Source: Hyphomicrobiales bacterium (lineage in GTDB: Bacteria; Pseudomonadota; Alphaproteobacteria; Rhizobiales; Rhizobiaceae). Taken from it: a stretch of DNA of 64,000 nt. Where the stretch lies: assembly GCA_900465685.1 (NCBI GenBank), contig UEGR01000007.1, forward strand, positions 496,001 to 560,000. Reading direction: 5' to 3'. Positions within the stretch are counted from its first letter, which is position 1. The number at the start of each line of letters is the position of its first letter. The position numbers and the translations under genes were made by a program. The notes beneath the pieces are model-generated. The model was not told where the DNA came from and ran no database searches. It was given only the letters and a program-made list of their open reading frames with translations. This document shows positions 1 to 64,000 of the stretch, piece after piece.

Positions 1-262
1 GGATCGACGCATTATATTCCGGCGAGCAGATCAATAGCGCGTCGTGTTCGGCAAAGAGCCGACCGAGCTTCATGGCGTTTTCCGGAACGCCATGCTCCTT
101 TTCCAGATTCTGGTCCATCAGCGGCAGCGGATAGTCGGCAAGCGTGATGCGTGTTACTTCCGTGCCCTGCGCCCGCAATTCCTTTTCGGCGGCATCCGCC
201 ATATGACCCGAGAAAGCGCCGATACGGATCGAACCGGCGAAGACAAGAATGCGTGCGGTCAT
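1..262 (-). CDS. NAD(P)H-dependent FMN reductase family, 3' end cut by window edge
   Basis: Only the first 87 codons are in the window. The protein opens MTARILVFAGSIR, the phosphate-binding loop at the start of the flavodoxin-like NADPH:FMN reductase fold, and ends in CSPEYNASI, the second FMN-contacting motif of that family (usually SPEYN). AGGAG lies just upstream of the ATG. By family it would reduce FMN with NAD(P)H in the cytoplasm; the physiological acceptor cannot be told. It is separated from pmtA by an inverted-repeat element (282-424). Confidence 0.8.
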   Translation of the reverse strand, partial: MTARILVFAGSIRIGAFSGHMADAAEKELRAQGTEVTRITLADYPLPLMDQNLEKEHGVPENAMKLGRLFAEHDALLICSPEYNASI

Positions 263-281
263 GGACAACTCCTATGAAGTC

Positions 282-424
282 AGTGTCTGAATCAAAAAGC
301 GGCAGGCCGTGGCGAAAATGGTGATTTCGAGAACCGGAGCGCAGCGTACTTTCGGGTACGTGAGCACCGGAAGCGTAGAAATTGCCATTTGCAGCCCGGC
401 ATGGTGACTTTTGGATCAGACACT
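282..424. repeat. Inverted-repeat element with conserved core, copy A
   Basis: The outer arms are 282-299 (AGTGTCTGAATCAAAAAG) and 408-424, whose complement reads AGTGTCTGATCCAAAAG. They enclose a core of about 105 bp that begins CAGGCCGTGGCGAAAATGG and contains a small hairpin (CGTAC, loop, GTACG). The core recurs at about 58825-58895 with different arms. The right arm reaches the pmtA stop codon, so the element may end transcription from one or both sides. Confidence 0.75.
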
Positions 425-1023
425 CAGCCGAGCGGTCTGCGATAAACCCACAGCTGTGCCGGCGGAACGTTGCGCATGACGAAATCATAGTGCTGGACCG
501 TGTAATTTCCACGGCCGGACGGAACCGGTGGCAGAGGACCATAGGTAATCTGCATGAAGGGGCGACCGCGCGGAATACGCGTCAGCATGTCTTCGATGAG
601 CTGGATGCGGCGCGCCATCGGGAAGTTGAGCAACGGCACGGCAGAGACAATACTGTCGAATTGCTGGTCCTTCATCTCGCCAAGCGTGGTGTCGAGATCA
701 AACGCATCACCCTGGATGATGTTCACTTCGGGATATGTCTTGTTCAGATGCTCGACGAAATCCTGCGAATACTCGATGGAGTAAAGATCAGACGGCTTCA
801 CGCCATGTTTGAGGATCGCCTTGGTGATGACGCCGGTGCCCGGTCCAAGTTCCAGAACCGGCAGGCCCGAATGAATGTCGATCACACTCGCCATGCGTCG
901 CGCGGTGATGGAGCTGGTCGGCAGAATGGCGCCTACCGCTTTCGGACCGTCAATCCACCCTTTGAAAAAACGGATTTCCTCGTCGAATTTCGCGGCGAGT
1001 TTCCTGCCGAGTTGACCTGCCAT
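424..1023 (-). CDS. pmtA: Phospholipid N-methyltransferase PmtA
   Basis: A 199-residue SAM-dependent methyltransferase of the rhizobial/Rhodobacter PmtA type, which converts phosphatidylethanolamine to phosphatidylcholine by three methylations at the inner face of the cytoplasmic membrane. Visible marks are FFKGWIDGPKAVGAILPTSS near the N-terminus, the SAM motif VLELGPGTGVITKAIL and the motif IIQGDAFDLD. The start at 1023 was chosen because GGGAG lies 8 nt before it. The ATG 15 nt upstream has no ribosome-binding site. Phosphatidylcholine is a known envelope trait of Brucella and rhizobia, so the family assignment fits. It stands alone, with the dnaJ terminator on its upstream side. Confidence 0.9.
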   Translation of the reverse strand: MAGQLGRKLAAKFDEEIRFFKGWIDGPKAVGAILPTSSITARRMASVIDIHSGLPVLELGPGTGVITKAILKHGVKPSDLYSIEYSQDFVEHLNKTYPEVNIIQGDAFDLDTTLGEMKDQQFDSIVSAVPLLNFPMARRIQLIEDMLTRIPRGRPFMQITYGPLPPVPSGRGNYTVQHYDFVMRNVPPAQLWVYRRPLG

Positions 1024-1104
1024 TCCGCATGCTCCCATTGTCGTTATTGGACAAGTTTATGCCGCTTTCAATTCCCTAAGCAAGGCAGGAATAAGGAAAA
1101 TATG

Positions 1105-1136
1105 AAAAAAGGGAGCCGCATGGCTCCCCTTTTTTA
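1105..1136 (-). terminator. Intrinsic terminator of dnaJ
   Basis: The stem is GGGAGCC (1111-1117) with GGCTCCC (1122-1128), flanked by A-runs and T-runs on both sides. It overlaps the dnaJ stop codon at 1134-1136. Confidence 0.75.
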
Positions 1137-2267
1137 TTCACCTATTCCCTCGAAGAATTCCTTCATCCGCGAGAAGAACCCGGCTGATTTCGGGCTGTTC
1201 TCCTGCGAGGAGAGTTTTTCGAATTCCTCCAGCAATTCGCGCTGGCGCTTCGACAGGTTTTGCGGCGTTTCAATATCGATCTGGATATAGAGATCGCCCA
1301 CTGCCTGCTGGCGCAGAACTGGCATGCCCTTGCCCTTGAGGCGGAACTGCTTGGCGTTCTGCGTGCCGTCCGGAACCTTTACGCGGGTCTGGGTGCCGTC
1401 CAGTGTCGAAACTTCGAACTGACCGCCCAGCGCCGCCGTGGTCATAGAGATCGGCACCTTGCAATAAAGGTCGGCCCCGTCGCGCTGGAAGAACTCATGC
1501 GGCTTGACCGAAAGGAAGATGTAAAGATCGCCCGACGGTCCGCCGCGCATGCCGGCTTCGCCTTCGCCTGCAAGGCGAATACGGGTGCCATCCTCGATAC
1601 CGGCCGGGATATTGACCGACAGCGAACGCTCCTGCGTCACACGGCCCTGACCATGGCACTTGCCGCAAGGGTCCTTGATGACCTGTCCGCGACCGTTACA
1701 GGTCGGGCAGGTGCGTTCCACCGAGAAGAAGCCCTGCGCCGCGCGAACACGGCCCGAACCCGAACACATGGTACAGGTGGTGGGCTGCGAACCGGCCTTG
1801 GCGCCGGAACCGGAGCATTCGTCACAGGTGATGGAAGTCGGCACGCGAATCTGCGCGGTCTTGCCGGCAAATGCTTCTTCGAGCGTCACTTCCATATTAT
1901 AGCGCAGATCGGCGCCGCGTTCGCGACCGTTGCTGGAACGGCGGCGACCGCCACCCATCATCTCGCCAAAAATATCTTCGAAAATATCGGCAAAACCGCC
2001 TGCGCCACCAAAGCCATTGCCGAAACCGCCACCCGCGCCGCCATTTTCAAAGGCAGCATGGCCGAAACGGTCATAGGCAGCCCGCTTCTGCGGGTCCTTA
2101 AGCGTTTCGTAAGCCTCGCCGATTTCCTTGAACTTGCGTTCAGCTTCCGGATTATCCGGATTGCGATCAGGATGGTACTGCATGGCAAGCTTGCGAAAAG
2201 CCGCTTTCAGCGTCTTGTCATCGCAGGACTTTTCAACGCCCAATGCTTCGTAATAATCGATCTTCAT
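1134..2267 (-). CDS. dnaJ: Co-chaperone DnaJ (Hsp40)
   Basis: The 377 residues have the standard DnaJ layout: J domain at 1-70 with the HPD triad at 32-34, a Gly/Phe-rich linker, four zinc-binding CxxCxGxG repeats ([32 protein letters not shown]), then the C-terminal substrate-binding domains. It presents unfolded proteins to DnaK and stimulates its ATPase. The start at [10 protein letters not shown] fits the family; the in-frame ATG 36 nt upstream would add an atypical extension. It lies 128 nt behind dnaK on the same strand, with a hairpin in the gap. Confidence 0.97.
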
Positions 2268-2350
2268 ACGTCCGTTACCCCGGCGGCTGGACCGGACTCC
2301 CAACCGGAGCCTTCGTTATTATTCGTCATATGCCGAATACAGAAACTGGC

Positions 2351-2377
2351 AAAAGCCCGGCATGGAGCCGGGCTTTT
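2351..2377 (-). terminator. Hairpin/terminator between dnaK and dnaJ
   Basis: An 11-bp perfect stem (AAAAGCCCGGC, loop ATGGA, GCCGGGCTTTT) lies directly after dnaK. It has the form of an intrinsic terminator, so dnaJ is probably made by partial read-through or from its own promoter. Confidence 0.75.
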
Positions 2378-2395
2378 ACTGTCAGCGGCAGATGA

Positions 2396-4306
2396 TTACG
2401 ACTTCTTCTTGTCGTCGTCGATTTCTTCATAGTCGGCGTCAACGACATCGTCCTTGGACGAAGCGTGTTCGCCGCCTTCGGCCTCTGCACCTTCAGAAGC
2501 CTGCGCTGCCTCATACATGGCCTGACCGAGCTTCATCGCCGTTTCAGCAAGCGTCTGGGTCTTGGCCTTGATGTCTTCAGCGTCGTCGCCTTCAAGCGAG
2601 GTCTTGAGTGCTGCAACAGCACCTTCGATTGCCTGCTTGTCGTCTTCCGAGACCTTGTCGCCATAATCCTTCAGCGACTTTTCAGTCGAGTGGATCAGGC
2701 TTTCGGCCTGGTTCTTGGCTTCGACAGCATCGCGGCGCTTCTTGTCGGCGTCGGCATTGGCCTCGGCGTCCTTGACCATCTTTTCGATGTCGGCATCCGA
2801 CAGACCGCCCGAAGCCTGAATGCGAATCTGGTGCTCCTTGCCGGTGCCCTTATCCTTGGCCGAGACGTTCACGATACCGTTGGCATCGATGTCGAAGGTC
2901 ACTTCGATCTGCGGCACGCCACGCGGTGCAGGCGGAATACCTACGAGGTCGAACTGGCCGAGGATCTTGTTATCGGCAGCCATCTCACGCTCGCCCTGGA
3001 AGACGCGGATCGTCACAGCCGACTGATTGTCTTCGGCCGTGGAGAAGGTCTGCGACTTCTTGGTCGGAATGGTCGTGTTGCGGTCGATCAGACGGGTGAA
3101 CACGCCGCCGAGCGTTTCGATGCCGAGCGACAGCGGGGTCACGTCGAGCAGCAGAACGTCCTTGACGTCGCCCTGCAGAACGCCGCCCTGGATAGCCGCG
3201 CCCATGGCGACGACTTCGTCCGGGTTCACGCCCTTGTGCGGTTCCTTGCCGAAGAAGGCCTTCACGACTTCCTGGATCTTGGGCATGCGGGTCATACCGC
3301 CGACCAGAACCACTTCGTCGATTTCACCAGCCTTGAGGCCAGCGTCCTTGAGAGCGGCCTTGCACGGCTCGATCGTGCGCTTGACGAGATCTTCAACCAG
3401 GCTTTCGAACTTGGCGCGCGACAGCTTGATTGCAAGGTGCTTCGGACCGCTCGCATCAGCGGTGATGAACGGCAGATTGATTTCGGTCTGCTGGGCAGCC
3501 GACAATTCGATCTTTGCCTTTTCGGCAGCTTCCTTGAGGCGCTGCAGAGCAAGCTTGTCGTTCTTCAGATCGATGCCGCTTTCCTTCTTGAACTCGGTGA
3601 TCATGTAGTCAACGATGCTCATGTCGAAGTCTTCACCGCCGAGGAACGTGTCGCCGTTGGTAGACTTCACTTCGAACACGCCGTCGCCGATTTCGAGGAC
3701 CGACACGTCGAAGGTGCCGCCGCCAAGATCGTATACGGCAATGGTCTTGCCTTCGTTCTTGTCGAGGCCATAAGCCAACGCAGCAGCGGTCGGCTCGTTG
3801 ATGATACGCAGCACTTCCAGACCGGCAATCTTGCCTGCGTCCTTGGTGGCCTGACGCTGGGCGTCATTGAAGTAAGCCGGAACAGTGATAACAGCCTGCG
3901 TGACGGTTTCGCCAAGATAGGATTCAGCCGTTTCCTTCATCTTCTGAAGGATCATCGCGGAAACCTGCGATGGCGAATACTTCTTGCCGTGAACTTCTAC
4001 CCACGCATCGCCATTGTCGCCCTTGACGATGTGGTATGGGACAAGATCCTTGTCCTTGGTGACCATCGGATCATCGAAACGGCGACCGATCAGGCGCTTG
4101 ACTGCAAAAAGGGTGCCTTCCGGATTAGTGACAGCCTGACGCTTCGCAGGCTGACCAGCGAGACGTTCGTCACTATCGGTGAAAGCAATAATGGAAGGCG
4201 TCGTGCGAGCGCCTTCGGCATTCTCGATGACCTTCGCGTTCTTACCGTCCATGACGGCGACGCAGGAGTTGGTCGTTCCCAGATCGATACCAATAACTTT
4301 AGCCAT
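2396..4306 (-). CDS. dnaK: Chaperone DnaK (Hsp70)
   Basis: A 636-residue Hsp70. The phosphate-1 motif [17 protein letters not shown] is at the N-terminus and [19 protein letters not shown] is in the middle of the ATPase domain. The substrate-binding domain follows, and the tail ends in [10 protein letters not shown]. It is an ATP-driven cytoplasmic chaperone working with DnaJ and GrpE (grpE is not in the window). The start at [10 protein letters not shown] has GGAGAG upstream. Heat-shock control is indicated by an RpoH-type promoter at 4451-4482. Confidence 0.98.
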
Positions 4307-4399
4307 ATTTCTCTCCATTCAGCAAACCGCCAAGACCTCTACCGAGCGTTCCATGGGCGGTTCCTACGGTTTTCACAATGCCCGCTTCAAGGTTGGGTT

Positions 4400-4425
4400 C
4401 CGGAGGTTTTTTCATGAGCCTCCGG
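4400..4425 (-). promoter_or_regulatory. Hairpin in the dnaK 5' leader
   Basis: CCGGAGG (4400-4406) pairs with CCTCCGG (4419-4425) around a 12-nt loop, inside the roughly 140-nt untranslated leader expected from the RpoH promoter. It lies about 95 nt from the start codon, too far to hide the ribosome-binding site directly. Its role is unknown. Confidence 0.5.
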
Positions 4426-4450
4426 CCTGTCATCGAAGCCCTGTGCGAGG

Positions 4451-4482
4451 CGTATATAAGAAAGGCGCTTTTTCACTGCAAG
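4451..4482 (-). promoter_or_regulatory. RpoH (sigma-32) heat-shock promoter of dnaK
   Basis: Read on the minus strand, CTTG is followed after 18 nt by CTTATATACG. This agrees with the alphaproteobacterial RpoH consensus, as I recall it (CTTG, 17-18 nt, CYTATNTNNG), at every fixed position. Transcription would start near 4440-4445 and give a leader of about 140 nt before dnaK. Confidence 0.85.
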
Positions 4483-4547
4483 TCAGAACAGCCGGACAGC
4501 CTTAAATTCCTTCCCGGCTATTCTGACAGGTCTGTTTCCAGACAGTT

Positions 4548-5534
4548 CTATACCTCTACGAAACCACTATTTTTGCCCGCGCGATAGATCGCATCGATAA
4601 AGCGCTGATTTGCCTTGGAATTCTCCAACGAAAACAAGGATACGTCCTCGCCCTGCACCGCGCGCACGAAGCTTTGCGCCTGCAATTGATAATGGTTTGC
4701 GTCCGAAAACGACCATTCCGTCGCTTCCGTGTGGCCTGCGTCATAAAGCGTGATGCGGCCGTGACCGTATTTGCCGGTGTTGAACGGCGCATGAACTTCA
4801 ATGAAACCGTTGTCGCCGTGGAAAACCATGGTCTGGCGTCCAGCAAGCTGAGTCGCGACATAGAAGGTCATGTCGAAGCCGTCGAATCGCGCGGCGACAT
4901 TGGCGTAGCGGTCGGTGCCAAAGTTCGGATCGATCTCGACCGAAGCCTGCACGGAGAGCGGTTCCTTGCCCGTCACCATGCGCGTCACGACCGTCGGGTA
5001 GACGCCGATATCGGGCAGAGCGCCGCCGCCAAGGTCCGGCTGGTTGCGCATATTGCCCGGATCGACGTTGAAATAGGTAAAAGCGCCCTGGACATGGCGC
5101 AAGGTGCCAATGGCGCCTTCCGCCAGCAATGCACGCAGCTTGATCCATTGCGGATGATAATAGACCATGAAGGCCTCGGCGATCGTGACCTTATGCTTGT
5201 CGCGTGCGGCGATGAGCTGATCGATATCGTCGGCCTTAAGCGCGATGGGCTTTTCGCACAGCACATGTTTGCCAGCTTCTGCGGCCTTGATCGTCCATTC
5301 GATATGCTGCGATGTCGGCAGCGGGATATAGACACCGTCCACCTGATCGCTGGCGAGCAATTCCTCATAGGAGCCGAACGCAAGCGGAGCGCCAAAACGG
5401 TCAGCCACGGCACGGGCACGGGCGTGGTCGCGGCTTGCGATTGCATGGACAACCCCGTTATCCGACGCGGTGAATGCGGGAATCACCTGCGTGACGCCGA
5501 TTTTGGCGGTGGAAAGAATACCCCAGCGGAACAT
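4548..5534 (-). CDS. Gfo/Idh/MocA family NAD(P)-dependent oxidoreductase
   Basis: The 328 residues begin with a Rossmann segment ([20 protein letters not shown]) and carry the family's CEKPIAL motif near residue 95, whose lysine is catalytic in relatives. The second half is the usual beta-sheet dimerisation domain. Members oxidise or reduce sugars, inositols or trans-dihydrodiols; the substrate cannot be read from sequence. The start at 5534 is supported by AAGGA upstream; an ATG 39 nt earlier would add a non-homologous tail. The neighbours do not suggest a pathway. Confidence 0.85.
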
Positions 5535-5582
5535 GCCATTTCCTTCGTTCAGATCGTTACTCTCACAATGCACATCGCCGAA

Positions 5583-6230
5583 TCATTCTGGCGCATCCCA
5601 GTCCTGAAAAGTCAGTTCCGGCCAGCATGAAAGCGCGCGGCGCGCCTTGGTTCGGTGCGTTGCGGCGTTATCGATGGCACGATTAGGCCTGAGACGAAAC
5701 GAAAAAATGTCGTCAAGGCCGAAGGGCATCTGTAACGTCAGCGTGTTGTCACTTTCCACCCTGGCTCCGACGCAATGTGCAATGGTTGAAAACCGCCCGA
5801 TCGATTCCGTGGCAGAGCGCAACGGTTCATAAGGCTGACCAAAGCGCTGTTCGAACCACAGATGCACCCGCGCCTGATTGCGTATTTCCACCGGCAGAGG
5901 AAAATCGCGGAAAAGAGCCTTTCCTTGCTCGATCAGCCGGTCTTCTGCCTCCCAGGACAGATCGTGCGCATCGAAATAGATAATATCGACATCCTTGATG
6001 CCGTGCTGAGCCGGGCGCTCGGTCAGGTGATTCCAGACACTGTTATAAAGTGCGCCCGAAACAATCCAGAATTCCGGACTTTCCTCGCCATTTCCAGCCT
6101 GCCTACTGGTCGTAGCAAGATCTTGAAGGCGCGAAAAGGCGACTGTCAGGAGTGGATTTTGCAGAATGATATTCGTGAAGACCTCACGCTGTTCGTGCTC
6201 CGGCAATCCGGCATAGCGCAGATGGTTCAT
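5583..6230 (-). CDS. Nucleotidyltransferase-like protein of the DUF925 type (NTP_transf_6)
   Basis: A 215-residue cytoplasmic protein. FWIVSGALYNSVWNHLTERP and VDIIYFDAHDLSWEAEDR match the conserved blocks of the family annotated 'nucleotidyltransferase family protein'. The DVD/FD acidic pair is the expected metal-binding site of the polymerase-beta-like fold. The substrate is unknown. MNHLRYAGLP was chosen as the start because AGGA lies just upstream; a longer frame begins 54 nt earlier. It is 48 nt upstream of the oxidoreductase on the same strand, so co-transcription is possible. Confidence 0.75.
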   Translation of the reverse strand: MNHLRYAGLPEHEQREVFTNIILQNPLLTVAFSRLQDLATTSRQAGNGEESPEFWIVSGALYNSVWNHLTERPAQHGIKDVDIIYFDAHDLSWEAEDRLIEQGKALFRDFPLPVEIRNQARVHLWFEQRFGQPYEPLRSATESIGRFSTIAHCVGARVESDNTLTLQMPFGLDDIFSFRLRPNRAIDNAATHRTKARRALSCWPELTFQDWDAPE

Positions 6231-6374
6231 CCTGCTTGTTCCTGTCGATTTCGGTTTGGATTCAAGTTTCGGTGCCGGAAGCACAGCGTAAAAAGAAGTT
6301 CACGGCTGTCACTGTAATATTATAAGCAGCTAATAAGACTTGTTATTCCGTTCTACACATGCTCTCTGCGCGCT

Positions 6375-6917
6375 ATGCAAACAGGATCTGTTACAAAAGT
6401 GCTTGGCATTTTTGCCATTGCTGCCGTTGTCATCGCTTGCTTTGCCCTCGTGGGACTGGTTCTGGTCTACGGGATGTATGGCGTCATCTTCGTTGATGGC
6501 GTTGCAAGCGCCGTTCTCCTTGTCGTCTTCTCCGCGATATTCTGGTTCACCAAGGTCGACTGGCGCAAGCCCGAAGCAGCCGCGATCATGATTTCGTTCA
6601 TGGCCTTCACTGCCATGTTCTTCGATAGCCGCGGCAACCCACTCTATAACCAGCCGCTGGCATGGATTTTCGGCAGTCCCGGAAGCCATATGCAGATCAG
6701 GGAAATCGTCAGCCATGGCGGCGGGAGCACCGGCGTGAACTATGATTTCCAGCTCGTCAACATCTATGGCGCCATCGAACGCTCCATCAGCGGCTGGATC
6801 GTCATCCCGTTCCGCTTCTTCGAATATCTGGTGGTGCTGTCCGTCGTCGTTTCAATCATCACCTTCATCAGAAACCGTTCCGGCAGCAACTGGTTGCCGG
6901 ACAATGCTCGTGAATAG
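6375..6917 (+). CDS. Integral membrane protein of unknown function
   Basis: The 180-residue hydrophobic protein has about four membrane segments: roughly 8-30, 34-57, 69-84 and 148-165. A soluble loop of about 60 residues between the third and fourth contains HMQIREIVSHGGGSTG. I do not recognise the family. The start is uncertain because no clear ribosome-binding site precedes the ATG. It runs 40 nt upstream of the exported DUF3829-like protein on the same strand, which suggests a two-gene unit at the envelope. Confidence 0.6.
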   Translation: MQTGSVTKVLGIFAIAAVVIACFALVGLVLVYGMYGVIFVDGVASAVLLVVFSAIFWFTKVDWRKPEAAAIMISFMAFTAMFFDSRGNPLYNQPLAWIFGSPGSHMQIREIVSHGGGSTGVNYDFQLVNIYGAIERSISGWIVIPFRFFEYLVVLSVVVSIITFIRNRSGSNWLPDNARE

Positions 6918-6957
6918 ATCGGAACACGGCGTCCGATTCTTTAAAGAGGAAAAGCAC

Positions 6958-7881
6958 ATGAGACGATTTTCGCCGCGCGCAATCCTGTTTGCGTTTCTGG
7001 CAGTCCTTCTGCCTGCAGCGGCCTTCGCGCAATCCGCCGATGAGGCCGATCCGAATGCCGCCATCGAAAAAATGAACGCCTATGTTTCGCTTCTCAACCG
7101 CACGATCCGCGCGTCGGAATCGCTCGGCAGATATGACAGCTGGGTCGACATGAAAAAGGGCCCGACCGGCAAGGAGCGCAATGTCTACGGGCTCTATTCG
7201 CTCTCTGACGTGCGCAGCGAAATCGAAGCCGCCGAGGGCGCGACCAAGGCCGACCCGAAAATGCCCGATCTCGATGCGGCCATGGAAAGCTACATCGCGA
7301 TTTACCAGAAGCTGGCGCCGGTGATCGAAAAAGCCAGCAAATATTATGATCGCAAGGACTATATGTCCGACAAGTTTGCCGAAGCCAAAGCCTTTCACAA
7401 GCAGATTGCCGACTATGCGCCGGAATTCCTGAAGGAGCGTAAGCGCGTCGACGCGCTTCTGGATGAAGAAAAGAGCAAGATCGATCTTGCCGAACTCGAC
7501 GCCATTGAAAAGGCGGAAGGCAAAAAGGCCAACTGGTATGTTCGCAATGTCATGATGCGCGCCAAGTCAGTGGTGGACCTGCTGCCGGACAATGACAAGC
7601 CGGTGGTCGATATGGAAGCCTTCGGCAAGGCCATGGATGTCTATGCCGCCGCCGTACGCGAAATGGACGATTACGCTTCGGAGCACCCGAACTCCTTCCA
7701 CGTGTTCGAATCGCGCCCGGCAAGCCTGCTCGGCAAATTGCGCTCGTTCCAGCAAGCGCTGCAGAAGACCAAGGGCGACGCCCGCAAAGCACGTATCGGT
7801 TCGGATCTCGAATGGATCGTGAACGACTATAATATGATGGTCTCGACCTCACAGTCGGCCACCATGTTCTCCAAGGACTGA
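6958..7881 (+). CDS. Exported DUF3829 (YiiG-like) protein
   Basis: A 307-residue protein with a clear signal peptide (Arg-rich start, hydrophobic core, cleavage after AAAFAQ near residue 23). A mostly helical, charged mature domain follows, containing MNAYVSLLNRTI and NDYNMMVSTSQS. It resembles the DUF3829/YiiG family. No lipobox cysteine is visible, so it is probably free in the periplasm. An AAAGAGGAAAA ribosome-binding site precedes the ATG. Function unknown; it ends in a strong terminator. Confidence 0.7.
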   Translation: MRRFSPRAILFAFLAVLLPAAAFAQSADEADPNAAIEKMNAYVSLLNRTIRASESLGRYDSWVDMKKGPTGKERNVYGLYSLSDVRSEIEAAEGATKADPKMPDLDAAMESYIAIYQKLAPVIEKASKYYDRKDYMSDKFAEAKAFHKQIADYAPEFLKERKRVDALLDEEKSKIDLAELDAIEKAEGKKANWYVRNVMMRAKSVVDLLPDNDKPVVDMEAFGKAMDVYAAAVREMDDYASEHPNSFHVFESRPASLLGKLRSFQQALQKTKGDARKARIGSDLEWIVNDYNMMVSTSQSATMFSKD

Positions 7882-7904
7882 TCCGCCTTTATGGGTACGG
7901 AAAG

Positions 7905-7933
7905 AAAAAGCCGGGGCATGACCCCGGCTTTTT
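7905..7933. terminator. Bidirectional intrinsic terminator
   Basis: A 12-bp perfect stem (AAAAAGCCGGGG, loop CATGA, CCCCGGCTTTTT) lies between the convergent DUF3829 gene and the MFS transporter gene, serving both. Confidence 0.9.
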
Positions 7934-7953
7934 ATTGTCGTTGTGAGTGGCAA

Positions 7954-9120
7954 TTACATGCGCCGTAAAGCGGGGGGTGCCAGCGTCAGCAGTCCGGCCA
8001 GCGTCATGGCAAAGCCAACCCACAGGGGCGCGTGCAGGCCATATCCTGCTTCCATAGCCTGACCGCCGATCCATGGGCCGAGGCCGAGACCAATATTGAT
8101 GACCGATGCATGCATCGCATTCACCAATGCGCCGGGATGGGCAATACGCATCACACGTGCCACGAAGGCGGGATTCAGTGCAATTCCCGTCAGGCCGATC
8201 ATCACAATGGCAAGGATCGCAGCCGGTTTGAGTTCGGCGAAGAGCGCGAAGATCAGCATGGCCGCAAGCATCACCACGAGACCGGCAAAGATGGTCACGA
8301 TCGTGTGCCGGTCGGCAAAACGACCGGAAACATAGTTGCCGACGATATTGGCCGCGCCATAGACGGCAAGTAGAAACGGAACCTGCATGGCCGAGAAACC
8401 GGCCAGTTCCACGGTGATCGGCGACAAATAACTGTAAACCGCAAAAGACGAGCCGATGACGAGCGCGCTGGTGGCATAGGCCGCCCAGAGCTTCGGCTTG
8501 CGCATTTCCGCCAGTTCCGAGCGCAGATCAGCCTGCGGTCCCTCACGGGTCGTTTCGATCTTCAACGCGATGACCAGCGCGCACAGCAGAATGAGAACCA
8601 CGATGCTCCAGAAGCTGGCGCGCCAGCCGAAAGCATTCGTGATCGCCGTGGCAATCGGCACGCCGAGCACGGTGCAGAGCATCAATCCGGCAAAGACCAG
8701 CGACGATGCCCGCCCCCGCAATTCCGGCGCAACCAGCTGTGCGGTAATGGCCAACATGAGGCCGAAACTCGTCGCTGCGGCCATGCCTGTCAGCACGCGA
8801 GCAGCCAAAAGCACATGGAAATTGCTGGTGGAGGCGGCCACGCTCTGGGCAAGCGCGTAGAAGATCAAAAGGCCCAGCAATCCGCGCTTGTTCTCAATCT
8901 TCAAGGCCAGAAACAGCACGGTCACCAGCGGACCGCCAATCATCATGCCCAAAGCATAGAGCGAGATCAGATTGCCGATATCCGCAATAGACCGGCCAAA
9001 AGCCTCTTGCAATGAAGGCATCATGCCCGAGATCATCAATTCGGAGGTCGTCAGCGCAAAAACGCCGAGACTGAGGCAATAGACAACCATCGGTATTGCC
9101 CGCGCCTCTTTACGGGACAT
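7954..9120 (-). CDS. MFS transporter, drug:H+ antiporter (DHA1/AraJ-like) type
   Basis: The 388-residue protein has twelve hydrophobic segments and the family's features: an acidic/polar first helix (GVFALTTSELMISGMMP), GMMIGGPLV, RVLTGMAAATSFGL and RGRASSLVFAG. The pattern is that of proton-driven efflux pumps for small molecules. The start at MSRKEARAIP is preferred because GGAAGGGG lies 5-6 nt upstream; an ATG 45 nt earlier lacks a good site. The divergent TetR gene and the inverted repeat between them imply repression by that regulator. The inducer is unknown. Confidence 0.85.
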   Translation of the reverse strand: MSRKEARAIPMVVYCLSLGVFALTTSELMISGMMPSLQEAFGRSIADIGNLISLYALGMMIGGPLVTVLFLALKIENKRGLLGLLIFYALAQSVAASTSNFHVLLAARVLTGMAAATSFGLMLAITAQLVAPELRGRASSLVFAGLMLCTVLGVPIATAITNAFGWRASFWSIVVLILLCALVIALKIETTREGPQADLRSELAEMRKPKLWAAYATSALVIGSSFAVYSYLSPITVELAGFSAMQVPFLLAVYGAANIVGNYVSGRFADRHTIVTIFAGLVVMLAAMLIFALFAELKPAAILAIVMIGLTGIALNPAFVARVMRIAHPGALVNAMHASVINIGLGLGPWIGGQAMEAGYGLHAPLWVGFAMTLAGLLTLAPPALRRM

Positions 9121-9195
9121 GGACGCCCCTTCCGCCGCAAGGGCGGATTCGCACGAATCGTTCATGGAGACGAATCCCTATTTATGTAATAATTA

Positions 9196-9244
9196 TTATA
9201 TAATTCATATCGACTTGTTCGGAGAGGTCAAGCGAATTATATAA
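9196..9244. promoter_or_regulatory. Probable TetR operator: separated 11-bp inverted repeat
   Basis: TTATATAATTC (9196-9206) and GAATTATATAA (9234-9244) are exact inverted copies in the 149-bp space between the divergent pump and regulator genes. The region is AT-rich, as expected for overlapping promoters. Confidence 0.6.
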
Positions 9245-9269
9245 GACAGACTATAGAAAGGGAGGAAAA

Positions 9270-9878
9270 ATGGTTTCGCGCGGTCGCCCGCGCAGTTTCG
9301 ATCGCGATGCTGCGCTGGACAAGGTCATGAAGGTATTCTGGGCCAAAGGCTATGAATGCGCCCAGATCAGCGATTTCACGGCAGCCATAGGCATTACGCC
9401 GCCGAGCTTCTATGCCGCTTTCGGCAACAAGGAGCAGGCTTTTCGCGAAGCCGTCGATTTTTACCGGCGCACCATCGGCGCCACCCCCTTCGCAGCTCTG
9501 GAAGACGCCGCCACTATTCAGGATGGCATACGTCTCTGGCTCGAATTGAGCGCGGACAGCGCCTTTGCCTGCCCGGCTGGCGGCTGCATGATCAGCGTCA
9601 GCTCGATCCAGTGCAAACCGGAGAATGTGCCGATCAAGGAGTTCCTGACCGCCATTCGCCATACCAATCAGGAACTGCTTTCCAAGCGCCTGCAACGCGC
9701 CTTGTGCGAAGGCGACCTGCCGCCGGATACCGATATCACCCAGATGAGTGAGTTCTACCACGCAATCCAGCAGAGCCTCTCCTATGAGGCGCGCGACGGC
9801 AGTTCGCGTGCGGCAGTGCAGAAGATCATCGACATGGCCATGCGCGCCATGCCTGCGCGTGCGACTATCCCCGCATGA
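9270..9878 (+). CDS. TetR/AcrR family transcriptional regulator
   Basis: A 202-residue protein. The N-terminal 60 residues hold the TetR helix-turn-helix (ALDKVMKVFWAKGYECAQIS, then ITPPSFYAAFGNKEQAF). The remainder is a ligand-binding helical domain with several cysteines around CPAGGCMISVSS. The ribosome-binding site AGGGAGG precedes the ATG. It is divergent from the MFS pump and overlaps the VOC protein gene by 4 nt (ATGA). The layout suggests local control of the pump and possibly of the glyoxalase-like enzyme. Confidence 0.9.
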   Translation: MVSRGRPRSFDRDAALDKVMKVFWAKGYECAQISDFTAAIGITPPSFYAAFGNKEQAFREAVDFYRRTIGATPFAALEDAATIQDGIRLWLELSADSAFACPAGGCMISVSSIQCKPENVPIKEFLTAIRHTNQELLSKRLQRALCEGDLPPDTDITQMSEFYHAIQQSLSYEARDGSSRAAVQKIIDMAMRAMPARATIPA

Positions 9879-10240
9879 GCGGCACTATATCCGCGGTTCT
9901 GATCCACGTCGGCGATGTTGCAGCCGCTATCGAGTGGTATCGCAAAGCCTTTCCGCACGCCGTTCCCAAACATCTCGAAGCGTTTGATTTCAGCTATCTG
10001 CAAATCGGTGACATCGATCTGGAAATTGTTCCGGCGGACGAAAAGGTTTCGTCCGGTGCGGCGGGAAGCATTGTCTATTGGCACGTCGACAATTTCGATG
10101 AATCACTGGCACTTTTGATGGCCATCGGCGGCAAGCTCTATCGCGGACCGCTCGATATTCAGGATGGCATGCGCATGTGTCAGGTCCAAGACCTATGGGG
10201 CAATTGCATCGGCTTACGAGGTAAAAAAAGCCCGGCTTGA
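9875..10240 (+). CDS. VOC (glyoxalase/bleomycin-resistance) superfamily protein
   Basis: The 121-residue single-domain protein has the vicinal-oxygen-chelate pattern: VLIHVGDVAAAIEWYRKAF at the start, then paired beta-alpha-beta-beta-beta units ending QDLWGNCIGL. Such proteins bind a metal and act as isomerases, dioxygenases or drug-binding resistance proteins; which applies here is open. The start codon overlaps the tetR stop, so the two are co-translated. A terminator overlaps its last codons. Confidence 0.8.
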   Translation: MSGTISAVLIHVGDVAAAIEWYRKAFPHAVPKHLEAFDFSYLQIGDIDLEIVPADEKVSSGAAGSIVYWHVDNFDESLALLMAIGGKLYRGPLDIQDGMRMCQVQDLWGNCIGLRGKKSPA

Positions 10241-10253
10241 AGCCGGGCTTTTT
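10225..10253. terminator. Bidirectional terminator between VOC gene and pheT
   Basis: A stem of about 13 bp (AAAAAGCCCGGCT / AGCCGGGCTTTTT, 3-nt loop) includes the stop codon of the VOC gene and serves the convergent pheT as well. Confidence 0.9.
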
Positions 10254-10262
10254 GTTTTATGC

Positions 10263-12677
10263 TTATCCGCGCAGCACGCCGCCGGTCTGTTTGGCGACAC
10301 TCGCCACGACCTGCTTCGACAGTGCTTCCAGATCTTCATCGGTCAGGGTGCGATCCTGCGGCTGCAACAGCACTTCAACCGCGATCGACTTTTTGCCTTC
10401 GCCAAGCGATGCGCCCGTGAAGATGTCGAACACCTGCACGCCGACGATCAGCTTCTTGTCAGCGGCGGAAACCGCCTTCACGAGATTGCCCGCTTCGACA
10501 TTTGCATCCACCACAAAGGCATAATCGCGCTTGAGGCTCTGGAACTGCGACAGGTTGAGCGCAGGCTTCGTGCGGGTTGCCTTTGCCTTTGGCTCAGGGA
10601 TCGCATCGATATAGATTTCAAAGCCGCAGAGATTGCCCGATACATCGAGCGCTTCCAGCGTATCCGGATGGAACTCGCCAAACGTGCCGAGAACGACCTT
10701 GGGGCCAAGCTTCAGCGTGCCAGAACGGCCCGGGTGGAACCATTCCGGACCACCGGCTTCGATCTGGATGCGATCAACCGGCGCACCGGCCGCTTCCAAT
10801 GCGGCCAGCGCATCAGCCTTGGCGTCGAACACACCGACCGTCGCGGCATTGCCGGACCAGAAACGGCCAGCGCCGTCGACGCCTGCCGTTCCACGACGGA
10901 TACCGCCCGCCACACGGCGCTGCTTCTCCGGCGTGTCGCCTTCGTAAATGCCCGACACTTCGAACAAAGCAATATCGCCGAAACCGCGATCTGCATTGCG
11001 CTGTGCCGCAGCCAGAAGGCCCGGGAGAAGCGACGGGCGCATATCCGACATGTCGGAAGCAATCGGGTTGGCGAGCTTCAATTCCGGCTGGCCGCCGCCA
11101 AATGCCTTGGCCTGCGCTTCGGAAATGAAGGAATAGGTCACTGCTTCCAGCATGCCGCGCGAAGCGAGCATGCGGCGGGCATGACGCGTGCGGATCTGCA
11201 AGGTGGTCAGGATGCGGCCATTGACGGCGCCATGGCTTGGCAGCGGCTGCGGCTCGATCTGGTTGATGCCGTGAATGCGCATGACTTCTTCAACGAGGTC
11301 GGCCTTGCCTTCCACGTCTCCGCGCCATGTCGGCACCGTCGCCTTGATGACCTTGCCGTCACCTTCAACACCGAAACCGAGGCGCTTGAGAATTTCCAGC
11401 GAGGCGTCGTAGGAAACCTCGATACCCGTCAGACGCTTCACTTCCGTGACCGGGAAGTCGATGACGCGCGGCGCAGGAGCCTTGTAACCGACAACGTCGA
11501 GAACCGTCGGCTGTCCGCCGCACAGGTCGAGAACCAGCCTGGTCGCAATTTCCGCACCCGGAACCATCATTTCCGGATCGACGCCGCGTTCGAAACGATA
11601 GCGCGCATCGGTGACGATGCCGAGTTCACGGCCCGTGCGTGCAATCATGCGCGCATCCCACAGAGCGGATTCGATTAGCACATCGACCGTGTTTTCGTCG
11701 CAACCCGAATGCTCGCCGCCCATGATACCGGCAATCGATTCGGGACCGTTCTCATCGGCAATGATGTACATGCCGCTGTTCAGCTTGTATTCGCGCTGGT
11801 CGAGCGCCAGAATGGTTTCACCATCCTTGGCGGCACGCACCGTCAGATTGCCCTTGACCTTGGCAGCGTCGAACACATGCAGTGGACGGCCCTGATCGAA
11901 GGTCACGTAATTGGTGATGTCCACGAGTGCATTGATGGGGCGCAGACCGATTGCCTTCAGACGCTGCTGCATCCATTTCGGGCTCGGGCCGTTCTTCACG
12001 CCCTTGACCATGCGCAGCGCAAAGCCGAGACAGAACGGGTTTTCCGCATTTTGATCGAGAATGATCTTGACCGGCGTTTCGCCTTCGCCCTTGGCGGCGG
12101 CAGGCAGCGTGTCCTTCAGCGTGCCGAGACCGGCGGCTGCCAGATCGCGGGCAATACCGTGAATGCCGGTGCAATCAGCGCGGTTTGGCGTGAGGCCGAT
12201 TTCGATGATCGGATCATCAAGCCCCATATAGGCCGCAAAGCTGGTACCGACCGGCGCATTGTCCGGCAGATCGATGATGCCGTTGTGCTCGTCGGACAGT
12301 TCCAGCTCGCGCTCGGAACACATCATGCCGAAGCTCTCAACACCGCGAATCTTGCCGACCGACAGCGTGACATCGAGACCCGGAACATAGTCGCCCGGAC
12401 GGCCCAGAACACCGACCAGACCCGTGCGGGCGTTCGGCGCACCGCAAACAACCTGAACCGGCTTGCCATCGCCCGTATCGACGGAGAGCACGCGCAGCTT
12501 GTCAGCATCGGGATGCTGGGTGGCGCTCACCACCTTGGCGATCTTGAAAGCCTTGAAGGCGGAGCGGTCATCGACCGATTCCACTTCAAGACCGATATCG
12601 GTCAGCTTCTCGACGATCTGGTCGAGCGTCGCATCGGTTTCAAGGTGATCCTTGAGCCAGGAAAGCGTGAATTTCAT
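10263..12677 (-). CDS. pheT: Phenylalanyl-tRNA synthetase beta subunit
   Basis: The 804 residues are the usual length for PheT. The start is [21 protein letters not shown] tRNA-binding (EMAP-like) domain contains [15 protein letters not shown], and B3/B4, B5 and the C-terminal anticodon-binding domain follow. With PheS it forms the alpha2-beta2 enzyme charging tRNA-Phe; the beta subunit holds the editing site and tRNA contacts. It starts 21 nt after pheS with AGGAAAGGG in front. Confidence 0.98.
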
Positions 12678-12698
12678 TTGTGTATCCCTTTCCTGTCT

Positions 12699-13808
12699 TT
12701 AAGCGCTCAGACCACCGAACAGCGTCGGCAGATCGAGCGGACGGAAACCGTAATGGTTGATCCAGCGCACATCAGCGTCGAAGAAGGCGCGCAGATCCGG
12801 CATGCCGTATTTCAGCATGGCGATGCGGTCGATGCCCATGCCCCAGGCAAAGCCCTGATAGATGTCCGGATCATAACCGGAAGCGCGCAGCACATTCGGA
12901 TGCACCATGCCGCAGCCCAGAATTTCGAGCCAGTCATTGCCTTCGCCGAACTTCACATGCGGGCCGGAGCGGTCGCACTGGATATCCACTTCAACAGATG
13001 GTTCCGTGAACGGGAAGAAGCTCGGGCGCATGCGCATCGTCACCGAAGGCACTTCGAAGAACGCCTTGCAGAACTCTTCCAGCACCCATTTCATGTTGGC
13101 GACATTGGCCGACTTGTCCACGACCAGACCTTCGACCTGATGGAACATCGGCGAATGAGTGGCGTCGGAATCCATGCGATAGGTCTTGCCCGGGATCACG
13201 ATGCGGATCGGCTCGTCGCGGCCTTCCTTGTCACGGATGGCTGCGAACTTCTCCATGGTGTGCACCTGCACCGGCGAGGTATGCGTGCGCAGAAGCTTGC
13301 GCTCGCCCTTCTCGTCCGGATTGAAGAAGAACGTGTCGTGCATTTCGCGCGCCGGGTGTCCTTCCGGGAAATTCAGCGCTGTGAAATTGTAGTAATCGGT
13401 CTCGATATCCGGACCTTCGGCAATCGAGAACCCCATATCGGCGAAGATCGCGGTGATTTCGTCCACCACCTGCGAAATCGGATGAATGCGACCGCGCGAA
13501 GCAGCGCTTTCACGAACCGGCAGCGTCACATCGACCTTTTCGCGCTCAAGGCGGGCGGCAACCGCAGCCTTGCGCAGCGCAGTCTTGCGCTCGGTCAGCG
13601 CATCGGTGACGCGGTTCTTCAAACCGTTGATCGCCGGTCCCTGAACCTGGCGCTCTTCTGGCGTCATGGTGCCAAGCAGCTTCAGCTTCTCGGAAACCGT
13701 GCCCTTCTTGCCCAGTGCCGCGACGCGGACCGCTTCAATCGCCTGCTCATCGCTGGCGGCGGCGATTTCGCCCATGATCGTTTGTTCGAGTTGTTCAAGA
13801 TCGCTCAT
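12699..13808 (-). CDS. pheS: Phenylalanyl-tRNA synthetase alpha subunit
   Basis: A 369-residue class II synthetase subunit with a coiled-coil N-terminus and a catalytic domain. Motif 2 lies around [13 protein letters not shown], motif 3 is [17 protein letters not shown], and [10 protein letters not shown] lies between them. It activates phenylalanine with ATP. It is first gene of pheST. In the 230 bp separating it from rplT, three tandem 40-bp hairpin repeats abut its ribosome-binding site. I see no leader peptide rich in Phe codons, so classical pheM-type attenuation is not supported. Confidence 0.98.
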
Positions 13809-13810
13809 TT

Positions 13811-13931
13811 GTTACGTCCCTGTCGCGTCTTAGACGCTCCACGCCTCTTGGTTAGCTTCCCACTCGTGTCTAAAGACACTCGTCGCCTCTTGGTTTACGT
13901 CCCTGTCGCGCCTGCAACGTCCACGCCTCTT
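13811..13931 (-). repeat. Three tandem ~40-bp hairpin units in front of pheS
   Basis: The units are 13811-13850, 13851-13892 and 13893-13931. In the pheS direction each opens AAGAGGCG and two close GACAGGGACGTAA. The middle varies but is self-complementary in two of them (GCGTCTAAGACGC; TGTCTTTAGACA). The last unit ends 2 nt before the pheS start codon. A fourth copy stands in front of rpmI (14683-14722). Confidence 0.75.
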
Positions 13932-13971
13932 CATCGGCGATATTTGCGGTGGGCACCAGATAAGAAAGAAA

Positions 13972-14000
13972 AACCCGCGCCAGCCGAGCCAGCGCGGGTT
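13972..14000 (-). terminator. Intrinsic terminator of rplT
   Basis: AACCCGCGC (13972-13980) pairs with GCGCGGGTT (13992-14000). Read on the minus strand it is followed by TTTTTCTTTC. It separates rpmI-rplT from pheST. Confidence 0.85.
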
Positions 14001-14035
14001 CCCCAAATTCACAATATCACTTGGGAAGGGCTGGC

Positions 14036-14440
14036 TTAGCGGACAGCGCCTTCAAAAGCGTTCGGCGTTTCGGTGTTCTTGAGGTACTCAAGAGCCTTCT
14101 TCGCCGATGCAACCAGCGCACCGAATGCATCCGGTTCATGGATTGCGATGTCAGACAGGACCTTGCGGTCAACTTCGATACCAGCCTTGGCCAGACCGTC
14201 GATGAAACGGCCATAGGTCAGGCCCTGCTCACGGACAGCAGCATTGATGCGCTGGATCCAGAGAGCGCGGAAGGTACGCTTGCGATTCTTGCGGTCGCGA
14301 TAAGCATACTGCTTCGAACGATCAACTGCAGCCTTAGCGGTGCGGATGGTGTTCTTGCGACGACCGCGGAAACCGGCAGCCTGATCGAGAACTTTTTTGT
14401 GCTTGGCGTGTGAAGTAACGCCGCGTTTTACGCGTGCCAT
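14036..14440 (-). CDS. rplT: 50S ribosomal protein L20
   Basis: A 134-residue basic protein starting [19 protein letters not shown], with the L20 signature [18 protein letters not shown]. It binds 23S rRNA early in 50S assembly and in other bacteria represses its own operon. It lies 27 nt downstream of rpmI with AAGGAG in front. Confidence 0.98.
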
Positions 14441-14467
14441 ATTATGATCTCCTTAAAGGACAGCGGC

Positions 14468-14668
14468 TTAGAGGCCGTTAGGCAGGAACTGTTTTACGAT
14501 CTTCGCATCTGCATCGGCGAGCACCATGGTGCCGCGAGCATCGCGAATGAACTTGTTCGAGCGCTTGATCATGCCATGGCGCTTACCAGCGGCGGCAGCT
14601 TTAATCTTGCCAGTGCCAGTGATTTTGAACCGCTTCTTGGCGGCCGATTTGGTCTTCATCTTGGGCAT
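14468..14668 (-). CDS. rpmI: 50S ribosomal protein L35
   Basis: 66 residues; the sequence [20 protein letters not shown] is typical of L35, and the strongly basic [17 protein letters not shown] follows. It is the partner gene of rplT. AAAGGAG lies before the ATG, directly after a hairpin repeat unit shared with pheS. In many bacteria infC is immediately upstream; here a methyltransferase-like gene sits in between. Confidence 0.98.
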
Positions 14669-14682
14669 TTTGCTACTCCTTT

Positions 14683-14722
14683 GTTTAGTCCCCGTCGTGC
14701 CTGCAGCACTTCACGCCTCTTG
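14683..14722 (-). repeat. Fourth copy of the 40-bp hairpin unit, in front of rpmI
   Basis: In the rpmI direction it opens CAAGAGGCGTG, has the hairpin GTGCTGCAGGCAC and closes GACGGGGACTAAAC. It ends 14 nt before the rpmI ATG, just upstream of the AAAGGAG site. The rest of the rpmI upstream region (14723-14892) holds only a weak CCGCC/GGCGG pairing near 14800-14835. Confidence 0.7.
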
Positions 14723-14892
14723 TTTTCAAGGGCACTCATGCCTGGGTCACACAGGAACCGTGTTTTTACTTTCAGGCAGACCGAGCCTGAAAAGCATACG
14801 AAACCGCCACGGCATGCCCTGCCGGGCGGTTCGAACGCGGCCTTATAGGCTCAAAGCCCATAAAACGCAATGGCTGAATCGACTGAAATGAC

Positions 14893-15507
14893 TCAATAAA
14901 GCCGCAGCAAAACCGGCAGGGCATGAATGTCCTGCAGGTACTCGATAAATTCGAAGAATGGATAGGCCACGAAGAACACCAGACCGTCCGTAAAGGTGCG
15001 ATACAGGCGGTCCGGCTTCACCGTCACGGTCGTATCGTCATTATAGACCGAGAACTTCGGGAAGAAGCGAGGAACGTCGCGGCAATAAGCGCGATACGGT
15101 TCGCCGAAATTCTGCTCCAGAAACTTTTCCTCCGTGCGAATGACGATGGAAAAGGCGACGTAGCAAAGGACACCGAAGCCGACAGCGACGATGACGCTGC
15201 CCGTTTGCGCGCCGATGCCCATGGCGCCAAGCGTGCTGAACACATAAAGCGGGTTGCGCGTCATCGAATAAGGGCCGCTGCGCACGATTTCGGCGCTCTT
15301 GCGCCCACCGATATACAACGTGCACCACATGCGCCCGAGAATCGCGGCAACGATGAAGCTGAGGCCGATGGACTCAATATATTCATGCACCCGCCCAACC
15401 CAGGACGAGCGGACGAAAAGCAGCGCGATCACCAGAAGCGCAATCACAACGCCAATCGCCAGACGGCGGCGCTGCTGATACTTCCCCAATTCACCTATTG
15501 TCTTCAT
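14893..15507 (-). CDS. Isoprenylcysteine methyltransferase-like (ICMT/PEMT family) membrane protein
   Basis: The 204-residue protein has about four to five membrane segments and the family's C-terminal SAM-binding block: RSGPYSMTRNPLYVFSTLG in the middle and RTEEKFLEQNFGEPYRAYCR later. In prokaryotes such enzymes methylate lipids or small acceptors and not prenylated proteins; the substrate here is unknown. It lies between infC and rpmI on the same strand, interrupting the usual translation operon. Confidence 0.8.
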   Translation of the reverse strand: MKTIGELGKYQQRRRLAIGVVIALLVIALLFVRSSWVGRVHEYIESIGLSFIVAAILGRMWCTLYIGGRKSAEIVRSGPYSMTRNPLYVFSTLGAMGIGAQTGSVIVAVGFGVLCYVAFSIVIRTEEKFLEQNFGEPYRAYCRDVPRFFPKFSVYNDDTTVTVKPDRLYRTFTDGLVFFVAYPFFEFIEYLQDIHALPVLLRLY

Positions 15508-15560
15508 GATCGTTCCACGGTTGCCAAATTCATTGCGGCCCAGTTGCTTACTTGCAAAGA

Positions 15561-15583
15561 AAAACCGCCCGAAGGCGGCTTTT
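15561..15583 (-). terminator. Intrinsic terminator of infC
   Basis: CCGCC, loop CGAA/TTCG, GGCGG, with A-run on one side and T-run on the other. It is the short tetraloop type of terminator, about 20 nt after the infC stop. Confidence 0.7.
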
Positions 15584-15603
15584 CAACGACTATACTGAAA
15601 AAA

Positions 15604-16140
15604 TCAGCGCGGTGCGAGCACCATCATCATCTGACGGCCTTCGAGCTTTGGCTCGGACTCGACCTTCGCGATTTCGACGGTGTCTTCCTTGACGCGTTGC
15701 AGAAGCTTCATACCCAGCTCCTGGTGCGCCATTTCACGGCCGCGGAAACGCAAGGTAACCTTGACCTTGTCGCCTTCTTCAAAGAAACGCACAGCAGCCT
15801 TCATCTTCACCTCATAGTCATGGGTGTCGATGTTCGGTCGCATCTTGATTTCCTTGATTTCAACCGTTTTCTGCTTCTTGCGTGCCTCGGCGGCCTTTTT
15901 CTGGTTCTGATACTTCAGCTTACCAAGGTCTACGATCTTGCAAACCGGAGGCTCTGCGTTCGGCACGATCTCAACGAGATCGAGGCCCGCTTCCTCTGCC
16001 ATGGCGATAGCTTCCTGAATGGAAACATCACCGTGGTTCTGGCCTTCGGCATCGATAAGCTGGACCCGGGGAACCCGGATGTCACGGTTGGAGCGCGGTC
16101 CGTCTTTCTGGACCGGCGTCGCTCTGAACGGTCGGCGAAT
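15604..16140 (-). CDS. infC: Translation initiation factor IF-3, AUU start codon
   Basis: 178 residues when started at the ATT codon at 16140-16138. The N-terminal domain contains [20 protein letters not shown], the linker is rich in Lys/Glu, and the C-terminal domain contains [20 protein letters not shown]-3 keeps 30S subunits free and proofreads start codons. AGGAG lies 9 nt before ATT, whereas the ATG 30 nt upstream has no ribosome-binding site. A rare AUU start is the classical autoregulatory feature of infC: it is read well only when IF-3 is scarce. Confidence 0.93.
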
Positions 16141-16438
16141 GGTCGTTATCTCCTGATTGTTAACGTTCATACGGCAAGAACTTTTGTCGCTTACACGACA
16201 TATCCCCGATCAAACCGCAGTTGAACGCGGAAATGTCGTCAAGCAAGCGGCGAAGTCAATAGCATCTTTGACAGGAAAAATCACCCCCACGTGATAAAGA
16301 GCTAAATCGGGGGCGAAAAGCGACATATCGGTCACATTTCCTTCAATTTCAAGGTGCGCCAAACGCTTGGGTCAATCGCGCGGGTTTCCACGCTCCACAA
16401 GACATGGCAAAAGACATCCCAATTATCGGGAGACTCAA

Positions 16439-17242
16439 ATGAGCAATGCGGGGCCAGACGTGGAGCAGGAATTGCTGCCGGAATTTCTTGACGTGGACGG
16501 CGCGAAGATCGCTGTTCGCCACAGAGAGGGCAAAAATCAGCCCGGCGTCGTCTGGTTGGGTGGCTATCGCTCCGACATGCTTGGCACCAAGGCTGTGGTT
16601 CTCGACCAATGGGCCGAAAAGACTGGCCACAGCGCGCTGAGGCTCGATTATTCCGGTCATGGCGAATCCGGTGGCGACTTCAACGAGGGCACGATCTCAC
16701 GCTGGCTCAACGAAAGCCTTGCCGTCTACCATCACTATGCAAAGGGCCCGCAGATTCTCGTCGGCTCATCCATGGGCGGCTGGATCGCGCTGCGCATGGC
16801 GCAGGAACTGAAGAAGCAAGGCAAATCGCCTGCGGGTATTGTGCTGATCGCCCCTGCCCCCGATTTCACGGCGGCGCTTGTCGAGCCGAGCCTTTCCGAC
16901 GCGCAGAAGCGTGACTTGCAGGAAAAGGGCTATTTCGAAGAGCCTTCAGACTATTCGCCCAATCCTTATGTCTACACACGTGCATTGATCGAAGACGGTC
17001 GCAAGAACCTCGTGCTCAAGGGCATTATCGAAACGGGTTGCCCGGTGCATATTCTGCAAGGCATGCAAGACCCGGATGTGCCCTATAGACATGCGCTGAC
17101 GCTCGTGGAGCATCTGCCGGTTGACGATGTGACACTGACGCTTGTGCGTGACGGTGACCACCGGCTGTCGCGGCCGCAGGATCTCGATCTTCTCATCCGC
17201 ACGGTTTCCGGTCTGGCAGAACGCGTAGCCGCAACACAATAA
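16439..17242 (+). CDS. Alpha/beta hydrolase
   Basis: A 267-residue hydrolase with nucleophile elbow GSSMGG, an upstream DYSGHGESGG loop and a late Asp/His pair (QDPDVPYRHA, GDGDHRLSRP). It resembles the ABHD10/thioesterase branch by general sequence feel, but the substrate is not evident. MSNAGPDVEQ was chosen as the start, with CGGGAG in front. It is followed 27 nt later by the BenE-like transporter gene. Confidence 0.8.
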   Translation: MSNAGPDVEQELLPEFLDVDGAKIAVRHREGKNQPGVVWLGGYRSDMLGTKAVVLDQWAEKTGHSALRLDYSGHGESGGDFNEGTISRWLNESLAVYHHYAKGPQILVGSSMGGWIALRMAQELKKQGKSPAGIVLIAPAPDFTAALVEPSLSDAQKRDLQEKGYFEEPSDYSPNPYVYTRALIEDGRKNLVLKGIIETGCPVHILQGMQDPDVPYRHALTLVEHLPVDDVTLTLVRDGDHRLSRPQDLDLLIRTVSGLAERVAATQ

Positions 17243-17269
17243 CGGGCAACAGCATAACGGGGCATCATC

Positions 17270-18421
17270 ATGCGCTTTTCGGTCATCGCGTCATCGGCGG
17301 TTGCTGCCATTGTCGGCTTCGGCGGCACGCTGGCGCTGATCATCGCCGCCGCACAGGTTCTAGGCGCAACCCAGGCCCAAACGGCCAGCTGGGTCACGGC
17401 CATCTGCCTTTCGATCGCCGCCTCTTCCGCCTGGCTGAGCACGCGCTATCGCATGCCCATCATCGCGGCATGGTCGACACCCGGACTGGCGCTGATCGGT
17501 GCGAGCGCCGGTTTCACCATGGCCGAAGCGGTCGGCGCCTTCATCGTGACGGCGCTGGCGTTGATTGCCACCGGACTGATCCGCCAACTGTCGGTGCTGG
17601 TGTCACGCATACCCGCATCGGTTGCCTCCGGCATGCTTGCGGGCGTCTTGCTCAGCTTCGTCATCGCTGCCGCAAAGACCGTCCCCTTCGATCCTGTTTT
17701 CGTCCTGCCGCTGGTGGCGCTGTTCTTCCTGATCCGCCTCTTCAACCCATCGCTGGCGGTCATCGCGGTTCTGGTGGTCGGCATGATCTTCGCGCTTGTT
17801 TCTGGTCGCTCGCCAACCCTGCCCGCACCGGAAATCTCGACGCTCACCCTCGTCTGGCCGGAATTTCATCTGGGCGCGATGATCGGCCTCGCCTTGCCGC
17901 TCTATCTCGTGACCATGGCTTCGCAGAACCTGCCCGGTTTCGCAGTGCTGCGCGCATCCGGCTATGAGCCGCCGACCAGCGCCTGCCTGCGCGTGACGGG
18001 CTTGTTCTCCATTCTGTCCGCACCCTTCGGCGCATCGACCACCAATCTGGCAGCAATTTCGGCAGCGCTCTGCACCAATCCCGACGCGCATCCAGATCCG
18101 ACCAAGCGCTGGCTGACCGGCCCCGTCTACGCGGCAATCTATGTAATATTCGCTTTGTTCGGCGCATCGCTGGTCGCGATCTTCGCCGTCTTGCCAACAA
18201 CGCTGATCGCGCTGGCCGCCGGTCTTGCCCTGACCGGCCCGTTCATCAATGCCATGTCACTGGCCCTGAAAGACGAACCGGAGCGCCTCGCAGCCACGAT
18301 TACCTTCGCTGTCACCGCCTCCGGCATGGCATTTTTCGGGGTCGGCTCCGCCTTCTGGGCCCTGATTGCCGGGCTTGCCGTTACTTTTCTCGAACATTTT
18401 CGCAAAAAAATTTCGAGATAA
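17270..18421 (+). CDS. benE: BenE family benzoate/H+ symporter-like transporter
   Basis: The 383-residue protein has about eleven to twelve membrane segments. BenE features are the N-terminal VVGFGGTLALIIAAAQVLG-like helix and the central block LVTMASQNLPGFAVLRASGY, followed by PFGASTTNLAAISAALC. Characterised relatives import benzoate with protons, but no benzoate-degradation gene is nearby, so the substrate is open. GGGG lies before the ATG. It probably forms a pair with the hydrolase. Confidence 0.85.
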   Translation: MRFSVIASSAVAAIVGFGGTLALIIAAAQVLGATQAQTASWVTAICLSIAASSAWLSTRYRMPIIAAWSTPGLALIGASAGFTMAEAVGAFIVTALALIATGLIRQLSVLVSRIPASVASGMLAGVLLSFVIAAAKTVPFDPVFVLPLVALFFLIRLFNPSLAVIAVLVVGMIFALVSGRSPTLPAPEISTLTLVWPEFHLGAMIGLALPLYLVTMASQNLPGFAVLRASGYEPPTSACLRVTGLFSILSAPFGASTTNLAAISAALCTNPDAHPDPTKRWLTGPVYAAIYVIFALFGASLVAIFAVLPTTLIALAAGLALTGPFINAMSLALKDEPERLAATITFAVTASGMAFFGVGSAFWALIAGLAVTFLEHFRKKISR

Positions 18422-18578
18422 TCACATTAGTTAGCTTGGACCCTGCCTGAAACGAAGTGGAATCGGATTACGACATTCTTGAAATGCCGCAATCCCTTCA
18501 CCAATTCGAAATCAAGCCGCCAGACACAAATGTCCGCATGATGTGGACTTGGCAGGCCTGATTATTATGGAGCAGACC

Positions 18579-19025
18579 ATGACCAATTCCGCATTGATCC
18601 GACCGGCATGGACGCCAGCCACGATTGCGCTGATGGTGCTCGGCTTCTTTCTCTTCTGGCCGCTTGGCCTTGCCATGCTCGCCTATATTCTTTGGGGCGA
18701 CCGCCTCGAAGGGTTCAAGCGCGGCGTCAACGAGAAGACCGATTCCATGTTCGGTTCTTTCCGCAACTGCCGCAAGAGCGAGAGCTTCAACTTTGGCAGC
18801 GCAACCGGCAATGCAGCCTTCGACGACTGGCGTCGCGAAGAACTGGACCGCCTTGCCGAAGAGCGCCGCAAGCTTGACGAAGCCCGCGCCGAATTCGAAT
18901 CCTATGCCGCTGAGCTTCGCCGCGCACGCGACAAGGAAGAGTTCGACCGCTTCATGGCCGAGCGTCGCGCTGCTGCCAAGAAGACGCCAGCCAAGGGTGG
19001 CAAGAACGACATCACTGATCTTTGA
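18579..19025 (+). CDS. DUF2852 family membrane-anchored protein
   Basis: The 148-residue protein has one hydrophobic hairpin near residues 12-37 (ATIALMVLGFFLFWPLGLAM), followed by WGDRLEGFKRG and a long charged coiled coil (LDRLAEERRKLDEARAEFES). This matches the alphaproteobacterial DUF2852 family. Function unknown. The start at MTNSAL has GGAG 7 nt upstream; earlier ATGs lack this. It is monocistronic, with a terminator at 19054-19078. Confidence 0.8.
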   Translation: MTNSALIRPAWTPATIALMVLGFFLFWPLGLAMLAYILWGDRLEGFKRGVNEKTDSMFGSFRNCRKSESFNFGSATGNAAFDDWRREELDRLAEERRKLDEARAEFESYAAELRRARDKEEFDRFMAERRAAAKKTPAKGGKNDITDL

Positions 19026-19053
19026 TAGGGTATAACACCCTGAAATCTCTCGA

Positions 19054-19080
19054 AACGGCGCGATTTTACCGCGCCGTTTT
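19054..19080 (+). terminator. Intrinsic terminator after DUF2852 gene
   Basis: AACGGCGCG pairs with CGCGCCGTT (9 bp) around a 7-nt loop, followed by TTTTGC. Confidence 0.85.
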
Positions 19081-19134
19081 GCTTAAAAGAGCTTTTTTGT
19101 CTGGCTTTTCACACGAATCGCTTATTCTTAAGCG

Positions 19135-19896
19135 ATGGGCTTATCCTTCCTTCGGCAAATCAGCGGCAACAGGGCATCAGCCAATACGGCGACTGTCCGG
19201 AGCGAACGCATCCATGCGGTGGCGGGTCGCGAGCTGCCGTTACGTGTGTTCGAAAACCCGCGCGCCAAACGGCTGACACTGCGCATCGAAGCTGGCGGAA
19301 AAGGACTGCGCATCACTGTCCCGCCCGGCCTGCCCGAGCGCGAAGTACAGAGCTTTCTCAAGCGCCATCAGGGCTGGATCGAAAGCCGCATCACCAAACT
19401 GCCGGATCAACCCGGTGTGCGTCCCGGTGTGAAAATTCCCATTCGCGGCGTGCCGCACCTCATCATGCATCAGCCCGGACGCGGCACAGTCGACCTTCTT
19501 GAAGGCAATGTGCTGCTGGTTCATGGCGATCCCAGTCATTTGCCGCGCCGTCTGGCCGATTATCTCAAAGGGCAGGTGAAGCGGGATATCGAAACGCTGG
19601 TGGTACGCCATACGGCGACTGTCGGGCGCAAGGCCAAGGCTGTCCGCTTCAAGGACACCAAGAGCCGCTGGGGTTCGTGCACCTCGGATGGCGTTCTTTC
19701 CTTTTCATGGCGTATCGGCATGGCACCCCCGGCCGTCATCAACTATCTCGTCGCTCATGAAGTCGCGCATCTGATCGAGATGAATCATGGGCCGCAATTC
19801 TGGAAACTCTGTCAGGAGCTTTGCCCCGATACGGAACGCTGCAAGGCGTGGCTGAAGCGAAATGGCAGCGCATTACAGGCTATAGACTTTACATGA
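19135..19896 (+). CDS. YgjP-like (DUF45) zinc metallopeptidase
   Basis: A 253-residue protein with the zinc-binding motif HEVAHLIEMNHGPQFW (HExxH with a third His four residues on) and the upstream block KSRWGSCTSDGVLSFSWR, both diagnostic of the DUF45/YgjP family. Related to SprT-type proteases; the natural substrate is unknown. No signal peptide, so cytoplasmic. Its stop overlaps the start of the YdcF gene by 4 nt. Confidence 0.88.
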   Translation: MGLSFLRQISGNRASANTATVRSERIHAVAGRELPLRVFENPRAKRLTLRIEAGGKGLRITVPPGLPEREVQSFLKRHQGWIESRITKLPDQPGVRPGVKIPIRGVPHLIMHQPGRGTVDLLEGNVLLVHGDPSHLPRRLADYLKGQVKRDIETLVVRHTATVGRKAKAVRFKDTKSRWGSCTSDGVLSFSWRIGMAPPAVINYLVAHEVAHLIEMNHGPQFWKLCQELCPDTERCKAWLKRNGSALQAIDFT

Positions 19897-20531
19897 ACCC
19901 ATCGATACTGACCGCCGCCAAGGTGCTGTGGGACTACCACTGCATTTACGATCCCATTCCGGCATCCGATGTGATCATCGGACTGGGCAGCTACGATCTG
20001 CGCGTGGCGGAGCGCGCCGCCGATCTCTATCTCGAAGGCATGGCCCCGCTGGTGATCTTCACCGGCAAAAGCGGTCACTGGACCGAAAACCTTTACCCCG
20101 CCAGCGAGGCGGAAGCCTTTGCCGAAGTGGCAATGCGGCGCGGTGTGCCCGAAGAGGCAATCACCATCGAACCGAACGCCACCAATATTGGTGAGAACAT
20201 CCGGTTCTCGCTCGAAAAAATGCTGCCGGGCGTGATCAGCCCGATTTTCGTCACCAAGCCGCAGACACAACGCCGCGTCCACGCCACCGTCGCGCGGCAA
20301 TGGCCGGAAGCAAAGGCCAGCGTAACGGCGCCGCTCCTTTCCTTCGAAGAACAGCCGACACCTTCCTATCCGCTGGAGATGCTCATCAACGAGATGACCG
20401 GCGATCTGGAGCGCATTCTGGACTATCCGGCCAAAGGCTACCAGATTGCGCAGGCTGTTCCCATGGAGGTCATGGAAGCGTATGATTTCCTGATCGCACG
20501 CGGTTTTGACGGACATACCGTCAGAGATTAG
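19893..20531 (+). CDS. YdcF/SanA family (DUF218) protein
   Basis: A 212-residue protein with the DUF218 pattern: DVIIGLGSYDLRVAERAADL, then VIFTGKSGHW, then EPNATNIGENIRFS, and the basic loop KPQTQRR. Family members bind nucleotides or act on cell-envelope intermediates (ElyC, SanA), but this one has no N-terminal membrane anchor. The start codon overlaps the upstream peptidase stop (ATGA), indicating translational coupling. Confidence 0.85.
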   Translation: MNPSILTAAKVLWDYHCIYDPIPASDVIIGLGSYDLRVAERAADLYLEGMAPLVIFTGKSGHWTENLYPASEAEAFAEVAMRRGVPEEAITIEPNATNIGENIRFSLEKMLPGVISPIFVTKPQTQRRVHATVARQWPEAKASVTAPLLSFEEQPTPSYPLEMLINEMTGDLERILDYPAKGYQIAQAVPMEVMEAYDFLIARGFDGHTVRD

Positions 20532-20587
20532 TTGCGAATAGGTGCGAACGGCTTGAGAAGCGCCTCGTTTTGTGCGACGGGAAACCC

Positions 20588-22511
<1,924 letters not shown>

Positions 22512-22518
22512 GGACAGA

Positions 22519-22989
22519 ATGGGCAAAGACGCTGCCGAGCTTTCCACCTACAGACCGCGCGCCGCATGGTTCGACGGGCTGACGGAATGCGGCCCGGCGA
22601 CGATCAAGCTCAACATCATTGAAGCGGACCCTTCCAATCCGCTTGCCGAAGCTGCGGTGGGCATCGCCCGCAGGCAGATCGCAAATGCTGCGGCAAGGCT
22701 CGAAGCCCTGCCGCATCAGGACGCCGGTTTCGCCATTCTCCATCAGGGTGAGGAAAGCCTGTGGCTTCTGCTCCACTGGTGGCTGGAAGGCGGCATCGCA
22801 ACGGAAATGCTGTGGCAGTCCGAACTCGGCGACGAGATCGAATTCATGCCCGCACAGCCTTTGCTGATGGCCTGCGTCTGGGAACTCGGAATTATTGACT
22901 TTGAACGGCGCGCTTGGATGGAGACGGCCATGTCCGGCAAACCCATCGCCGATTATCTTGCGCGCACTTTGCCACGGGGCACGGTATGA
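22519..22989 (+). CDS. Conserved hypothetical protein between trpB and trpA
   Basis: A 156-residue acidic, soluble-looking protein rich in Trp ([20 protein letters not shown]). No motif or family that I recognise. AGGACAG precedes the ATG 7 nt after the trpB stop, and its stop overlaps the trpA start by 4 nt (ATGA), so it is translated as part of the tryptophan operon. Codon use looks like its neighbours'. A role linked to tryptophan supply is inference from position only. Confidence 0.75.
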
Positions 22990-23825
22990 CCACTCGCATC
23001 GACACCAAATTCGCCGCATTGAAGACCGAAGGCCGTCCGGCGCTGGTCACATATTTCATGGGTGGCGATCCCGACCTCGAAACCTCGCTCAAGATCATGA
23101 AGGCGCTGCCGAAGGCCGGTGCGGATGTGATCGAGCTGGGCATGGCCTTTTCCGATCCGATGGCTGACGGCCCGGCTATCGAGGCTGCTGGTCTGCGCGC
23201 CCTGAAAGCCGGACAGTCGCTGACCAAGACGCTCTACATGGCAGCCGAATTCCGCAAGGAAGACGACACGACCCCGATCGTGCTGATGGGCTATTACAAT
23301 CCGATCTATATCTATGGCGTCGAGCGCTTTCTCGCCGATGCCAAGGCTTCCGGCGTTGATGGCCTGATCATTGTTGATCTGCCGTCGGAAATGGATGCTG
23401 AGCTTTGCGTCCCGGCCATGAAAGCCGGTATCAACTTCGTTCGCCTGACTACGCCGACCACCGACGACAACCGTCTGCCGAAGGTTCTGCATAATGCATC
23501 GGGCTTCGTCTATTACGTCTCGATGAACGGCATCACGGGCTCGGCCATCGCCGATACGGCGCGCGTCGGCGACGCGGTGCGTCACATCAAGAAGAGCACC
23601 GATCTGCCGATCTGCGTCGGCTTCGGCATCAAGACGCCGGAACAGGCTGCTGCCATTGCCGCCCATGCGGATGGCGTTGTCGTTGGCACGGCAATCGTCA
23701 ATGCGGTGGCCAGTGAATTGACGCCGGAAGGTGCCCTTAAGGGCGATCCTGTGGCCGCTGTGAGCAAACTTGTCGGTGCACTGGCGCAAAGCGTTCGCAC
23801 AACACGCCTTGAAGCCGCCCAATAA
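22986..23825 (+). CDS. trpA: Tryptophan synthase alpha chain
   Basis: A 279-residue TIM barrel: the catalytic Glu of [19 protein letters not shown] and the Asp of [11 protein letters not shown] are in place, and [10 protein letters not shown] is the phosphate loop. It cleaves indole-3-glycerol phosphate and passes indole to TrpB. It is last gene of the cluster, with a weak hairpin after it. Confidence 0.97.
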
Positions 23826-23864
23826 ATCGTCCATTTAAGCGGGTAGAGTTGCTTTTCCGCATAA

Positions 23865-23890
23865 GCGGGCGCAAAGACGCCCGCACTTTC
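23865..23890 (+). terminator. Possible weak terminator after trpA
   Basis: GCGGGCG pairs with CGCCCGC (7 bp, 6-nt loop), followed only by ACTTTC. It may attenuate read-through into accD. Confidence 0.45.
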
Positions 23891-23937
23891 TGTCGGAACT
23901 GCTTGCCGTCGAAGAACAAGAAACGGAACCAAACGTC

Positions 23938-24843
23938 ATGAACTGGATCACCAACTACGTTCGTCCGAAGATCAATTCGATGCTTGGTCGTCGCGAAATG
24001 CCGGAAAACCTCTGGATCAAGGATCCGTCGACCGGCGAGATGGTGTTTCACAAGGATCTGGAGAGCAACCAGTTCGTGATCCCGTCTTCGGGCCATCACA
24101 TGCGCATCAAGGCGAAAGACCGCCTGCGCTTCTTCTTCGACAATGGCGAATATACCACGCTCGACGCACCGAAGGTTCCGGTTGATCCGCTGAAATTCCG
24201 CGACGAGAAGAAATATATCGACCGCCTCAAGGATTACCGCACCCGCACTGGCATGGACGATGCCATCGTCAATGGCCTCGGCACCGTCGAAGGCCTGCCG
24301 ATTGTCGCCACCGTGCAGGATTTCGGCTTCATGGGCGGCTCGCTCGGCATGGGCGCTGGCGAAGCGATCATTCAGGGCTTCGAAAAGGCCATTGAGCTGA
24401 AGCGTCCGCTGGTTCTGTTCGCAGCATCGGGCGGCGCGCGCATGCAGGAAGGTATTCTCTCGCTGATGCAGCTTCCGCGCACCACCGTTGCCGTGGAAAT
24501 GCTGAAAGAAGCAGGCCTGCCTTACATCGTCGTGCTCACCAACCCGACCACAGGTGGCGTGACAGCTTCCTACGCCATGCTGGGCGACATTCACATTGCC
24601 GAGCCGGGCGCACTGATCGGCTTTGCCGGTCCGCGCGTGATCGAACAGACCATCCGCGAAAAGCTGCCGGAAGGCTTCCAGAGCGCTGAATATCTGATGG
24701 AGCACGGCATGGTGGACATGGTTGTGCCACGCACCGAGCTGAAGGAAACGATTGCACGTCTCCTGAAAATCATGACCAAACAGCCGGCCAACACCGACAG
24801 CCCGGTATCGCCAAAGCCGGATAGCGATAGCAAGGCGGCCTGA
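23938..24843 (+). CDS. accD: Acetyl-CoA carboxylase carboxyltransferase subunit beta, zinc finger lost
   Basis: A 301-residue crotonase-fold subunit with [32 protein letters not shown] and [16 protein letters not shown]; the C-terminal tail is Ser/Pro/Asp-rich. With AccA it transfers the carboxyl group from biotin to acetyl-CoA, the first step of fatty-acid synthesis. The N-terminal region that holds four zinc-binding cysteines in E. coli AccD (here about residues 22-58) contains none, so the zinc ribbon is absent. folC starts 1 nt after its stop. Confidence 0.95.
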
Positions 24844-24844
24844 C

Positions 24845-26188
24845 ATGGGCAGCCAGATCGTGGCAGGCAAGGCGGCTGCCGCTATCGAGCGGCTAATGCA
24901 ACTGCATCCGAAAGGATTTGACCTCTCTCTGGACCGCATTCGCGGTCTATTGGAGAGGCTTGGCAATCCGCATCTCAAACTACCGCCAGTGATCCATATT
25001 GCCGGGACCAACGGCAAGGGATCGGCGACCGCCTTCTGCCGCGCCATTCTTGAGGCGGGCGGCTTTGACGTCCACGTCCACACCTCTCCGCATCTGGTCA
25101 ACTGGCACGAGCGCTATCGTCTGGCTGCGCCCGGCGGCGGCAAGCTGGTCGAGGACGATGTACTGGCCGATGCCATCGAGCGCGTTGCGACTGCCAATGG
25201 CGGCCAGCACATTACGGTCTTTGAAATTCTCACCGCCGTAGCCTTTGTGCTGTTTGCCGAGCATCCCGCCGATGTCGTCATCATGGAAGTCGGCCTTGGC
25301 GGTCGTTTTGACGCGACCAACGTCATTCCCGAACCTGCCGTATCGCTGATCATGCCGGTCTCCATCGACCATCAGGCTTTTCTTGGCGACCGCGTGGAGC
25401 TGATCGCCGCCGAAAAGGCCGGGATCATCAAGAAGGATTGCCCGGTTGTTGTCGGCTTTCAGCCTTTCGATGCGGCGCGGGAAGTGCTCGTTTCCACGGC
25501 GGATCGTCTGGGCTGCCCTGTATCAGTGTACGGACAGGATTTCCTGGCCTTTGAAGAACATGGCCGCATGGTCTTCCAGAACGAAGACGGGCTGATTGAT
25601 CTGCCGCTTCCGCGCCTGCCCGGCCGTCACCAGATTGCCAATGCCGCCGCCGCTATCGAAACAGTGCAGCTTGCGGGCTTCAACCTCCCCGACAAGGCCG
25701 TCGAAAAAGCGCTGATGGTTGTGGATTGGCCCGCGCGCATGCAGCGGCTGACCCACGGAACACTGGTCGATCTCGCACCGGCAACGTCGGAAATCTGGCT
25801 CGACGGTGGTCACAATCCGGGTGCAGGCGCAGTGATCGCGGAAGCTTTCGGCGATCTCGAAGAACGCAATGCGCGTCCGCTGTTCCTGATTACCGGCATG
25901 ATCAACACCAAGGACCCTGTCGGCTATTTTGAGGCTTTTGCGGGCATGGCGCGCCATGTCTTCACCGTGCCGATCCCATCCAGCGATGCAGGCATACCGA
26001 ACGATGCGCTGGCCGTATCGGCCCAAAAGGCTGGTCTGTCAGCCGAACCGGTCCACTCGGTCGCCAATGCGCTGAAGCTCCTGCACGATACATGGCCTGC
26101 CGATGAAATCCCGCCGCGCATCCTGATTGGTGGCTCGCTTTATCTAGCTGGCGAAGTATTGGAAGAGAACAATACACCACCCACCTAA
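24845..26188 (+). CDS. folC: Bifunctional dihydrofolate synthase / folylpolyglutamate synthase
   Basis: A 447-residue Mur-ligase-like enzyme. The ATP loop is HIAGTNGKGSATAFCRA, VGLGGRFDATN follows, DHQAFLG lies in the central domain, and WLDGGHNPGAGAV is in the C-terminal ligase domain. It adds glutamate to dihydropteroate and to folates. It directly follows accD (stop and start are 1 nt apart), an arrangement common in proteobacteria. Sequence after its stop turns abruptly AT-rich. Confidence 0.96.
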   Translation: MGSQIVAGKAAAAIERLMQLHPKGFDLSLDRIRGLLERLGNPHLKLPPVIHIAGTNGKGSATAFCRAILEAGGFDVHVHTSPHLVNWHERYRLAAPGGGKLVEDDVLADAIERVATANGGQHITVFEILTAVAFVLFAEHPADVVIMEVGLGGRFDATNVIPEPAVSLIMPVSIDHQAFLGDRVELIAAEKAGIIKKDCPVVVGFQPFDAAREVLVSTADRLGCPVSVYGQDFLAFEEHGRMVFQNEDGLIDLPLPRLPGRHQIANAAAAIETVQLAGFNLPDKAVEKALMVVDWPARMQRLTHGTLVDLAPATSEIWLDGGHNPGAGAVIAEAFGDLEERNARPLFLITGMINTKDPVGYFEAFAGMARHVFTVPIPSSDAGIPNDALAVSAQKAGLSAEPVHSVANALKLLHDTWPADEIPPRILIGGSLYLAGEVLEENNTPPT

Positions 26189-26239
26189 TAAAATTAGAAT
26201 ATTATGAGATAATTATTAATCACTCTTTCGCTTTTATTT

Positions 26240-26279
26240 ATATCCATTAATTACTGATTGTATTTTTAATAATGGATAT
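26240..26279 (+). promoter_or_regulatory. Hairpin directly upstream of the 78-codon gene
   Basis: ATATCCATTA (26240-26249) pairs with TAATGGATAT (26270-26279). The second arm contains the only plausible ribosome-binding bases (GGAT) 8 nt before the ATG at 26284, so pairing would hide them. The 95 bp from folC to this gene are mostly A and T. Confidence 0.5.
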
Positions 26280-26283
26280 TTAA

Positions 26284-26520
26284 ATGCGAAATACAATTAT
26301 TATTTCAACAATTATATTTTTGAGCTTTTCGGCTACATCTTCTTTTGCTGCGAGTACCACAAACGGAGCCTACACAAAGGGAATTCGCACTAAGGTAATG
26401 CCATTTTGCGCTATCGGCACGAATCCTTCTGCCGATGGCAAATACTATATTCTGGGCACGCATGACGAATGCAAGCCGATTAATACCGGCAACACCGACA
26501 TCAAGAAGAAGTTGAAATAA
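26284..26520 (+). CDS. Small secreted protein of unknown function
   Basis: 78 codons. A clear signal peptide (hydrophobic residues 4-20, cleavage after SSFA near residue 22) is followed by a 56-residue mature part with two cysteines (PFCAIGTN and HDECKP) that could form a disulphide, and a lysine-rich end. I do not recognise it. Codon use and upstream base composition are more AT-rich than the surroundings, which suggests acquisition. It ends in a strong terminator. Confidence 0.65.
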   Translation: MRNTIIISTIIFLSFSATSSFAASTTNGAYTKGIRTKVMPFCAIGTNPSADGKYYILGTHDECKPINTGNTDIKKKLK

Positions 26521-26545
26521 GCCCACGCGGGCTTCTTCAAGCAAT

Positions 26546-26575
26546 AAAAAACCCGGCACCAAGGCCGGGTTTTTT
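26546..26575. terminator. Bidirectional intrinsic terminator
   Basis: A 12-bp perfect stem (AAAAAACCCGGC / GCCGGGTTTTTT, 6-nt loop) lies after the small secreted-protein gene. Confidence 0.9.
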
Positions 26576-26603
26576 ATTGGAATGCTGTTATGCCGTTTTA
26601 ACA

Positions 26604-26644
26604 CGCATCTTATCCGAAAACTGTTTCACAGTTTTCGGGATGCG
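26604..26644. repeat. Palindromic repeat (AAAAC..GTTTT core family)
   Basis: Outer arms CGCATC / GATGCG and inner arms CCGAAAACTG / CAGTTTTCGG. It lies just beyond the trxA stop codon and belongs to the same family as the copies at 32802, 44985, 47946 and 39119. Confidence 0.7.
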
Positions 26645-26650
26645 CTCTGA

Positions 26651-26974
26651 TTAAGCGGCAGAAGCCTTGATCCAGTCGGCAAGGCGGCTCTTCGGAGCAG
26701 CGCCAACCATATTGGCGGCGAGTTCGCCGTCCTTGAACATCAGGAGCGTCGGGATCGAGCGCACACCGAACTGGGCTGCGAGTTCCGGATTTTCATCGAT
26801 GTTGACCTTGGCGATCTTGACCTGACCTGCCATTTCCGCAGCGATCTCATCAAGCGCCGGAGCGATCATCTTGCATGGACCGCACCATTCCGCCCAGAAA
26901 TCCACCACGACCGGCTCGTTCGACTGAAGAACGTCCGACTGAAAATTGCTGTTATCGACCTTAACGGTTGCCAT
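26651..26974 (-). CDS. trxA: Thioredoxin
   Basis: A 107-residue classical thioredoxin: active site FWAEWCGPC (Cys31, Cys34), the cis-Pro in [10 protein letters not shown], and the conserved VDFWA lead. It reduces cytoplasmic disulphides and supplies electrons to reductases. The start [10 protein letters not shown] has GAGGAT in front; an upstream in-frame extension of 33 codons is not homologous. It lies downstream of addA on the same strand. Confidence 0.97.
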
Positions 26975-27083
26975 AGGGCTATCCTCTACATTGGTAAGAA
27001 CGGCAGACATCTTCACAGACTCACACGCAATCCGCTCTTTCTTCGCTATATCATGTGGCGTGTCTGCTGCCATCCGTCAAGTT

Positions 27084-30000
27084 CTAGTTATTGAACTTTC
27101 CTTGAGAGTCTTTCAGCGCCTGCATGGCTTCATCAAGCACAGTATCAGACAGCGGCAAAAGGAACGGTCCCTCGGTAAAAAGCAATGCTGTTTCCACGAC
27201 CCGCCCCGGATAGAGCGGCTCCAGCAGCGCCTTATAAAGTGCGAGCTGTGCACGATAGGCAAATGGAACCGCCTCGACGGTCTTTGGCGGCGGCCTGTTG
27301 GTCTTATAGTCGACGACGAGCACGCGGGTCTCGTCAACACTGATACGATCGACCTGACCGGACACGGCATGATCGCGCCCGCCAAGATTGATCGTGCCCA
27401 TGATTGCAACTTCGCCACGGGAACCAGACGCGAAAACCGGTGCAAATCGCTGATCACCCAGTATAGCCTTCACGCTCAGAACGGCATTGTGGCGCTCGGC
27501 CTCCGGCCAGTCACCCGCTATCCGGGCGAGATAATCTTCCGCCAGCTTTTCCCGCTCTCCCTCCGGAACTTCAGGCAGATATTGCAGCAGCATGTGGATG
27601 GCCGTGCCGCGTCGCAAGGCAAAGCCGGGCGCACCGTCACCGACGATATCCCCGAGCACAGGCGAGCTGACGTCAAGCGGCGGCTCTTCATCCGCCTCGA
27701 TCAATGCTGATGCACCAGAAGGCGCAAGAGGACGCGGGAGACCCGCTTCGGGCTTCACCGGCAGCAGATATTCCGGCGGCAGATCGGGCAATGGGGTCGC
27801 CTTTGCCTGATCCGGCTCGATAATTTCCGTCAATCCGCGTGGCGTGTTGCGGTAGCGCCGGGCGGCGACACCTTGCACGGGATGCACGAAGGTCTCGGAT
27901 TTGATGGCAAGCGCGTCCTCGGCAAGCCGGTGCCATGTCTCACCGCTCTCGCGCGTGCCGCGATAGCCACAGATGATGAGGCGGTCTTCGGCGCGCGTCA
28001 TGCCGACATAAAGCAGGCGGCGATATTCTTCCTCAGCGCGGACTTTCAGCTCTTCGACACGTGAAGCGGTAAAGCCGGTCTGCCACCCGCCATTCGGCTG
28101 CCAGAGATAGCCTTTCACTGGCGCACCATCGTTCGGCAGATCATAGGGGATCAGCTTTGGCGCACGGCTTCCGGTCCAGACGGCGCTGCCGGGATCAACC
28201 AGAAACACCACCGCACCCTCAAGGCCTTTGGCCGCGTGGACCGTCATGAGGCGCACTTCGTTGCGGCCCTGATCCAGCTCACGTTTGATTTCCGGCGAGG
28301 CTGCATCCAGCGTTTCAAGGAAAGCCTGCAAGCCCGGCAGACCCGCACGCTCGGCAGAAAGCGCGTAGTTTTGAAACTCGTCGATAATGTCGCCCGCTTC
28401 CGGCCCAAGCCGCGCCAGAAGCTTTCGGCGCGCGCCGTCGGCGCTTAGAATGCGCGCATAGAACTCGAAAACTGGCATCGTGTCGGCCATGCCGCGCCAG
28501 CGGCTCAAGGTCTTGTGGATCGCGCCAAGCGCCTCATCGTCACGCGAGACGCGATAGAGATGCTCGAACAGCGTCGAGCCTGACCCACGCGGATAAGCGA
28601 GCGCAAACAGCCTGTCATCATCCCAGCCGAAGAGCGGGCTTTTGAGAAGCGAAGCCAGCGAAAGATCATCCGAGGGCTGCAAAACGAAACGCCCGAGCGC
28701 CATCAGATCCTGAATGGCGATATGGCTGGTGAGGCGCAGACGGTCCGCACCGGCCACAGGCACGCCAAGGTTCTTCAGCGCCCGTGACAAGGCAGGCATG
28801 AACTGATCACGCTTGCGCACCAGCACCATGATATCACGCGGCGCGATGCGCCGGTTCTGACCCGGTATGGGTTCGCCTCTATCCAGCCAGTAGCGAATGG
28901 TGGCGGCGATCTGTTCGGCCAGTCGCACGGCGGGTGCCGCAAGATAATCGACAGGCACGCGCCAGTCATCCGGCTCTTCCACCGCTTCCGGCGTCAACAT
29001 ATCCCAGATTTCCACTTCGCCTGGCGCGTCGGCGCGAATGGCATCGTGGACCGTAGCGCCCGCAAGCCCACGATTGGCTTCCGGTCTTGCAAACACTTCA
29101 TCCACCGCCTGCAACACATCAGGAGCCGAGCGGAACGAGAAGTTGAGACTGACGCGCTCGAATTTCAGATCGGCATCGCCTGCGCGAAGACTGACTGAGC
29201 GGCCCTGCGCGGCAAAATCCTCCGGCACGGCCCCCTGGAACGAATAGATCGACTGCTTTTCGTCGCCGACGGCAAACAGCGTGCGTTGCAGATTGCGCTG
29301 GCCGAGACCGGCAAAAAACTCCTCCGACAGCATGCGAATGACCTGCCACTGGTCGGGGCTGGTATCCTGCGCTTCATCAACGAGGATATGATCGATGCCG
29401 CGATCAAGCTTGTACTGCACCCACTGCCCTGCCCCATCGCGGGCGAGCAGCGCCACGGTTCGCGTGATCAGATCTTCAAAGTCGAGCAGGCCGCGCTTGC
29501 GCTTGAGATCATGATAGCGTTGCAGGAGATCATCGATCAGCGTCAGCGCAGCCAGATTGAGCCGCACGAGACGCAATTCCTTCAGCCGGTCGAGCCCCAT
29601 TTCAACACGGGCAGCAGCGCCATCGAACGCCTCCTCGAATTCCGGCAGCAGTTTCTTCACTGCCGCCGAACCGACATAGCCACCTGATTTCGGCTCTCCG
29701 GTGCTTTTCAGAAATGCAGCGCGCAGCACGGCCTCGCGGTCACGGGCGGCGCTCACTTTGTCGTAGCGCTTCAGCTGTAGCGCAAAATCATGCGCACGCG
29801 CCGCACCCTTCTGGATCGAAAGAATGAGATCGAGCGCGTCATCGGAAAATTCAGGGACCGGCCAGAGTTCAGCCAGAATATCGCTTTCGCGCTCATCCGG
29901 ATCGAAGCCAAAGGCGCGATGCAGAGTCTCGACACGCGTTTCGGCGACGCCCAACTCGGCGATATAGCGCTGTAGGCCGTTACGCCGGTTTACAGCCTCG

Positions 30001-30599
30001 TCCAGCAGCGACTGCAGCCCCATTTCGCCTGATGCCTGCAAGACATCGGCAAAGGCCGCTGCAATATCCGTATCGCCGCCGCCATGCGCGGTTTCGAGCA
30101 GCTGACGCCGTGCTTCGCCCACGAGTGCTGCCTGCATCAGGTCGTCCATCATCTCGAAATGACCGGCGATATTCGCCTCAAGTGGAAACTGATGCAGGAT
30201 GGCTTCGCAAAACGCGTGGATGGTCTGAATTTTCAGGCCGCCCGGCGTTTCCAGTGCGCGGGCGAACAGCCGCCGTGCCACCGCGAGACGGGGAGCGCCC
30301 GGCCTGCGACCTTCAAGCGATTTCAACCGCTCGGCCAGTTCACTATCCGGCAGCACCGCCCATTCCGACAGACGCGCAAAAACACGGTTCTGCATCACGG
30401 CTGCCGCAGCCTTCGTATAGGTGAGGCAGAGAATTTTCGAGGGATCGGTCCCTTCGAGCAACAGGCGGATAACGCGTTCGGTCAGAACATGCGTCTTTCC
30501 AGATCCGGCGTTGGCCGACACCCAGACAGAGGCGGCGGGATCGGCTGCCCGTGTCTGTGCGTCGATGGTTTCCGGCGGGATATAGAGTTTCTTCTTCAT
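27084..30599 (-). CDS. addA: Double-strand break repair helicase-nuclease AddA
   Basis: A 1171-residue UvrD-type helicase with a C-terminal RecB-family nuclease. Walker A is SANAGSGKTHVLTERV near residue 28, the Walker B region is ILVDEAQDTSPDQWQVI, YVGMTRAEDRLIICG marks motif VI, and the nuclease motif is VLVVDYKTN near the end. With AddB it processes broken ends for RecA-dependent recombination. The start codon overlaps the addB stop (ATGA). Confidence 0.96.
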   Translation of the reverse strand: MKKKLYIPPETIDAQTRAADPAASVWVSANAGSGKTHVLTERVIRLLLEGTDPSKILCLTYTKAAAAVMQNRVFARLSEWAVLPDSELAERLKSLEGRRPGAPRLAVARRLFARALETPGGLKIQTIHAFCEAILHQFPLEANIAGHFEMMDDLMQAALVGEARRQLLETAHGGGDTDIAAAFADVLQASGEMGLQSLLDEAVNRRNGLQRYIAELGVAETRVETLHRAFGFDPDERESDILAELWPVPEFSDDALDLILSIQKGAARAHDFALQLKRYDKVSAARDREAVLRAAFLKSTGEPKSGGYVGSAAVKKLLPEFEEAFDGAAARVEMGLDRLKELRLVRLNLAALTLIDDLLQRYHDLKRKRGLLDFEDLITRTVALLARDGAGQWVQYKLDRGIDHILVDEAQDTSPDQWQVIRMLSEEFFAGLGQRNLQRTLFAVGDEKQSIYSFQGAVPEDFAAQGRSVSLRAGDADLKFERVSLNFSFRSAPDVLQAVDEVFARPEANRGLAGATVHDAIRADAPGEVEIWDMLTPEAVEEPDDWRVPVDYLAAPAVRLAEQIAATIRYWLDRGEPIPGQNRRIAPRDIMVLVRKRDQFMPALSRALKNLGVPVAGADRLRLTSHIAIQDLMALGRFVLQPSDDLSLASLLKSPLFGWDDDRLFALAYPRGSGSTLFEHLYRVSRDDEALGAIHKTLSRWRGMADTMPVFEFYARILSADGARRKLLARLGPEAGDIIDEFQNYALSAERAGLPGLQAFLETLDAASPEIKRELDQGRNEVRLMTVHAAKGLEGAVVFLVDPGSAVWTGSRAPKLIPYDLPNDGAPVKGYLWQPNGGWQTGFTASRVEELKVRAEEEYRRLLYVGMTRAEDRLIICGYRGTRESGETWHRLAEDALAIKSETFVHPVQGVAARRYRNTPRGLTEIIEPDQAKATPLPDLPPEYLLPVKPEAGLPRPLAPSGASALIEADEEPPLDVSSPVLGDIVGDGAPGFALRRGTAIHMLLQYLPEVPEGEREKLAEDYLARIAGDWPEAERHNAVLSVKAILGDQRFAPVFASGSRGEVAIMGTINLGGRDHAVSGQVDRISVDETRVLVVDYKTNRPPPKTVEAVPFAYRAQLALYKALLEPLYPGRVVETALLFTEGPFLLPLSDTVLDEAMQALKDSQGKFNN

Positions 30600-33500
30600 T
30601 CGCCGCCCTCCCCACCGGCATCGCCGCCAGCGGACCATTCCAGCACACGTGCAAGGTGATCATAGTCGCCCGTCAGGTCAGTTTCACGGAACGGTAGCGC
30701 GCGCGAAAGATAACCCTTATCCGGCTTCTGATATTCAGCAAGCAATTGCGCAAGGCGTTGCCACGCTTCTTCACCCAAAGCGGGTGCGGTTTTTTCCGAT
30801 GGCGGTCTGCTGATCTTCAAGATGGATTCCGGTTTCACCTCGCCCCCGGCACGAAGCCGCACATAGGTGAGATCCGACGCCCGAACAGAGCCCACCTCGC
30901 GGAATGCGCCGCGCACCAGAAGAGCAGCCTCCAGCGCCAGCTGCGGCGACAGGAGGACATGCGCCTGACGCGGCGAAGGCGTAGAGCCGGTTTTATAGTC
31001 GATGATATCCGCGGTGCCGTCCCGCATCAGATCGATACGGTCAGCGCGGCCTGAAAGGGTGATACCAAGGTTTTCGATCTCCCGTTTATCCGAGGCGATT
31101 TCCGCAAACCGTGTCTGTACATTATAGGCGCGCTCCCGCTCCCATTCGAGAAACTGGGGGATCAGCGCCGTGAAACGCGGCCACCAGACGGCTTCGATCT
31201 CGGTCGGCAAATCCATATCGGCAAACAGGATGCGCCCCAGTTCCATCAAACGCTCGGCGGCATCGGGAGCCAGCGGATCGATATTTTCCTGCGTGAAATG
31301 TCCAAGAATGTCATGGAACAGCGTGCCGCGTTCCGCCGCCGCCGGATCACGAATCAATGGCTCCAGCGGACGCAGCTTGAGAATTTTCTTGGCGAAAATC
31401 GCGTAAGGATCGCGACGCAGTGTTTCCACTTCCGTGACGGAGAAATGTTTGGGCCGCGCTGCAACCGGCGGCGCAGGCTCAGGCCTCTTGACGAAAGGTA
31501 CATCCGGTGCACGATCAATCTCCCGCGACCAGTGCAGGAAACGCTGGCCACGCTGGCGCATTTCCTTTGTCACATCCGCACCCAGCACAGTTTCCAGCCG
31601 CTGCAACCAGCGCGATGTCACCGTTGGTGCGTTGTCGGAACGCTGCGAGCGCGACAGCACCACATGGTCCATGCCAAGCGCCATTTGGAAATCATGCGCG
31701 GCAAGGCCAGTGCGCCGCTCTGGCGGATCAAGCGCGATCATCGCTTTCATCGGGCGCGACATGAAGGGATCGTTGCGGGTCTTGGCAGGCCAGCTGCCTT
31801 CGTTCAGACCGCCGATCACCACCGTGTCGACCGTCTGCAGCCGCGCTTCGAGCGCACCCCAGACGAAGACGCGCGGATGACCGCCCGGATGCGGCTTGAC
31901 CGTTTCGCCAGCCATCAGTGCATCCAGAATTGCAGGCCATTCGCTGGCTTCGAAATCCAGTTCCGACTCGCTCGAAACCAGACCGCGCAGGAAGGAGGCA
32001 ACCTTTTCGCCGCGCTCACCGGAATAGAAGGCCGCGACACTGCCGTTTTCATCGCGCGCCATGTTCTCAATGGCTTCAGCTGTTGCCCGTGCTATCTCAG
32101 CAATATTGGTTCGTCGGCTTGTTGTCGCGAAAGGCGCCAACGGCGCAACAGCCTGGGACAGGTTTTCGCAAAGACCGCGCGCGGCGGCGATCATCTCCGG
32201 CGTGATACTGTCGTGCCATGCCGGACGCCAGGACTGGTTGGCGCTTTCTTCCAGTCGTCGATCGAAAAAAGCTGGCAGATCAGTGACCGAAGCGCGGCCC
32301 GTGCCGCCGCGAAAGGCAACAAGCTCCAGCGTTTCGCCAGCCAGACGCCGGTCGATGCGCGGTGTTTCCAGCCGCAGCAAAGGGTGCTTCACCAGCGCCA
32401 GCAAGGCCACCGGATCGCCGGGATTGAACACCGTTTCGACCGTCAGGCGCAGAAGCGTCGAGGTCTCTACATCGCGCAAATGCCGCCCGCCGGAATCATC
32501 GGCATCAATGCCGAAACGCGCCAGTTCGCCAACCACGCGCCGCGCCAGATTGCGATCCGCCGTCACCAGCGCCGCGATCTTGCCCTCCTCGTGAATGGCA
32601 TTGCGCAGCGCCAGCGCCACCGACAGGGCTTCCTCGCGTTCGTTTGCCGCCTCAATGAGGTCGATTTTGTGGGCCGAAGCCAGAAGAACATCCGGCTGCA
32701 TATCCGGGTGTTGGCTGAGCGCACCCCACGCATCAGTCGTTTCCGCCGGCCGCAGCGCTTCACTCACAACGCGTTCCAGAACACGCTTCGATTTTTTCTT
32801 GCGCATGATCTCATCCGAAAAGTCTGTCAACTTTTCGGGATCATGCGTCGGCATATCCTCAATATGCTCGACATCTTCGCGAAGAGTCCCGATAGCACGC
32901 AGCAACTTGTGCAGGCCATATTGCGGATGTCCGAAGGTCGAGGGATTGTCCTCGGCCTCGCCCAGCATTTTCCACGCATCATCGTCCAGATCACGATCAA
33001 GCCCCGGCAGAACGACTGCGCCATTCGGCAGATGGGCGATAACGGAAACCAGTTCGGCGGTGGCCGGAATGGAACCCGTTGAACCAGCGGCGATGACCGG
33101 CCCCGGAGGTGGGTTATCGCGCAGGCGCGCCACCTCACCCCAGATCAACTCGTTGCGGTGTGCTGCCGGATTGGACAGCTTGCGCTCGGCCAGAATATCG
33201 GGCCACAGCTTGGTGACGATATCGAGGAAACCGAGCGTCACCCGCCACCAGTCGGCAAGATCGTCCGGCGCGATCGTGGCAAGTTCACTCCATTTCGCGC
33301 CATCGGTTTCCACCTGATCCATCAGCCCGGCCAGATCGCGGGCCAGCCAGATGGCATCGGCGGTCGTGGCCGGAACCGATACATCGTCAACGCCGAACAG
33401 CGCACGCACATGGGCAGGCAGGGATTCACGCCATGGACGGATCAGACGCGCCAGCAGCAAAAGCCGCTCGGCCTTTGCAATTGGCGGGTTGAGGTCGAAC

Positions 33501-33793
33501 ACGCCCGCCGCCCCAGCATTGAAAAAAGCCGCGTCCTCATCCACATCGCCCAGCGGTCGTATCGCTGGCAAAATAGCGCTCTTAGCCGGATTCATATCGA
33601 CGATAACAGATCGCAGAGCACGCGCTGCACGACGCGTCGGAACGTAAATGGTTGCGCTGGCCAGTGCCAGAGGATCTGCTGGATTGCCGGGAAAACCTTC
33701 GATCAGCCTTCCCTCAAGCAGGGCCTTGGCAAAGGCTGGCAGGAAGGGCGTTCCGGAAGGAATGGAAAACAGCCTTGGCTTTGTTTTGCTCAT
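30596..33793 (-). CDS. addB: Double-strand break repair protein AddB, with an in-frame repeat insert
   Basis: 1065 residues from MSKTKPRLFSIP, supported by AGGAGAG upstream. The N-terminal part is an inactive helicase fold (YVPTRRAARALRSVIVDM). The C-terminal RecB-like nuclease carries ADRIDLMRDGTADIIDYKTG. It pairs with AddA. I do not see the four cysteines of the iron-sulphur cluster of Bacillus AddB. About a third of the way in (33% from the start), residues including HDPEKLTDFSDEIMRK are encoded by a copy of the palindromic repeat family (32802-32847) that is otherwise intergenic. Confidence 0.94.
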   Translation of the reverse strand: MSKTKPRLFSIPSGTPFLPAFAKALLEGRLIEGFPGNPADPLALASATIYVPTRRAARALRSVIVDMNPAKSAILPAIRPLGDVDEDAAFFNAGAAGVFDLNPPIAKAERLLLLARLIRPWRESLPAHVRALFGVDDVSVPATTADAIWLARDLAGLMDQVETDGAKWSELATIAPDDLADWWRVTLGFLDIVTKLWPDILAERKLSNPAAHRNELIWGEVARLRDNPPPGPVIAAGSTGSIPATAELVSVIAHLPNGAVVLPGLDRDLDDDAWKMLGEAEDNPSTFGHPQYGLHKLLRAIGTLREDVEHIEDMPTHDPEKLTDFSDEIMRKKKSKRVLERVVSEALRPAETTDAWGALSQHPDMQPDVLLASAHKIDLIEAANEREEALSVALALRNAIHEEGKIAALVTADRNLARRVVGELARFGIDADDSGGRHLRDVETSTLLRLTVETVFNPGDPVALLALVKHPLLRLETPRIDRRLAGETLELVAFRGGTGRASVTDLPAFFDRRLEESANQSWRPAWHDSITPEMIAAARGLCENLSQAVAPLAPFATTSRRTNIAEIARATAEAIENMARDENGSVAAFYSGERGEKVASFLRGLVSSESELDFEASEWPAILDALMAGETVKPHPGGHPRVFVWGALEARLQTVDTVVIGGLNEGSWPAKTRNDPFMSRPMKAMIALDPPERRTGLAAHDFQMALGMDHVVLSRSQRSDNAPTVTSRWLQRLETVLGADVTKEMRQRGQRFLHWSREIDRAPDVPFVKRPEPAPPVAARPKHFSVTEVETLRRDPYAIFAKKILKLRPLEPLIRDPAAAERGTLFHDILGHFTQENIDPLAPDAAERLMELGRILFADMDLPTEIEAVWWPRFTALIPQFLEWERERAYNVQTRFAEIASDKREIENLGITLSGRADRIDLMRDGTADIIDYKTGSTPSPRQAHVLLSPQLALEAALLVRGAFREVGSVRASDLTYVRLRAGGEVKPESILKISRPPSEKTAPALGEEAWQRLAQLLAEYQKPDKGYLSRALPFRETDLTGDYDHLARVLEWSAGGDAGGEGGE
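32802..32847. repeat. Palindromic repeat inside addB
   Basis: Arms CGCATGATC (32802-32810) and GATCATGCG (32839-32847) are exact complements. The inner pairs are CCGAAAAGT / ACTTTTCGG. It is read in frame through addB. Confidence 0.8.
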
Positions 33794-33824
33794 GCTGTTT
33801 CTCTCCTTCATCAATTACCTTGGC

Positions 33825-34544
33825 TCAAACCAGTGCGGAAAGTGCGGCCTCCGCTTGCGCTATGGCCTCTGGCGTTCCGACCGTCAGCCAATGCCCCACC
33901 ATGGGCATACCATAAAGACGGCCTTCAGCGATGGCCTTATCGAAATATCGATTGAGCGACGCCACTTCAGGCGTTGCACCTGCAAAAATGCGCGGGTGAA
34001 TGATACCAGCCCCGGCATAGATCAGCGGCGTTCCGGGCACATCGCGAGCACGGCGCAAACGGCCTGCATCATCGGCGACGAAATCGCCCTTCCCTTCGAA
34101 ACCAGTGGCCTGATCAAGCCCCGCCGTCATCAGCAGGATATCCATGCAGGTATCGTCCCAGGCTTCGCCTAAAGCCGTAAGATTGGGCTTCGCTGTATCA
34201 CCCACCCAGAATGTATCGGCGTTCAGAAGATAGAACGGAGACGTTCCCAGCTGTGGCAATGCCTTTACGATACCGCCTGCGGAATCGAGCAGCAGATCAC
34301 GCTCGTCGGAAATGACGATATGCGGCTCCGCGCGGTCAGCGAGATAGGTATCCAGTTGGTCGGCTAAATAATGGACATTTACCACCGCGTTGGGCACGCC
34401 AACAGCTTCCAGCGCGTCCAGACCCCAGTCGATCAGTGGCTTTCCCGCGACTTTGACCAGCGGCTTTGGAATTGTCTCGGTGATGGGGCGCATACGCTTG
34501 CCAAGCCCCGCCGCCAGAACCATGGCCGTCTCAGGCATTTTCAT
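33825..34544 (-). CDS. murU: Nucleotidyltransferase, probable MurNAc-1-phosphate uridylyltransferase (MurU-like)
   Basis: A 239-residue sugar-nucleotidyltransferase: MVLAAGLGKRMRPITETIPKP is the NTP-binding start and LLNADTFW the metal-binding Asp region. MurU of Pseudomonas makes UDP-MurNAc from MurNAc-1-phosphate in cell-wall recycling. The assignment rests on overall likeness and on the adjoining AmgK-like kinase domain, its known partner. It overlaps the upstream tsaE-amgK gene by 14 nt; AGGAAGGG lies 10 nt before the ATG. Confidence 0.8.
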   Translation of the reverse strand: MKMPETAMVLAAGLGKRMRPITETIPKPLVKVAGKPLIDWGLDALEAVGVPNAVVNVHYLADQLDTYLADRAEPHIVISDERDLLLDSAGGIVKALPQLGTSPFYLLNADTFWVGDTAKPNLTALGEAWDDTCMDILLMTAGLDQATGFEGKGDFVADDAGRLRRARDVPGTPLIYAGAGIIHPRIFAGATPEVASLNRYFDKAIAEGRLYGMPMVGHWLTVGTPEAIAQAEAALSALV

Positions 34545-36066
34545 TGCGCACGAACCCTTCCTGCATCAACCCCAATTCGCGGAACCATGCCGCCACGGGC
34601 GCCATGACCGGATGAACAAGCACACGCCCGAGATAATCATGGATGCGCGGCAGATGGTTGAGATAAGCCGGTTTGCCGTCGCGCTCATCAAGCCGCACAA
34701 AGAGGCCGAGCAGCTTGGCATTGCGTTGCGCGCCCATGGCCGCATAGGCCTTGCGGAACAGAGCTTCGTCGAAAGCATGGCCGAGGCGACGGCGCTCCTC
34801 ACAATAAGCCGCCACGACCGCCTGCTCCAGTTCGACGGAGATCGTCACGCGCGCGTCGAGCGCCAGCGAGGCCACATCATATGCAGCGGGACCGATCATC
34901 GCGTCCTGAAAATCGATGGTTCCGATCCTGTCCTTGCCTTCGGCTTCCGGAAACCAGAACAGGTTCGGCGAATGATAATCGCGCAGCAAAAGGCTCTGTT
35001 CGACATCAGCGATATCGACAATCACCCTGTCCCACGCGGCTTCGTAAGCCTGCTTTTCAGCGTCGGTCAGTTGCCGCCCCATCATGCGCGGCGCATACCA
35101 CTGCCCGACAAGGCTCACCTCAATCATCATGGCATCACGGTCGAAAGGCGCAATCAGGTGATCGGCGTAGCCATCGAGCGGCACGCGGTTCGGCCAGTCC
35201 ACACCATGCACATGCGCGAGAAAGCGCCCTGCCGCCTCGTAGCGTTCCGCCACCGGCTCACCGGATTCAGCACGCATGCCCTCTACGCCCAGATTTTCCA
35301 GAACCAGAAAACCTGCATCCAGATCAGCGGCGCGCATGTCCGGCACACGAAAACCATGCGCGGCCAGAAGCCCGTCAATGGCCGCGAAAGCCAGGATATT
35401 TTCGGCCAGATGCGCAATCTGCCGATAGGTCTTGCCGTCACGCAACGGCGGATCATAGGGCATCTGCGGCGCATTCATGAGAATTTCGACGCCATGCGCA
35501 GTGCGGATCGTTTCATATTTGCGCGGAGATGCATCGCCTTGCAGATAACGCCGCTCGGCACCCTGCCGGTCGTAACGGTCAAGGAAAGCGCGAATGGCCA
35601 GCGAACGCTCCAGACGGCTGATCGCCGCCTGCGGCCCGGTAATGGCGATGCGCCGCCCTGCCCCTTCATGCGAAAGCGTGACCGAGAAATTCGCTTCGGG
35701 CAAAAAGCCCTCGCCGCGTTCCGGCCATTCGGAAAGCACAACACCATCATCCAGAAATTCGACCAGTCCCAGCTCGTCGAGTTCTTCTCCCGACGACAGG
35801 CGATAAAGATCGGCATGAGCGACCGGTAAACGAAGCGCATCGTAGCTCTGCACCAACGTGAAGGTCGGGCTTGGCACTTCCAGCCCCGGATCGTCAGCAA
35901 TGGCGCGGATTATTGCGCGTGCCAGCGACGACTTCCCCGCCCCCAGATCGCCGGAAAGCGTGACCAGATCGCCCTTTTGCAGAGCAAGAGCGAAGTCCTC
36001 GCCAAACCGGAGTGTGGCGGCTTCATCGGGCAGGTAGGATTCGAGAATCTGTGTTTGGGCGCTCAT
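34531..36066 (-). CDS. tsaE: TsaE-AmgK fusion: tRNA t6A ATPase subunit plus sugar kinase
   Basis: 511 residues with two domains. Residues 1-150: TsaE (YjeE) ATPase with LSGDLGAGKSSLARAII, PSPTFTLVQSY and HADLYRL, needed for t6A37 tRNA modification. Residues 170-511: aminoglycoside-phosphotransferase fold with LLRDYHSPNLFW and IGTIDFQDAMIGPAAYD, resembling AmgK, the MurNAc/GlcNAc anomeric kinase. The fusion is known in Rhizobiales. No strong ribosome-binding site is seen before MSAQTQILES; an ORF extending upstream is not homologous. The second domain and the overlapping MurU-like gene form a muropeptide salvage pair. Confidence 0.88.
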   Translation of the reverse strand: MSAQTQILESYLPDEAATLRFGEDFALALQKGDLVTLSGDLGAGKSSLARAIIRAIADDPGLEVPSPTFTLVQSYDALRLPVAHADLYRLSSGEELDELGLVEFLDDGVVLSEWPERGEGFLPEANFSVTLSHEGAGRRIAITGPQAAISRLERSLAIRAFLDRYDRQGAERRYLQGDASPRKYETIRTAHGVEILMNAPQMPYDPPLRDGKTYRQIAHLAENILAFAAIDGLLAAHGFRVPDMRAADLDAGFLVLENLGVEGMRAESGEPVAERYEAAGRFLAHVHGVDWPNRVPLDGYADHLIAPFDRDAMMIEVSLVGQWYAPRMMGRQLTDAEKQAYEAAWDRVIVDIADVEQSLLLRDYHSPNLFWFPEAEGKDRIGTIDFQDAMIGPAAYDVASLALDARVTISVELEQAVVAAYCEERRRLGHAFDEALFRKAYAAMGAQRNAKLLGLFVRLDERDGKPAYLNHLPRIHDYLGRVLVHPVMAPVAAWFRELGLMQEGFVRNENA

Positions 36067-36345
36067 AGGCTCAGGACCGGCTAATTTGGTGCAAATGGTG
36101 TGAGGCCATCCGTTCGGATACGCGGAGAAAAGGCGAAGGAAATGTGGTTCATTTTCTAGCCTTTTCGACGATGTAGCCGGGCGAATGGACCACATCCTTC
36201 GGACACCGAAATGACTGGCGATCTGCTGCGTCGAGCTGCTTGACCGGGGGAACCGCCCCGTTCTTCACATCTCTCCTGGCAACTCTTGTCATTTCAGGTG
36301 CCATTTCCATCAAATTAGTCAGTCCTGAGCCTAGCACCGTTTACC

Positions 36346-38910
36346 TTATTCGGCAGCAACACGGAAGCTGCGTGTCTCCGACGGGAAGCGGCAGATGACG
36401 GTCGTTCCCCTGCCCGCGCCGGTCTCGATATCGACCTTGCCGCCATGCAGCTCCACGAAGCTTTTCACGATAGCAAGACCAAGCCCGGCACCGCGCTTGC
36501 GCCCGCCATTGGGGTAGGACTGGAAGCGCTTGAAGACAGTGTCCAGAACTTCCGGCGGCATACCATGCCCGTCATCATGAACAGAGAAGACCACTTCGGA
36601 CCCTTCACGGGCAACCTGCAACGTGACAGTCGAGCCTTCCGGCGCGTAATTCGTCGCGTTGGACAGAAGGTTGAAAAGCACCTGACGCACGCGATTGGCA
36701 TCCGCCTTGAATACATCGACATCGTCGGCAATATCGACATCAAGGCCGATATCATGGTCGCGCAGACGTTCGCTCACCCGCGAAGCAGCAGCGGAAATCG
36801 CTTCCACCACCGAAACATCGCCGATGTCCAGCTCCATGATGCCGGCATCAACGGTCGCGAGATCGAGAATATCGTTCACAATGGTCAGCAGGACCGAGGA
36901 AGACGTGCTGATATGCTCCAGATATTCGACCTGACGCTCGTTGAGCGAGCCGAAGGACGGGGTCTGCAGCAGTTCGGTAAAGCCGATAATGTTGGTCAGC
37001 GGCGAACGCAGCTCGTAGGAGACGTGCTGCACGAAATCGTTCTTGATCTGGTCGGCCAGTTCCAGCGCTTCGTTCTTTTCCTTCAGGGCACGCTCAACGC
37101 GCACCGTATCGGTCACATCGATGAAGGTGAGCATGGTCTGCCCCTTGGGCAACGGCACCACGGCGAAGGACAGGATCACACCGTCATCCAGCTCCACCTG
37201 CCCCATGCGACCGTCACGCTGGTCGAGGAAACCGGTCACCGAGGACACGAAATCGTCCCAGAGACCACTTCCGCCGCGTTCGCGGCAAAGCTTTGAAATC
37301 GTGGAGATATGCGTGCCCACCACGACCATGGCAGCAGGCAATGACCACAGATCCGCAAAGGACGGATTGGAAAGGCGCATGCGGCCATCGGAGCCGAACA
37401 CCGCCACGGCCTCAGCCAGATGATCCAGCGTTTCGCCCTGAACCTTGATCAGCGTGTTGTAGCGGCCTTCGAGTTCGAACTTTTCTGTCATATTCTCGAA
37501 GAACCAGGTCACGCCTCCTTGCGGATGCGGATTTGCCACCACACGCATCGTGCGCGTATCCGGCAGATGCCACATATGCTCCTGCGGCTCGACAGCGCGA
37601 TAGGCGGACAGCATGCCGTCCTTCCATTTGCGCCATTCCGGCTGTTCCGGCAGCTTGCCTTCGGACCGCAGGCGGTCGAAGAGCAAGGTGTTGCTCGGCT
37701 GGGTTTCCAGCCAAGCCGTATCGAGCGACCAGAGCTTCGCAAAGGCCTGATTGAAGAACTGGAGCTTCATCTCCGGATCGAAAATCGCCACGGCCGTGGA
37801 GAGCTGATCCAGTGTTTCAGCGTGGCTTTTCAGCGTGCGGCTCAGTTCTTCGCGCACCTGCTCGACTTCGCTCAGATCAAAGCCGAGACCGGCGGAACCG
37901 CCCTCGGCGCTCACATCGGTCACATCGAAAATTCGGCGATCGCCGCGCACAACTGTCGGCAATTGCTCATGCAGAACCGGCTCGGCAAAACGATCCCGCT
38001 CCAGGCGGATCCGCGCCTGCGCGCCGAAAAGCTCACGGCCTTCCGCGATCGCCTGGCTGGTATCGGGCATATCCACCGCACGCGCATAGGCCTGATTGAC
38101 CCATTCGATGCGGCCATTGCCATCGCGAACCCAGACCGGTTGCTCGATGCGTTCCAACAGGCGGCGCAGGAGTTCAACCCGTTCCGACAATTCGCGGTTC
38201 TGCGCCTGAAGTGCGGCGCGTTCCGCCTGAACGCCTTGCAGGCTGAAGAAGCGGGCGACGGCCAGACCGCCGGACGTGCGGCCATAAACATCAAGCAGCG
38301 TGCCATTATTGGTTTCGACCGTCAGATCGAAGGTGCGCGCATGTTCGCGCAGCGACGCGACGGCGCGTTCCAGTGCCGTCACCGATTGCGGGCGCAGCCA
38401 GCGGCCGAAAGCCAGAAATGCCGAACGATCCTGCGGCGCACCGCTTTCATCCGGCAATTGCCCGACCACATCGGCCCGCACCGTATGACCGTCCCAGACG
38501 ACGATCCGCTGATCCTTGAGATTGAGAAGCGCTTCGTTGCGCTGCGCAGTGAGGCTCAGATCGGAAAGTTTTGAACGCAGGTCCTTGTTTTCATTGGCAG
38601 CGCGCGAACGCTCACGAATGAGCCAGCCTGCGGAAAGCAGCGCCGCGCCCATGGCGCCGACAAACATGGAAAACTGGATAACTTCGAAGGCGCCGACGCT
38701 GCCGCCGCCAAAAGGCAGCTCGATGCGCGCGCCATCAGCGCCCTGCGCGAAAGCAGGCATTGCGGCAAGAACGGCGGAAACCGACACGGTCGCCTTCAAA
38801 ACGACCTGCCGAAGCGGCTTTGTAATACAAGCGAGGGCAACCGTCAGGCTTCTGCCTTTTCCGATTGTGGAATTGCCCCGGGCCTGATCCGGTAAGCCGA
38901 CTTCTGGCAT
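36346..38910 (-). CDS. divL: DivL-type PAS-domain pseudo histidine kinase
   Basis: 854 residues. One or two hydrophobic N-terminal segments (about 45-65 and 80-110) are followed by several PAS modules, a dimerisation helix and an ATPase domain (NLLSNATNYAPEGSTV, DDGHGMPPE, GAGLGLAIVKSFV). In the phosphorylation box the usual His is Tyr632 (HVSYELRSPLTN), the hallmark of DivL, a tyrosine-kinase-like scaffold that controls CckA and so CtrA in the alphaproteobacterial cell cycle. The start at MPEVGLPD has GGGAA in front. It follows ahcY after a 378-bp gap. Confidence 0.9.
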   Translation of the reverse strand: MPEVGLPDQARGNSTIGKGRSLTVALACITKPLRQVVLKATVSVSAVLAAMPAFAQGADGARIELPFGGGSVGAFEVIQFSMFVGAMGAALLSAGWLIRERSRAANENKDLRSKLSDLSLTAQRNEALLNLKDQRIVVWDGHTVRADVVGQLPDESGAPQDRSAFLAFGRWLRPQSVTALERAVASLREHARTFDLTVETNNGTLLDVYGRTSGGLAVARFFSLQGVQAERAALQAQNRELSERVELLRRLLERIEQPVWVRDGNGRIEWVNQAYARAVDMPDTSQAIAEGRELFGAQARIRLERDRFAEPVLHEQLPTVVRGDRRIFDVTDVSAEGGSAGLGFDLSEVEQVREELSRTLKSHAETLDQLSTAVAIFDPEMKLQFFNQAFAKLWSLDTAWLETQPSNTLLFDRLRSEGKLPEQPEWRKWKDGMLSAYRAVEPQEHMWHLPDTRTMRVVANPHPQGGVTWFFENMTEKFELEGRYNTLIKVQGETLDHLAEAVAVFGSDGRMRLSNPSFADLWSLPAAMVVVGTHISTISKLCRERGGSGLWDDFVSSVTGFLDQRDGRMGQVELDDGVILSFAVVPLPKGQTMLTFIDVTDTVRVERALKEKNEALELADQIKNDFVQHVSYELRSPLTNIIGFTELLQTPSFGSLNERQVEYLEHISTSSSVLLTIVNDILDLATVDAGIMELDIGDVSVVEAISAAASRVSERLRDHDIGLDVDIADDVDVFKADANRVRQVLFNLLSNATNYAPEGSTVTLQVAREGSEVVFSVHDDGHGMPPEVLDTVFKRFQSYPNGGRKRGAGLGLAIVKSFVELHGGKVDIETGAGRGTTVICRFPSETRSFRVAAE

Positions 38911-39118
38911 GTTTCCCTTTTCTCCGCCACCCGACTGCACAACCCGTAAAAACGGACGCGCACCCGTATTTCAACACTTCAACGTCTCGATTGGCCATCA
39001 CGCACCGCCACAGTGCCCGATAGCCAAACGTGTTTCAGGGACGAAGCGACCAGTCGCTTCCCGCCGAAACCGGCAAAAAACGCACTACGCGAACACCCGC
39101 CAAAACACATTGTTTCTT

Positions 39119-39164
39119 CGCATACCCGACCGCCAAAACCGCAATACACTTTTGCCGGGAATGC
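39119..39164. repeat. Degenerate palindromic repeat copy
   Basis: CGCATACCC, CCAAAACCGC, ACTTTTG, GGGAATGC in order. This is the same frame of conserved blocks as the copy at 47946, with several unpaired changes in the arms. Confidence 0.5.
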
Positions 39165-39229
39165 TTTTGATTCGTCTTCACAATACCCTTCCGACGAATC
39201 CACGTGAAGCGTGTCGCGCGCAAAAAGAA

Positions 39230-39259
39230 AGATCGGACAGCTTGTCAACTGCCCGATCT
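39230..39259 (-). terminator. Intrinsic terminator of ahcY
   Basis: The 11-bp stem AGATCGGGCAG / CTGTCCGATCT (one G-T pair) with 8-nt loop TTGACAAG is followed on the minus strand by TTCTTTTTG. Confidence 0.85.
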
Positions 39260-39277
39260 CAACATGTAGTAGAATGC

Positions 39278-39292
39278 TTAACCTATGGTTAA
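39278..39292. promoter_or_regulatory. CtrA-type box TTAA-N7-TTAA
   Basis: TTAACCTATGGTTAA is a perfect 15-bp palindrome matching the full CtrA consensus (TTAA, 7 nt, TTAA). It overlaps the ahcY stop codon and lies about 370 bp upstream of divL, a CtrA-pathway gene. Binding is inferred from sequence only. Confidence 0.5.
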
Positions 39293-40689
39293 TATCTGTA
39301 GTGTTCGGACTTGTACGGGCCCTGTGGAGTGACGCCGATATACGCAGCCTGTTCCTCAGAAAGCACAGTCAGCTTCGCACCCAGCTTGTCGAGATGCAGG
39401 CGTGCGACCTTCTCGTCGAGATGCTTCGGCAGAACATAGACTTCGTTCTTGTAGGCTTCCGGACGCGTGTAGAGCTCGATCTGGGCCAGCACCTGGTTGG
39501 TGAAGGAAGCCGACATCACGAAGCTCGGATGGCCGGTTGCGTTGCCGAGATTGAGCAGGCGGCCTTCCGAGAGAAGGATCAGGCGCTTGCCATCCGGGAA
39601 CTCGATCAGATCGACCTGCGGCTTGACGTTGGTCCACTTCAGATTGCGCAGAGCGGCAATCTGAATTTCGTTGTCGAAGTGACCGATATTGCCGACGATG
39701 CACATGTCTTTCATCTTGCGCATGTCGTCCAGCGTGATGACGTCCTTGTTGCCGGTCGTGGTGATCACGATATCGGCGGTCGGAGCAGCATCGCTGAGCG
39801 TTACGACTTCAAAGCCGTCCATGGCGGCCTGAAGGGCGCAGATCGGATCGACTTCCGTCACCTTGACGCGTGCGCCAGCGCCGGCCAGCGACTGGGCGGA
39901 GCCTTTGCCAACATCGCCGTAACCGCAGACGACGGCGACCTTGCCAGCCATCATCACGTCGGTGCCGCGACGGATACCGTCGACCAGCGATTCCTTGCAG
40001 CCATACTTGTTGTCGAACTTCGACTTGGTGACGCTGTCATTGACGTTGATGGCCGGGAAGGGCAGGAGACCCTTCTTCTGCAGCTGGTACAGACGATTGA
40101 CGCCCGTGGTGGTTTCTTCCGTCACGCCCTTGATGGCATCGCGCTGCTTCGTGAAGAAGCCCGGCGTCGCAGCCATGCGCTTCCTGATCTGCGCGAAGAG
40201 AACTTCCTCTTCTTCCGAACCCGGGTTCGTCAGAACGTCTTCACCAGCTTCAGCGCGTGCGCCGATGAGGATGTACATGGTGGCGTCGCCGCCATCGTCG
40301 AGGATCATGTTGGACGGCTGGCCATCCGGCCACTGGAAGATCTGGTCGGTATAGGTCCAGTATTCTTCAAGGGTTTCGCCCTTAATGGCGAAAACCGGGG
40401 TGCCGGTTGCAGCAATTGCAGCGGCGGCATGGTCCTGCGTCGAGAAAATGTTGCACGAAGCCCAGCGCACATCGGCGCCGAGGGCCTTGAGCGTCTCGAT
40501 CAGAACGGCCGTCTGAATGGTCATGTGCAGCGAACCGGAAATGCGTGCGCCCTTCAGCGGCTGCGACTTGCCAAATTCCGCGCGCGCGGCCATCAGGCCC
40601 GGCATTTCGGTTTCAGCAATGTCGAGTTCCTTGCGGCCCCAGTCGGCCAGGCTCAGATCCTTGACGACGAAATCTTGGCTTGCGGTCAT
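39289..40689 (-). CDS. ahcY: Adenosylhomocysteinase (SAH hydrolase)
   Basis: 466 residues. The catalytic and NAD-binding blocks include [41 protein letters not shown] and the Rossmann glycines [13 protein letters not shown]; the C-terminus PYKSEHYRY reaches into the partner subunit. It cleaves S-adenosylhomocysteine to adenosine and homocysteine, relieving product inhibition of methyltransferases. The start MTASQDFVV has TTGGAG in front. A palindrome at 40837-40858 is a candidate operator for a SAM/SAH-responsive ArsR-type repressor. Confidence 0.98.
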
Positions 40690-40836
40690 CGCGTGCTCCA
40701 ATCAAAAACAATTCCGATACGGCAATGAAACCGGTTCGGAATGGCGTTGTAGACATGGTTTAGGAACGGAATATCGTCGATAAAAGCCGCTCCGGCTGCC
40801 GCTTTGACTAGCAGATCGCGGGCCGAAGCACAACTT

Positions 40837-40858
40837 CATATAAACAAATCTTTATACG
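40837..40858. promoter_or_regulatory. Candidate SahR/SamR-type operator upstream of ahcY
   Basis: CATATAAACAAATCTTTATACG: arms CATATAAA and TTTATACG match in 7 of 8 pairs. From memory, ahcY and other methionine-cycle genes in Rhizobiales carry ATATAAAGA..TCTTTATAT palindromes bound by ArsR-family regulators. The site lies about 150 bp before the ahcY start. Confidence 0.5.
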
Positions 40859-40872
40859 TGCATATCGAACAA

Positions 40873-41685
40873 TTAGCCGATTGCCGGTTCCACCACGGTC
40901 AAATCGAGATTGATCCCAAGAATTTCCAACATTCTTCGGAACTCCGACGCCGGATAGGCGGTGTTCTCGGTCACCAGCGCTACGGTCTGCCCGGAGCCGC
41001 CTTGTGAGGAGGGAAGGGCCGAAACGACGCTATCCGCCGGGTCGAGAAACAGCCAATCGGGACGCGCTTTCTCAAAGAACGGTCGCAGCCAGGGCAGATG
41101 CGTACTCGACAAAGTCAGAACATCGATGTGTGGATGCTTCGCCACAATCGCATCGCAGAAGCGGGCAACGTCTTCGGCGGTGCTTGCCGGGTCTGACAGA
41201 AACAGACCGCTTTCCACAAGCTCGACCATGGGAGAAGCATTGATGAGACTAACCTCAGCCGATCCAGTCGCTTGGGTATGCACAAACGCGCTGAGTTCGG
41301 CGCTTTCAATCATTGAACGAACGCCCATGACCGCAACATGGCCACTGCGGCTGGTCGCGATTGCCTCCCGAACAGGAGGAGCAACCCCATAGACTGGAAC
41401 AGCGAATTGATCCTTCAATTCATCCAGCACCATGATCGACGGGGCATTGGACGCCAGAACGACGCTCTCCGCACCGAGACCGATCAAATAGTCGATTGTG
41501 CTGCGCATAATGGACAACAGCTCGCTTCGCGTTTTCCCGCCATAGGGAAAACGCGCCCGATCTGCAAAATAGATGATGTCCCGCTGGGGCTGTCGGCGTC
41601 TGATCAGCTCGACCAGCGCGTAGCTTCCAATGCCTGCGTCAAACACCGCGACAGGCGCGGCAAGGCTGTCCAATGGGATCAGCAT
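40873..41685 (-). CDS. MurI-like (Asp/Glu racemase fold) protein lacking both catalytic cysteines
   Basis: 270 residues aligning along the whole of glutamate racemase: AVFDAGIGSYALVELIRRR, YFADRARFPYGGKTRSEL, PVYGVAPPVREA and LTLSSTHLPWLRPF. The two cysteines that abstract and return the proton are both serine: Ser79 in VVLASNAPS (normally ACNTAS) and Ser194 in LSSTHLP (normally LGCTHYP). Asp16 and the His after Thr are kept. Racemase activity is therefore doubtful; a binding or regulatory role is possible. Its start overlaps the ptsH stop by 7 nt, placing it in the bvrR-bvrS-hprK-EIIA-HPr transcript. Confidence 0.8.
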   Translation of the reverse strand: MLIPLDSLAAPVAVFDAGIGSYALVELIRRRQPQRDIIYFADRARFPYGGKTRSELLSIMRSTIDYLIGLGAESVVLASNAPSIMVLDELKDQFAVPVYGVAPPVREAIATSRSGHVAVMGVRSMIESAELSAFVHTQATGSAEVSLINASPMVELVESGLFLSDPASTAEDVARFCDAIVAKHPHIDVLTLSSTHLPWLRPFFEKARPDWLFLDPADSVVSALPSSQGGSGQTVALVTENTAYPASEFRRMLEILGINLDLTVVEPAIG

Positions 41686-41993
41686 TCCTCGCCGAACTTG
41701 TCGGCAATCAGTACCTGCAAGGCATTGAGCACGGTTTCGGCCTGTTCACCGGAGGCGCTGACCTCGATGCAGCAACCGGGCGAGGCGGCCAGCATCATCA
41801 ATCCCATGATGGAGGTGCCCCCAACGGTCATGCCGTCCTTGGAAACGCGGACATGCGCATCATAGCCATCGACGAGCTGGACGAACTTGGCGGAGGCGCG
41901 GGCATGCAGCCCGCGCTTGTTCACGATCTCAAGCGACCGGGAAATGGCAGTTTCGGGATCATATTCGCCAGTAAGGGTGACGCTGGACGGCAT
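41679..41993 (-). CDS. ptsH: Phosphocarrier protein HPr-like
   Basis: 104 residues with a 20-residue N-terminal extension. Phosphorylatable His30 in NKRGLHARASAKFV and the regulatory serine Ser61 in GGTSIMGLMMLAASPG, the target of HprK, are present. It belongs to the incomplete, regulatory PTS of alphaproteobacteria, receiving phosphate from EI-Ntr. It lies 3 nt after the EIIA gene and overlaps the MurI-like gene by 7 nt. Confidence 0.93.
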   Translation of the reverse strand: MPSSVTLTGEYDPETAISRSLEIVNKRGLHARASAKFVQLVDGYDAHVRVSKDGMTVGGTSIMGLMMLAASPGCCIEVSASGEQAETVLNALQVLIADKFGEEC

Positions 41994-41996
41994 ATA

Positions 41997-42398
41997 TTAC
42001 TTTCCTGTCAGAACCTGACTTGCGACGTTGATATATTTGCGCCCCGCATCCTGCGCCTCGCGAAGCGCAGTCTTGATATCACCCCCGACCCGCACGCTCG
42101 AAAGCTTGATCAGCATCGGCAGATTGACGCCTGCGATGACTTCAATCTTGCCTTCCTGCATGACCGAAATGGCCAGATTGGATGGAGTTCCACCGAACAT
42201 GTCGGTCAGGATGATGACGCCGCTGCCATTTTCGGCGCGTTCAACAGCTTCGACGATATCCCGCCGACGCTGCTCCATGTCATCTTCCGCACCGATGCAT
42301 ACGGTTTCGAAATTATCCTGCGGGCCTACCACATGCTCAACGGCATGAAGAAACTCTTCGGCCAGCCTTCCGTGCGTAACAAGCACGAGTCCGATCAT
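41997..42398 (-). CDS. ptsM: PTS EIIA component, mannose family
   Basis: 133 residues opening MIGLVLVTHGRLAEEFLHA with phospho-acceptor His9; then GVIILTDMFGGTPSNLA, the EIIA-Man signature. No EIIB/EIIC is nearby, so it is likely regulatory and not part of a sugar transporter. The start at 42398 has GGGAG 10 nt upstream; the longer frame adds 12 codons lacking support. The symbol ptsM follows use in Brucella. Confidence 0.9.
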   Translation of the reverse strand: MIGLVLVTHGRLAEEFLHAVEHVVGPQDNFETVCIGAEDDMEQRRRDIVEAVERAENGSGVIILTDMFGGTPSNLAISVMQEGKIEVIAGVNLPMLIKLSSVRVGGDIKTALREAQDAGRKYINVASQVLTGK

Positions 42399-42653
42399 AC
42401 TATAAAAGCTCCCGTCGCGCGCCCGCCGCATCACCCCGCCAGATGATCAGATGGCACCTGCTTTGTTCCAGTACGATCACTCCAAAAAACCTGTTCCGTT
42501 TTAAGGATCGTACTGCAGCCGGAACCATGCCGGCGAGTTGTGCATCTTGGCAGGGCAAATCCTTATAGCAAGTGAAAAATCTCTACCCCGCCTTGAAAAA
42601 AGCAAAATGCCGCAGCGGTGTGAAATCTTCATCGAATCGAAACCATCATCGGC
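42399..42653. other. 255-bp gap between hprK and the EIIA gene
   Basis: No reading frame of note and no strong terminator are visible. It may carry an internal promoter for EIIA-ptsH-MurI-like, because the spacing is much larger than elsewhere in this cluster. Confidence 0.4.
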
Positions 42654-43136
42654 TCAGCGATTCTCCGGCGACCATGGTTCGTAGAATAAAGTCGCCTCGA
42701 TCGCCCGCGACAGCGCGTTGGAATCGCCATTTGACGACAGGGACGGCAAAAGCAACCGCGGCAGATCGATGGCTTCAAAACTCCAGCTTCCACCGCCGGG
42801 ATAGCGCTCCGCTTCTTCGCGGGCCACAAGCCAGATCACCAGATCAAGCGTCGCACTGGCGACAAAAGGCACCCTGAACAGGCCCGCACCGCGAATCTCC
42901 ACACCACCCGCAAGGGCAGCCGGAGCGCTGGCGATGAGATGATTATCTTCCGACCGCAGCATCGTGCGATCATCGCTGACCAGAAAAGCCTGTTCACCGC
43001 GAAGGGAAGCCCGCTCGATAAGTGTCAGTGCGAGTTCAGTCTTGCCCGCGCCCGAGCGGCCCATGATCATCACGCCCTTTCCGCGCAATTGCACGGTGGT
43101 GGCATGCAGACCGCTCTTGGCTTCTTCCGGGGTCAT
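42654..43136 (-). CDS. hprK: Short HPr kinase/phosphorylase (catalytic domain only)
   Basis: 160 residues, about half the length of Firmicute HprK (about 310); it corresponds to the C-terminal catalytic domain. The P-loop is MGRSGAGKTE (26-34), and the family signature region is GGVEIRGAGLFRV. It phosphorylates the serine of HPr. Its start overlaps the bvrS stop by 4 nt (ATGA), so kinase and sensor are co-translated. Confidence 0.93.
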   Translation of the reverse strand: MTPEEAKSGLHATTVQLRGKGVMIMGRSGAGKTELALTLIERASLRGEQAFLVSDDRTMLRSEDNHLIASAPAALAGGVEIRGAGLFRVPFVASATLDLVIWLVAREEAERYPGGGSWSFEAIDLPRLLLPSLSSNGDSNALSRAIEATLFYEPWSPENR

Positions 43137-44962
43137 GTGCTGACCGGAAGATCGACGATGAAGCGAGCGCCCCTGAATTCATCCGGCTTGGCCGGATCGA
43201 CAATGTTCTCGGCCGTCAGCGTGCCACCATGCGCTTCGATGATCTGGCGGCTGATCGACAGACCAAGGCCGGAATTCTGTCCGAAAGCCTCCGAGGCCGG
43301 ACGATCCGTATAGAAACGCTCGAAAATTCGCTCGATATTCTCGATGGGGATGCCCGGTCCGTTATCTTCGACCAGAACACGCAGACGGCTGCCTTCTCCC
43401 TGCAACGTCACCACGATACGACCCGTATCGTCCGGTACGAAGGAGCGTGCATTTTCAATGAGGTTGCTCACCACCTGACCGAGCCGCAGATCATGGCCCG
43501 CGACATAGAATGCCTTTTTGCCTGCGGGCAGCTTGCCGGTATTGAAGACGATTTCTGTGCCGATCTTGTTGCGGCGCACTTCGCGCGCGGCAGTCACAAG
43601 ATTGGTGAGTAGCGTCTTCATATCCACACGATCGATATGTTCACGCGCCAGTTCGGCATCGAGACGGGAAGCATCCGAAATATCGGTGATCAGTCGATCC
43701 AGACGGCGCACATCATGCTGGATGATGTCGAGCAGACGCTTGCGCGATTCCTCGGACTTGGCGAGCGGCAGGGTCTCGACCGCGCTGCGGAGCGAGGTGA
43801 GGGGGTTCTTCAGCTCGTGACTGACATCAGCGGCAAAGCTCTCAATGGCTTCGATGCGTGTATAGAGCGAATCCGTCATCTCGCGGATGGAGGTGGAGAG
43901 ATGGCCCACTTCGTCCTGACGTTCCGAGAAATCGGGAATTTCGACACGGTTCTTGACGCCATGACGGACACGATCCGCTGCAGCCGACAATTTGCGTAGC
44001 GGGCTTGCGATGGTCGATGCGAGAAAGAGCGACAGGATCACCATGACCAGCGCGACGACGCCGAACACGCGGAAGACCGCCATGCGCTCGCCCTGCACGA
44101 TCTTGTCGATATCGTCGCCTTCGGTCGACAGCAGCAGCACACCGAGAATGGCACGCGAACGCTGGACAGGAACCGCGACCGAAACCACGAGTTCGCCTTT
44201 CTCGTTTCGCCGCTGCGCCGTTTGCGGGGAACCCGTCAGCGCCTTGACGATCTCTGGGAAGGCAAGACCGTTACCGCCCGGCTGTTCCTGATAGACCGGC
44301 AAGCCACCGCCAAAGAAGAAGCTGGTGAACCATCGGCTGAAACGCTCCCAAACACTGGGCTTTTCTTCCTCGATGGGCGGCAGATCATAGCGCAGCACCG
44401 GCCCGGACGACGGGAAACTCGGCGAATAGAGCGCGCGCGAATCCAGCAGCATATTGGCGTAGCGATCATAGATACGCGCACGCGTGCTGGTCGGCGAAAT
44501 CAACCGGCGCAACAGCGGGGAAACCTTTTCAGGATTGATCGGGAATTCCCAATTATCGGGAGAATCGGGCGAGGGGGTCAGGCTTTGCCCGGCCTGCAGC
44601 TCCAGAAGCTTTTCCGGATCGACCATCAGCGAGTTGGTATCGACCGTTGCCGAGGCAGAAATCGCCGCAGCGATGATCTTGCCCTGAGTGAGAAGGCTTT
44701 CCACCTTCGCGTCGATCAGCCCCTCGCGGAACTGGTTCATATAGAGAATGCCGGAGACGAGAACGCCGAGCGCCGCAAGGTTGAGGAACAGGATGCGGCG
44801 CGTCAGGCTCGAAAAGAGATATTGACCGAGAAACTTGCGAAAGGGCGCAAACAGGCGACGCCAGAACACCGAGCGCTGTCGCCGCGCTCTGCGCTCACGC
44901 AAGTTCGCTTGCAAACTCGTTTTCTGGCCTGCAAGGCCTTCGTTCTGGGTCTCTGCGACCAT
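43133..44962 (-). CDS. bvrS: Sensor histidine kinase BvrS (ChvG/ExoS orthologue)
   Basis: 609 residues from MVAETQNEGLAG. One membrane helix near residue 60 (FLNLAALGVLVSGILYMNQF), a periplasmic domain of about 230 residues, a second helix (VFGVVALVMVILSLFLAS), HAMP, the phospho-His box DVSHELKNPLTSL, and an ATPase domain with VSNLIENARSF, EDNGPGIP and NSGLGLSISRQII. It senses acidic/host-like conditions in relatives and controls outer-membrane and metabolic genes. The start has only a weak AAGCGAG; longer starts run into a repeat element. Confidence 0.94.
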   Translation of the reverse strand: MVAETQNEGLAGQKTSLQANLRERRARRQRSVFWRRLFAPFRKFLGQYLFSSLTRRILFLNLAALGVLVSGILYMNQFREGLIDAKVESLLTQGKIIAAAISASATVDTNSLMVDPEKLLELQAGQSLTPSPDSPDNWEFPINPEKVSPLLRRLISPTSTRARIYDRYANMLLDSRALYSPSFPSSGPVLRYDLPPIEEEKPSVWERFSRWFTSFFFGGGLPVYQEQPGGNGLAFPEIVKALTGSPQTAQRRNEKGELVVSVAVPVQRSRAILGVLLLSTEGDDIDKIVQGERMAVFRVFGVVALVMVILSLFLASTIASPLRKLSAAADRVRHGVKNRVEIPDFSERQDEVGHLSTSIREMTDSLYTRIEAIESFAADVSHELKNPLTSLRSAVETLPLAKSEESRKRLLDIIQHDVRRLDRLITDISDASRLDAELAREHIDRVDMKTLLTNLVTAAREVRRNKIGTEIVFNTGKLPAGKKAFYVAGHDLRLGQVVSNLIENARSFVPDDTGRIVVTLQGEGSRLRVLVEDNGPGIPIENIERIFERFYTDRPASEAFGQNSGLGLSISRQIIEAHGGTLTAENIVDPAKPDEFRGARFIVDLPVST

Positions 44963-44984
44963 CTCGCTTAGGTTACTCGTGCTA

Positions 44985-45031
44985 GAGCACATCCCGAAAA
45001 GTGTGAACGGCTTTCGGATAGGATATGCGTC
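44985..45031. repeat. Palindromic repeat between bvrR and bvrS
   Basis: GAGCACATCCCGAAAAGTG and, after a short loop, CGGCTTTCGGATAGGATATG are imperfect complements. It is the same family as 26604 and 32802, here with a mismatched stem. It would lie in the bvrR-bvrS message just before the bvrS start. Confidence 0.65.
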
Positions 45032-45085
45032 AAATATTCCTGACCAATGCCGGGATATCGCACCCGGCATTGATAATCATATGCA

Positions 45086-45805
45086 TCAAGCCTCGCGGAA
45101 GCGATAGCCGACGCCATAGAGCGTTTCGATCATCTCGAAGTCGTCGTCAACCACCTTGAACTTCTTGCGAAGGCGCTTGATGTGGCTGTCGATAGTGCGA
45201 TCATCCACATAGACCTGCTCATCATAGGCTGCATCCATCAAGGCGTCACGGCTTTTCACGACGCCGGGGCGCTGTGCCAGCGAATGCAGGATGAGGAACT
45301 CGGTGACCGTCAGCGTGACGGGCTCGCCCTTCCAGGTGCAGGTATGGCGTTCCTGATCCATGACCAGCTGACCGCGTTCCAGCGACTTGGATGGCTGGCC
45401 CGCAGGCTTGGCCGTACCGTCGCGCGCAGCGACGCGGCGCAGAACAGCCTTCACGCGCTCCACCAGCAGACGCTGCGAGAACGGCTTGGTGATGAAATCG
45501 TCGGCGCCCATCTTGAGACCGAAGAGTTCGTCGATCTCGTCGTCCTTCGAGGTCAGGAAGATGACCGGAAGATCGGACTTCTGGCGCAGGCGGCGCAGAA
45601 GCTCCATGCCATCCATACGCGGCATCTTGATATCGAAGATCGCGAGATTTGGCGGACGCGCCATCAGACCATCAAGAGCGGAAGCGCCGTCGGTGTAGGT
45701 TTCAACCCGATAGCCTTCCGACTCCAGCGCAATGGAAACGGAGGTCAGAATGTTACGGTCATCGTCGACCAGCGCAATTGTCTGCGTTGCCGAGGCTTCC
45801 TTCAT
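45086..45805 (-). CDS. bvrR: Response regulator BvrR (ChvI/ExoR-pathway orthologue)
   Basis: 239 residues, OmpR/PhoB type. The receiver domain holds the acidic pocket VDDD near 14-16, phospho-acceptor Asp58 ([13 protein letters not shown]), and a conserved Lys in FITKPFS. The winged-helix domain ends [14 protein letters not shown]. In Brucella and rhizobia this regulator controls envelope, virulence and central carbon genes. AAGGAGAAGGG precedes the ATG. It heads the bvrS-hprK-EIIA-HPr cluster and is divergent from pckA. Confidence 0.96.
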
Positions 45806-46227
45806 GCGGACCCTTCTCCTTCATGTTTTGCCAGGGCATGCATCCCATTGGAGCATTGACCATCTGGCATTCCACCCGGCGCAACCGGCTGGAGGGCGGT
45901 TCGAAAATCGAGCGCCTGATTTGCACATCGATACTATTATAGTGATGCAGCTTGTGCAGTACAAATTAGGTACAAAATGTGGCGGCCCTGTAAGAAGCCG
46001 CGAAACACGCTTTGGCGAATCATTCTTTGGTTAATACTCGCTCAGATTGTATTCCACAAATAATACACGCGAAAACGCAATAATTAAACGATTTAAAAAA
46101 AATTCAAAATTTTTAAACCGATTAAATATTTGAATTGCCGCAATTAATCTGTTTCTGACTCCCCACTCCTCCGAGAACGGAAAAACGGAGGCCAGATTTA
46201 TTTGTCAAACCAAATGGCGGAGACACC
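45806..46227. promoter_or_regulatory. 422-bp divergent promoter region between bvrR and pckA
   Basis: No gene is visible. The part nearest pckA (about 46020-46140) is strongly AT-rich, with an AT-only inverted repeat TTTAAAAA (46092-46099) / TTTTTAAA (46110-46117) and GCAATAATTAAACG, GCAATTAATC motifs. A small hairpin CTCCG / CGGAG lies near 46167-46192. Both promoters must lie here; BvrR itself may bind, since pckA is reported in Brucella work as controlled by it. Confidence 0.5.
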
Positions 46228-47838
46228 ATGAGAGAGACCGGCATTCACAACACGGCCGCTTCCATTGCCACTTCGGGACTGAAGGAACTCTCCGCAGTCT
46301 TTTATAACCTCGGGCCTGCTCGGCTCTATGAGGAAACCATCCGCCGTGGCGAAGCCGAGCTGACCGCACAGGGCGCGCTTGTCGCCCGCACCGGCCAGCA
46401 CACCGGTCGTTCGCCGAAGGACAAGTTCGTGGTCCGCGACGCCAATACCGAAGATCAGGTCTGGTGGGACAACAACAAGCCGATCACGCCGGAAGCCTTC
46501 GAGCTTCTCTATGCCGATTTCATTGAGCATGCGAAGGGCAAGGAGCTTTTCGTTCAGGATCTCATCGGCGGCGCAGATGCCGACAACAAGATCAACGCGC
46601 GCATCGTGACCGAATATGCCTGGCACTCGCTGTTCATCCGGAACCTGCTGATCCGCCCGGCCCAGGAAGAGCTCGCTTCCTATGTGCCGGAAATGACGAT
46701 CATCGATCTGCCGTCCTTCAAGGCCGATCCGGAACGTTATGGCGTGCGCACCGAAACGGTGATCGCGGTCGATCTGACCCGCAAGATCGTGCTGATCGGC
46801 GGCACGTCCTACGCCGGTGAAATGAAGAAGTCGGTCTTCACCGCGCTCAACTATCTCCTGCCTGCCAAGGGCGTGATGCCGATGCATTGCTCGGCCAATG
46901 AAGGCCCGAACGGCGACACCGCCGTCTTCTTCGGCCTGTCCGGCACGGGCAAGACCACGCTTTCCGCTGACCCGACACGCACGCTGATCGGCGATGACGA
47001 GCATGGCTGGGGTGAGCACGGCATCTTCAACTTCGAAGGCGGCTGCTATGCCAAGACGATCCGTCTTTCCGCCGAAGCAGAGCCGGAAATCTATGCCACG
47101 ACGCAGCGTTTCGGCACTGTGCTGGAAAATGTCGTTCTCGACGCCAACCGCCAGCCGGATTTCGACGATGGCTCGCTGACTGAAAACACCCGTTGCGCCT
47201 ATCCGCTCGATTTCATCCCGAATGCATCGAAGACGGGCAAGGGCGGTCAGCCAAAAAACATCATCATGCTCACCGCCGATGCTTTCGGCGTGATGCCTCC
47301 AATCGCCAAGCTGACCCCGGCACAGGCCATGTACCACTTCCTGTCTGGTTACACGGCAAAGGTTGCTGGCACTGAAAAGGGCGTCACCGAACCGGAAGCA
47401 ACCTTCTCGACCTGCTTCGGTGCGCCGTTCATGCCGCGTCATCCGTCGGAATACGGCAATCTGCTGCGCCAGCTGATCGCCGAACACAAGGTCGATTGCT
47501 GGCTGGTCAACACCGGCTGGACCGGCGGCGCCTATGGCACCGGCAAGCGCATGCCGATCAAGGCAACCCGCGCGCTTCTGGCTGCGGCTCTTGACGGCTC
47601 GCTGAACAATGCGGAATTCCGCATCGATCCGAATTTCGGTTTCGCCGTTCCGGTTGAAGTGCCGGGTGTGGATACGTCCATTCTCGATCCGCGTTCGACC
47701 TGGGCCGACAAGGCTGCCTATGACGCACAGGCCAAGAAGCTGGTCGATATGTTCGTCACGAACTTCGAGAAGTTCGAACGCCACGTCGACCACGAGGTCA
47801 AGGACGCAGCACCGGCAATCCGCGTCGCTGCCGAATAA
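46228..47838 (+). CDS. pckA: Phosphoenolpyruvate carboxykinase (ATP)
   Basis: 536 residues: kinase-1 loop [32 protein letters not shown] upstream of it, [10 protein letters not shown], and [17 protein letters not shown] near the end. It converts oxaloacetate plus ATP to phosphoenolpyruvate, the entry to gluconeogenesis. GGCGGAG lies before the ATG. Divergent from bvrR, the usual arrangement in rhizobia and Brucella. Confidence 0.98.
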
Positions 47839-47881
47839 AATCGCTCAGAGATACTGAGGCCAGAATACTGAGGAGGGAGAG

Positions 47882-47909
47882 AGCCCGGCCAGCGCGCCGG
47901 GCTTTCTTT
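47882..47909 (+). terminator. Intrinsic terminator of pckA
   Basis: AGCCCGGC (47882-47889) pairs with GCCGGGCT (47896-47903), followed by TTCTTTT. Confidence 0.85.
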
Positions 47910-47945
47910 TGCCCTCAATCCGGCTTCCCGCTTTGGCGCGCGCAG

Positions 47946-48053
47946 CTTTTCTGCGCATACCCTCATCCCAAAACCGCTTCGCACTTTTGGGGGGCATGAC
48001 TTTTCTGTGCATGCCCTTGTCCCAAAACCCTTCGCATTTTTGGGGGCATGCGT
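47946..48053. repeat. Two tandem palindromic repeat units (54 bp each)
   Basis: Unit 1 (47946-47999) and unit 2 (48000-48053) both run CTTTTCTG, GCATnCCC, CCCAAAACC, TTCGCA, TTTTGGGGG, CATG. Each folds into a hairpin; unit 2 pairs better (GCATGCCC with GGGGGCATGC). After unit 2 a second GCGCCGGG..TTTTCTTTTG resembles the pckA terminator's right half, as if that segment was duplicated too. Confidence 0.75.
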
Positions 48054-48092
48054 GCGCCGGGTTTTCTTTTGTCCAACAGCAACGAAGCGTGT

Positions 48093-48542
48093 ATGCGTTC
48101 TCTTATGGAAGAGAACCGGAACATCATCCGCATCACCAACCGCCTGACAATCCGCGAGGACGATCTGGAGGAAAGCTTCATTCGCGCCTCCGGTCCCGGT
48201 GGACAGAACGTCAACAAGGTTTCGACGGCGGTGCAGCTGCGCTTTCATGCGGCGCAATCGGGATTGCCGGAAGATATTCTCACGCGCCTCTTCAAGCTGG
48301 CCGGTCAGAAAGGCACCAAGGACGGTGACATTCTCATCGAGGCCAATCGCTTCCGCACGCAGGAGCGCAATCGCGAAGACGCCCGCGAACGGCTGATCGC
48401 CCTGATCGCCAAGGCCGCCGAGCCGCCACCGCCGCCGCGCAAGAAGACCAGGCCGACCAAAGGCTCCGTCGAGCGCCGCCTGAAAGCAAAATCAGGCCGC
48501 GCGGATATCAAAAAAGGGCGCGGCAAGGTTTCCTTCGACTGA
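48093..48542 (+). CDS. arfB: Alternative ribosome-rescue factor ArfB (YaeJ/ICT1 family)
   Basis: 149 residues with the peptidyl-tRNA hydrolysis motif RASGPGGQNVNKVSTAVQL and a basic C-terminal tail (KKTRPTKGSVERRLKAKSG) that enters the empty mRNA channel of stalled ribosomes. The start is uncertain between ATG 48093 and ATG 48105; neither has a strong ribosome-binding site, and the family often begins MEENRN-like. The repeat element lies directly upstream. Confidence 0.92.
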   Translation: MRSLMEENRNIIRITNRLTIREDDLEESFIRASGPGGQNVNKVSTAVQLRFHAAQSGLPEDILTRLFKLAGQKGTKDGDILIEANRFRTQERNREDARERLIALIAKAAEPPPPPRKKTRPTKGSVERRLKAKSGRADIKKGRGKVSFD

Positions 48543-48601
48543 AGCGCTGCCTCCGGACCTGAATTCCAATCCCGAAAAGACCGCAAGAGCAGGGGAAACG
48601 C

Positions 48602-49417
48602 ATGACCACGAAACTCCACCACCTCGAAACCAGCCATGGCAAAATTGCGGTGCGCGAAAGCGCGGGCGAGGGCGCGCCCCTGCTGATGATCCATGGCAAT
48701 TCGAGCGCGAGCGCGATTTTCCAGAACCAGCTCGAAGGCGAGATCGGCAAGAAGTGGCGCGTGATTGCGCCCGATCTGCCCGGCCACGGCCAGTCAGGCG
48801 ACGCCATCGATCCCGACCGCAGCTATTCCATGGAAGGCTATGCCGATGCCATGACCGAAGTGCTGGAAAAGCTTGGCATTTCCGATGCGGTGGTGTTCGG
48901 CTGGTCGCTCGGCGGCCATATCGGCCTTGAGATGATTTCGCGTTATCCCGGCATGCGCGGACTGATGATCACCGGCACGCCGCCGGTCGCCCGCGAGGAA
49001 GTGGGGCAGGGCTTCAAAAGCGGCCCCGACATGGCACTGGCCGGGCAGGAAGTGTTTTCCGCACGCGATGTCGAATCCTATGCCCGCAGCACCTGCGGCG
49101 AACCGTTTGAACCCTCGCTACTCGATATCGTCGCCCGCACCGATGGTCGCGCACGCCGCATCATGTTTGAGAAATTTGCTGCCGGAACTGGTGGCAATCA
49201 GCGCGACATCGCTGCCGAAGCCAAGCTTCCCATCGCCGTGGTCAACGGGCGCGAGGAACCTTTCGTTGAACTCGACTTCGTCTCGAAAGTCCGTTTCGGC
49301 AATCTCTGGGAAGGCAAAACCCACGTCATCGATAATGCAGGTCACGCACCTTTTCGTGAAACGCCAGCGGTTTTCGATGCCTATCTGGCGCGTTTCATCG
49401 CCGATTGCACCGCATAG
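48602..49417 (+). CDS. Alpha/beta hydrolase
   Basis: 271 residues with oxyanion loop MIHGNSSASAIF, PDLPGHGQSGD, nucleophile elbow FGWSLGGHIGLE (Ser) and the late His of NAGHAPFRETP. It resembles proline iminopeptidase/haloperoxidase-type hydrolases; the substrate is unknown. CAGGGGAAACGC precedes the ATG, 59 nt after arfB. No sign of an operon beyond proximity. Confidence 0.85.
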   Translation: MTTKLHHLETSHGKIAVRESAGEGAPLLMIHGNSSASAIFQNQLEGEIGKKWRVIAPDLPGHGQSGDAIDPDRSYSMEGYADAMTEVLEKLGISDAVVFGWSLGGHIGLEMISRYPGMRGLMITGTPPVAREEVGQGFKSGPDMALAGQEVFSARDVESYARSTCGEPFEPSLLDIVARTDGRARRIMFEKFAAGTGGNQRDIAAEAKLPIAVVNGREEPFVELDFVSKVRFGNLWEGKTHVIDNAGHAPFRETPAVFDAYLARFIADCTA

Positions 49418-49539
49418 AGCTGTTTTCATCACGCTTGATGCATTCTTTCGGCGGCGCTGCGCAGCGCTGCTGAAATTACCGCTACCATCTCCTCATTGAC
49501 GCCCTAGTTTGAAGACGGGAGTTTCAATGAGGTGATATT

Positions 49540-51264
49540 ATGAGCATGACTGTTGCAGACCTTTTGGCCGAAACCCTCGCTCAAGCCGGAGTCCGGCGCA
49601 TATGGGGCGTGACCGGCGATAGTCTGAACGGGCTGAACGACAGCCTGCGCCGCCTTGGCAAGATTGACTGGATGCATGTCCGTCACGAAGAGACCGCCGC
49701 TTTCGCCGCTGGCGCGGAAGCCGCCGTTACAGGTCAGCTGGCCGTCTGTGCTGGCAGCTGCGGCCCCGGTAACCTTCACCTCATCAACGGTCTTTTCGAC
49801 TGCCAGCGCAATCGCACGCCCGTTCTGGCCATCGCCGCCCATATCCCGTCGTCGGAAATCGGCCTCGACTATTTTCAGGAAACACATCCGCAGGAACTGT
49901 TCCGCGAATGCAGCCATTTCGTCGAGCTTGTCTCCAATCCCGCCCAGATGCCGGAAGTGCTGCACCGCGCCATGCGCGCGGCAGTGGGACAGCAGGGCGT
50001 GGCCGTGATCGTCCTGCCGGGTGATGTTGCACTGAAACAGATCGACGACCCAGCAGCGAAAGCCTGGGTCCAAGTCGCGCAGCCGCGGATCATCCCGTCC
50101 GATGATGATATCGGGCAGCTTGCCGATCTTCTGAACAGCTCCGAAAAAATCACAATCCTCGCGGGGAGTGGCTGCGCCGGTGCGCATGATGCCGTGGTGG
50201 CGCTTGCCGATCGTCTCGCCGCGCCTGTGGTGCATGCGCTACGCGGCAAGGAGCATATCGAGTGGGACAATCCCAACGATGTTGGCATGACCGGCCTGAT
50301 CGGATTTTCATCCGGCTACCACGCCATGTTGAACTGCGACACGCTCCTGATGCTCGGCACCAGTTTTCCCTATCGGAATTTCTATCCCGAAAAAGCGAAA
50401 GTGGTTCAGATCGATCGCGATCCATCCCAGCTTGGCCGTCGCGCGCCGATCACGCTTGGCGTCGTCAGTGACGTAAAGGAAGCTGCCACCGCCCTGTTGC
50501 CCAAACTGAAATCGAACCGCAGCGCCACGTTCCTGAGTTCCGCCAAGGCGCATTATGTGAAAGCGCGCAAGGATCTGGACGATCTCGCCCAGCCCTCAAA
50601 GGCGGGACAGCCCATTCATCCGCAATATCTCACGCGTCTGATCGATCAGGCTGCGAAGGATGATGCCATTTTCACCGCCGATGTCGGAACGCCCACCGTC
50701 TGGGCGGCGCGCTATCTCAAGATGAACGGAAAGCGCCGTCTGCTCGGCTCGTTCAATCACGGCTCCATGGCCAATGCCATGTTGCAAGCACTCGGCGCGC
50801 AGGCCGCAGCACCGGACAGGCAGGTCGTCTCTCTGTCCGGGGATGGCGGCTTCACCATGATGATGGGCGATTTTCTATCCCTCACGCAGCTGAAACTGCC
50901 GGTGAAAATCATCGTCTATAATAATGGCTCGCTTGGCTTCGTCGCCATGGAAATGAAAGCGGGCGGTTATCTCAGCACAGGCACCGATCTGGACAATCCG
51001 AACTTTGCCGCCATGGCGGAAGCCATCGGCATCAAGGGTATCCGGGTGGAAGAATCCGTCGACCTGCCGGGCGCGCTGCAACAGGCTTTCGATCACAAGG
51101 GACCGGTTCTGGTCGATGTGGTCACGGCCAAGCAGGAGCTTGTCATGCCGCCGAAGATCAAGGCTGAGCAAGCGAAGGGTTTCAGCCTCTATATGCTGAA
51201 AGCCATCATCAACGGGCGCGGCGATGAAATCGTCGAACTCGCCCGCACCAATCTCGGGCGCTGA
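49540..51264 (+). CDS. poxB: Thiamine-diphosphate enzyme, probable pyruvate dehydrogenase (quinone) PoxB
   Basis: 574 residues, as long as E. coli PoxB (572). The N-terminal domain holds the catalytic Glu in [15 protein letters not shown]; a central FAD-binding-type domain follows; the ThDP/Mg motif is [19 protein letters not shown] with VYNN. Expected to decarboxylate pyruvate to acetate and pass electrons to ubiquinone at the membrane. Other members of this superfamily (acetolactate synthase, oxalyl-CoA decarboxylase) fit less well in length and block order. TGAGGTGAT precedes the ATG. Confidence 0.82.
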
Positions 51265-51278
51265 TCTATTTGTTTTCA

Positions 51279-51372
51279 CGCATTATCCGACGCATCGAAG
51301 CGGGATCAGAAATCAGTCCAGTGGACTGATTTCCCCGCGTAGGCGCTTCGTACTTTTGCTGGAAATGCTCTA
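51279..51372. repeat. Palindromic repeat, long form (copy 1)
   Basis: A perfect 25-bp palindrome (51309-51333; GAAATCAGTCCA, G, TGGACTGATTTC) is embedded in a block running from ACGCATTATCCGACGCATC to TTTTGCTGGAAATGCTCTA. The complement of this whole block recurs at 60064-60148. Confidence 0.75.
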
Positions 51373-51374
51373 GC

Positions 51375-51402
51375 AAAGAGGCCGGGTTCCCCCGGCCTCT
51401 TT
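51375..51402. terminator. Bidirectional terminator between poxB and coaA
   Basis: 12-bp perfect stem AAAGAGGCCGGG / CCCGGCCTCTTT with a 4-nt loop, directly after coaA. Confidence 0.9.
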
Positions 51403-52371
51403 TCATATCTTCCTGAGTGCAACCTCTTCGATCAGATGATCGCTGCCCTTGCGCAGGATCAGGTCCGCGCGCGGTCGGGTCGGCAGGATATTCTCATTGA
51501 GATTGCGCAGATTGATATTCTGCCACAGGCCTTCGCCGATGGAGCGCGCCGCATCTTCCGAAAGCTGCGAATAGCGATGGAAGAAGGATTGCGGATCGCG
51601 GAAGGCCGTTTCGCGCAAGCGCATGAAACGGTCAATATACCATTTATGGATCAGTTCCGGATCGGCATCGATATAGATCGAGAAGTCGAAGAAATCCGAA
51701 ACGAAGGGCACCATCTTGCCGTCTTCAGGCAGATCGCGCACCTGAAGGACATTGATGCCCTCGAAAATCAGAATGTCCGGCTTGTCGACGCCCTGATAAT
51801 CATTCGGCAGCACGTCATAGCTCAGATGCGAGTAAAGCGGCGCGCGCACATGGCTCATGCCCGCCTTGATCGCCGACAAGAAGCGCAAAACAGCGCCGAT
51901 ATCGTAGCTTTCCGGAAAGCCCTTGCGCTCCATCATGTTCTGCTCACGCAGAACCGCATTCGGATAAAGGAAACCGTCCGTCGTCACCAGATCGACCTTC
52001 GGGCTGGACGGCCAGCGGGCGAGCAGTTCTTTCAGAATACGCGCTGTCGTGGACTTGCCCACGGCCACCGAACCGGCAACACCGATGATGAAGGGCGTCT
52101 TGAAGGATTCCTCCATATTGAGGAATTGCTGGCGCTGGCGAAACAAAAGCTGGCTTGCCTCGACATGCGCATAAAGCAGCCGCGACAGCGACAGATAGAT
52201 GCGACGGACCTCATCGAGATCGATGGGATCGCCGAGCGAACGCAACCGCTTGACCTCTTCATAGGTCAGGGTGAGGGGGGTATCCGCGCGAAAGCCGGCC
52301 CATTCCTCTGCCGAGAAAAAGCGGTAGGGCGAATATCTGGAAGGGGTGAGCTGATCCACTTTTTCCCACAT
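51403..52371 (-). CDS. coaA: Pantothenate kinase, type I
   Basis: 322 residues, P-loop [17 protein letters not shown] near residue 97, [10 protein letters not shown] and GFPESYD, all type I CoaA hallmarks. It makes 4'-phosphopantothenate, the first and usually limiting step to coenzyme A. The start is [19 protein letters not shown]. It follows hisE on the same strand after 47 nt. Confidence 0.97.
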
Positions 52372-52418
52372 GAACTGTCGTCTCTCTGGCCTTCTATTCA
52401 GCGCAATCCTTTATAGGA

Positions 52419-52742
52419 TCACGCCTTCGGGCGAGCTGCCTTTTCTTCAAGGCCGGTCTGGCCCGTGCGGCGGTCGAGTTCCTGGAGAACCTCTTCGAGC
52501 GGCACACCGGCAATTTTCCAGACCACCATCAGGTGATAAAGCAGATCGGCGCTTTCGGAAACCACGCCTGCGCGGTCGCCGGAAACGGCGGCAATCACCG
52601 TTTCCACGGCTTCTTCGCCCAGTTTCTGCGAGGCCTTGTTCGGGCCTCTGGCAACAAGGCTTGCCGTATAGGACGATCCATCAGTCACGCTGGCGCGTTC
52701 GGCCACGATGCGTTCAAGATCTGCGAGCGTAAACTGGCTCAT
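52419..52742 (-). CDS. hisE: Phosphoribosyl-ATP pyrophosphatase
   Basis: 107 residues from [13 protein letters not shown], with GGGAGGAA in front. [13 protein letters not shown] and [13 protein letters not shown] hold the metal-binding acidic residues of this MazG-like fold. It catalyses the second step of histidine synthesis. Stand-alone, not fused to hisI. Confidence 0.97.
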
Positions 52743-52773
52743 CGGGGTTCCTCCCGTCATCTATATTCTTTGT

Positions 52774-53559
52774 TCAGCGAACCGGATCGAGCCGCATCGG
52801 AATTCCGGCTTCGGCCATATAGCGCTTGGCTTCGCCGATCGAATAGGTGCCGAAGTGGAAGATCGAAGCAGCCAGCACAGCCGTCGCATGGCCGTCGCGG
52901 ATACCGGCCACCATGTGATCCAGATTGCCCACGCCGCCCGAGGCGATCACCGGCACGCGCACGCTGTCAGCCACAGCACGGGTCAGCGCCACATCGTAAC
53001 CGGCCTTTGTGCCATCGCGATCCATCGAGGTGAGCAGGATTTCGCCTGCACCCAGATCGACCACCTTTCGGGCGAACTCCACCGCATCGATGCCGGTCGT
53101 CTGGCGACCGCCATGGGTGAAGATCTCCCAGCGATCCGCTTCGCCTTCGCCGGAAACCTTCTTGGCGTCGATGGCGACGACGATGCACTGATTGCCGAAC
53201 TTGTCTGCCGCCTCGGCAACGAATTCCGGATTTTTCACCGCTGCCGTGTTGATCGACACCTTGTCGGCACCGGCCAGAAGCAGTTTGCGGATATCGGCAA
53301 CCTGACGCACACCGCCACCGACGGTTAGCGGCATGAAGCACTGTTCTGCCGTCCGGGCCACTACATCGAAAATTGTCTCGCGATTGTCCGAGGACGCCGT
53401 GATGTCGAGGAAGCACAATTCGTCCGCTCCCGCCGCATCATAGGCGCGGGCAGCTTCCACCGGATCGCCCGCATCAATCAGATCGACAAAGTTGACGCCT
53501 TTGACGACGCGGCCATCCTTCACATCGAGACAGGGAATTACGCGTGCTTTGAGTGTCAT
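52774..53559 (-). CDS. hisF: Imidazole glycerol phosphate synthase, cyclase subunit
   Basis: 261-residue TIM barrel: catalytic Asp in [17 protein letters not shown], second Asp in VVAIDAKK, phosphate loops VGGGVR and VIASGGVGN. With HisH it makes IGP and AICAR. Start overlaps the hisA stop (ATGA). Confidence 0.98.
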
Positions 53560-54287
53560 ACTGCGGCCCTCAGCAATGAAAGCGCTTCAGCCGGATCGAT
53601 GCGACCGTCATAAAGCGCACGGCCCGAAATCGCGCCTTCGAGCTTGCTCGCATCCGGCGCAGCCAGACGCTTGATGTCGTCCATCGAAGCAAGACCGCCC
53701 GATGCGATCACCGGAATGGAAACCGCCTCGGCAAGCGCCAGCGTCGATTCCCAGTTGATGCCAGCCAGTACGCCGTCGCGGTCGATATCCGTGTAGATGA
53801 TGGCGGCAACGCCAGCGCCTTCGAACTTCTTCGCAAGTTCGACTACGCCAAGCTGAGAGGCTTCGGCCCAGCCTTCAACGGCAACCTTGCCGCCCTTGGC
53901 GTCGATGCCAACCGCGACCTGTCCCGGAAAAGCCTTGCAGGCTTCGATCACCAGCGCCGGGTCGCGCACGGCGACCGTGCCGAGAATGACACGGCGCAGC
54001 CCCTTGGAAAGCCAGCTTTCAATGTGCTGCAGGGTGCGAATGCCACCACCCAGCTGCACCGGGTTTTTGGTGGCCTTCAGGATTGCTTCGACCGCAGCGC
54101 CATTGACGCTTTCACCAGCGAAAGCGCCGTTGAGATCAACCACATGCAGCCATTCAAAGCCCTGATCTTCAAAGGCTTTGGCCTGCGCGGCGGGATCGGT
54201 GTTGTAGACGGTGGCCTGATCCATGTCGCCGAGCTTCAGGCGCACGCATTGACCGTCTTTCAAATCGATGGCGGGAAAAAGGATCAT
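53556..54287 (-). CDS. hisA: ProFAR isomerase
   Basis: 243-residue half-barrel duplicate related to His[16 protein letters not shown] with catalytic Asp, [24 protein letters not shown] and [12 protein letters not shown]. It isomerises ProFAR in histidine synthesis. It begins 4 nt after hisH. Confidence 0.98.
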
Positions 54288-54291
54288 GTCT

Positions 54292-54951
54292 TCAAGGCTT
54301 CCATTTCAGGAAATTGGCAATGAGCGAAAGGCCGAGCAGCTGGCTCTTTTCCGGGTGGAACTGGGTTCCCACCATATTGTCGCGACCGACAGCGGCAGTA
54401 ACATCGCCACCATAATCCGTCACGGCCAGAACCTCGTCCGCCTTCTTCGCGTCGAACATATAGGAATGGACAAAATAGGCGTGCAAGCCGTTCTCGCCGG
54501 TCTCGATTCCGTGGAAAATCGGATGCGCCTGATGCGATTGTTTCACGTGAATCCGATTCCAGCCAATTTGCGGAATCTTCAGCGTCGGGTCAGACGGCGT
54601 CATTTCGCGCACATCGCCCGCAATCCAGCCCAGGCCTTCGGTCACGGTCTTTTCCAATCCGCGCTCGGACATGAGCTGCATGCCGACGCAGATACCGAGA
54701 AACGGGTGGGCCTTCTTGATGACAACCTCATCAAGAGCTTCAACCATGCCCGACACGGCATGGAGACCGGCACGGCAATCGGCATAAGCGCCAACGCCCG
54801 GCAACACCACGCGGTCGGCAGACGCCACCCGCGCAGCATCCGCCGTCAGTTCGATTTCGGCATTGATGCCGCTTTCGCGGGCGGCACGCTCAAAGGCCTT
54901 GGTGGCCGAGCGAAGATTGCCGGAACCATAGTCGATTATCGCAACACGCAT
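54292..54951 (-). CDS. hisH: Imidazole glycerol phosphate synthase, glutaminase subunit
   Basis: 219 residues from [13 protein letters not shown]; class I glutamine amidotransferase with nucleophile Cys in [12 protein letters not shown] and His-Glu in [10 protein letters not shown]. It feeds ammonia to HisF. CGGAG lies 10 nt before the ATG, 2 nt after the DUF2628 stop. Confidence 0.98.
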
Positions 54952-54953
54952 TT

Positions 54954-55481
54954 TCAGTTTTCTCCGCGATGACCCACGAATCCGATCGTGGAGCCAGTAG
55001 AGGAATAAGTGGGACGCGGTGACGCCTTGTCCCATCGATTGGCCGTGACCGGATCCAATGCAGGGACAGGCTTTTCCGCGATAGTGGTGTCAGACGCTGT
55101 GCGCCCGAAGAAATAACGGATTTCCGCCTCGTCGAGATCGCTGGCGTCGATTGCCGCCCGTTCGATATAGCCCTGACGCTTCAGTTTCGCGATTTTCCAG
55201 TTCGGGCCTTCAAAGGCCACGAACAGCGAAACGATCAGTGTCAGCAGGGGAACCGCATCGGCAATGCCGAAGTAACTCCCGACAAAGCCGAGCAGAAACG
55301 TGACGCCGAGAACGGCAAAGGCCTCGAACCAGAGGCGCTGCATCGCAAGCCAGACAAAGGGTAGAACCAGCGCCACCACATGGAATCCATCGCGCACGAA
55401 CACGGAATGTTCAACGCTCGTCCCGCTGCGCTTCTTTTTGGAAGACGCTTCGGTTGGTTCCAGAACGACGAACTGGGCCAT
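54954..55481 (-). CDS. DUF2628 membrane protein inside the his operon
   Basis: 175 residues. Two to three hydrophobic segments ([51 protein letters not shown]) are followed by ANWKIAKL-like basic residues and a soluble tail of about 70. It matches DUF2628 (small membrane proteins that often hold an N-terminal SVFVRDGF-like stretch before the first helix). Function unknown. It lies 3 nt after hisB and 2 nt before hisH, so it is co-transcribed with histidine genes. Confidence 0.8.
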
Positions 55482-55484
55482 GAA

Positions 55485-56093
55485 TTATCCCTTCAGCGAC
55501 CCCTTGGTGGAGGGGATTGCATCCTTCTGGCGCGGATCGGTTTCCAGCGCCGTGCGCAGAACCCGGGCCACCGCCTTGAAGATCGACTCGGCAATATGGT
55601 GGTTATTGGCGCCATAGTGGTTGTTGATATGCAGCGTGATGCCTGCATTCATCGCAAAGGCCTGGAAGAACTCACGCACAAGCTCGGTATCGAAGGTGCC
55701 GATCTTGGCTGCCGGGAAATTGACGTTCCACACCAGATAAGCGCGGCCGGACACGTCGACCGCCGCTCCGGTCAGCGTGTCGTCCATGGCGAGATCGAGC
55801 GAAGCATAGCGCACGATGCCGCGGCGTTCGCCCAAGGCTTTGGCGATAGCCTGACCAAGTGCAATGCCGGTATCTTCAACCGTGTGGTGATCATCGATAT
55901 GCAGGTCGCCCTTGGCCATGACGCGCATATCGATGAGCGAATGTCGCGAAAGCTGCTCGAGCATGTGATCGAAGAAGCCGACACCGGTTGTGATGTCGAA
56001 CTTGCCGACGCCATCCACATCGACAGAAACGGCAATGCTCGTCTCTTTCGTGGAGCGTTCGATACTTGCCTTGCGGGTGCTTTCAGCAGTCAT
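55485..56093 (-). CDS. hisB: Imidazoleglycerol-phosphate dehydratase
   Basis: 202 residues, single-function form: [32 protein letters not shown] and [17 protein letters not shown] carry the metal-binding histidines. It dehydrates IGP to imidazole-acetol phosphate. First gene of hisB-DUF2628-hisH-hisA-hisF-hisE. A perfect palindrome GTTCTAGAAC lies at 56122-56131, 28 bp upstream. Confidence 0.98.
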
Positions 56094-56343
56094 AAGCGAT
56101 CCTCATTGGGGTACTGGAGGCGTTCTAGAACAGCTTGCCCGCTTTGCCAAATGCTTTTGCCAATCCGGCAAGCCGCAATTCGGCATTTGCAATTCAGTAT
56201 TTGCAATTCAGGGGGCTGTTCTTAAATATCCACATTGAAACGCGATTCATCCGGCAAGATGACCGGCTGAAGCGGTTCACCCTCAGATGAAGGGGCTTGT
56301 GGGATCGCCGTCCGGGATTGCATGAGCCGCCAAAGGAGCATCC

Positions 56344-56898
56344 ATGATCGAACACAATCCCACAACGATTTACGGCACGACCATCGTGACCGTCCGCAAG
56401 AACGGCAAGGTCGTGATTGCAGGCGACGGTCAGGTCTCGCTCGGCAATACCGTCATGAAGGGCAATGCGCGCAAGGTTCGCCGCATCGGCAAGGGCAATG
56501 TCATTGCCGGTTTCGCCGGCGCAACCGCCGACGCCTTCACCCTTCTGGAGCGCCTCGAAGCCAAGCTGGAGCAATATCCCGACCAGCTCATGCGCGCTTC
56601 GGTCGAACTCGCCAAGGACTGGCGTACCGACCGTTATCTGCGCAAGCTCGAAGCCATGATGCTTGTCGCCGACAGCAAGGTGACGTTGGCGCTTACCGGC
56701 ACTGGCGACGTGCTTGAACCGGAACATGGCGTCATGGCCATCGGTTCGGGTGGCAATTATGCGCTGGCTGCGGCCCGTGCGCTGATCGACACCGACAAGT
56801 CGGCAGAAGAGATCGCCCGCAAGGCGATGGAGATCGCAGCCGATATCTGCATCTACACCAACCACAACATCCTCGTGGAAAGCCTGGACGCAGAATGA
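56344..56898 (+). CDS. hslV: ATP-dependent protease peptidase subunit HslV (ClpQ)
   Basis: 184 residues. The precursor has 11 residues before the catalytic N-terminal Thr12 (IYG then [10 protein letters not shown]). The body [20 protein letters not shown] and [17 protein letters not shown] is typical. With HslU it degrades misfolded and regulatory proteins. AAAGGAGC precedes the ATG. I looked for an RpoH promoter in the 250-bp upstream gap and found no convincing one. Confidence 0.97.
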
Positions 56899-57485
56899 GC
56901 TCGCTTGCGCAGGTCACCAAACCGAGTGGACAACGCTGGGGCCTGGGCGTCCTGATCGTGATTGCCATCATCGCGGTGCAAGCCATCTGGCTGCACCTCG
57001 ACGGGCGGATCGCCATGTGTGAATGCGGCACCATAAAATTATGGTCGGGTTCTCTGAAATCGGAGAACTCGCAACATATAGCCGACTGGTACACGCTGTC
57101 GCATATCATCCATGGCTTTCTGTTCTACTGGCTGTTCACGGTCATCGCGCCCAAAGCCCCGCTCGGCTTGAGACTTGCGGCTGCGGTCGGCATCGAAGCG
57201 GTCTGGGAGCTGGTCGAAAACTCGAACTTCATCATTGAACGCTATCGCGCCAATACGTCCTCGGTGGACTATTTCGGCGACAGCATCGTGAATTCGGTTT
57301 CCGATACGCTCGCCGCCGCGCTCGGCTTTCTGATCGCAGCAAAGCTGCCAACCAAAATCACCGTCGCCATCGCGCTCTTTTTTGAAATTCTGGCGCTGAT
57401 CGTCATTCGCGACAATCTTACGCTCAACGTGATCATGCTGCTGCATCCGTTCGAGTTCATCAAGCAGTGGCAAAGTGGGTTGTAA
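56895..57485 (+). CDS. DUF2585 (UPF0314) membrane protein between hslV and hslU
   Basis: 196 residues with about four membrane segments (residues 16-34, 68-85, 132-148, 153-172). [11 protein letters not shown] and [14 protein letters not shown], then [17 protein letters not shown], are the family's conserved blocks. Function unknown. The start overlaps the hslV stop (ATGA) and the gene ends 1 nt before hslU, so all three form one transcript. Confidence 0.88.
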
Positions 57486-57486
57486 A

Positions 57487-58791
57487 ATGAGTAACTTCTC
57501 TCCCCGTGAAATCGTTTCGGAACTTGACCGGTTCATCATCGGCCAGAACGACGCCAAGCGCGCCGTGGCTATCGCCTTGCGCAACCGCTGGCGCCGCCAG
57601 CAGCTCGAAGGGCAGATGCGCGAAGAGGTCATGCCGAAGAACATCCTGATGATCGGACCGACCGGCGTCGGCAAGACGGAAATCTCGCGCCGCCTCGCCA
57701 AGCTTGCGGGCGCGCCTTTCGTCAAGGTCGAAGCCACCAAGTTCACCGAAGTGGGCTATGTCGGCCGCGACGTGGAACAGATCATCCGTGACCTCGTTGA
57801 AGTCGCCATTGCGCTCGTGCGTGAAAAGCGCCGTGACGACGTGAAGGCCAAGGCGCATCTCAATGCCGAGGAACGCGTTCTCGAAGCTTTGGTCGGCAAG
57901 ACGGCGAGCCCCGCTACCCGCGACAGTTTCCGCAAGAAGCTGCGCAACGGCGAGCTGGACGACAAGGAAATCGAGGTCGAGGTCGCCGATACCGGATCGA
58001 ACTCGAATTTCGAGATCCCCGGCATGCCGGGCGCGAACATCGGCGTGCTCAACCTGTCGGACATGCTGGGCAAGGCCATGGGCGGGCGCACCAAGACGCG
58101 CAAGACCACGGTGAAGGATTCCTATGCAATCCTCGTCAATGATGAATCCGACAAGCTGCTCGATCAGGACCAGATTGTGCAGGAAGCGCTGCGCGTCACC
58201 GAAGACGAAGGCATCGTGTTCATCGATGAGATCGACAAGATCGCCTCTCGCGAAGGCGGCGGCGGTGCTGGCGTTTCACGCGAAGGCGTGCAGCGCGATC
58301 TGCTGCCGCTCGTCGAAGGCACCACGGTTGCGACCAAATACGGACCGGTGAAGACGGATCATATCCTGTTCATCACCTCCGGCGCATTCCATGTGTCGAA
58401 GCCGTCCGATCTTCTGCCGGAATTGCAGGGCCGTCTGCCGATCCGCGTCGAGCTTTCCGCTCTGACGCGCGAAGACTTCCGCCGTATCCTCACGGAAACT
58501 GAGGCAAGCCTGATCAAGCAGTATATTTCCCTGATGCAGACGGAAGAGGTGACGCTTTCCTTCACCGACGACGCCATTGACGCTCTTGCCGATATTGCAG
58601 TCGATCTGAATGCGACCGTCGAAAACATCGGCGCTCGTCGCTTGCAGACGGTGATGGAAAAGGTGCTGGACGAGATTTCGTTCACTGCCCCGGATAAAAC
58701 CGGCGCGACCTTCACCGTCGACGCGAACTATGTGAAGGAAAAGGTGGGTGCTCTGTCCAAGAACACCGACTTGTCGCGCTTCATCCTGTAA
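57487..58791 (+). CDS. hslU: ATP-dependent protease ATPase subunit HslU (ClpY)
   Basis: 434 residues: Walker [10 protein letters not shown] (57-65), [20 protein letters not shown], an inserted I-domain (about 105-225), Walker [10 protein letters not shown], sensor region FITSGAFH, and the C-terminal tail NTDLSRFIL that docks into HslV. It unfolds substrates for HslV. The start [10 protein letters not shown] has AGTGGG upstream. Confidence 0.98.
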
Positions 58792-58807
58792 ACCGTGACA
58801 ACTGACA

Positions 58808-58913
58808 CTACAGTTGCAAATTCGTCAGGCCGTGGCGAAATGAGTGATTTTCGAGCACCGGCGCGCAGGAAATTGCTCGTTGCAGACCGGCATGGCGAAG
58901 AATGCAACTGGAG
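58808..58913. repeat. Inverted-repeat element with conserved core, copy B
   Basis: Arms CTACAGTTGCAAATTCG (58808-58824) and 58896-58913 (complement CTCCAGTTGCATTCTTCG). The core CAGGCCGTGGCGAAA..GATTT..CGAG.ACCGG.GCGCAG matches copy A at 300-405, but the arms are unrelated to copy A's. Confidence 0.7.
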
Positions 58914-58965
58914 TGCTAAGTGACCCGAAAGCCACGGCCGCTGTCGCTTTCATGCCTCGATAAAG

Positions 58966-58995
58966 AAACCCCTCGACTTGCGTCGGGGGGTTTTC
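58966..58995 (+). terminator. Intrinsic terminator downstream of hslU
   Basis: AACCCCTCGAC pairs with GTCGGGGGGTT (one mismatch, 4-nt loop) followed by TTCTATTTT. Confidence 0.75.
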
Positions 58996-59049
58996 TATTT
59001 TGCCCACAATTTCACGATCCATTTACCATATCAGGGCCGCTTCCGCACA

Positions 59050-60060
59050 ATGATGAGCAACAGTACACTGAACCGCATTGCTGGCTTTTGTTTCCGCGCC
59101 ATTTCCAATGCAAAACCGGTTTCCACTGTTGCTGGTGTTACCCTGGCCTTCATGCTCGCGAGCCAGAGCGCCTATGCTGTGACAGTCGTGCCGCCCGGCA
59201 ACCGCAATGCGGAACAGCCGCCTATTCCCGGCGCTTCCGCCAAGCGCACGCGGGAACTGAGCACCACCTATGAGAAGAAGTACCAGAAGATCTATAATCT
59301 TCTGAAGAAGGACGCCTCGCTGCGCTCGAAGATTCGTTCGACCGCCGCCGCCTATGGCATCGACCCCATTCATATTGTCGGCGCGATTGTCGGTGAGCAT
59401 ACCTATAATGTCGACGTCTATGACCGGCTTCAGACCTATTATGTGAAAGCCATGTCCTATGTAAATCAGGGCGTGAGCTTCGGCTATAATGGTGAAAGCA
59501 TCGGGCAGTTCATCAAGCGCCCCGAATTCGCCGACTGCCTGAAATTCAAGGACAGCTATTCGCTGTGGTCATGCCGTGAAACGGTCTGGAACAAGACGTT
59601 TCGGGGCAAGTCGGTGGGCGGCAATTCCTATCCGAACAACCGCTTCAGTGCCGTTTTCTTCCAGCCTTTCTATGGCGGGCAGACATTTGGACTCGGCCAG
59701 ATCAATCCGCTGACCGCATTGCAAATGACCGACATGGTGAACCGCGTTTCCGGTCTGCCGAAGCTTGATGCGGAAGACGGCAGCGCCGTCTACAAGACCA
59801 TCATGGACCCGGATCTGACGCTGCCTTACATCGCAGCGACGCTGAAACAGTCGATCAACTCCTATCGCCAGATTGCCGGTTTCGACATTTCCAAAAATCC
59901 GGGCCTGACCGCCACACTCTATAATACTGGCGGTGCCGATGCCCGCGCCCGTGCGCTCGCAAACGAGAATGCAGGGCGTTCCGACCCGCAAATGCCGCAG
60001 GAAAATTACTACGGCTGGCTGGTCAACTCCAAGATGGACGAGTTGAAGGCCCTGTTCTGA
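59050..60060 (+). CDS. Exported DUF1402 family protein
   Basis: 336 residues. Signal sequence with hydrophobic core VAGVTLAFMLASQSAYA, cleaved near residue 41. The mature part holds IDPIHIVGAIVGEHTYNVDVYDRLQTY and GQTFGLGQINPLTALQMTD, with a lytic-transglycosylase-like feel (GLGQINP resembles the goose-type lysozyme/SLT motif around its catalytic Glu). It matches DUF1402 of Rhizobiales. A muramidase role is an inference from these motifs. The start could be either of two adjacent ATGs. Confidence 0.8.
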   Translation: MMSNSTLNRIAGFCFRAISNAKPVSTVAGVTLAFMLASQSAYAVTVVPPGNRNAEQPPIPGASAKRTRELSTTYEKKYQKIYNLLKKDASLRSKIRSTAAAYGIDPIHIVGAIVGEHTYNVDVYDRLQTYYVKAMSYVNQGVSFGYNGESIGQFIKRPEFADCLKFKDSYSLWSCRETVWNKTFRGKSVGGNSYPNNRFSAVFFQPFYGGQTFGLGQINPLTALQMTDMVNRVSGLPKLDAEDGSAVYKTIMDPDLTLPYIAATLKQSINSYRQIAGFDISKNPGLTATLYNTGGADARARALANENAGRSDPQMPQENYYGWLVNSKMDELKALF

Positions 60061-60063
60061 TCA

Positions 60064-60148
60064 GGAAAGCATTTCCAGCAAAAGTGCGCAGCGCCTATGC
60101 GGGGAAAACAGTCCAGAGGACTGTTTTCTGATCCCGCTTCGATGCGCA
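60064..60148. repeat. Palindromic repeat, long form (copy 2, inverted)
   Basis: The inner palindrome is GAAAACAGTCC, AGA, GGACTGTTTTC (60104-60128). The complement of the 51279-51372 block aligns along its length. The inner arms differ between the copies at paired positions, so pairing is preserved. Confidence 0.75.
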
Positions 60149-60157
60149 AGAACAAAT

Positions 60158-60544
60158 TCAGCTTTTCGGAATGATCCCGCGACGGCGCTTGCGCGCCGTC
60201 TCGATATCATCGCTGAGGCGCTTGATCGTTTCCTTGTCGATGATGCGGATATTGCGCGCCAGAAGATTGGCAAGCTCCGTTGCCTGCGGCGACAGGCCTG
60301 ATGTGTCGATCACCACACGCGGATGCGAAACAGCCGCAAGGCTTTGCAGCTCTTCCGCCTCATCCCAGATGATATTGAAATAGGTGATGACGCGCTGAAG
60401 CAGATCCCAGGTTGGCTGTCCGCGCCGGCCATGTTCGAGAGCCGACAGATAAGCAGGCGAAACGCGCAGTGCCGCCGCCATATCTTTCTGCGTCACGCCG
60501 CGCTCTTCACGCAGTTCCCGCAATCGCTTACCGAACGGGGTCAT
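60158..60544 (-). CDS. XRE-family helix-turn-helix protein
   Basis: 128 residues. N-terminal Cro/C1-type HTH (LRELREERGVTQKDMAAALRV, then SPAYLSALEHGRR), followed by a helical domain with PQATELANLLARNI and a basic end RKRRRGIIPKS. Probably a DNA-binding regulator; target unknown. The start overlaps the Smr gene stop by 4 nt, placing it at the end of a tim44/mltA-smr-xre arrangement. Confidence 0.88.
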   Translation of the reverse strand: MTPFGKRLRELREERGVTQKDMAAALRVSPAYLSALEHGRRGQPTWDLLQRVITYFNIIWDEAEELQSLAAVSHPRVVIDTSGLSPQATELANLLARNIRIIDKETIKRLSDDIETARKRRRGIIPKS

Positions 60545-61161
60545 CGCTGCTGCCTGCCTCCGCCCAAGCCCCCGCCGAGCAAGTTCTGCTGGGTCTGGCG
60601 GCGCAGCCGGACATAAAGCGCGCCGTGACCGCCATGATGGCGCGCGGCATCTTCAAAAGCGCTGACCAGAAGCCGGAACAGCGGTGTGGAAAACCAGTGC
60701 GGCACCGCCTGGCGCAAGATGCCTTCGCTGCCGAAAGAGCGCCCCTTACCGGTGATCACCATCACATGCCGCAAACCGCGTGCATGGGCGCTCACCAGAA
60801 AACTATAGAGTAGGCCATGCGCTTCATTCTGCGTGAGACCGTGAAGATCGATCCGCGCTTCAATATCGACCCTGCCTTTGGCAATCTTGCGATGAGTCGG
60901 CTTATCCAGCGACTTGATCTGCATTTCGCTGAGCGACGACAGGCCCTTCTTCGGCTTGGCGCCTTCATCACTGGAAGCCTGTGGCACTTTCAAAGCGGGA
61001 CGCTTTTCTTCTTCCGCCATCAGTGTCTTGAAGTCAGGCAGCTCTTCCGCGACAGGCTTCTGTCGCGTTAAGGGCTTTGCGGTCTTGGCGACCGTTTCCC
61101 AGAGAATGCGGTCTTCCGGCCGCAGATAATCCTTGCCAGTTTTATCTGTGTCGCGCGCCAT
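60541..61161 (-). CDS. Smr (MutS2 C-terminal-like) domain protein
   Basis: 206 residues from MARDTDKTGK. Disordered N-terminal half; Smr domain from about 95 with ARIDLHGLTQNEA, VITGKGRS and HHGGHGALYVRLRR. Smr domains cut DNA or RNA; recent work links them to ribosome-collision rescue, but that is family knowledge only. A GTG 6 nt upstream could also start it (overlapping the mltA stop); the ATG has GGGGG in front. Confidence 0.88.
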   Translation of the reverse strand: MARDTDKTGKDYLRPEDRILWETVAKTAKPLTRQKPVAEELPDFKTLMAEEEKRPALKVPQASSDEGAKPKKGLSSLSEMQIKSLDKPTHRKIAKGRVDIEARIDLHGLTQNEAHGLLYSFLVSAHARGLRHVMVITGKGRSFGSEGILRQAVPHWFSTPLFRLLVSAFEDAARHHGGHGALYVRLRRQTQQNLLGGGLGGGRQQR

Positions 61162-61163
61162 GG

Positions 61164-62261
61164 TCACGCCCCCACCAGATGACGCGGCACAAGCGCGTAG
61201 AAATCCGCAGCGCTTTTGATACCACCGGCAATCTCGCCAGCCGCATCGCCGGACCCGGCAAACAGATCGCCGCGTGCTGGGCCGACAATGGCCGTGCCGG
61301 TATCCTGTGCAATCATCAGCCGCGCGAAAGGCGCGCCATCGAAAACAGTCACCGTCGGCGCATCGACATAAAACGGCGTGCCGAATGTATGCAGCAGCCG
61401 GTCAACGGCCAGCGACCGGCCCGCCGTCAGCGGAACCTTGGCAGCGGCAATCGGACCCGCATCAACATCATCCACCGGCGCTTCCCGAAAGAAGATATAG
61501 GACCGGTTCTGCCAGATCAGCGCATCCGCCTTGTCGGGATGATCCTTCAGCCAGCGCCGGATTGTCCGCATGGAAATATCCGCCGCCGGAATTTCTCCAT
61601 TCGCGACGAGAATACGTCCAATGCCCGTGAAGGGATGGCCCGCCTTGGCGGTATAGGTAATGCGCATCATGCCGCCATCGGTGAGTTTCAGTCTGGCTGC
61701 ACCCTGAACATGAGCAAAAAACGCATCCACACGGTCGGCAACGAAGGCAATCTCCAGCCCGCGCCCGGAAAGGCTGCCCCGTTCGATCTGGCGGCGGTCG
61801 TCATATTCGACAAGCCCGGCTTCCGTCTGACGGGCAAACGCATAGGACGGATCAAAACCGGCGGGGCGGTTCTCATCGGTCACTTTGACGAGATCGTCCG
61901 GCTTTCTGAGAAACGGCACGGTAAATCTGTCATCCGCGATAAGGGATGCTTCGATCTCCGGCTCGTAAAAGCCGGTCACAAAGCCCTGTTCCTGTTCCGG
62001 AACGATGCGGCACGGAACGAAGTGCTGTTCGAAAAAGGCGCGGGCGGTAATCGTATCGGGATTATCGAGATGCCGTGCCGCGGCAAAGGCCGCTTGCAAA
62101 GCCTCGAAGCTGATGCCAAGGCTGCCGCTATGATAGGTCTGTTGCGCCGCATAATCGGCGGAACGGCGAAAAGCAGCAAATGCGGGAGCCTGATCGTCCC
62201 GGTCCCAGCCGGGGCAATCGGAAAAACCCACCGGGCGGAAAATCCTCGCCAAGTCGCTCAC
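61164..62261 (-). CDS. mltA: Lytic murein transglycosylase A, GTG start and no signal peptide seen
   Basis: 365 residues. MltA domain with GFVTGFYEPEIEASL and the 3D domain with catalytic Asp in IAQDTGTAIVGPARGDLF. It cleaves peptidoglycan glycan strands. The frame opens at GTG (MSDLARIFRPVGF-) with no ATG and no lipobox or hydrophobic leader. A stop-containing repeat (62274 on) sits directly upstream. Either export uses another route, or the 5' end was altered by the repeat. Confidence 0.88.
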   Translation of the reverse strand: MSDLARIFRPVGFSDCPGWDRDDQAPAFAAFRRSADYAAQQTYHSGSLGISFEALQAAFAAARHLDNPDTITARAFFEQHFVPCRIVPEQEQGFVTGFYEPEIEASLIADDRFTVPFLRKPDDLVKVTDENRPAGFDPSYAFARQTEAGLVEYDDRRQIERGSLSGRGLEIAFVADRVDAFFAHVQGAARLKLTDGGMMRITYTAKAGHPFTGIGRILVANGEIPAADISMRTIRRWLKDHPDKADALIWQNRSYIFFREAPVDDVDAGPIAAAKVPLTAGRSLAVDRLLHTFGTPFYVDAPTVTVFDGAPFARLMIAQDTGTAIVGPARGDLFAGSGDAAGEIAGGIKSAADFYALVPRHLVGA

Positions 62262-62273
62262 AGCCGCATCCGT

Positions 62274-62326
62274 CTAGAGCATTTCCAGCAAAAGTGTGAA
62301 ACGGTTTTGCGAAGGAAATGCGGTGA
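62274..62326. repeat. Palindromic repeat, short form
   Basis: GCATTTCC and GGAAATGC are exact outer arms; the inner part is CAAAAGTG..ACGGTTTTG. It shares this core with the long-form copies at 51279 and 60064. It abuts mltA. Confidence 0.7.
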
Positions 62327-62333
62327 AAACAAA

Positions 62334-62386
62334 TTGATAGAGCCGTTCCGACGTTTCCGCATTTAAAAAGGGAACCGCTCTATCAA
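62334..62386. repeat. 53-bp inverted repeat
   Basis: TTGATAGAGCCGTTCC (62334-62349) and GGAACCGCTCTATCAA (62371-62386) pair in 15 of 16 positions around a 21-bp spacer. It lies between the tim44 terminator and the short palindromic repeat. Confidence 0.75.
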
Positions 62387-62399
62387 GTACAAACAAAAA

Positions 62400-62419
62400 G
62401 GCCGCTGAAATCAGCGGCC
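62400..62419 (-). terminator. Intrinsic terminator of the tim44-like gene
   Basis: GGCCGCTGA pairs with TCAGCGGCC (9 bp, 2-nt spacer); TTTTTGTTTG follows on the minus strand. Confidence 0.85.
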
Positions 62420-62437
62420 CGATTCTTAAGCCTTCTC

Positions 62438-63136
62438 TTAATCTTCCGCTTCGGTTGCGACAAGCTTCCAATTGGGATCACGCGAGCGCGTATCGCGGGC
62501 GAAAGTCCACAAATCCTTGATCTCGACCACGTTTTCGAGGTCGCCATCAATCAGCTTGCCTTCCTTGTCGAGCGTTGCCGAAATCATCTGGCTGACGATA
62601 TTCAGCGTCACATGCGCTTCCGAACCCTTCATTTCGGCAGCTGCAATCTCCGCCTTCTCGATACCCACGAAGGAAGAGCGCACGCTTTCGCCGCGCTGCT
62701 CGCGTTCCTCGATGGCCGAAACGAAGCCCTCATAGACTTCCTTGGACAGAAGATTCTTCAAAACTTTGCGATCGCCATCGGCAAAGGACATCACAATCAT
62801 TTCATAGGCGATCTTCACACCATCGACGAAACGGGCCGGTTCGAAGGTCGGATCAGCAGCATAGATCGCCCGTAGACCATCATTGATCGGTGTTCCGGTC
62901 GCAGCAATCTTGTCGATTGCCGTGAAGTCTTTTTCACCGGCGCGGCGTGGTAGAGCCACGACATTGTCGCTATCCGGCCCGGCTGGCGCGGCACTGTCGG
63001 CGCTTTTGGCCGATGTATAGGGATCGAAGGGCGGCTTTTCATTTCCAGTACGGCGGCCAAGAACATTCCTCAGCTGGAGAAAAATGATCACCGCTGCGAT
63101 GAAGAAGAAGATCGTGCCGAAGTCGAAAAATTCCAT
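62438..63136 (-). CDS. Tim44/TimA family membrane-anchored protein
   Basis: 232 residues. An N-terminal membrane anchor (FGTIFFFIAAVIIFLQLRNVLG) is followed by a Ser/Ala/Asp linker (40-70) and the Tim44-like C-terminal domain with FDGVKIAYEMIVMSFADGD-type block (here FVDGVKIAYEMIV) and WTFARDTRSRDPNWKLVAT at the end. The bacterial relative TimA in Caulobacter is implicated in membrane protein handling. It is divergent from fxsA and upstream of mltA. Confidence 0.9.
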   Translation of the reverse strand: MEFFDFGTIFFFIAAVIIFLQLRNVLGRRTGNEKPPFDPYTSAKSADSAAPAGPDSDNVVALPRRAGEKDFTAIDKIAATGTPINDGLRAIYAADPTFEPARFVDGVKIAYEMIVMSFADGDRKVLKNLLSKEVYEGFVSAIEEREQRGESVRSSFVGIEKAEIAAAEMKGSEAHVTLNIVSQMISATLDKEGKLIDGDLENVVEIKDLWTFARDTRSRDPNWKLVATEAED

Positions 63137-63356
63137 GCCGCCTGCCGTTGATTGAAGGAGAGGGCGTCAAATCCCTTCCAATCGTGAATTTCTGTTTCAT
63201 ACATATAGATCGGCAGGCGCAATCATTCAAATCCCGATCACGCGTACCTATTTGATATTTCATGATAGACAGTTTCAATTTCGTTCCGAACCTGAAAAAG
63301 CTACATTTGTCACTATGTTCGGAACATCAACCAAACAACAAAAGGTCCTGACTCAC

Positions 63357-63869
63357 GTGTCGTCTTCTTTCGCCCCTCTCGTCATGCTGGCAATGCCATT
63401 CATCGAGATCGCCGGTTTTGTGATCGTCGGCAGCCATATCGGCGTCTTCGCGACACTGGGTCTGGTGATCCTGAGCGCCATGCTGGGCTTTTTCCTGCTG
63501 CGCGTGCAGGGCATCGGCCTTCTTCAGCGTATCCGCACGGAAACGACCGCAGGCCGCGTTCCGGATCGTGAAATGGTGCATGGCGCCATGCTGGTTCTGG
63601 CTGCGATCATGCTGATCGTGCCCGGCTTTGTAACCAGCACCGTCGGCATTTTGCTCTTCATCCCGTTCATTCGCGACATTGTCTGGGAAAAATTCGTGCG
63701 CGGCCGCATGGTTGTGGCCACATCGGCGCGTTATTCGGAAGGCTATAGCCAGTATCAGCATTCCAGTCCGAACCGGCGCGAAGATCGTGTCATCGATCTC
63801 GACCCGGAAGACTATACGACCAAGCCGAATGACAATTCGCCATGGAAAGGCGAGCGCAAAGACGGCTAA
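63357..63869 (+). CDS. fxsA: FxsA-like membrane protein
   Basis: 170 residues when begun at GTG 63357 (next residues SSSFAPLVMLAMPFIEI). Two to three membrane segments with the family's PFIEIAGFVIVGSHIG, LRVQGIGLLQRI and GAMLVLAAIMLIVPGFVTS; the C-terminal tail is hydrophilic. In E. coli FxsA blocks F-plasmid exclusion of phage T7; the cellular role is unknown. The start could instead be ATG 63315 or ATG 63384; none has a strong ribosome-binding site. Confidence 0.85.
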   Translation: MSSSFAPLVMLAMPFIEIAGFVIVGSHIGVFATLGLVILSAMLGFFLLRVQGIGLLQRIRTETTAGRVPDREMVHGAMLVLAAIMLIVPGFVTSTVGILLFIPFIRDIVWEKFVRGRMVVATSARYSEGYSQYQHSSPNRREDRVIDLDPEDYTTKPNDNSPWKGERKDG

Positions 63870-63986
63870 CAGCAGCAATAGCTAACGTTGAAAGCCTTTC
63901 TTGCCTCATGCTCGCTCGCATGCTAGCCAAGCACACCAGCCTTTTGGGGCAACGAGTTTAATTACCGAAAAGAAGGCATACCGATA

Positions 63987-64000
63987 ATGAGCGATAAGGC
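63987..64000 (+). CDS. secB: Start of SecB export chaperone gene, cut by window edge
   Basis: Only ATG AGC GAT AAG GC is present, reading MSDKA. AGAAGGC lies upstream. Brucella SecB starts with these residues and fxsA-secB adjacency is usual in Rhizobiales, so the call rests on context. Confidence 0.55.

What the first reader, a model, noticed from the sequence alone, without database searches (positions are those of the whole stretch)
40873..41685. Glutamate-racemase homologue with both catalytic cysteines replaced by serine, inside the bvr/PTS operon
The protein keeps the MurI framework end to end, yet Ser79 stands where ACNTAS has Cys and Ser194 where LGCTHYP has Cys. Glutamate and aspartate racemases of this fold need the two thiols for two-base proton transfer. 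Loss of both with an intact frame and operon position (7-nt overlap with ptsH, just before ahcY) suggests a retained non-racemase role, such as sensing an amino acid and reporting to the regulatory PTS.
Basis: partly seen in the sequence, partly recalled or inferred. Interest (0 to 1): 0.7.

Follow-up and report, generated by a model that had tools for sequence, protein, structure and literature searches.

The report
Conserved cysteine-free glutamate-racemase-like protein
The gene makes a relative of a cell-wall enzyme (glutamate racemase) in which both reactive cysteines have become serines, and the same double change is kept in distant bacteria, so it is a separate conserved protein family, probably with a different chemistry, rather than a decaying gene.

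Summary
The 270-aa protein at 40873-41685 (-) is MurI-like with Ser79 and Ser194 in place of the two catalytic Cys; its start overlaps ptsH by 7 nt. A normal Cys/Cys murI lies on another contig of the genome. It is not decay: 14 of 14 full-length genus copies keep Ser/Ser under purifying selection, and so do 80 of 80 kept relatives from Alpha-, Beta- and Gammaproteobacteria and Staphylococcaceae (42-94% identity), plus one in a Fusobacterium record. Two relatives have Ala/Ser. The family is one branch apart from MurI; it keeps MurI's Asp16, Asp42, Asn80, Glu158, Thr195 and His196 but swaps both thiols and six other MurI-invariant residues. It is a patchy accessory gene; 18 of 20 carrier genomes searched also hold a MurI. 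The PTS link is local: ptsH and ahcY flank it in 18 of 80 loci, all Rhizobiales, and 15 of 30 genus loci examined lack it with ptsH present. So a retained non-racemase role is supported, PTS signalling is not. Best guess: an enzyme acting on an amino-acid-like acid by elimination- or hydrolysis-type chemistry around Ser194-His196-Glu158. That chemistry is inferred; no structure could be computed (server busy).

The parts
40873..41685 (-). Ser/Ser glutamate-racemase-like protein, 270 aa
41449..41451 (-). codon of Ser79 (TCC), in place of the first catalytic Cys of MurI
41104..41106 (-). codon of Ser194 (AGT), in place of the second catalytic Cys of MurI
41638..41640 (-). codon of Asp16, kept in 33 of 33 family rows and 23 of 23 MurI rows
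41560..41562 (-). codon of Asp42, kept in 33 of 33 family rows and 23 of 23 MurI rows
41212..41214 (-). codon of Glu158, kept in 33 of 33 family rows and 23 of 23 MurI rows
41098..41100 (-). codon of His196, kept in 33 of 33 family rows and 23 of 23 MurI rows
41679..41993 (-). ptsH (HPr/NPr), overlaps the racemase-like gene by 7 nt
41997..42434 (-). ptsM, EIIA of the mannose family
42654..43136 (-). hprK, short HPr kinase
43133..45070 (-). bvrS histidine kinase (named by its place, from the operon of PMC9491525)
39289..40701 (-). ahcY, downstream neighbour

Best explanation
The protein belongs to a distinct, conserved family on the Asp/Glu-racemase fold whose two catalytic cysteines are both gone. 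It is an accessory, stand-alone gene that has probably spread by gene transfer; in the Brucella/Phyllobacterium line it sits between ptsH and ahcY, placed to be transcribed with them. It is probably not the cell's glutamate racemase. Most likely it is an enzyme that still grips an amino-acid-like or dicarboxylic acid in the MurI cleft (Asn80, Thr195, Pro47 and Gly49 kept in 33 of 33 rows, Tyr48 in 31). It no longer racemises by thiol-thiol proton exchange; instead Ser194, backed by His196 and Glu158 and opposite Asp16, carries out another reaction such as elimination (dehydratase/lyase type) or hydrolysis, clearing or using an uncommon metabolite. Shown here: family, conservation, residue swaps, co-occurrence with a normal MurI, patchiness. 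Inferred: gene transfer, catalysis, the Ser-His-Glu relay, the reaction type and the substrate.
For: Ser/Ser in 14 of 14 genus copies and 80 of 80 kept relatives. The family rows are one side of a branch against 23 MurI rows, SH-aLRT 100 (quick method). Asp16, Asp42, Glu158, His196, Asn80 and Thr195 are identical in 33 of 33 family and 23 of 23 MurI rows, while both Cys and Ser17, Gly21, Thr81, Ala82, Thr122, Thr125 are swapped; that several of these touch the substrate in MurI is recalled. Ser194 is kept in 33 of 33 but Ser79 in 31 of 33 (Ala in 2), which points to Ser194. Of 20 carrier genomes or records searched, 18 also hold a MurI over cut-off; the 2 without are Thalassospira, a group where 0 of 29 genomes have a MurI over cut-off and only 6 of 29 have even a below-cut-off match (two of the six read in full, both Ser/Ser). 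Purifying selection in the genus. Some neighbours handle amino acids: RhtB/LysE-type exporter upstream in 9 of 18 Halomonadaceae loci, PdxR-type MocR regulator divergent in 2 loci. Precedent: a Cys-to-Thr change turns 3-hydroxyproline epimerase into a dehydratase, and MurI itself eliminates from N-hydroxyglutamate (PMC8142540, passages).
Against: No structure or assay; the relay geometry is untested (structure prediction was busy at all 21 tries). Neighbours differ between lineages and each association may be a single inherited event, so context does not name a substrate. Only 11 of 26 MurI-invariant positions are kept in every family row, and those kept could serve ligand binding alone. Absence from 15 of 30 genus loci fits a marginal role.
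Confidence: 0.4

Rival explanations
1. A non-catalytic binding protein (pseudo-racemase) that senses glutamate or another amino acid and regulates a partner, in this line possibly HPr/NPr.
For: Both thiols gone in 80 of 80 kept loci; 7-nt overlap with ptsH here and the same slot kept in 18 loci; Asn80 and Thr195 kept.
Against: Outside one group of Rhizobiales no ptsH lies beside it; 15 of 30 genus ptsH loci examined lack it; Asp16, Asp42, Glu158 and His196 stay invariant, which a mere binder need not keep.
Confidence: 0.22
2. A slow or unusual racemase/epimerase in which two serines do the proton transfer.
For: Cys-to-Ser MurI mutants are reported to keep about one thousandth of activity (PMC6927343 passage); RacX works with Ala79/Cys193 and EcL-DER with Thr83/Cys197 (PMC12838360 passages).
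Against: RacX and EcL-DER keep one Cys; EcL-DER C197S was inactive and RacX C193S markedly reduced. A normal MurI is present in 18 of 20 carriers. Ser79 is Ala in two relatives.
Confidence: 0.18
3. A moonlighting regulator derived from MurI, for instance acting on DNA gyrase as some MurIs do (recalled, not from a call).
For: Loss of the catalytic Cys with the rest of the framework kept.
Against: Does not explain the invariant active-site residues, and no call gave support for it.
Confidence: 0.07
4. A decaying duplicate of murI.
For: Pseudogene in Brucella abortus (PMC9491525 Table 1); split frames in two low-completeness assemblies, G001 and G006; frequent absence.
Against: Ka/Ks 0.07-0.18, motifs kept across phyla, a deep separate branch.
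Confidence: 0.03

Closest known systems
Glutamate racemase MurI (TIGR00067, PRK00865)
   Same: Similar length; Asp16, Asp42, Pro47, Gly49, Asn80, Glu158, Thr195, His196.
   Different: No catalytic Cys at either place; Ser17, Gly21, Thr81, Ala82, Thr122 and Thr125 swapped; below the family cut-off; deep separate branch; found in genomes that mostly hold a true MurI too.
EcL-DER, RacX of Halocola and MMP0739: Asp/Glu-racemase relatives with one Cys replaced
   Same: A catalytic Cys replaced (Thr83 or Ala79 for the first; Thr at the opposite base in MMP0739) (PMC8142540, PMC12838360 passages).
   Different: They keep one Cys; here neither remains.
Arylmalonate decarboxylase (AMDase)
   Same: Same superfamily, chemistry other than racemisation (PMC4996985 passages).
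   Different: AMDase works through a deprotonated Cys (that this Cys is at the second site is recalled); here that site is Ser194.
trans-3-hydroxy-L-proline dehydratase (another fold, recalled)
   Same: A base swap from Cys to a hydroxyl residue changes an epimerase into an eliminating enzyme (PMC8142540).
   Different: One Cys is swapped, not two; only an analogy.
Brucella abortus BAB1_2098 / BAW_12012
   Same: Same slot between ptsO/ptsH and ahcY in the bvr operon (PMC9491525 Table 1).
   Different: Recorded there as a pseudogene and given no function; its sequence was not fetched here.

Membership tests
MurI glutamate racemase | score over TIGR00067 cut-off (146.65 bits) | tested here: not met
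   107.7 bits
MurI glutamate racemase | first catalytic Cys | tested here: not met
   Ser79; Ser in 31 and Ala in 2 of 33 family rows, Cys in 23 of 23 MurI rows
MurI glutamate racemase | second catalytic Cys | tested here: not met
   Ser194 in 33 of 33 family rows, Cys in 23 of 23 MurI rows
MurI glutamate racemase | auxiliary Asp, Asp, Glu, His (roles recalled from Glavas & Tanner 2001, not read) | tested here: met
   Asp16, Asp42, Glu158, His196 in 33 of 33 and 23 of 23 rows
MurI glutamate racemase | supplies D-Glu for the cell wall | tested here: inconclusive
   genomic evidence only: a canonical murI is in the own genome and in 18 of 20 carriers; no assay
MurI glutamate racemase | racemises glutamate | not testable with these tools
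   needs an assay
Asp/Glu racemase superfamily (PF01177) | Pfam gathering score | tested here: met
   32.7 against 31 bits
Asp/Glu racemase superfamily (PF01177) | two-domain fold with cleft | not tested
   structure server busy at all 21 tries (first, last); by sequence the profile matches 23 solved MurI sequences, mostly over its first 160-215 of 267 positions
EcL-DER/RacX type racemases | second catalytic Cys kept | tested here: not met
   Ser194
Arylmalonate decarboxylase | catalytic Cys at the second site (place recalled) | tested here: not met
   Ser194
Component of the regulatory PTS | constant linkage with PTS genes | tested here: not met
   ptsH beside it in 18 of 80 loci, one group of Rhizobiales
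Known defence or phage protein family | match to PADLOC or PHROGs | tested here: not met
   three family proteins scanned: none match PADLOC; in PHROGs none for the window protein, one weak hit (E 0.0021) for a Staphylococcus homologue

The most novel reading that the evidence does not exclude
An active site without catalytic cysteine has evolved on the glutamate-racemase fold and spread between phyla by gene transfer, turning a proton-shuttling racemase into an enzyme with a Ser-His-Glu relay and a new reaction on an amino-acid-like substrate.
Probability: 0.35. Interest if true: 0.75.

Novelty: new variant of a known kind. Interest (0 to 1): 0.58.

Why it matters
Racemases of this fold are textbook two-thiol enzymes and drug targets. 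The one-Cys variants I found in print keep a thiol; a conserved clade with neither is a natural double mutant that can test whether the fold can do other chemistry. It also warns that genes named glutamate racemase or Asp/Glu racemase beside PTS genes in this genus, and their relatives in Halomonas, Bartonella or Staphylococcus, should not be counted as the cell-wall enzyme.

Tried and rejected
Decay of murI: rejected by conservation and Ka/Ks. Replacement of MurI in Thalassospira: considered because 2 carriers had no canonical MurI; rejected because 0 of 29 genomes of that group have a MurI over cut-off and only 6 of 29 have even a below-cut-off match. All 29 match the D-amino-acid-transaminase model, but none over its cut-off and 11 of 14 control genomes also ring, so that route is only a guess. 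Two independent arrivals in the ptsH-ahcY slot: the careful tree splits the 19 slot rows (window included) into two sets, but one clade is not rejected (p-AU 0.377). Glutamate dehydrogenase as upstream neighbour in Paraburkholderia: my guess from size, wrong; a 501-residue piece of it matches histidine kinases. Phage carriage: 21 stretches matched a pattern in viral contigs, none encodes a relative. Plasmid carriage: 3 records matched; one relative on a Phyllobacterium replicon, one on a 2.1-Mb Fusobacterium record, one 27.7% match not followed. 5-oxoproline genes (a PxpC-like ORF in the Fusobacterium locus, name recalled; pyroglutamyl peptidase in Mammaliicoccus): one locus each, dropped. A naive chance figure for the four kept auxiliary residues is not used, since those columns are invariant in MurI as well. 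Papers: no report of a member lacking both Cys was seen in the listings; several lists were capped (15 of 23, 15 of 411, 10 of 209 papers shown) and only the open library was searched.

Limits: the genome search counts are lower bounds (its search with PF01177 missed the window's own gene). The scan used the peptide patterns VFDAGIGS and MVELVE[NS]G and kept 80 of 117 confirmed loci, so these are chosen for those motifs but not for the Ser places. Gene calls in high-GC loci came from my own simple scoring and some neighbours may be wrong frames. My notebook entry miscounts the genus loci as 17 with and 13 without; recounting one search gives 15 and 15.

Full report
What is there. The reverse-strand ORF 40873..41685 encodes 270 aa. 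It matches TIGR00067 glutamate racemase at 107.7 bits, below the 146.65-bit cut-off, and Pfam Asp_Glu_race at 32.7 bits, just over the gathering score. A profile of its close copies matches 23 solved sequences, all named glutamate racemase, mostly over its first 160-215 of 267 positions; the C-terminal 60 residues align only loosely. Ser79 and Ser194 take the places of the two catalytic cysteines. The gene overlaps ptsH by 7 nt and precedes ahcY, in the order bvrR-bvrS-hprK-ptsM-ptsH-gene-ahcY (bvr names by place). In Brucella abortus this is part of one 16-gene operon, where the gene in this slot is listed as a pseudogene (PMC9491525, section 12 read).

The true murI is elsewhere. The same genome has a MurI with ACNTAS and ACTHYP on another contig. 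Of 21 loci whose genomes or records were offered, 20 could be searched; 18 hold a MurI over cut-off as well as the Ser/Ser protein. The other two are Thalassospira. In that group 0 of 29 genomes have a MurI over cut-off and 6 of 29 have a below-cut-off match (102-110 bits). Two of these six I read at both places and both are Ser/Ser (G649, and G795, which by its coordinates is G814); a third (G818) carries SSTHLPW; three were not read. All 29 match the D-amino-acid-transaminase model below its cut-off, as do most control genomes, so how this group makes D-glutamate is open. Either way the Ser/Ser protein does not track the need for D-glutamate.

Conservation in the genus. 16 of 35 genomes have the gene: the own one, 13 full-length and 2 in split frames in assemblies of 85% and 69% completeness. 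All 14 full-length copies are Ser/Ser; the other 13 are 69-94% identical to the window copy. Ka/Ks is 0.07-0.18 over the 14 pairs computed (in some pairs Ks is over 1). Of 30 ptsH loci examined out of 36 places listed, 15 have the gene (ptsH to ahcY 944-1010 nt; one of them the split copy of G001) and 15 lack it (147-240 nt in 14, 605 nt in one), with no remnant found by tblastn at E up to 1.

Conservation beyond. A scan of the genome collection (one genome for each of 84,980 species) kept the best 80 of 117 confirmed loci. They come from Brucella/Ochrobactrum and kin, Phyllobacterium, Mesorhizobium and kin, Bartonella (apis/apihabitans type and uncultured), Bradyrhizobium, Methylobacterium, Thalassospira, Halomonadaceae, Burkholderiales and Staphylococcaceae, plus one contig titled Bacillus subtilis that looks mislabelled. 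80 of 80 have Ser at both places, with ASN[A/V]PS and [L/M]SSTHL. A Fusobacterium record holds another with ASNAPS and SSTHLPW. Two genomes of an unnamed genus of the same order have Ala in place of Ser79 and keep Ser194.

A separate family. In a tree of 33 family rows and 23 MurI rows each set is one side of a single branch (SH-aLRT 100), across about 3.6 changes per column (2.97 plus 0.6, quick method, with warnings for long branches and letter make-up). Median identity is 48% within the family, 23% to MurI and at most 29% to MurI. Of 26 positions invariant in the MurI rows, 11 are identical in all 33 family rows, among them Asp16, Asp42, Asn80, Glu158, Thr195 and His196. The two Cys, Ser17, Gly21, Thr81, Ala82, Thr122 and Thr125 are swapped; the rest vary in a few rows.

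How rare it is. Besides the own or centre genome: 3 of 397 genomes in the order (16 more matched at 92-102 bits, the range of ordinary MurI, and were not read), 2 of 398 in the phylum (4 more at 126-130 bits were read and are Cys/Cys), 0 of 378 in Bacillota, 1 of 367 in the class (the same Thalassospira as). These are lower bounds.

Context. ptsH upstream and ahcY downstream occur in 18 of 80 loci: 16 from named Brucellaceae or Phyllobacteriaceae and 2 titled only Rhizobiales bacterium. Elsewhere: an RhtB/LysE-type exporter upstream on the same strand, within 4-185 nt of the match, in 9 of 18 Halomonadaceae loci (family counted from record titles); a Maf-like ORF in 9 Bartonella loci, with a ClpB-like one downstream; a YebC-like ORF in 6 loci (these three names recalled); a HAD hydrolase in 3 Mesorhizobium/Aquamicrobium loci, after phosphoglucose isomerase in the one tested; a multi-pass protein in 5 staphylococcal loci, the one tested without Pfam or NCBIfam match; a divergent PdxR-type MocR regulator in 2 Burkholderiales loci; an lpd-like ORF downstream in 2 and an HpaI-type aldolase, convergent, in 2. 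None of the 14 neighbour proteins searched across 87 sequences lies beside the gene in more than one broad lineage. The two Ala/Ser copies lie between prs-like and rplY/pth-like ORFs, and one Ser/Ser copy of that genus lies by transposase-like ORFs (names recalled). No relatives were found in viral contigs, and no PADLOC match.

Mechanism. What is in print: replacing Cys by Ser in a MurI costs about 10^3 in rate and by Ala all of it (PMC6927343, passage). Relatives with one Cys replaced stay active or become one-directional or are predicted to (EcL-DER Thr/Cys, MMP0739, RacX Ala/Cys). A Cys-to-Thr change turns 3-hydroxyproline epimerase into a dehydratase, and MurI eliminates from N-hydroxyglutamate (PMC8142540 and PMC12838360, passages). 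Here neither catalytic thiol is left while all four titratable auxiliary residues remain (their roles are recalled from Glavas & Tanner 2001, not read). I therefore favour an enzyme with other chemistry centred on Ser194, His196 and Glu158 over a pure binding protein, at 0.4 against 0.22. The substrate is unknown; the exporter and regulator neighbours hint at an amino-acid-like compound, weakly, since each may be one inherited event.

Verdict. The PTS idea fits only the local lineage and is not supported. The finding is a new variant of a known kind: a conserved, patchily spread branch of the glutamate-racemase fold without the catalytic cysteines.

Noticed in passing
Thalassospira genomes (L098, L102, L168): 0 of 29 genomes of this group hold a glutamate racemase over the TIGR00067 cut-off; all 29 match the D-amino-acid-transaminase model below its cut-off (11 of 14 controls ring too), so how they make D-glutamate is open.
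   Followed up: partly
L049: A contig filed as Bacillus subtilis SK6B4 shares gene order and near-identical proteins with Pseudochrobactrum: probably a mislabelled or contaminated record.
   Followed up: no
L135, NZ_CP084075.1: A 2.1-Mb circular Fusobacterium record sits in the plasmid collection with one annotated feature in all; it looks like a chromosome.
   Followed up: no
L116 and L117, G378 and G274: A diverged branch of the family has Ala instead of Ser79 and lies between prs-like and rplY-like ORFs in an unnamed genus of the same order; 3 of 18 genomes of that genus have any member.
   Followed up: partly
window 34531-36195 (-): Long ORF that looks like TsaE joined to a kinase-like (phosphotransferase) domain (recognised by eye only).
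   Followed up: no
L083 4977-6287: In one Methylobacterium locus the reading frame runs on to 436 aa with an arginine-rich tail, perhaps a lost stop or a sequence error.
   Followed up: no
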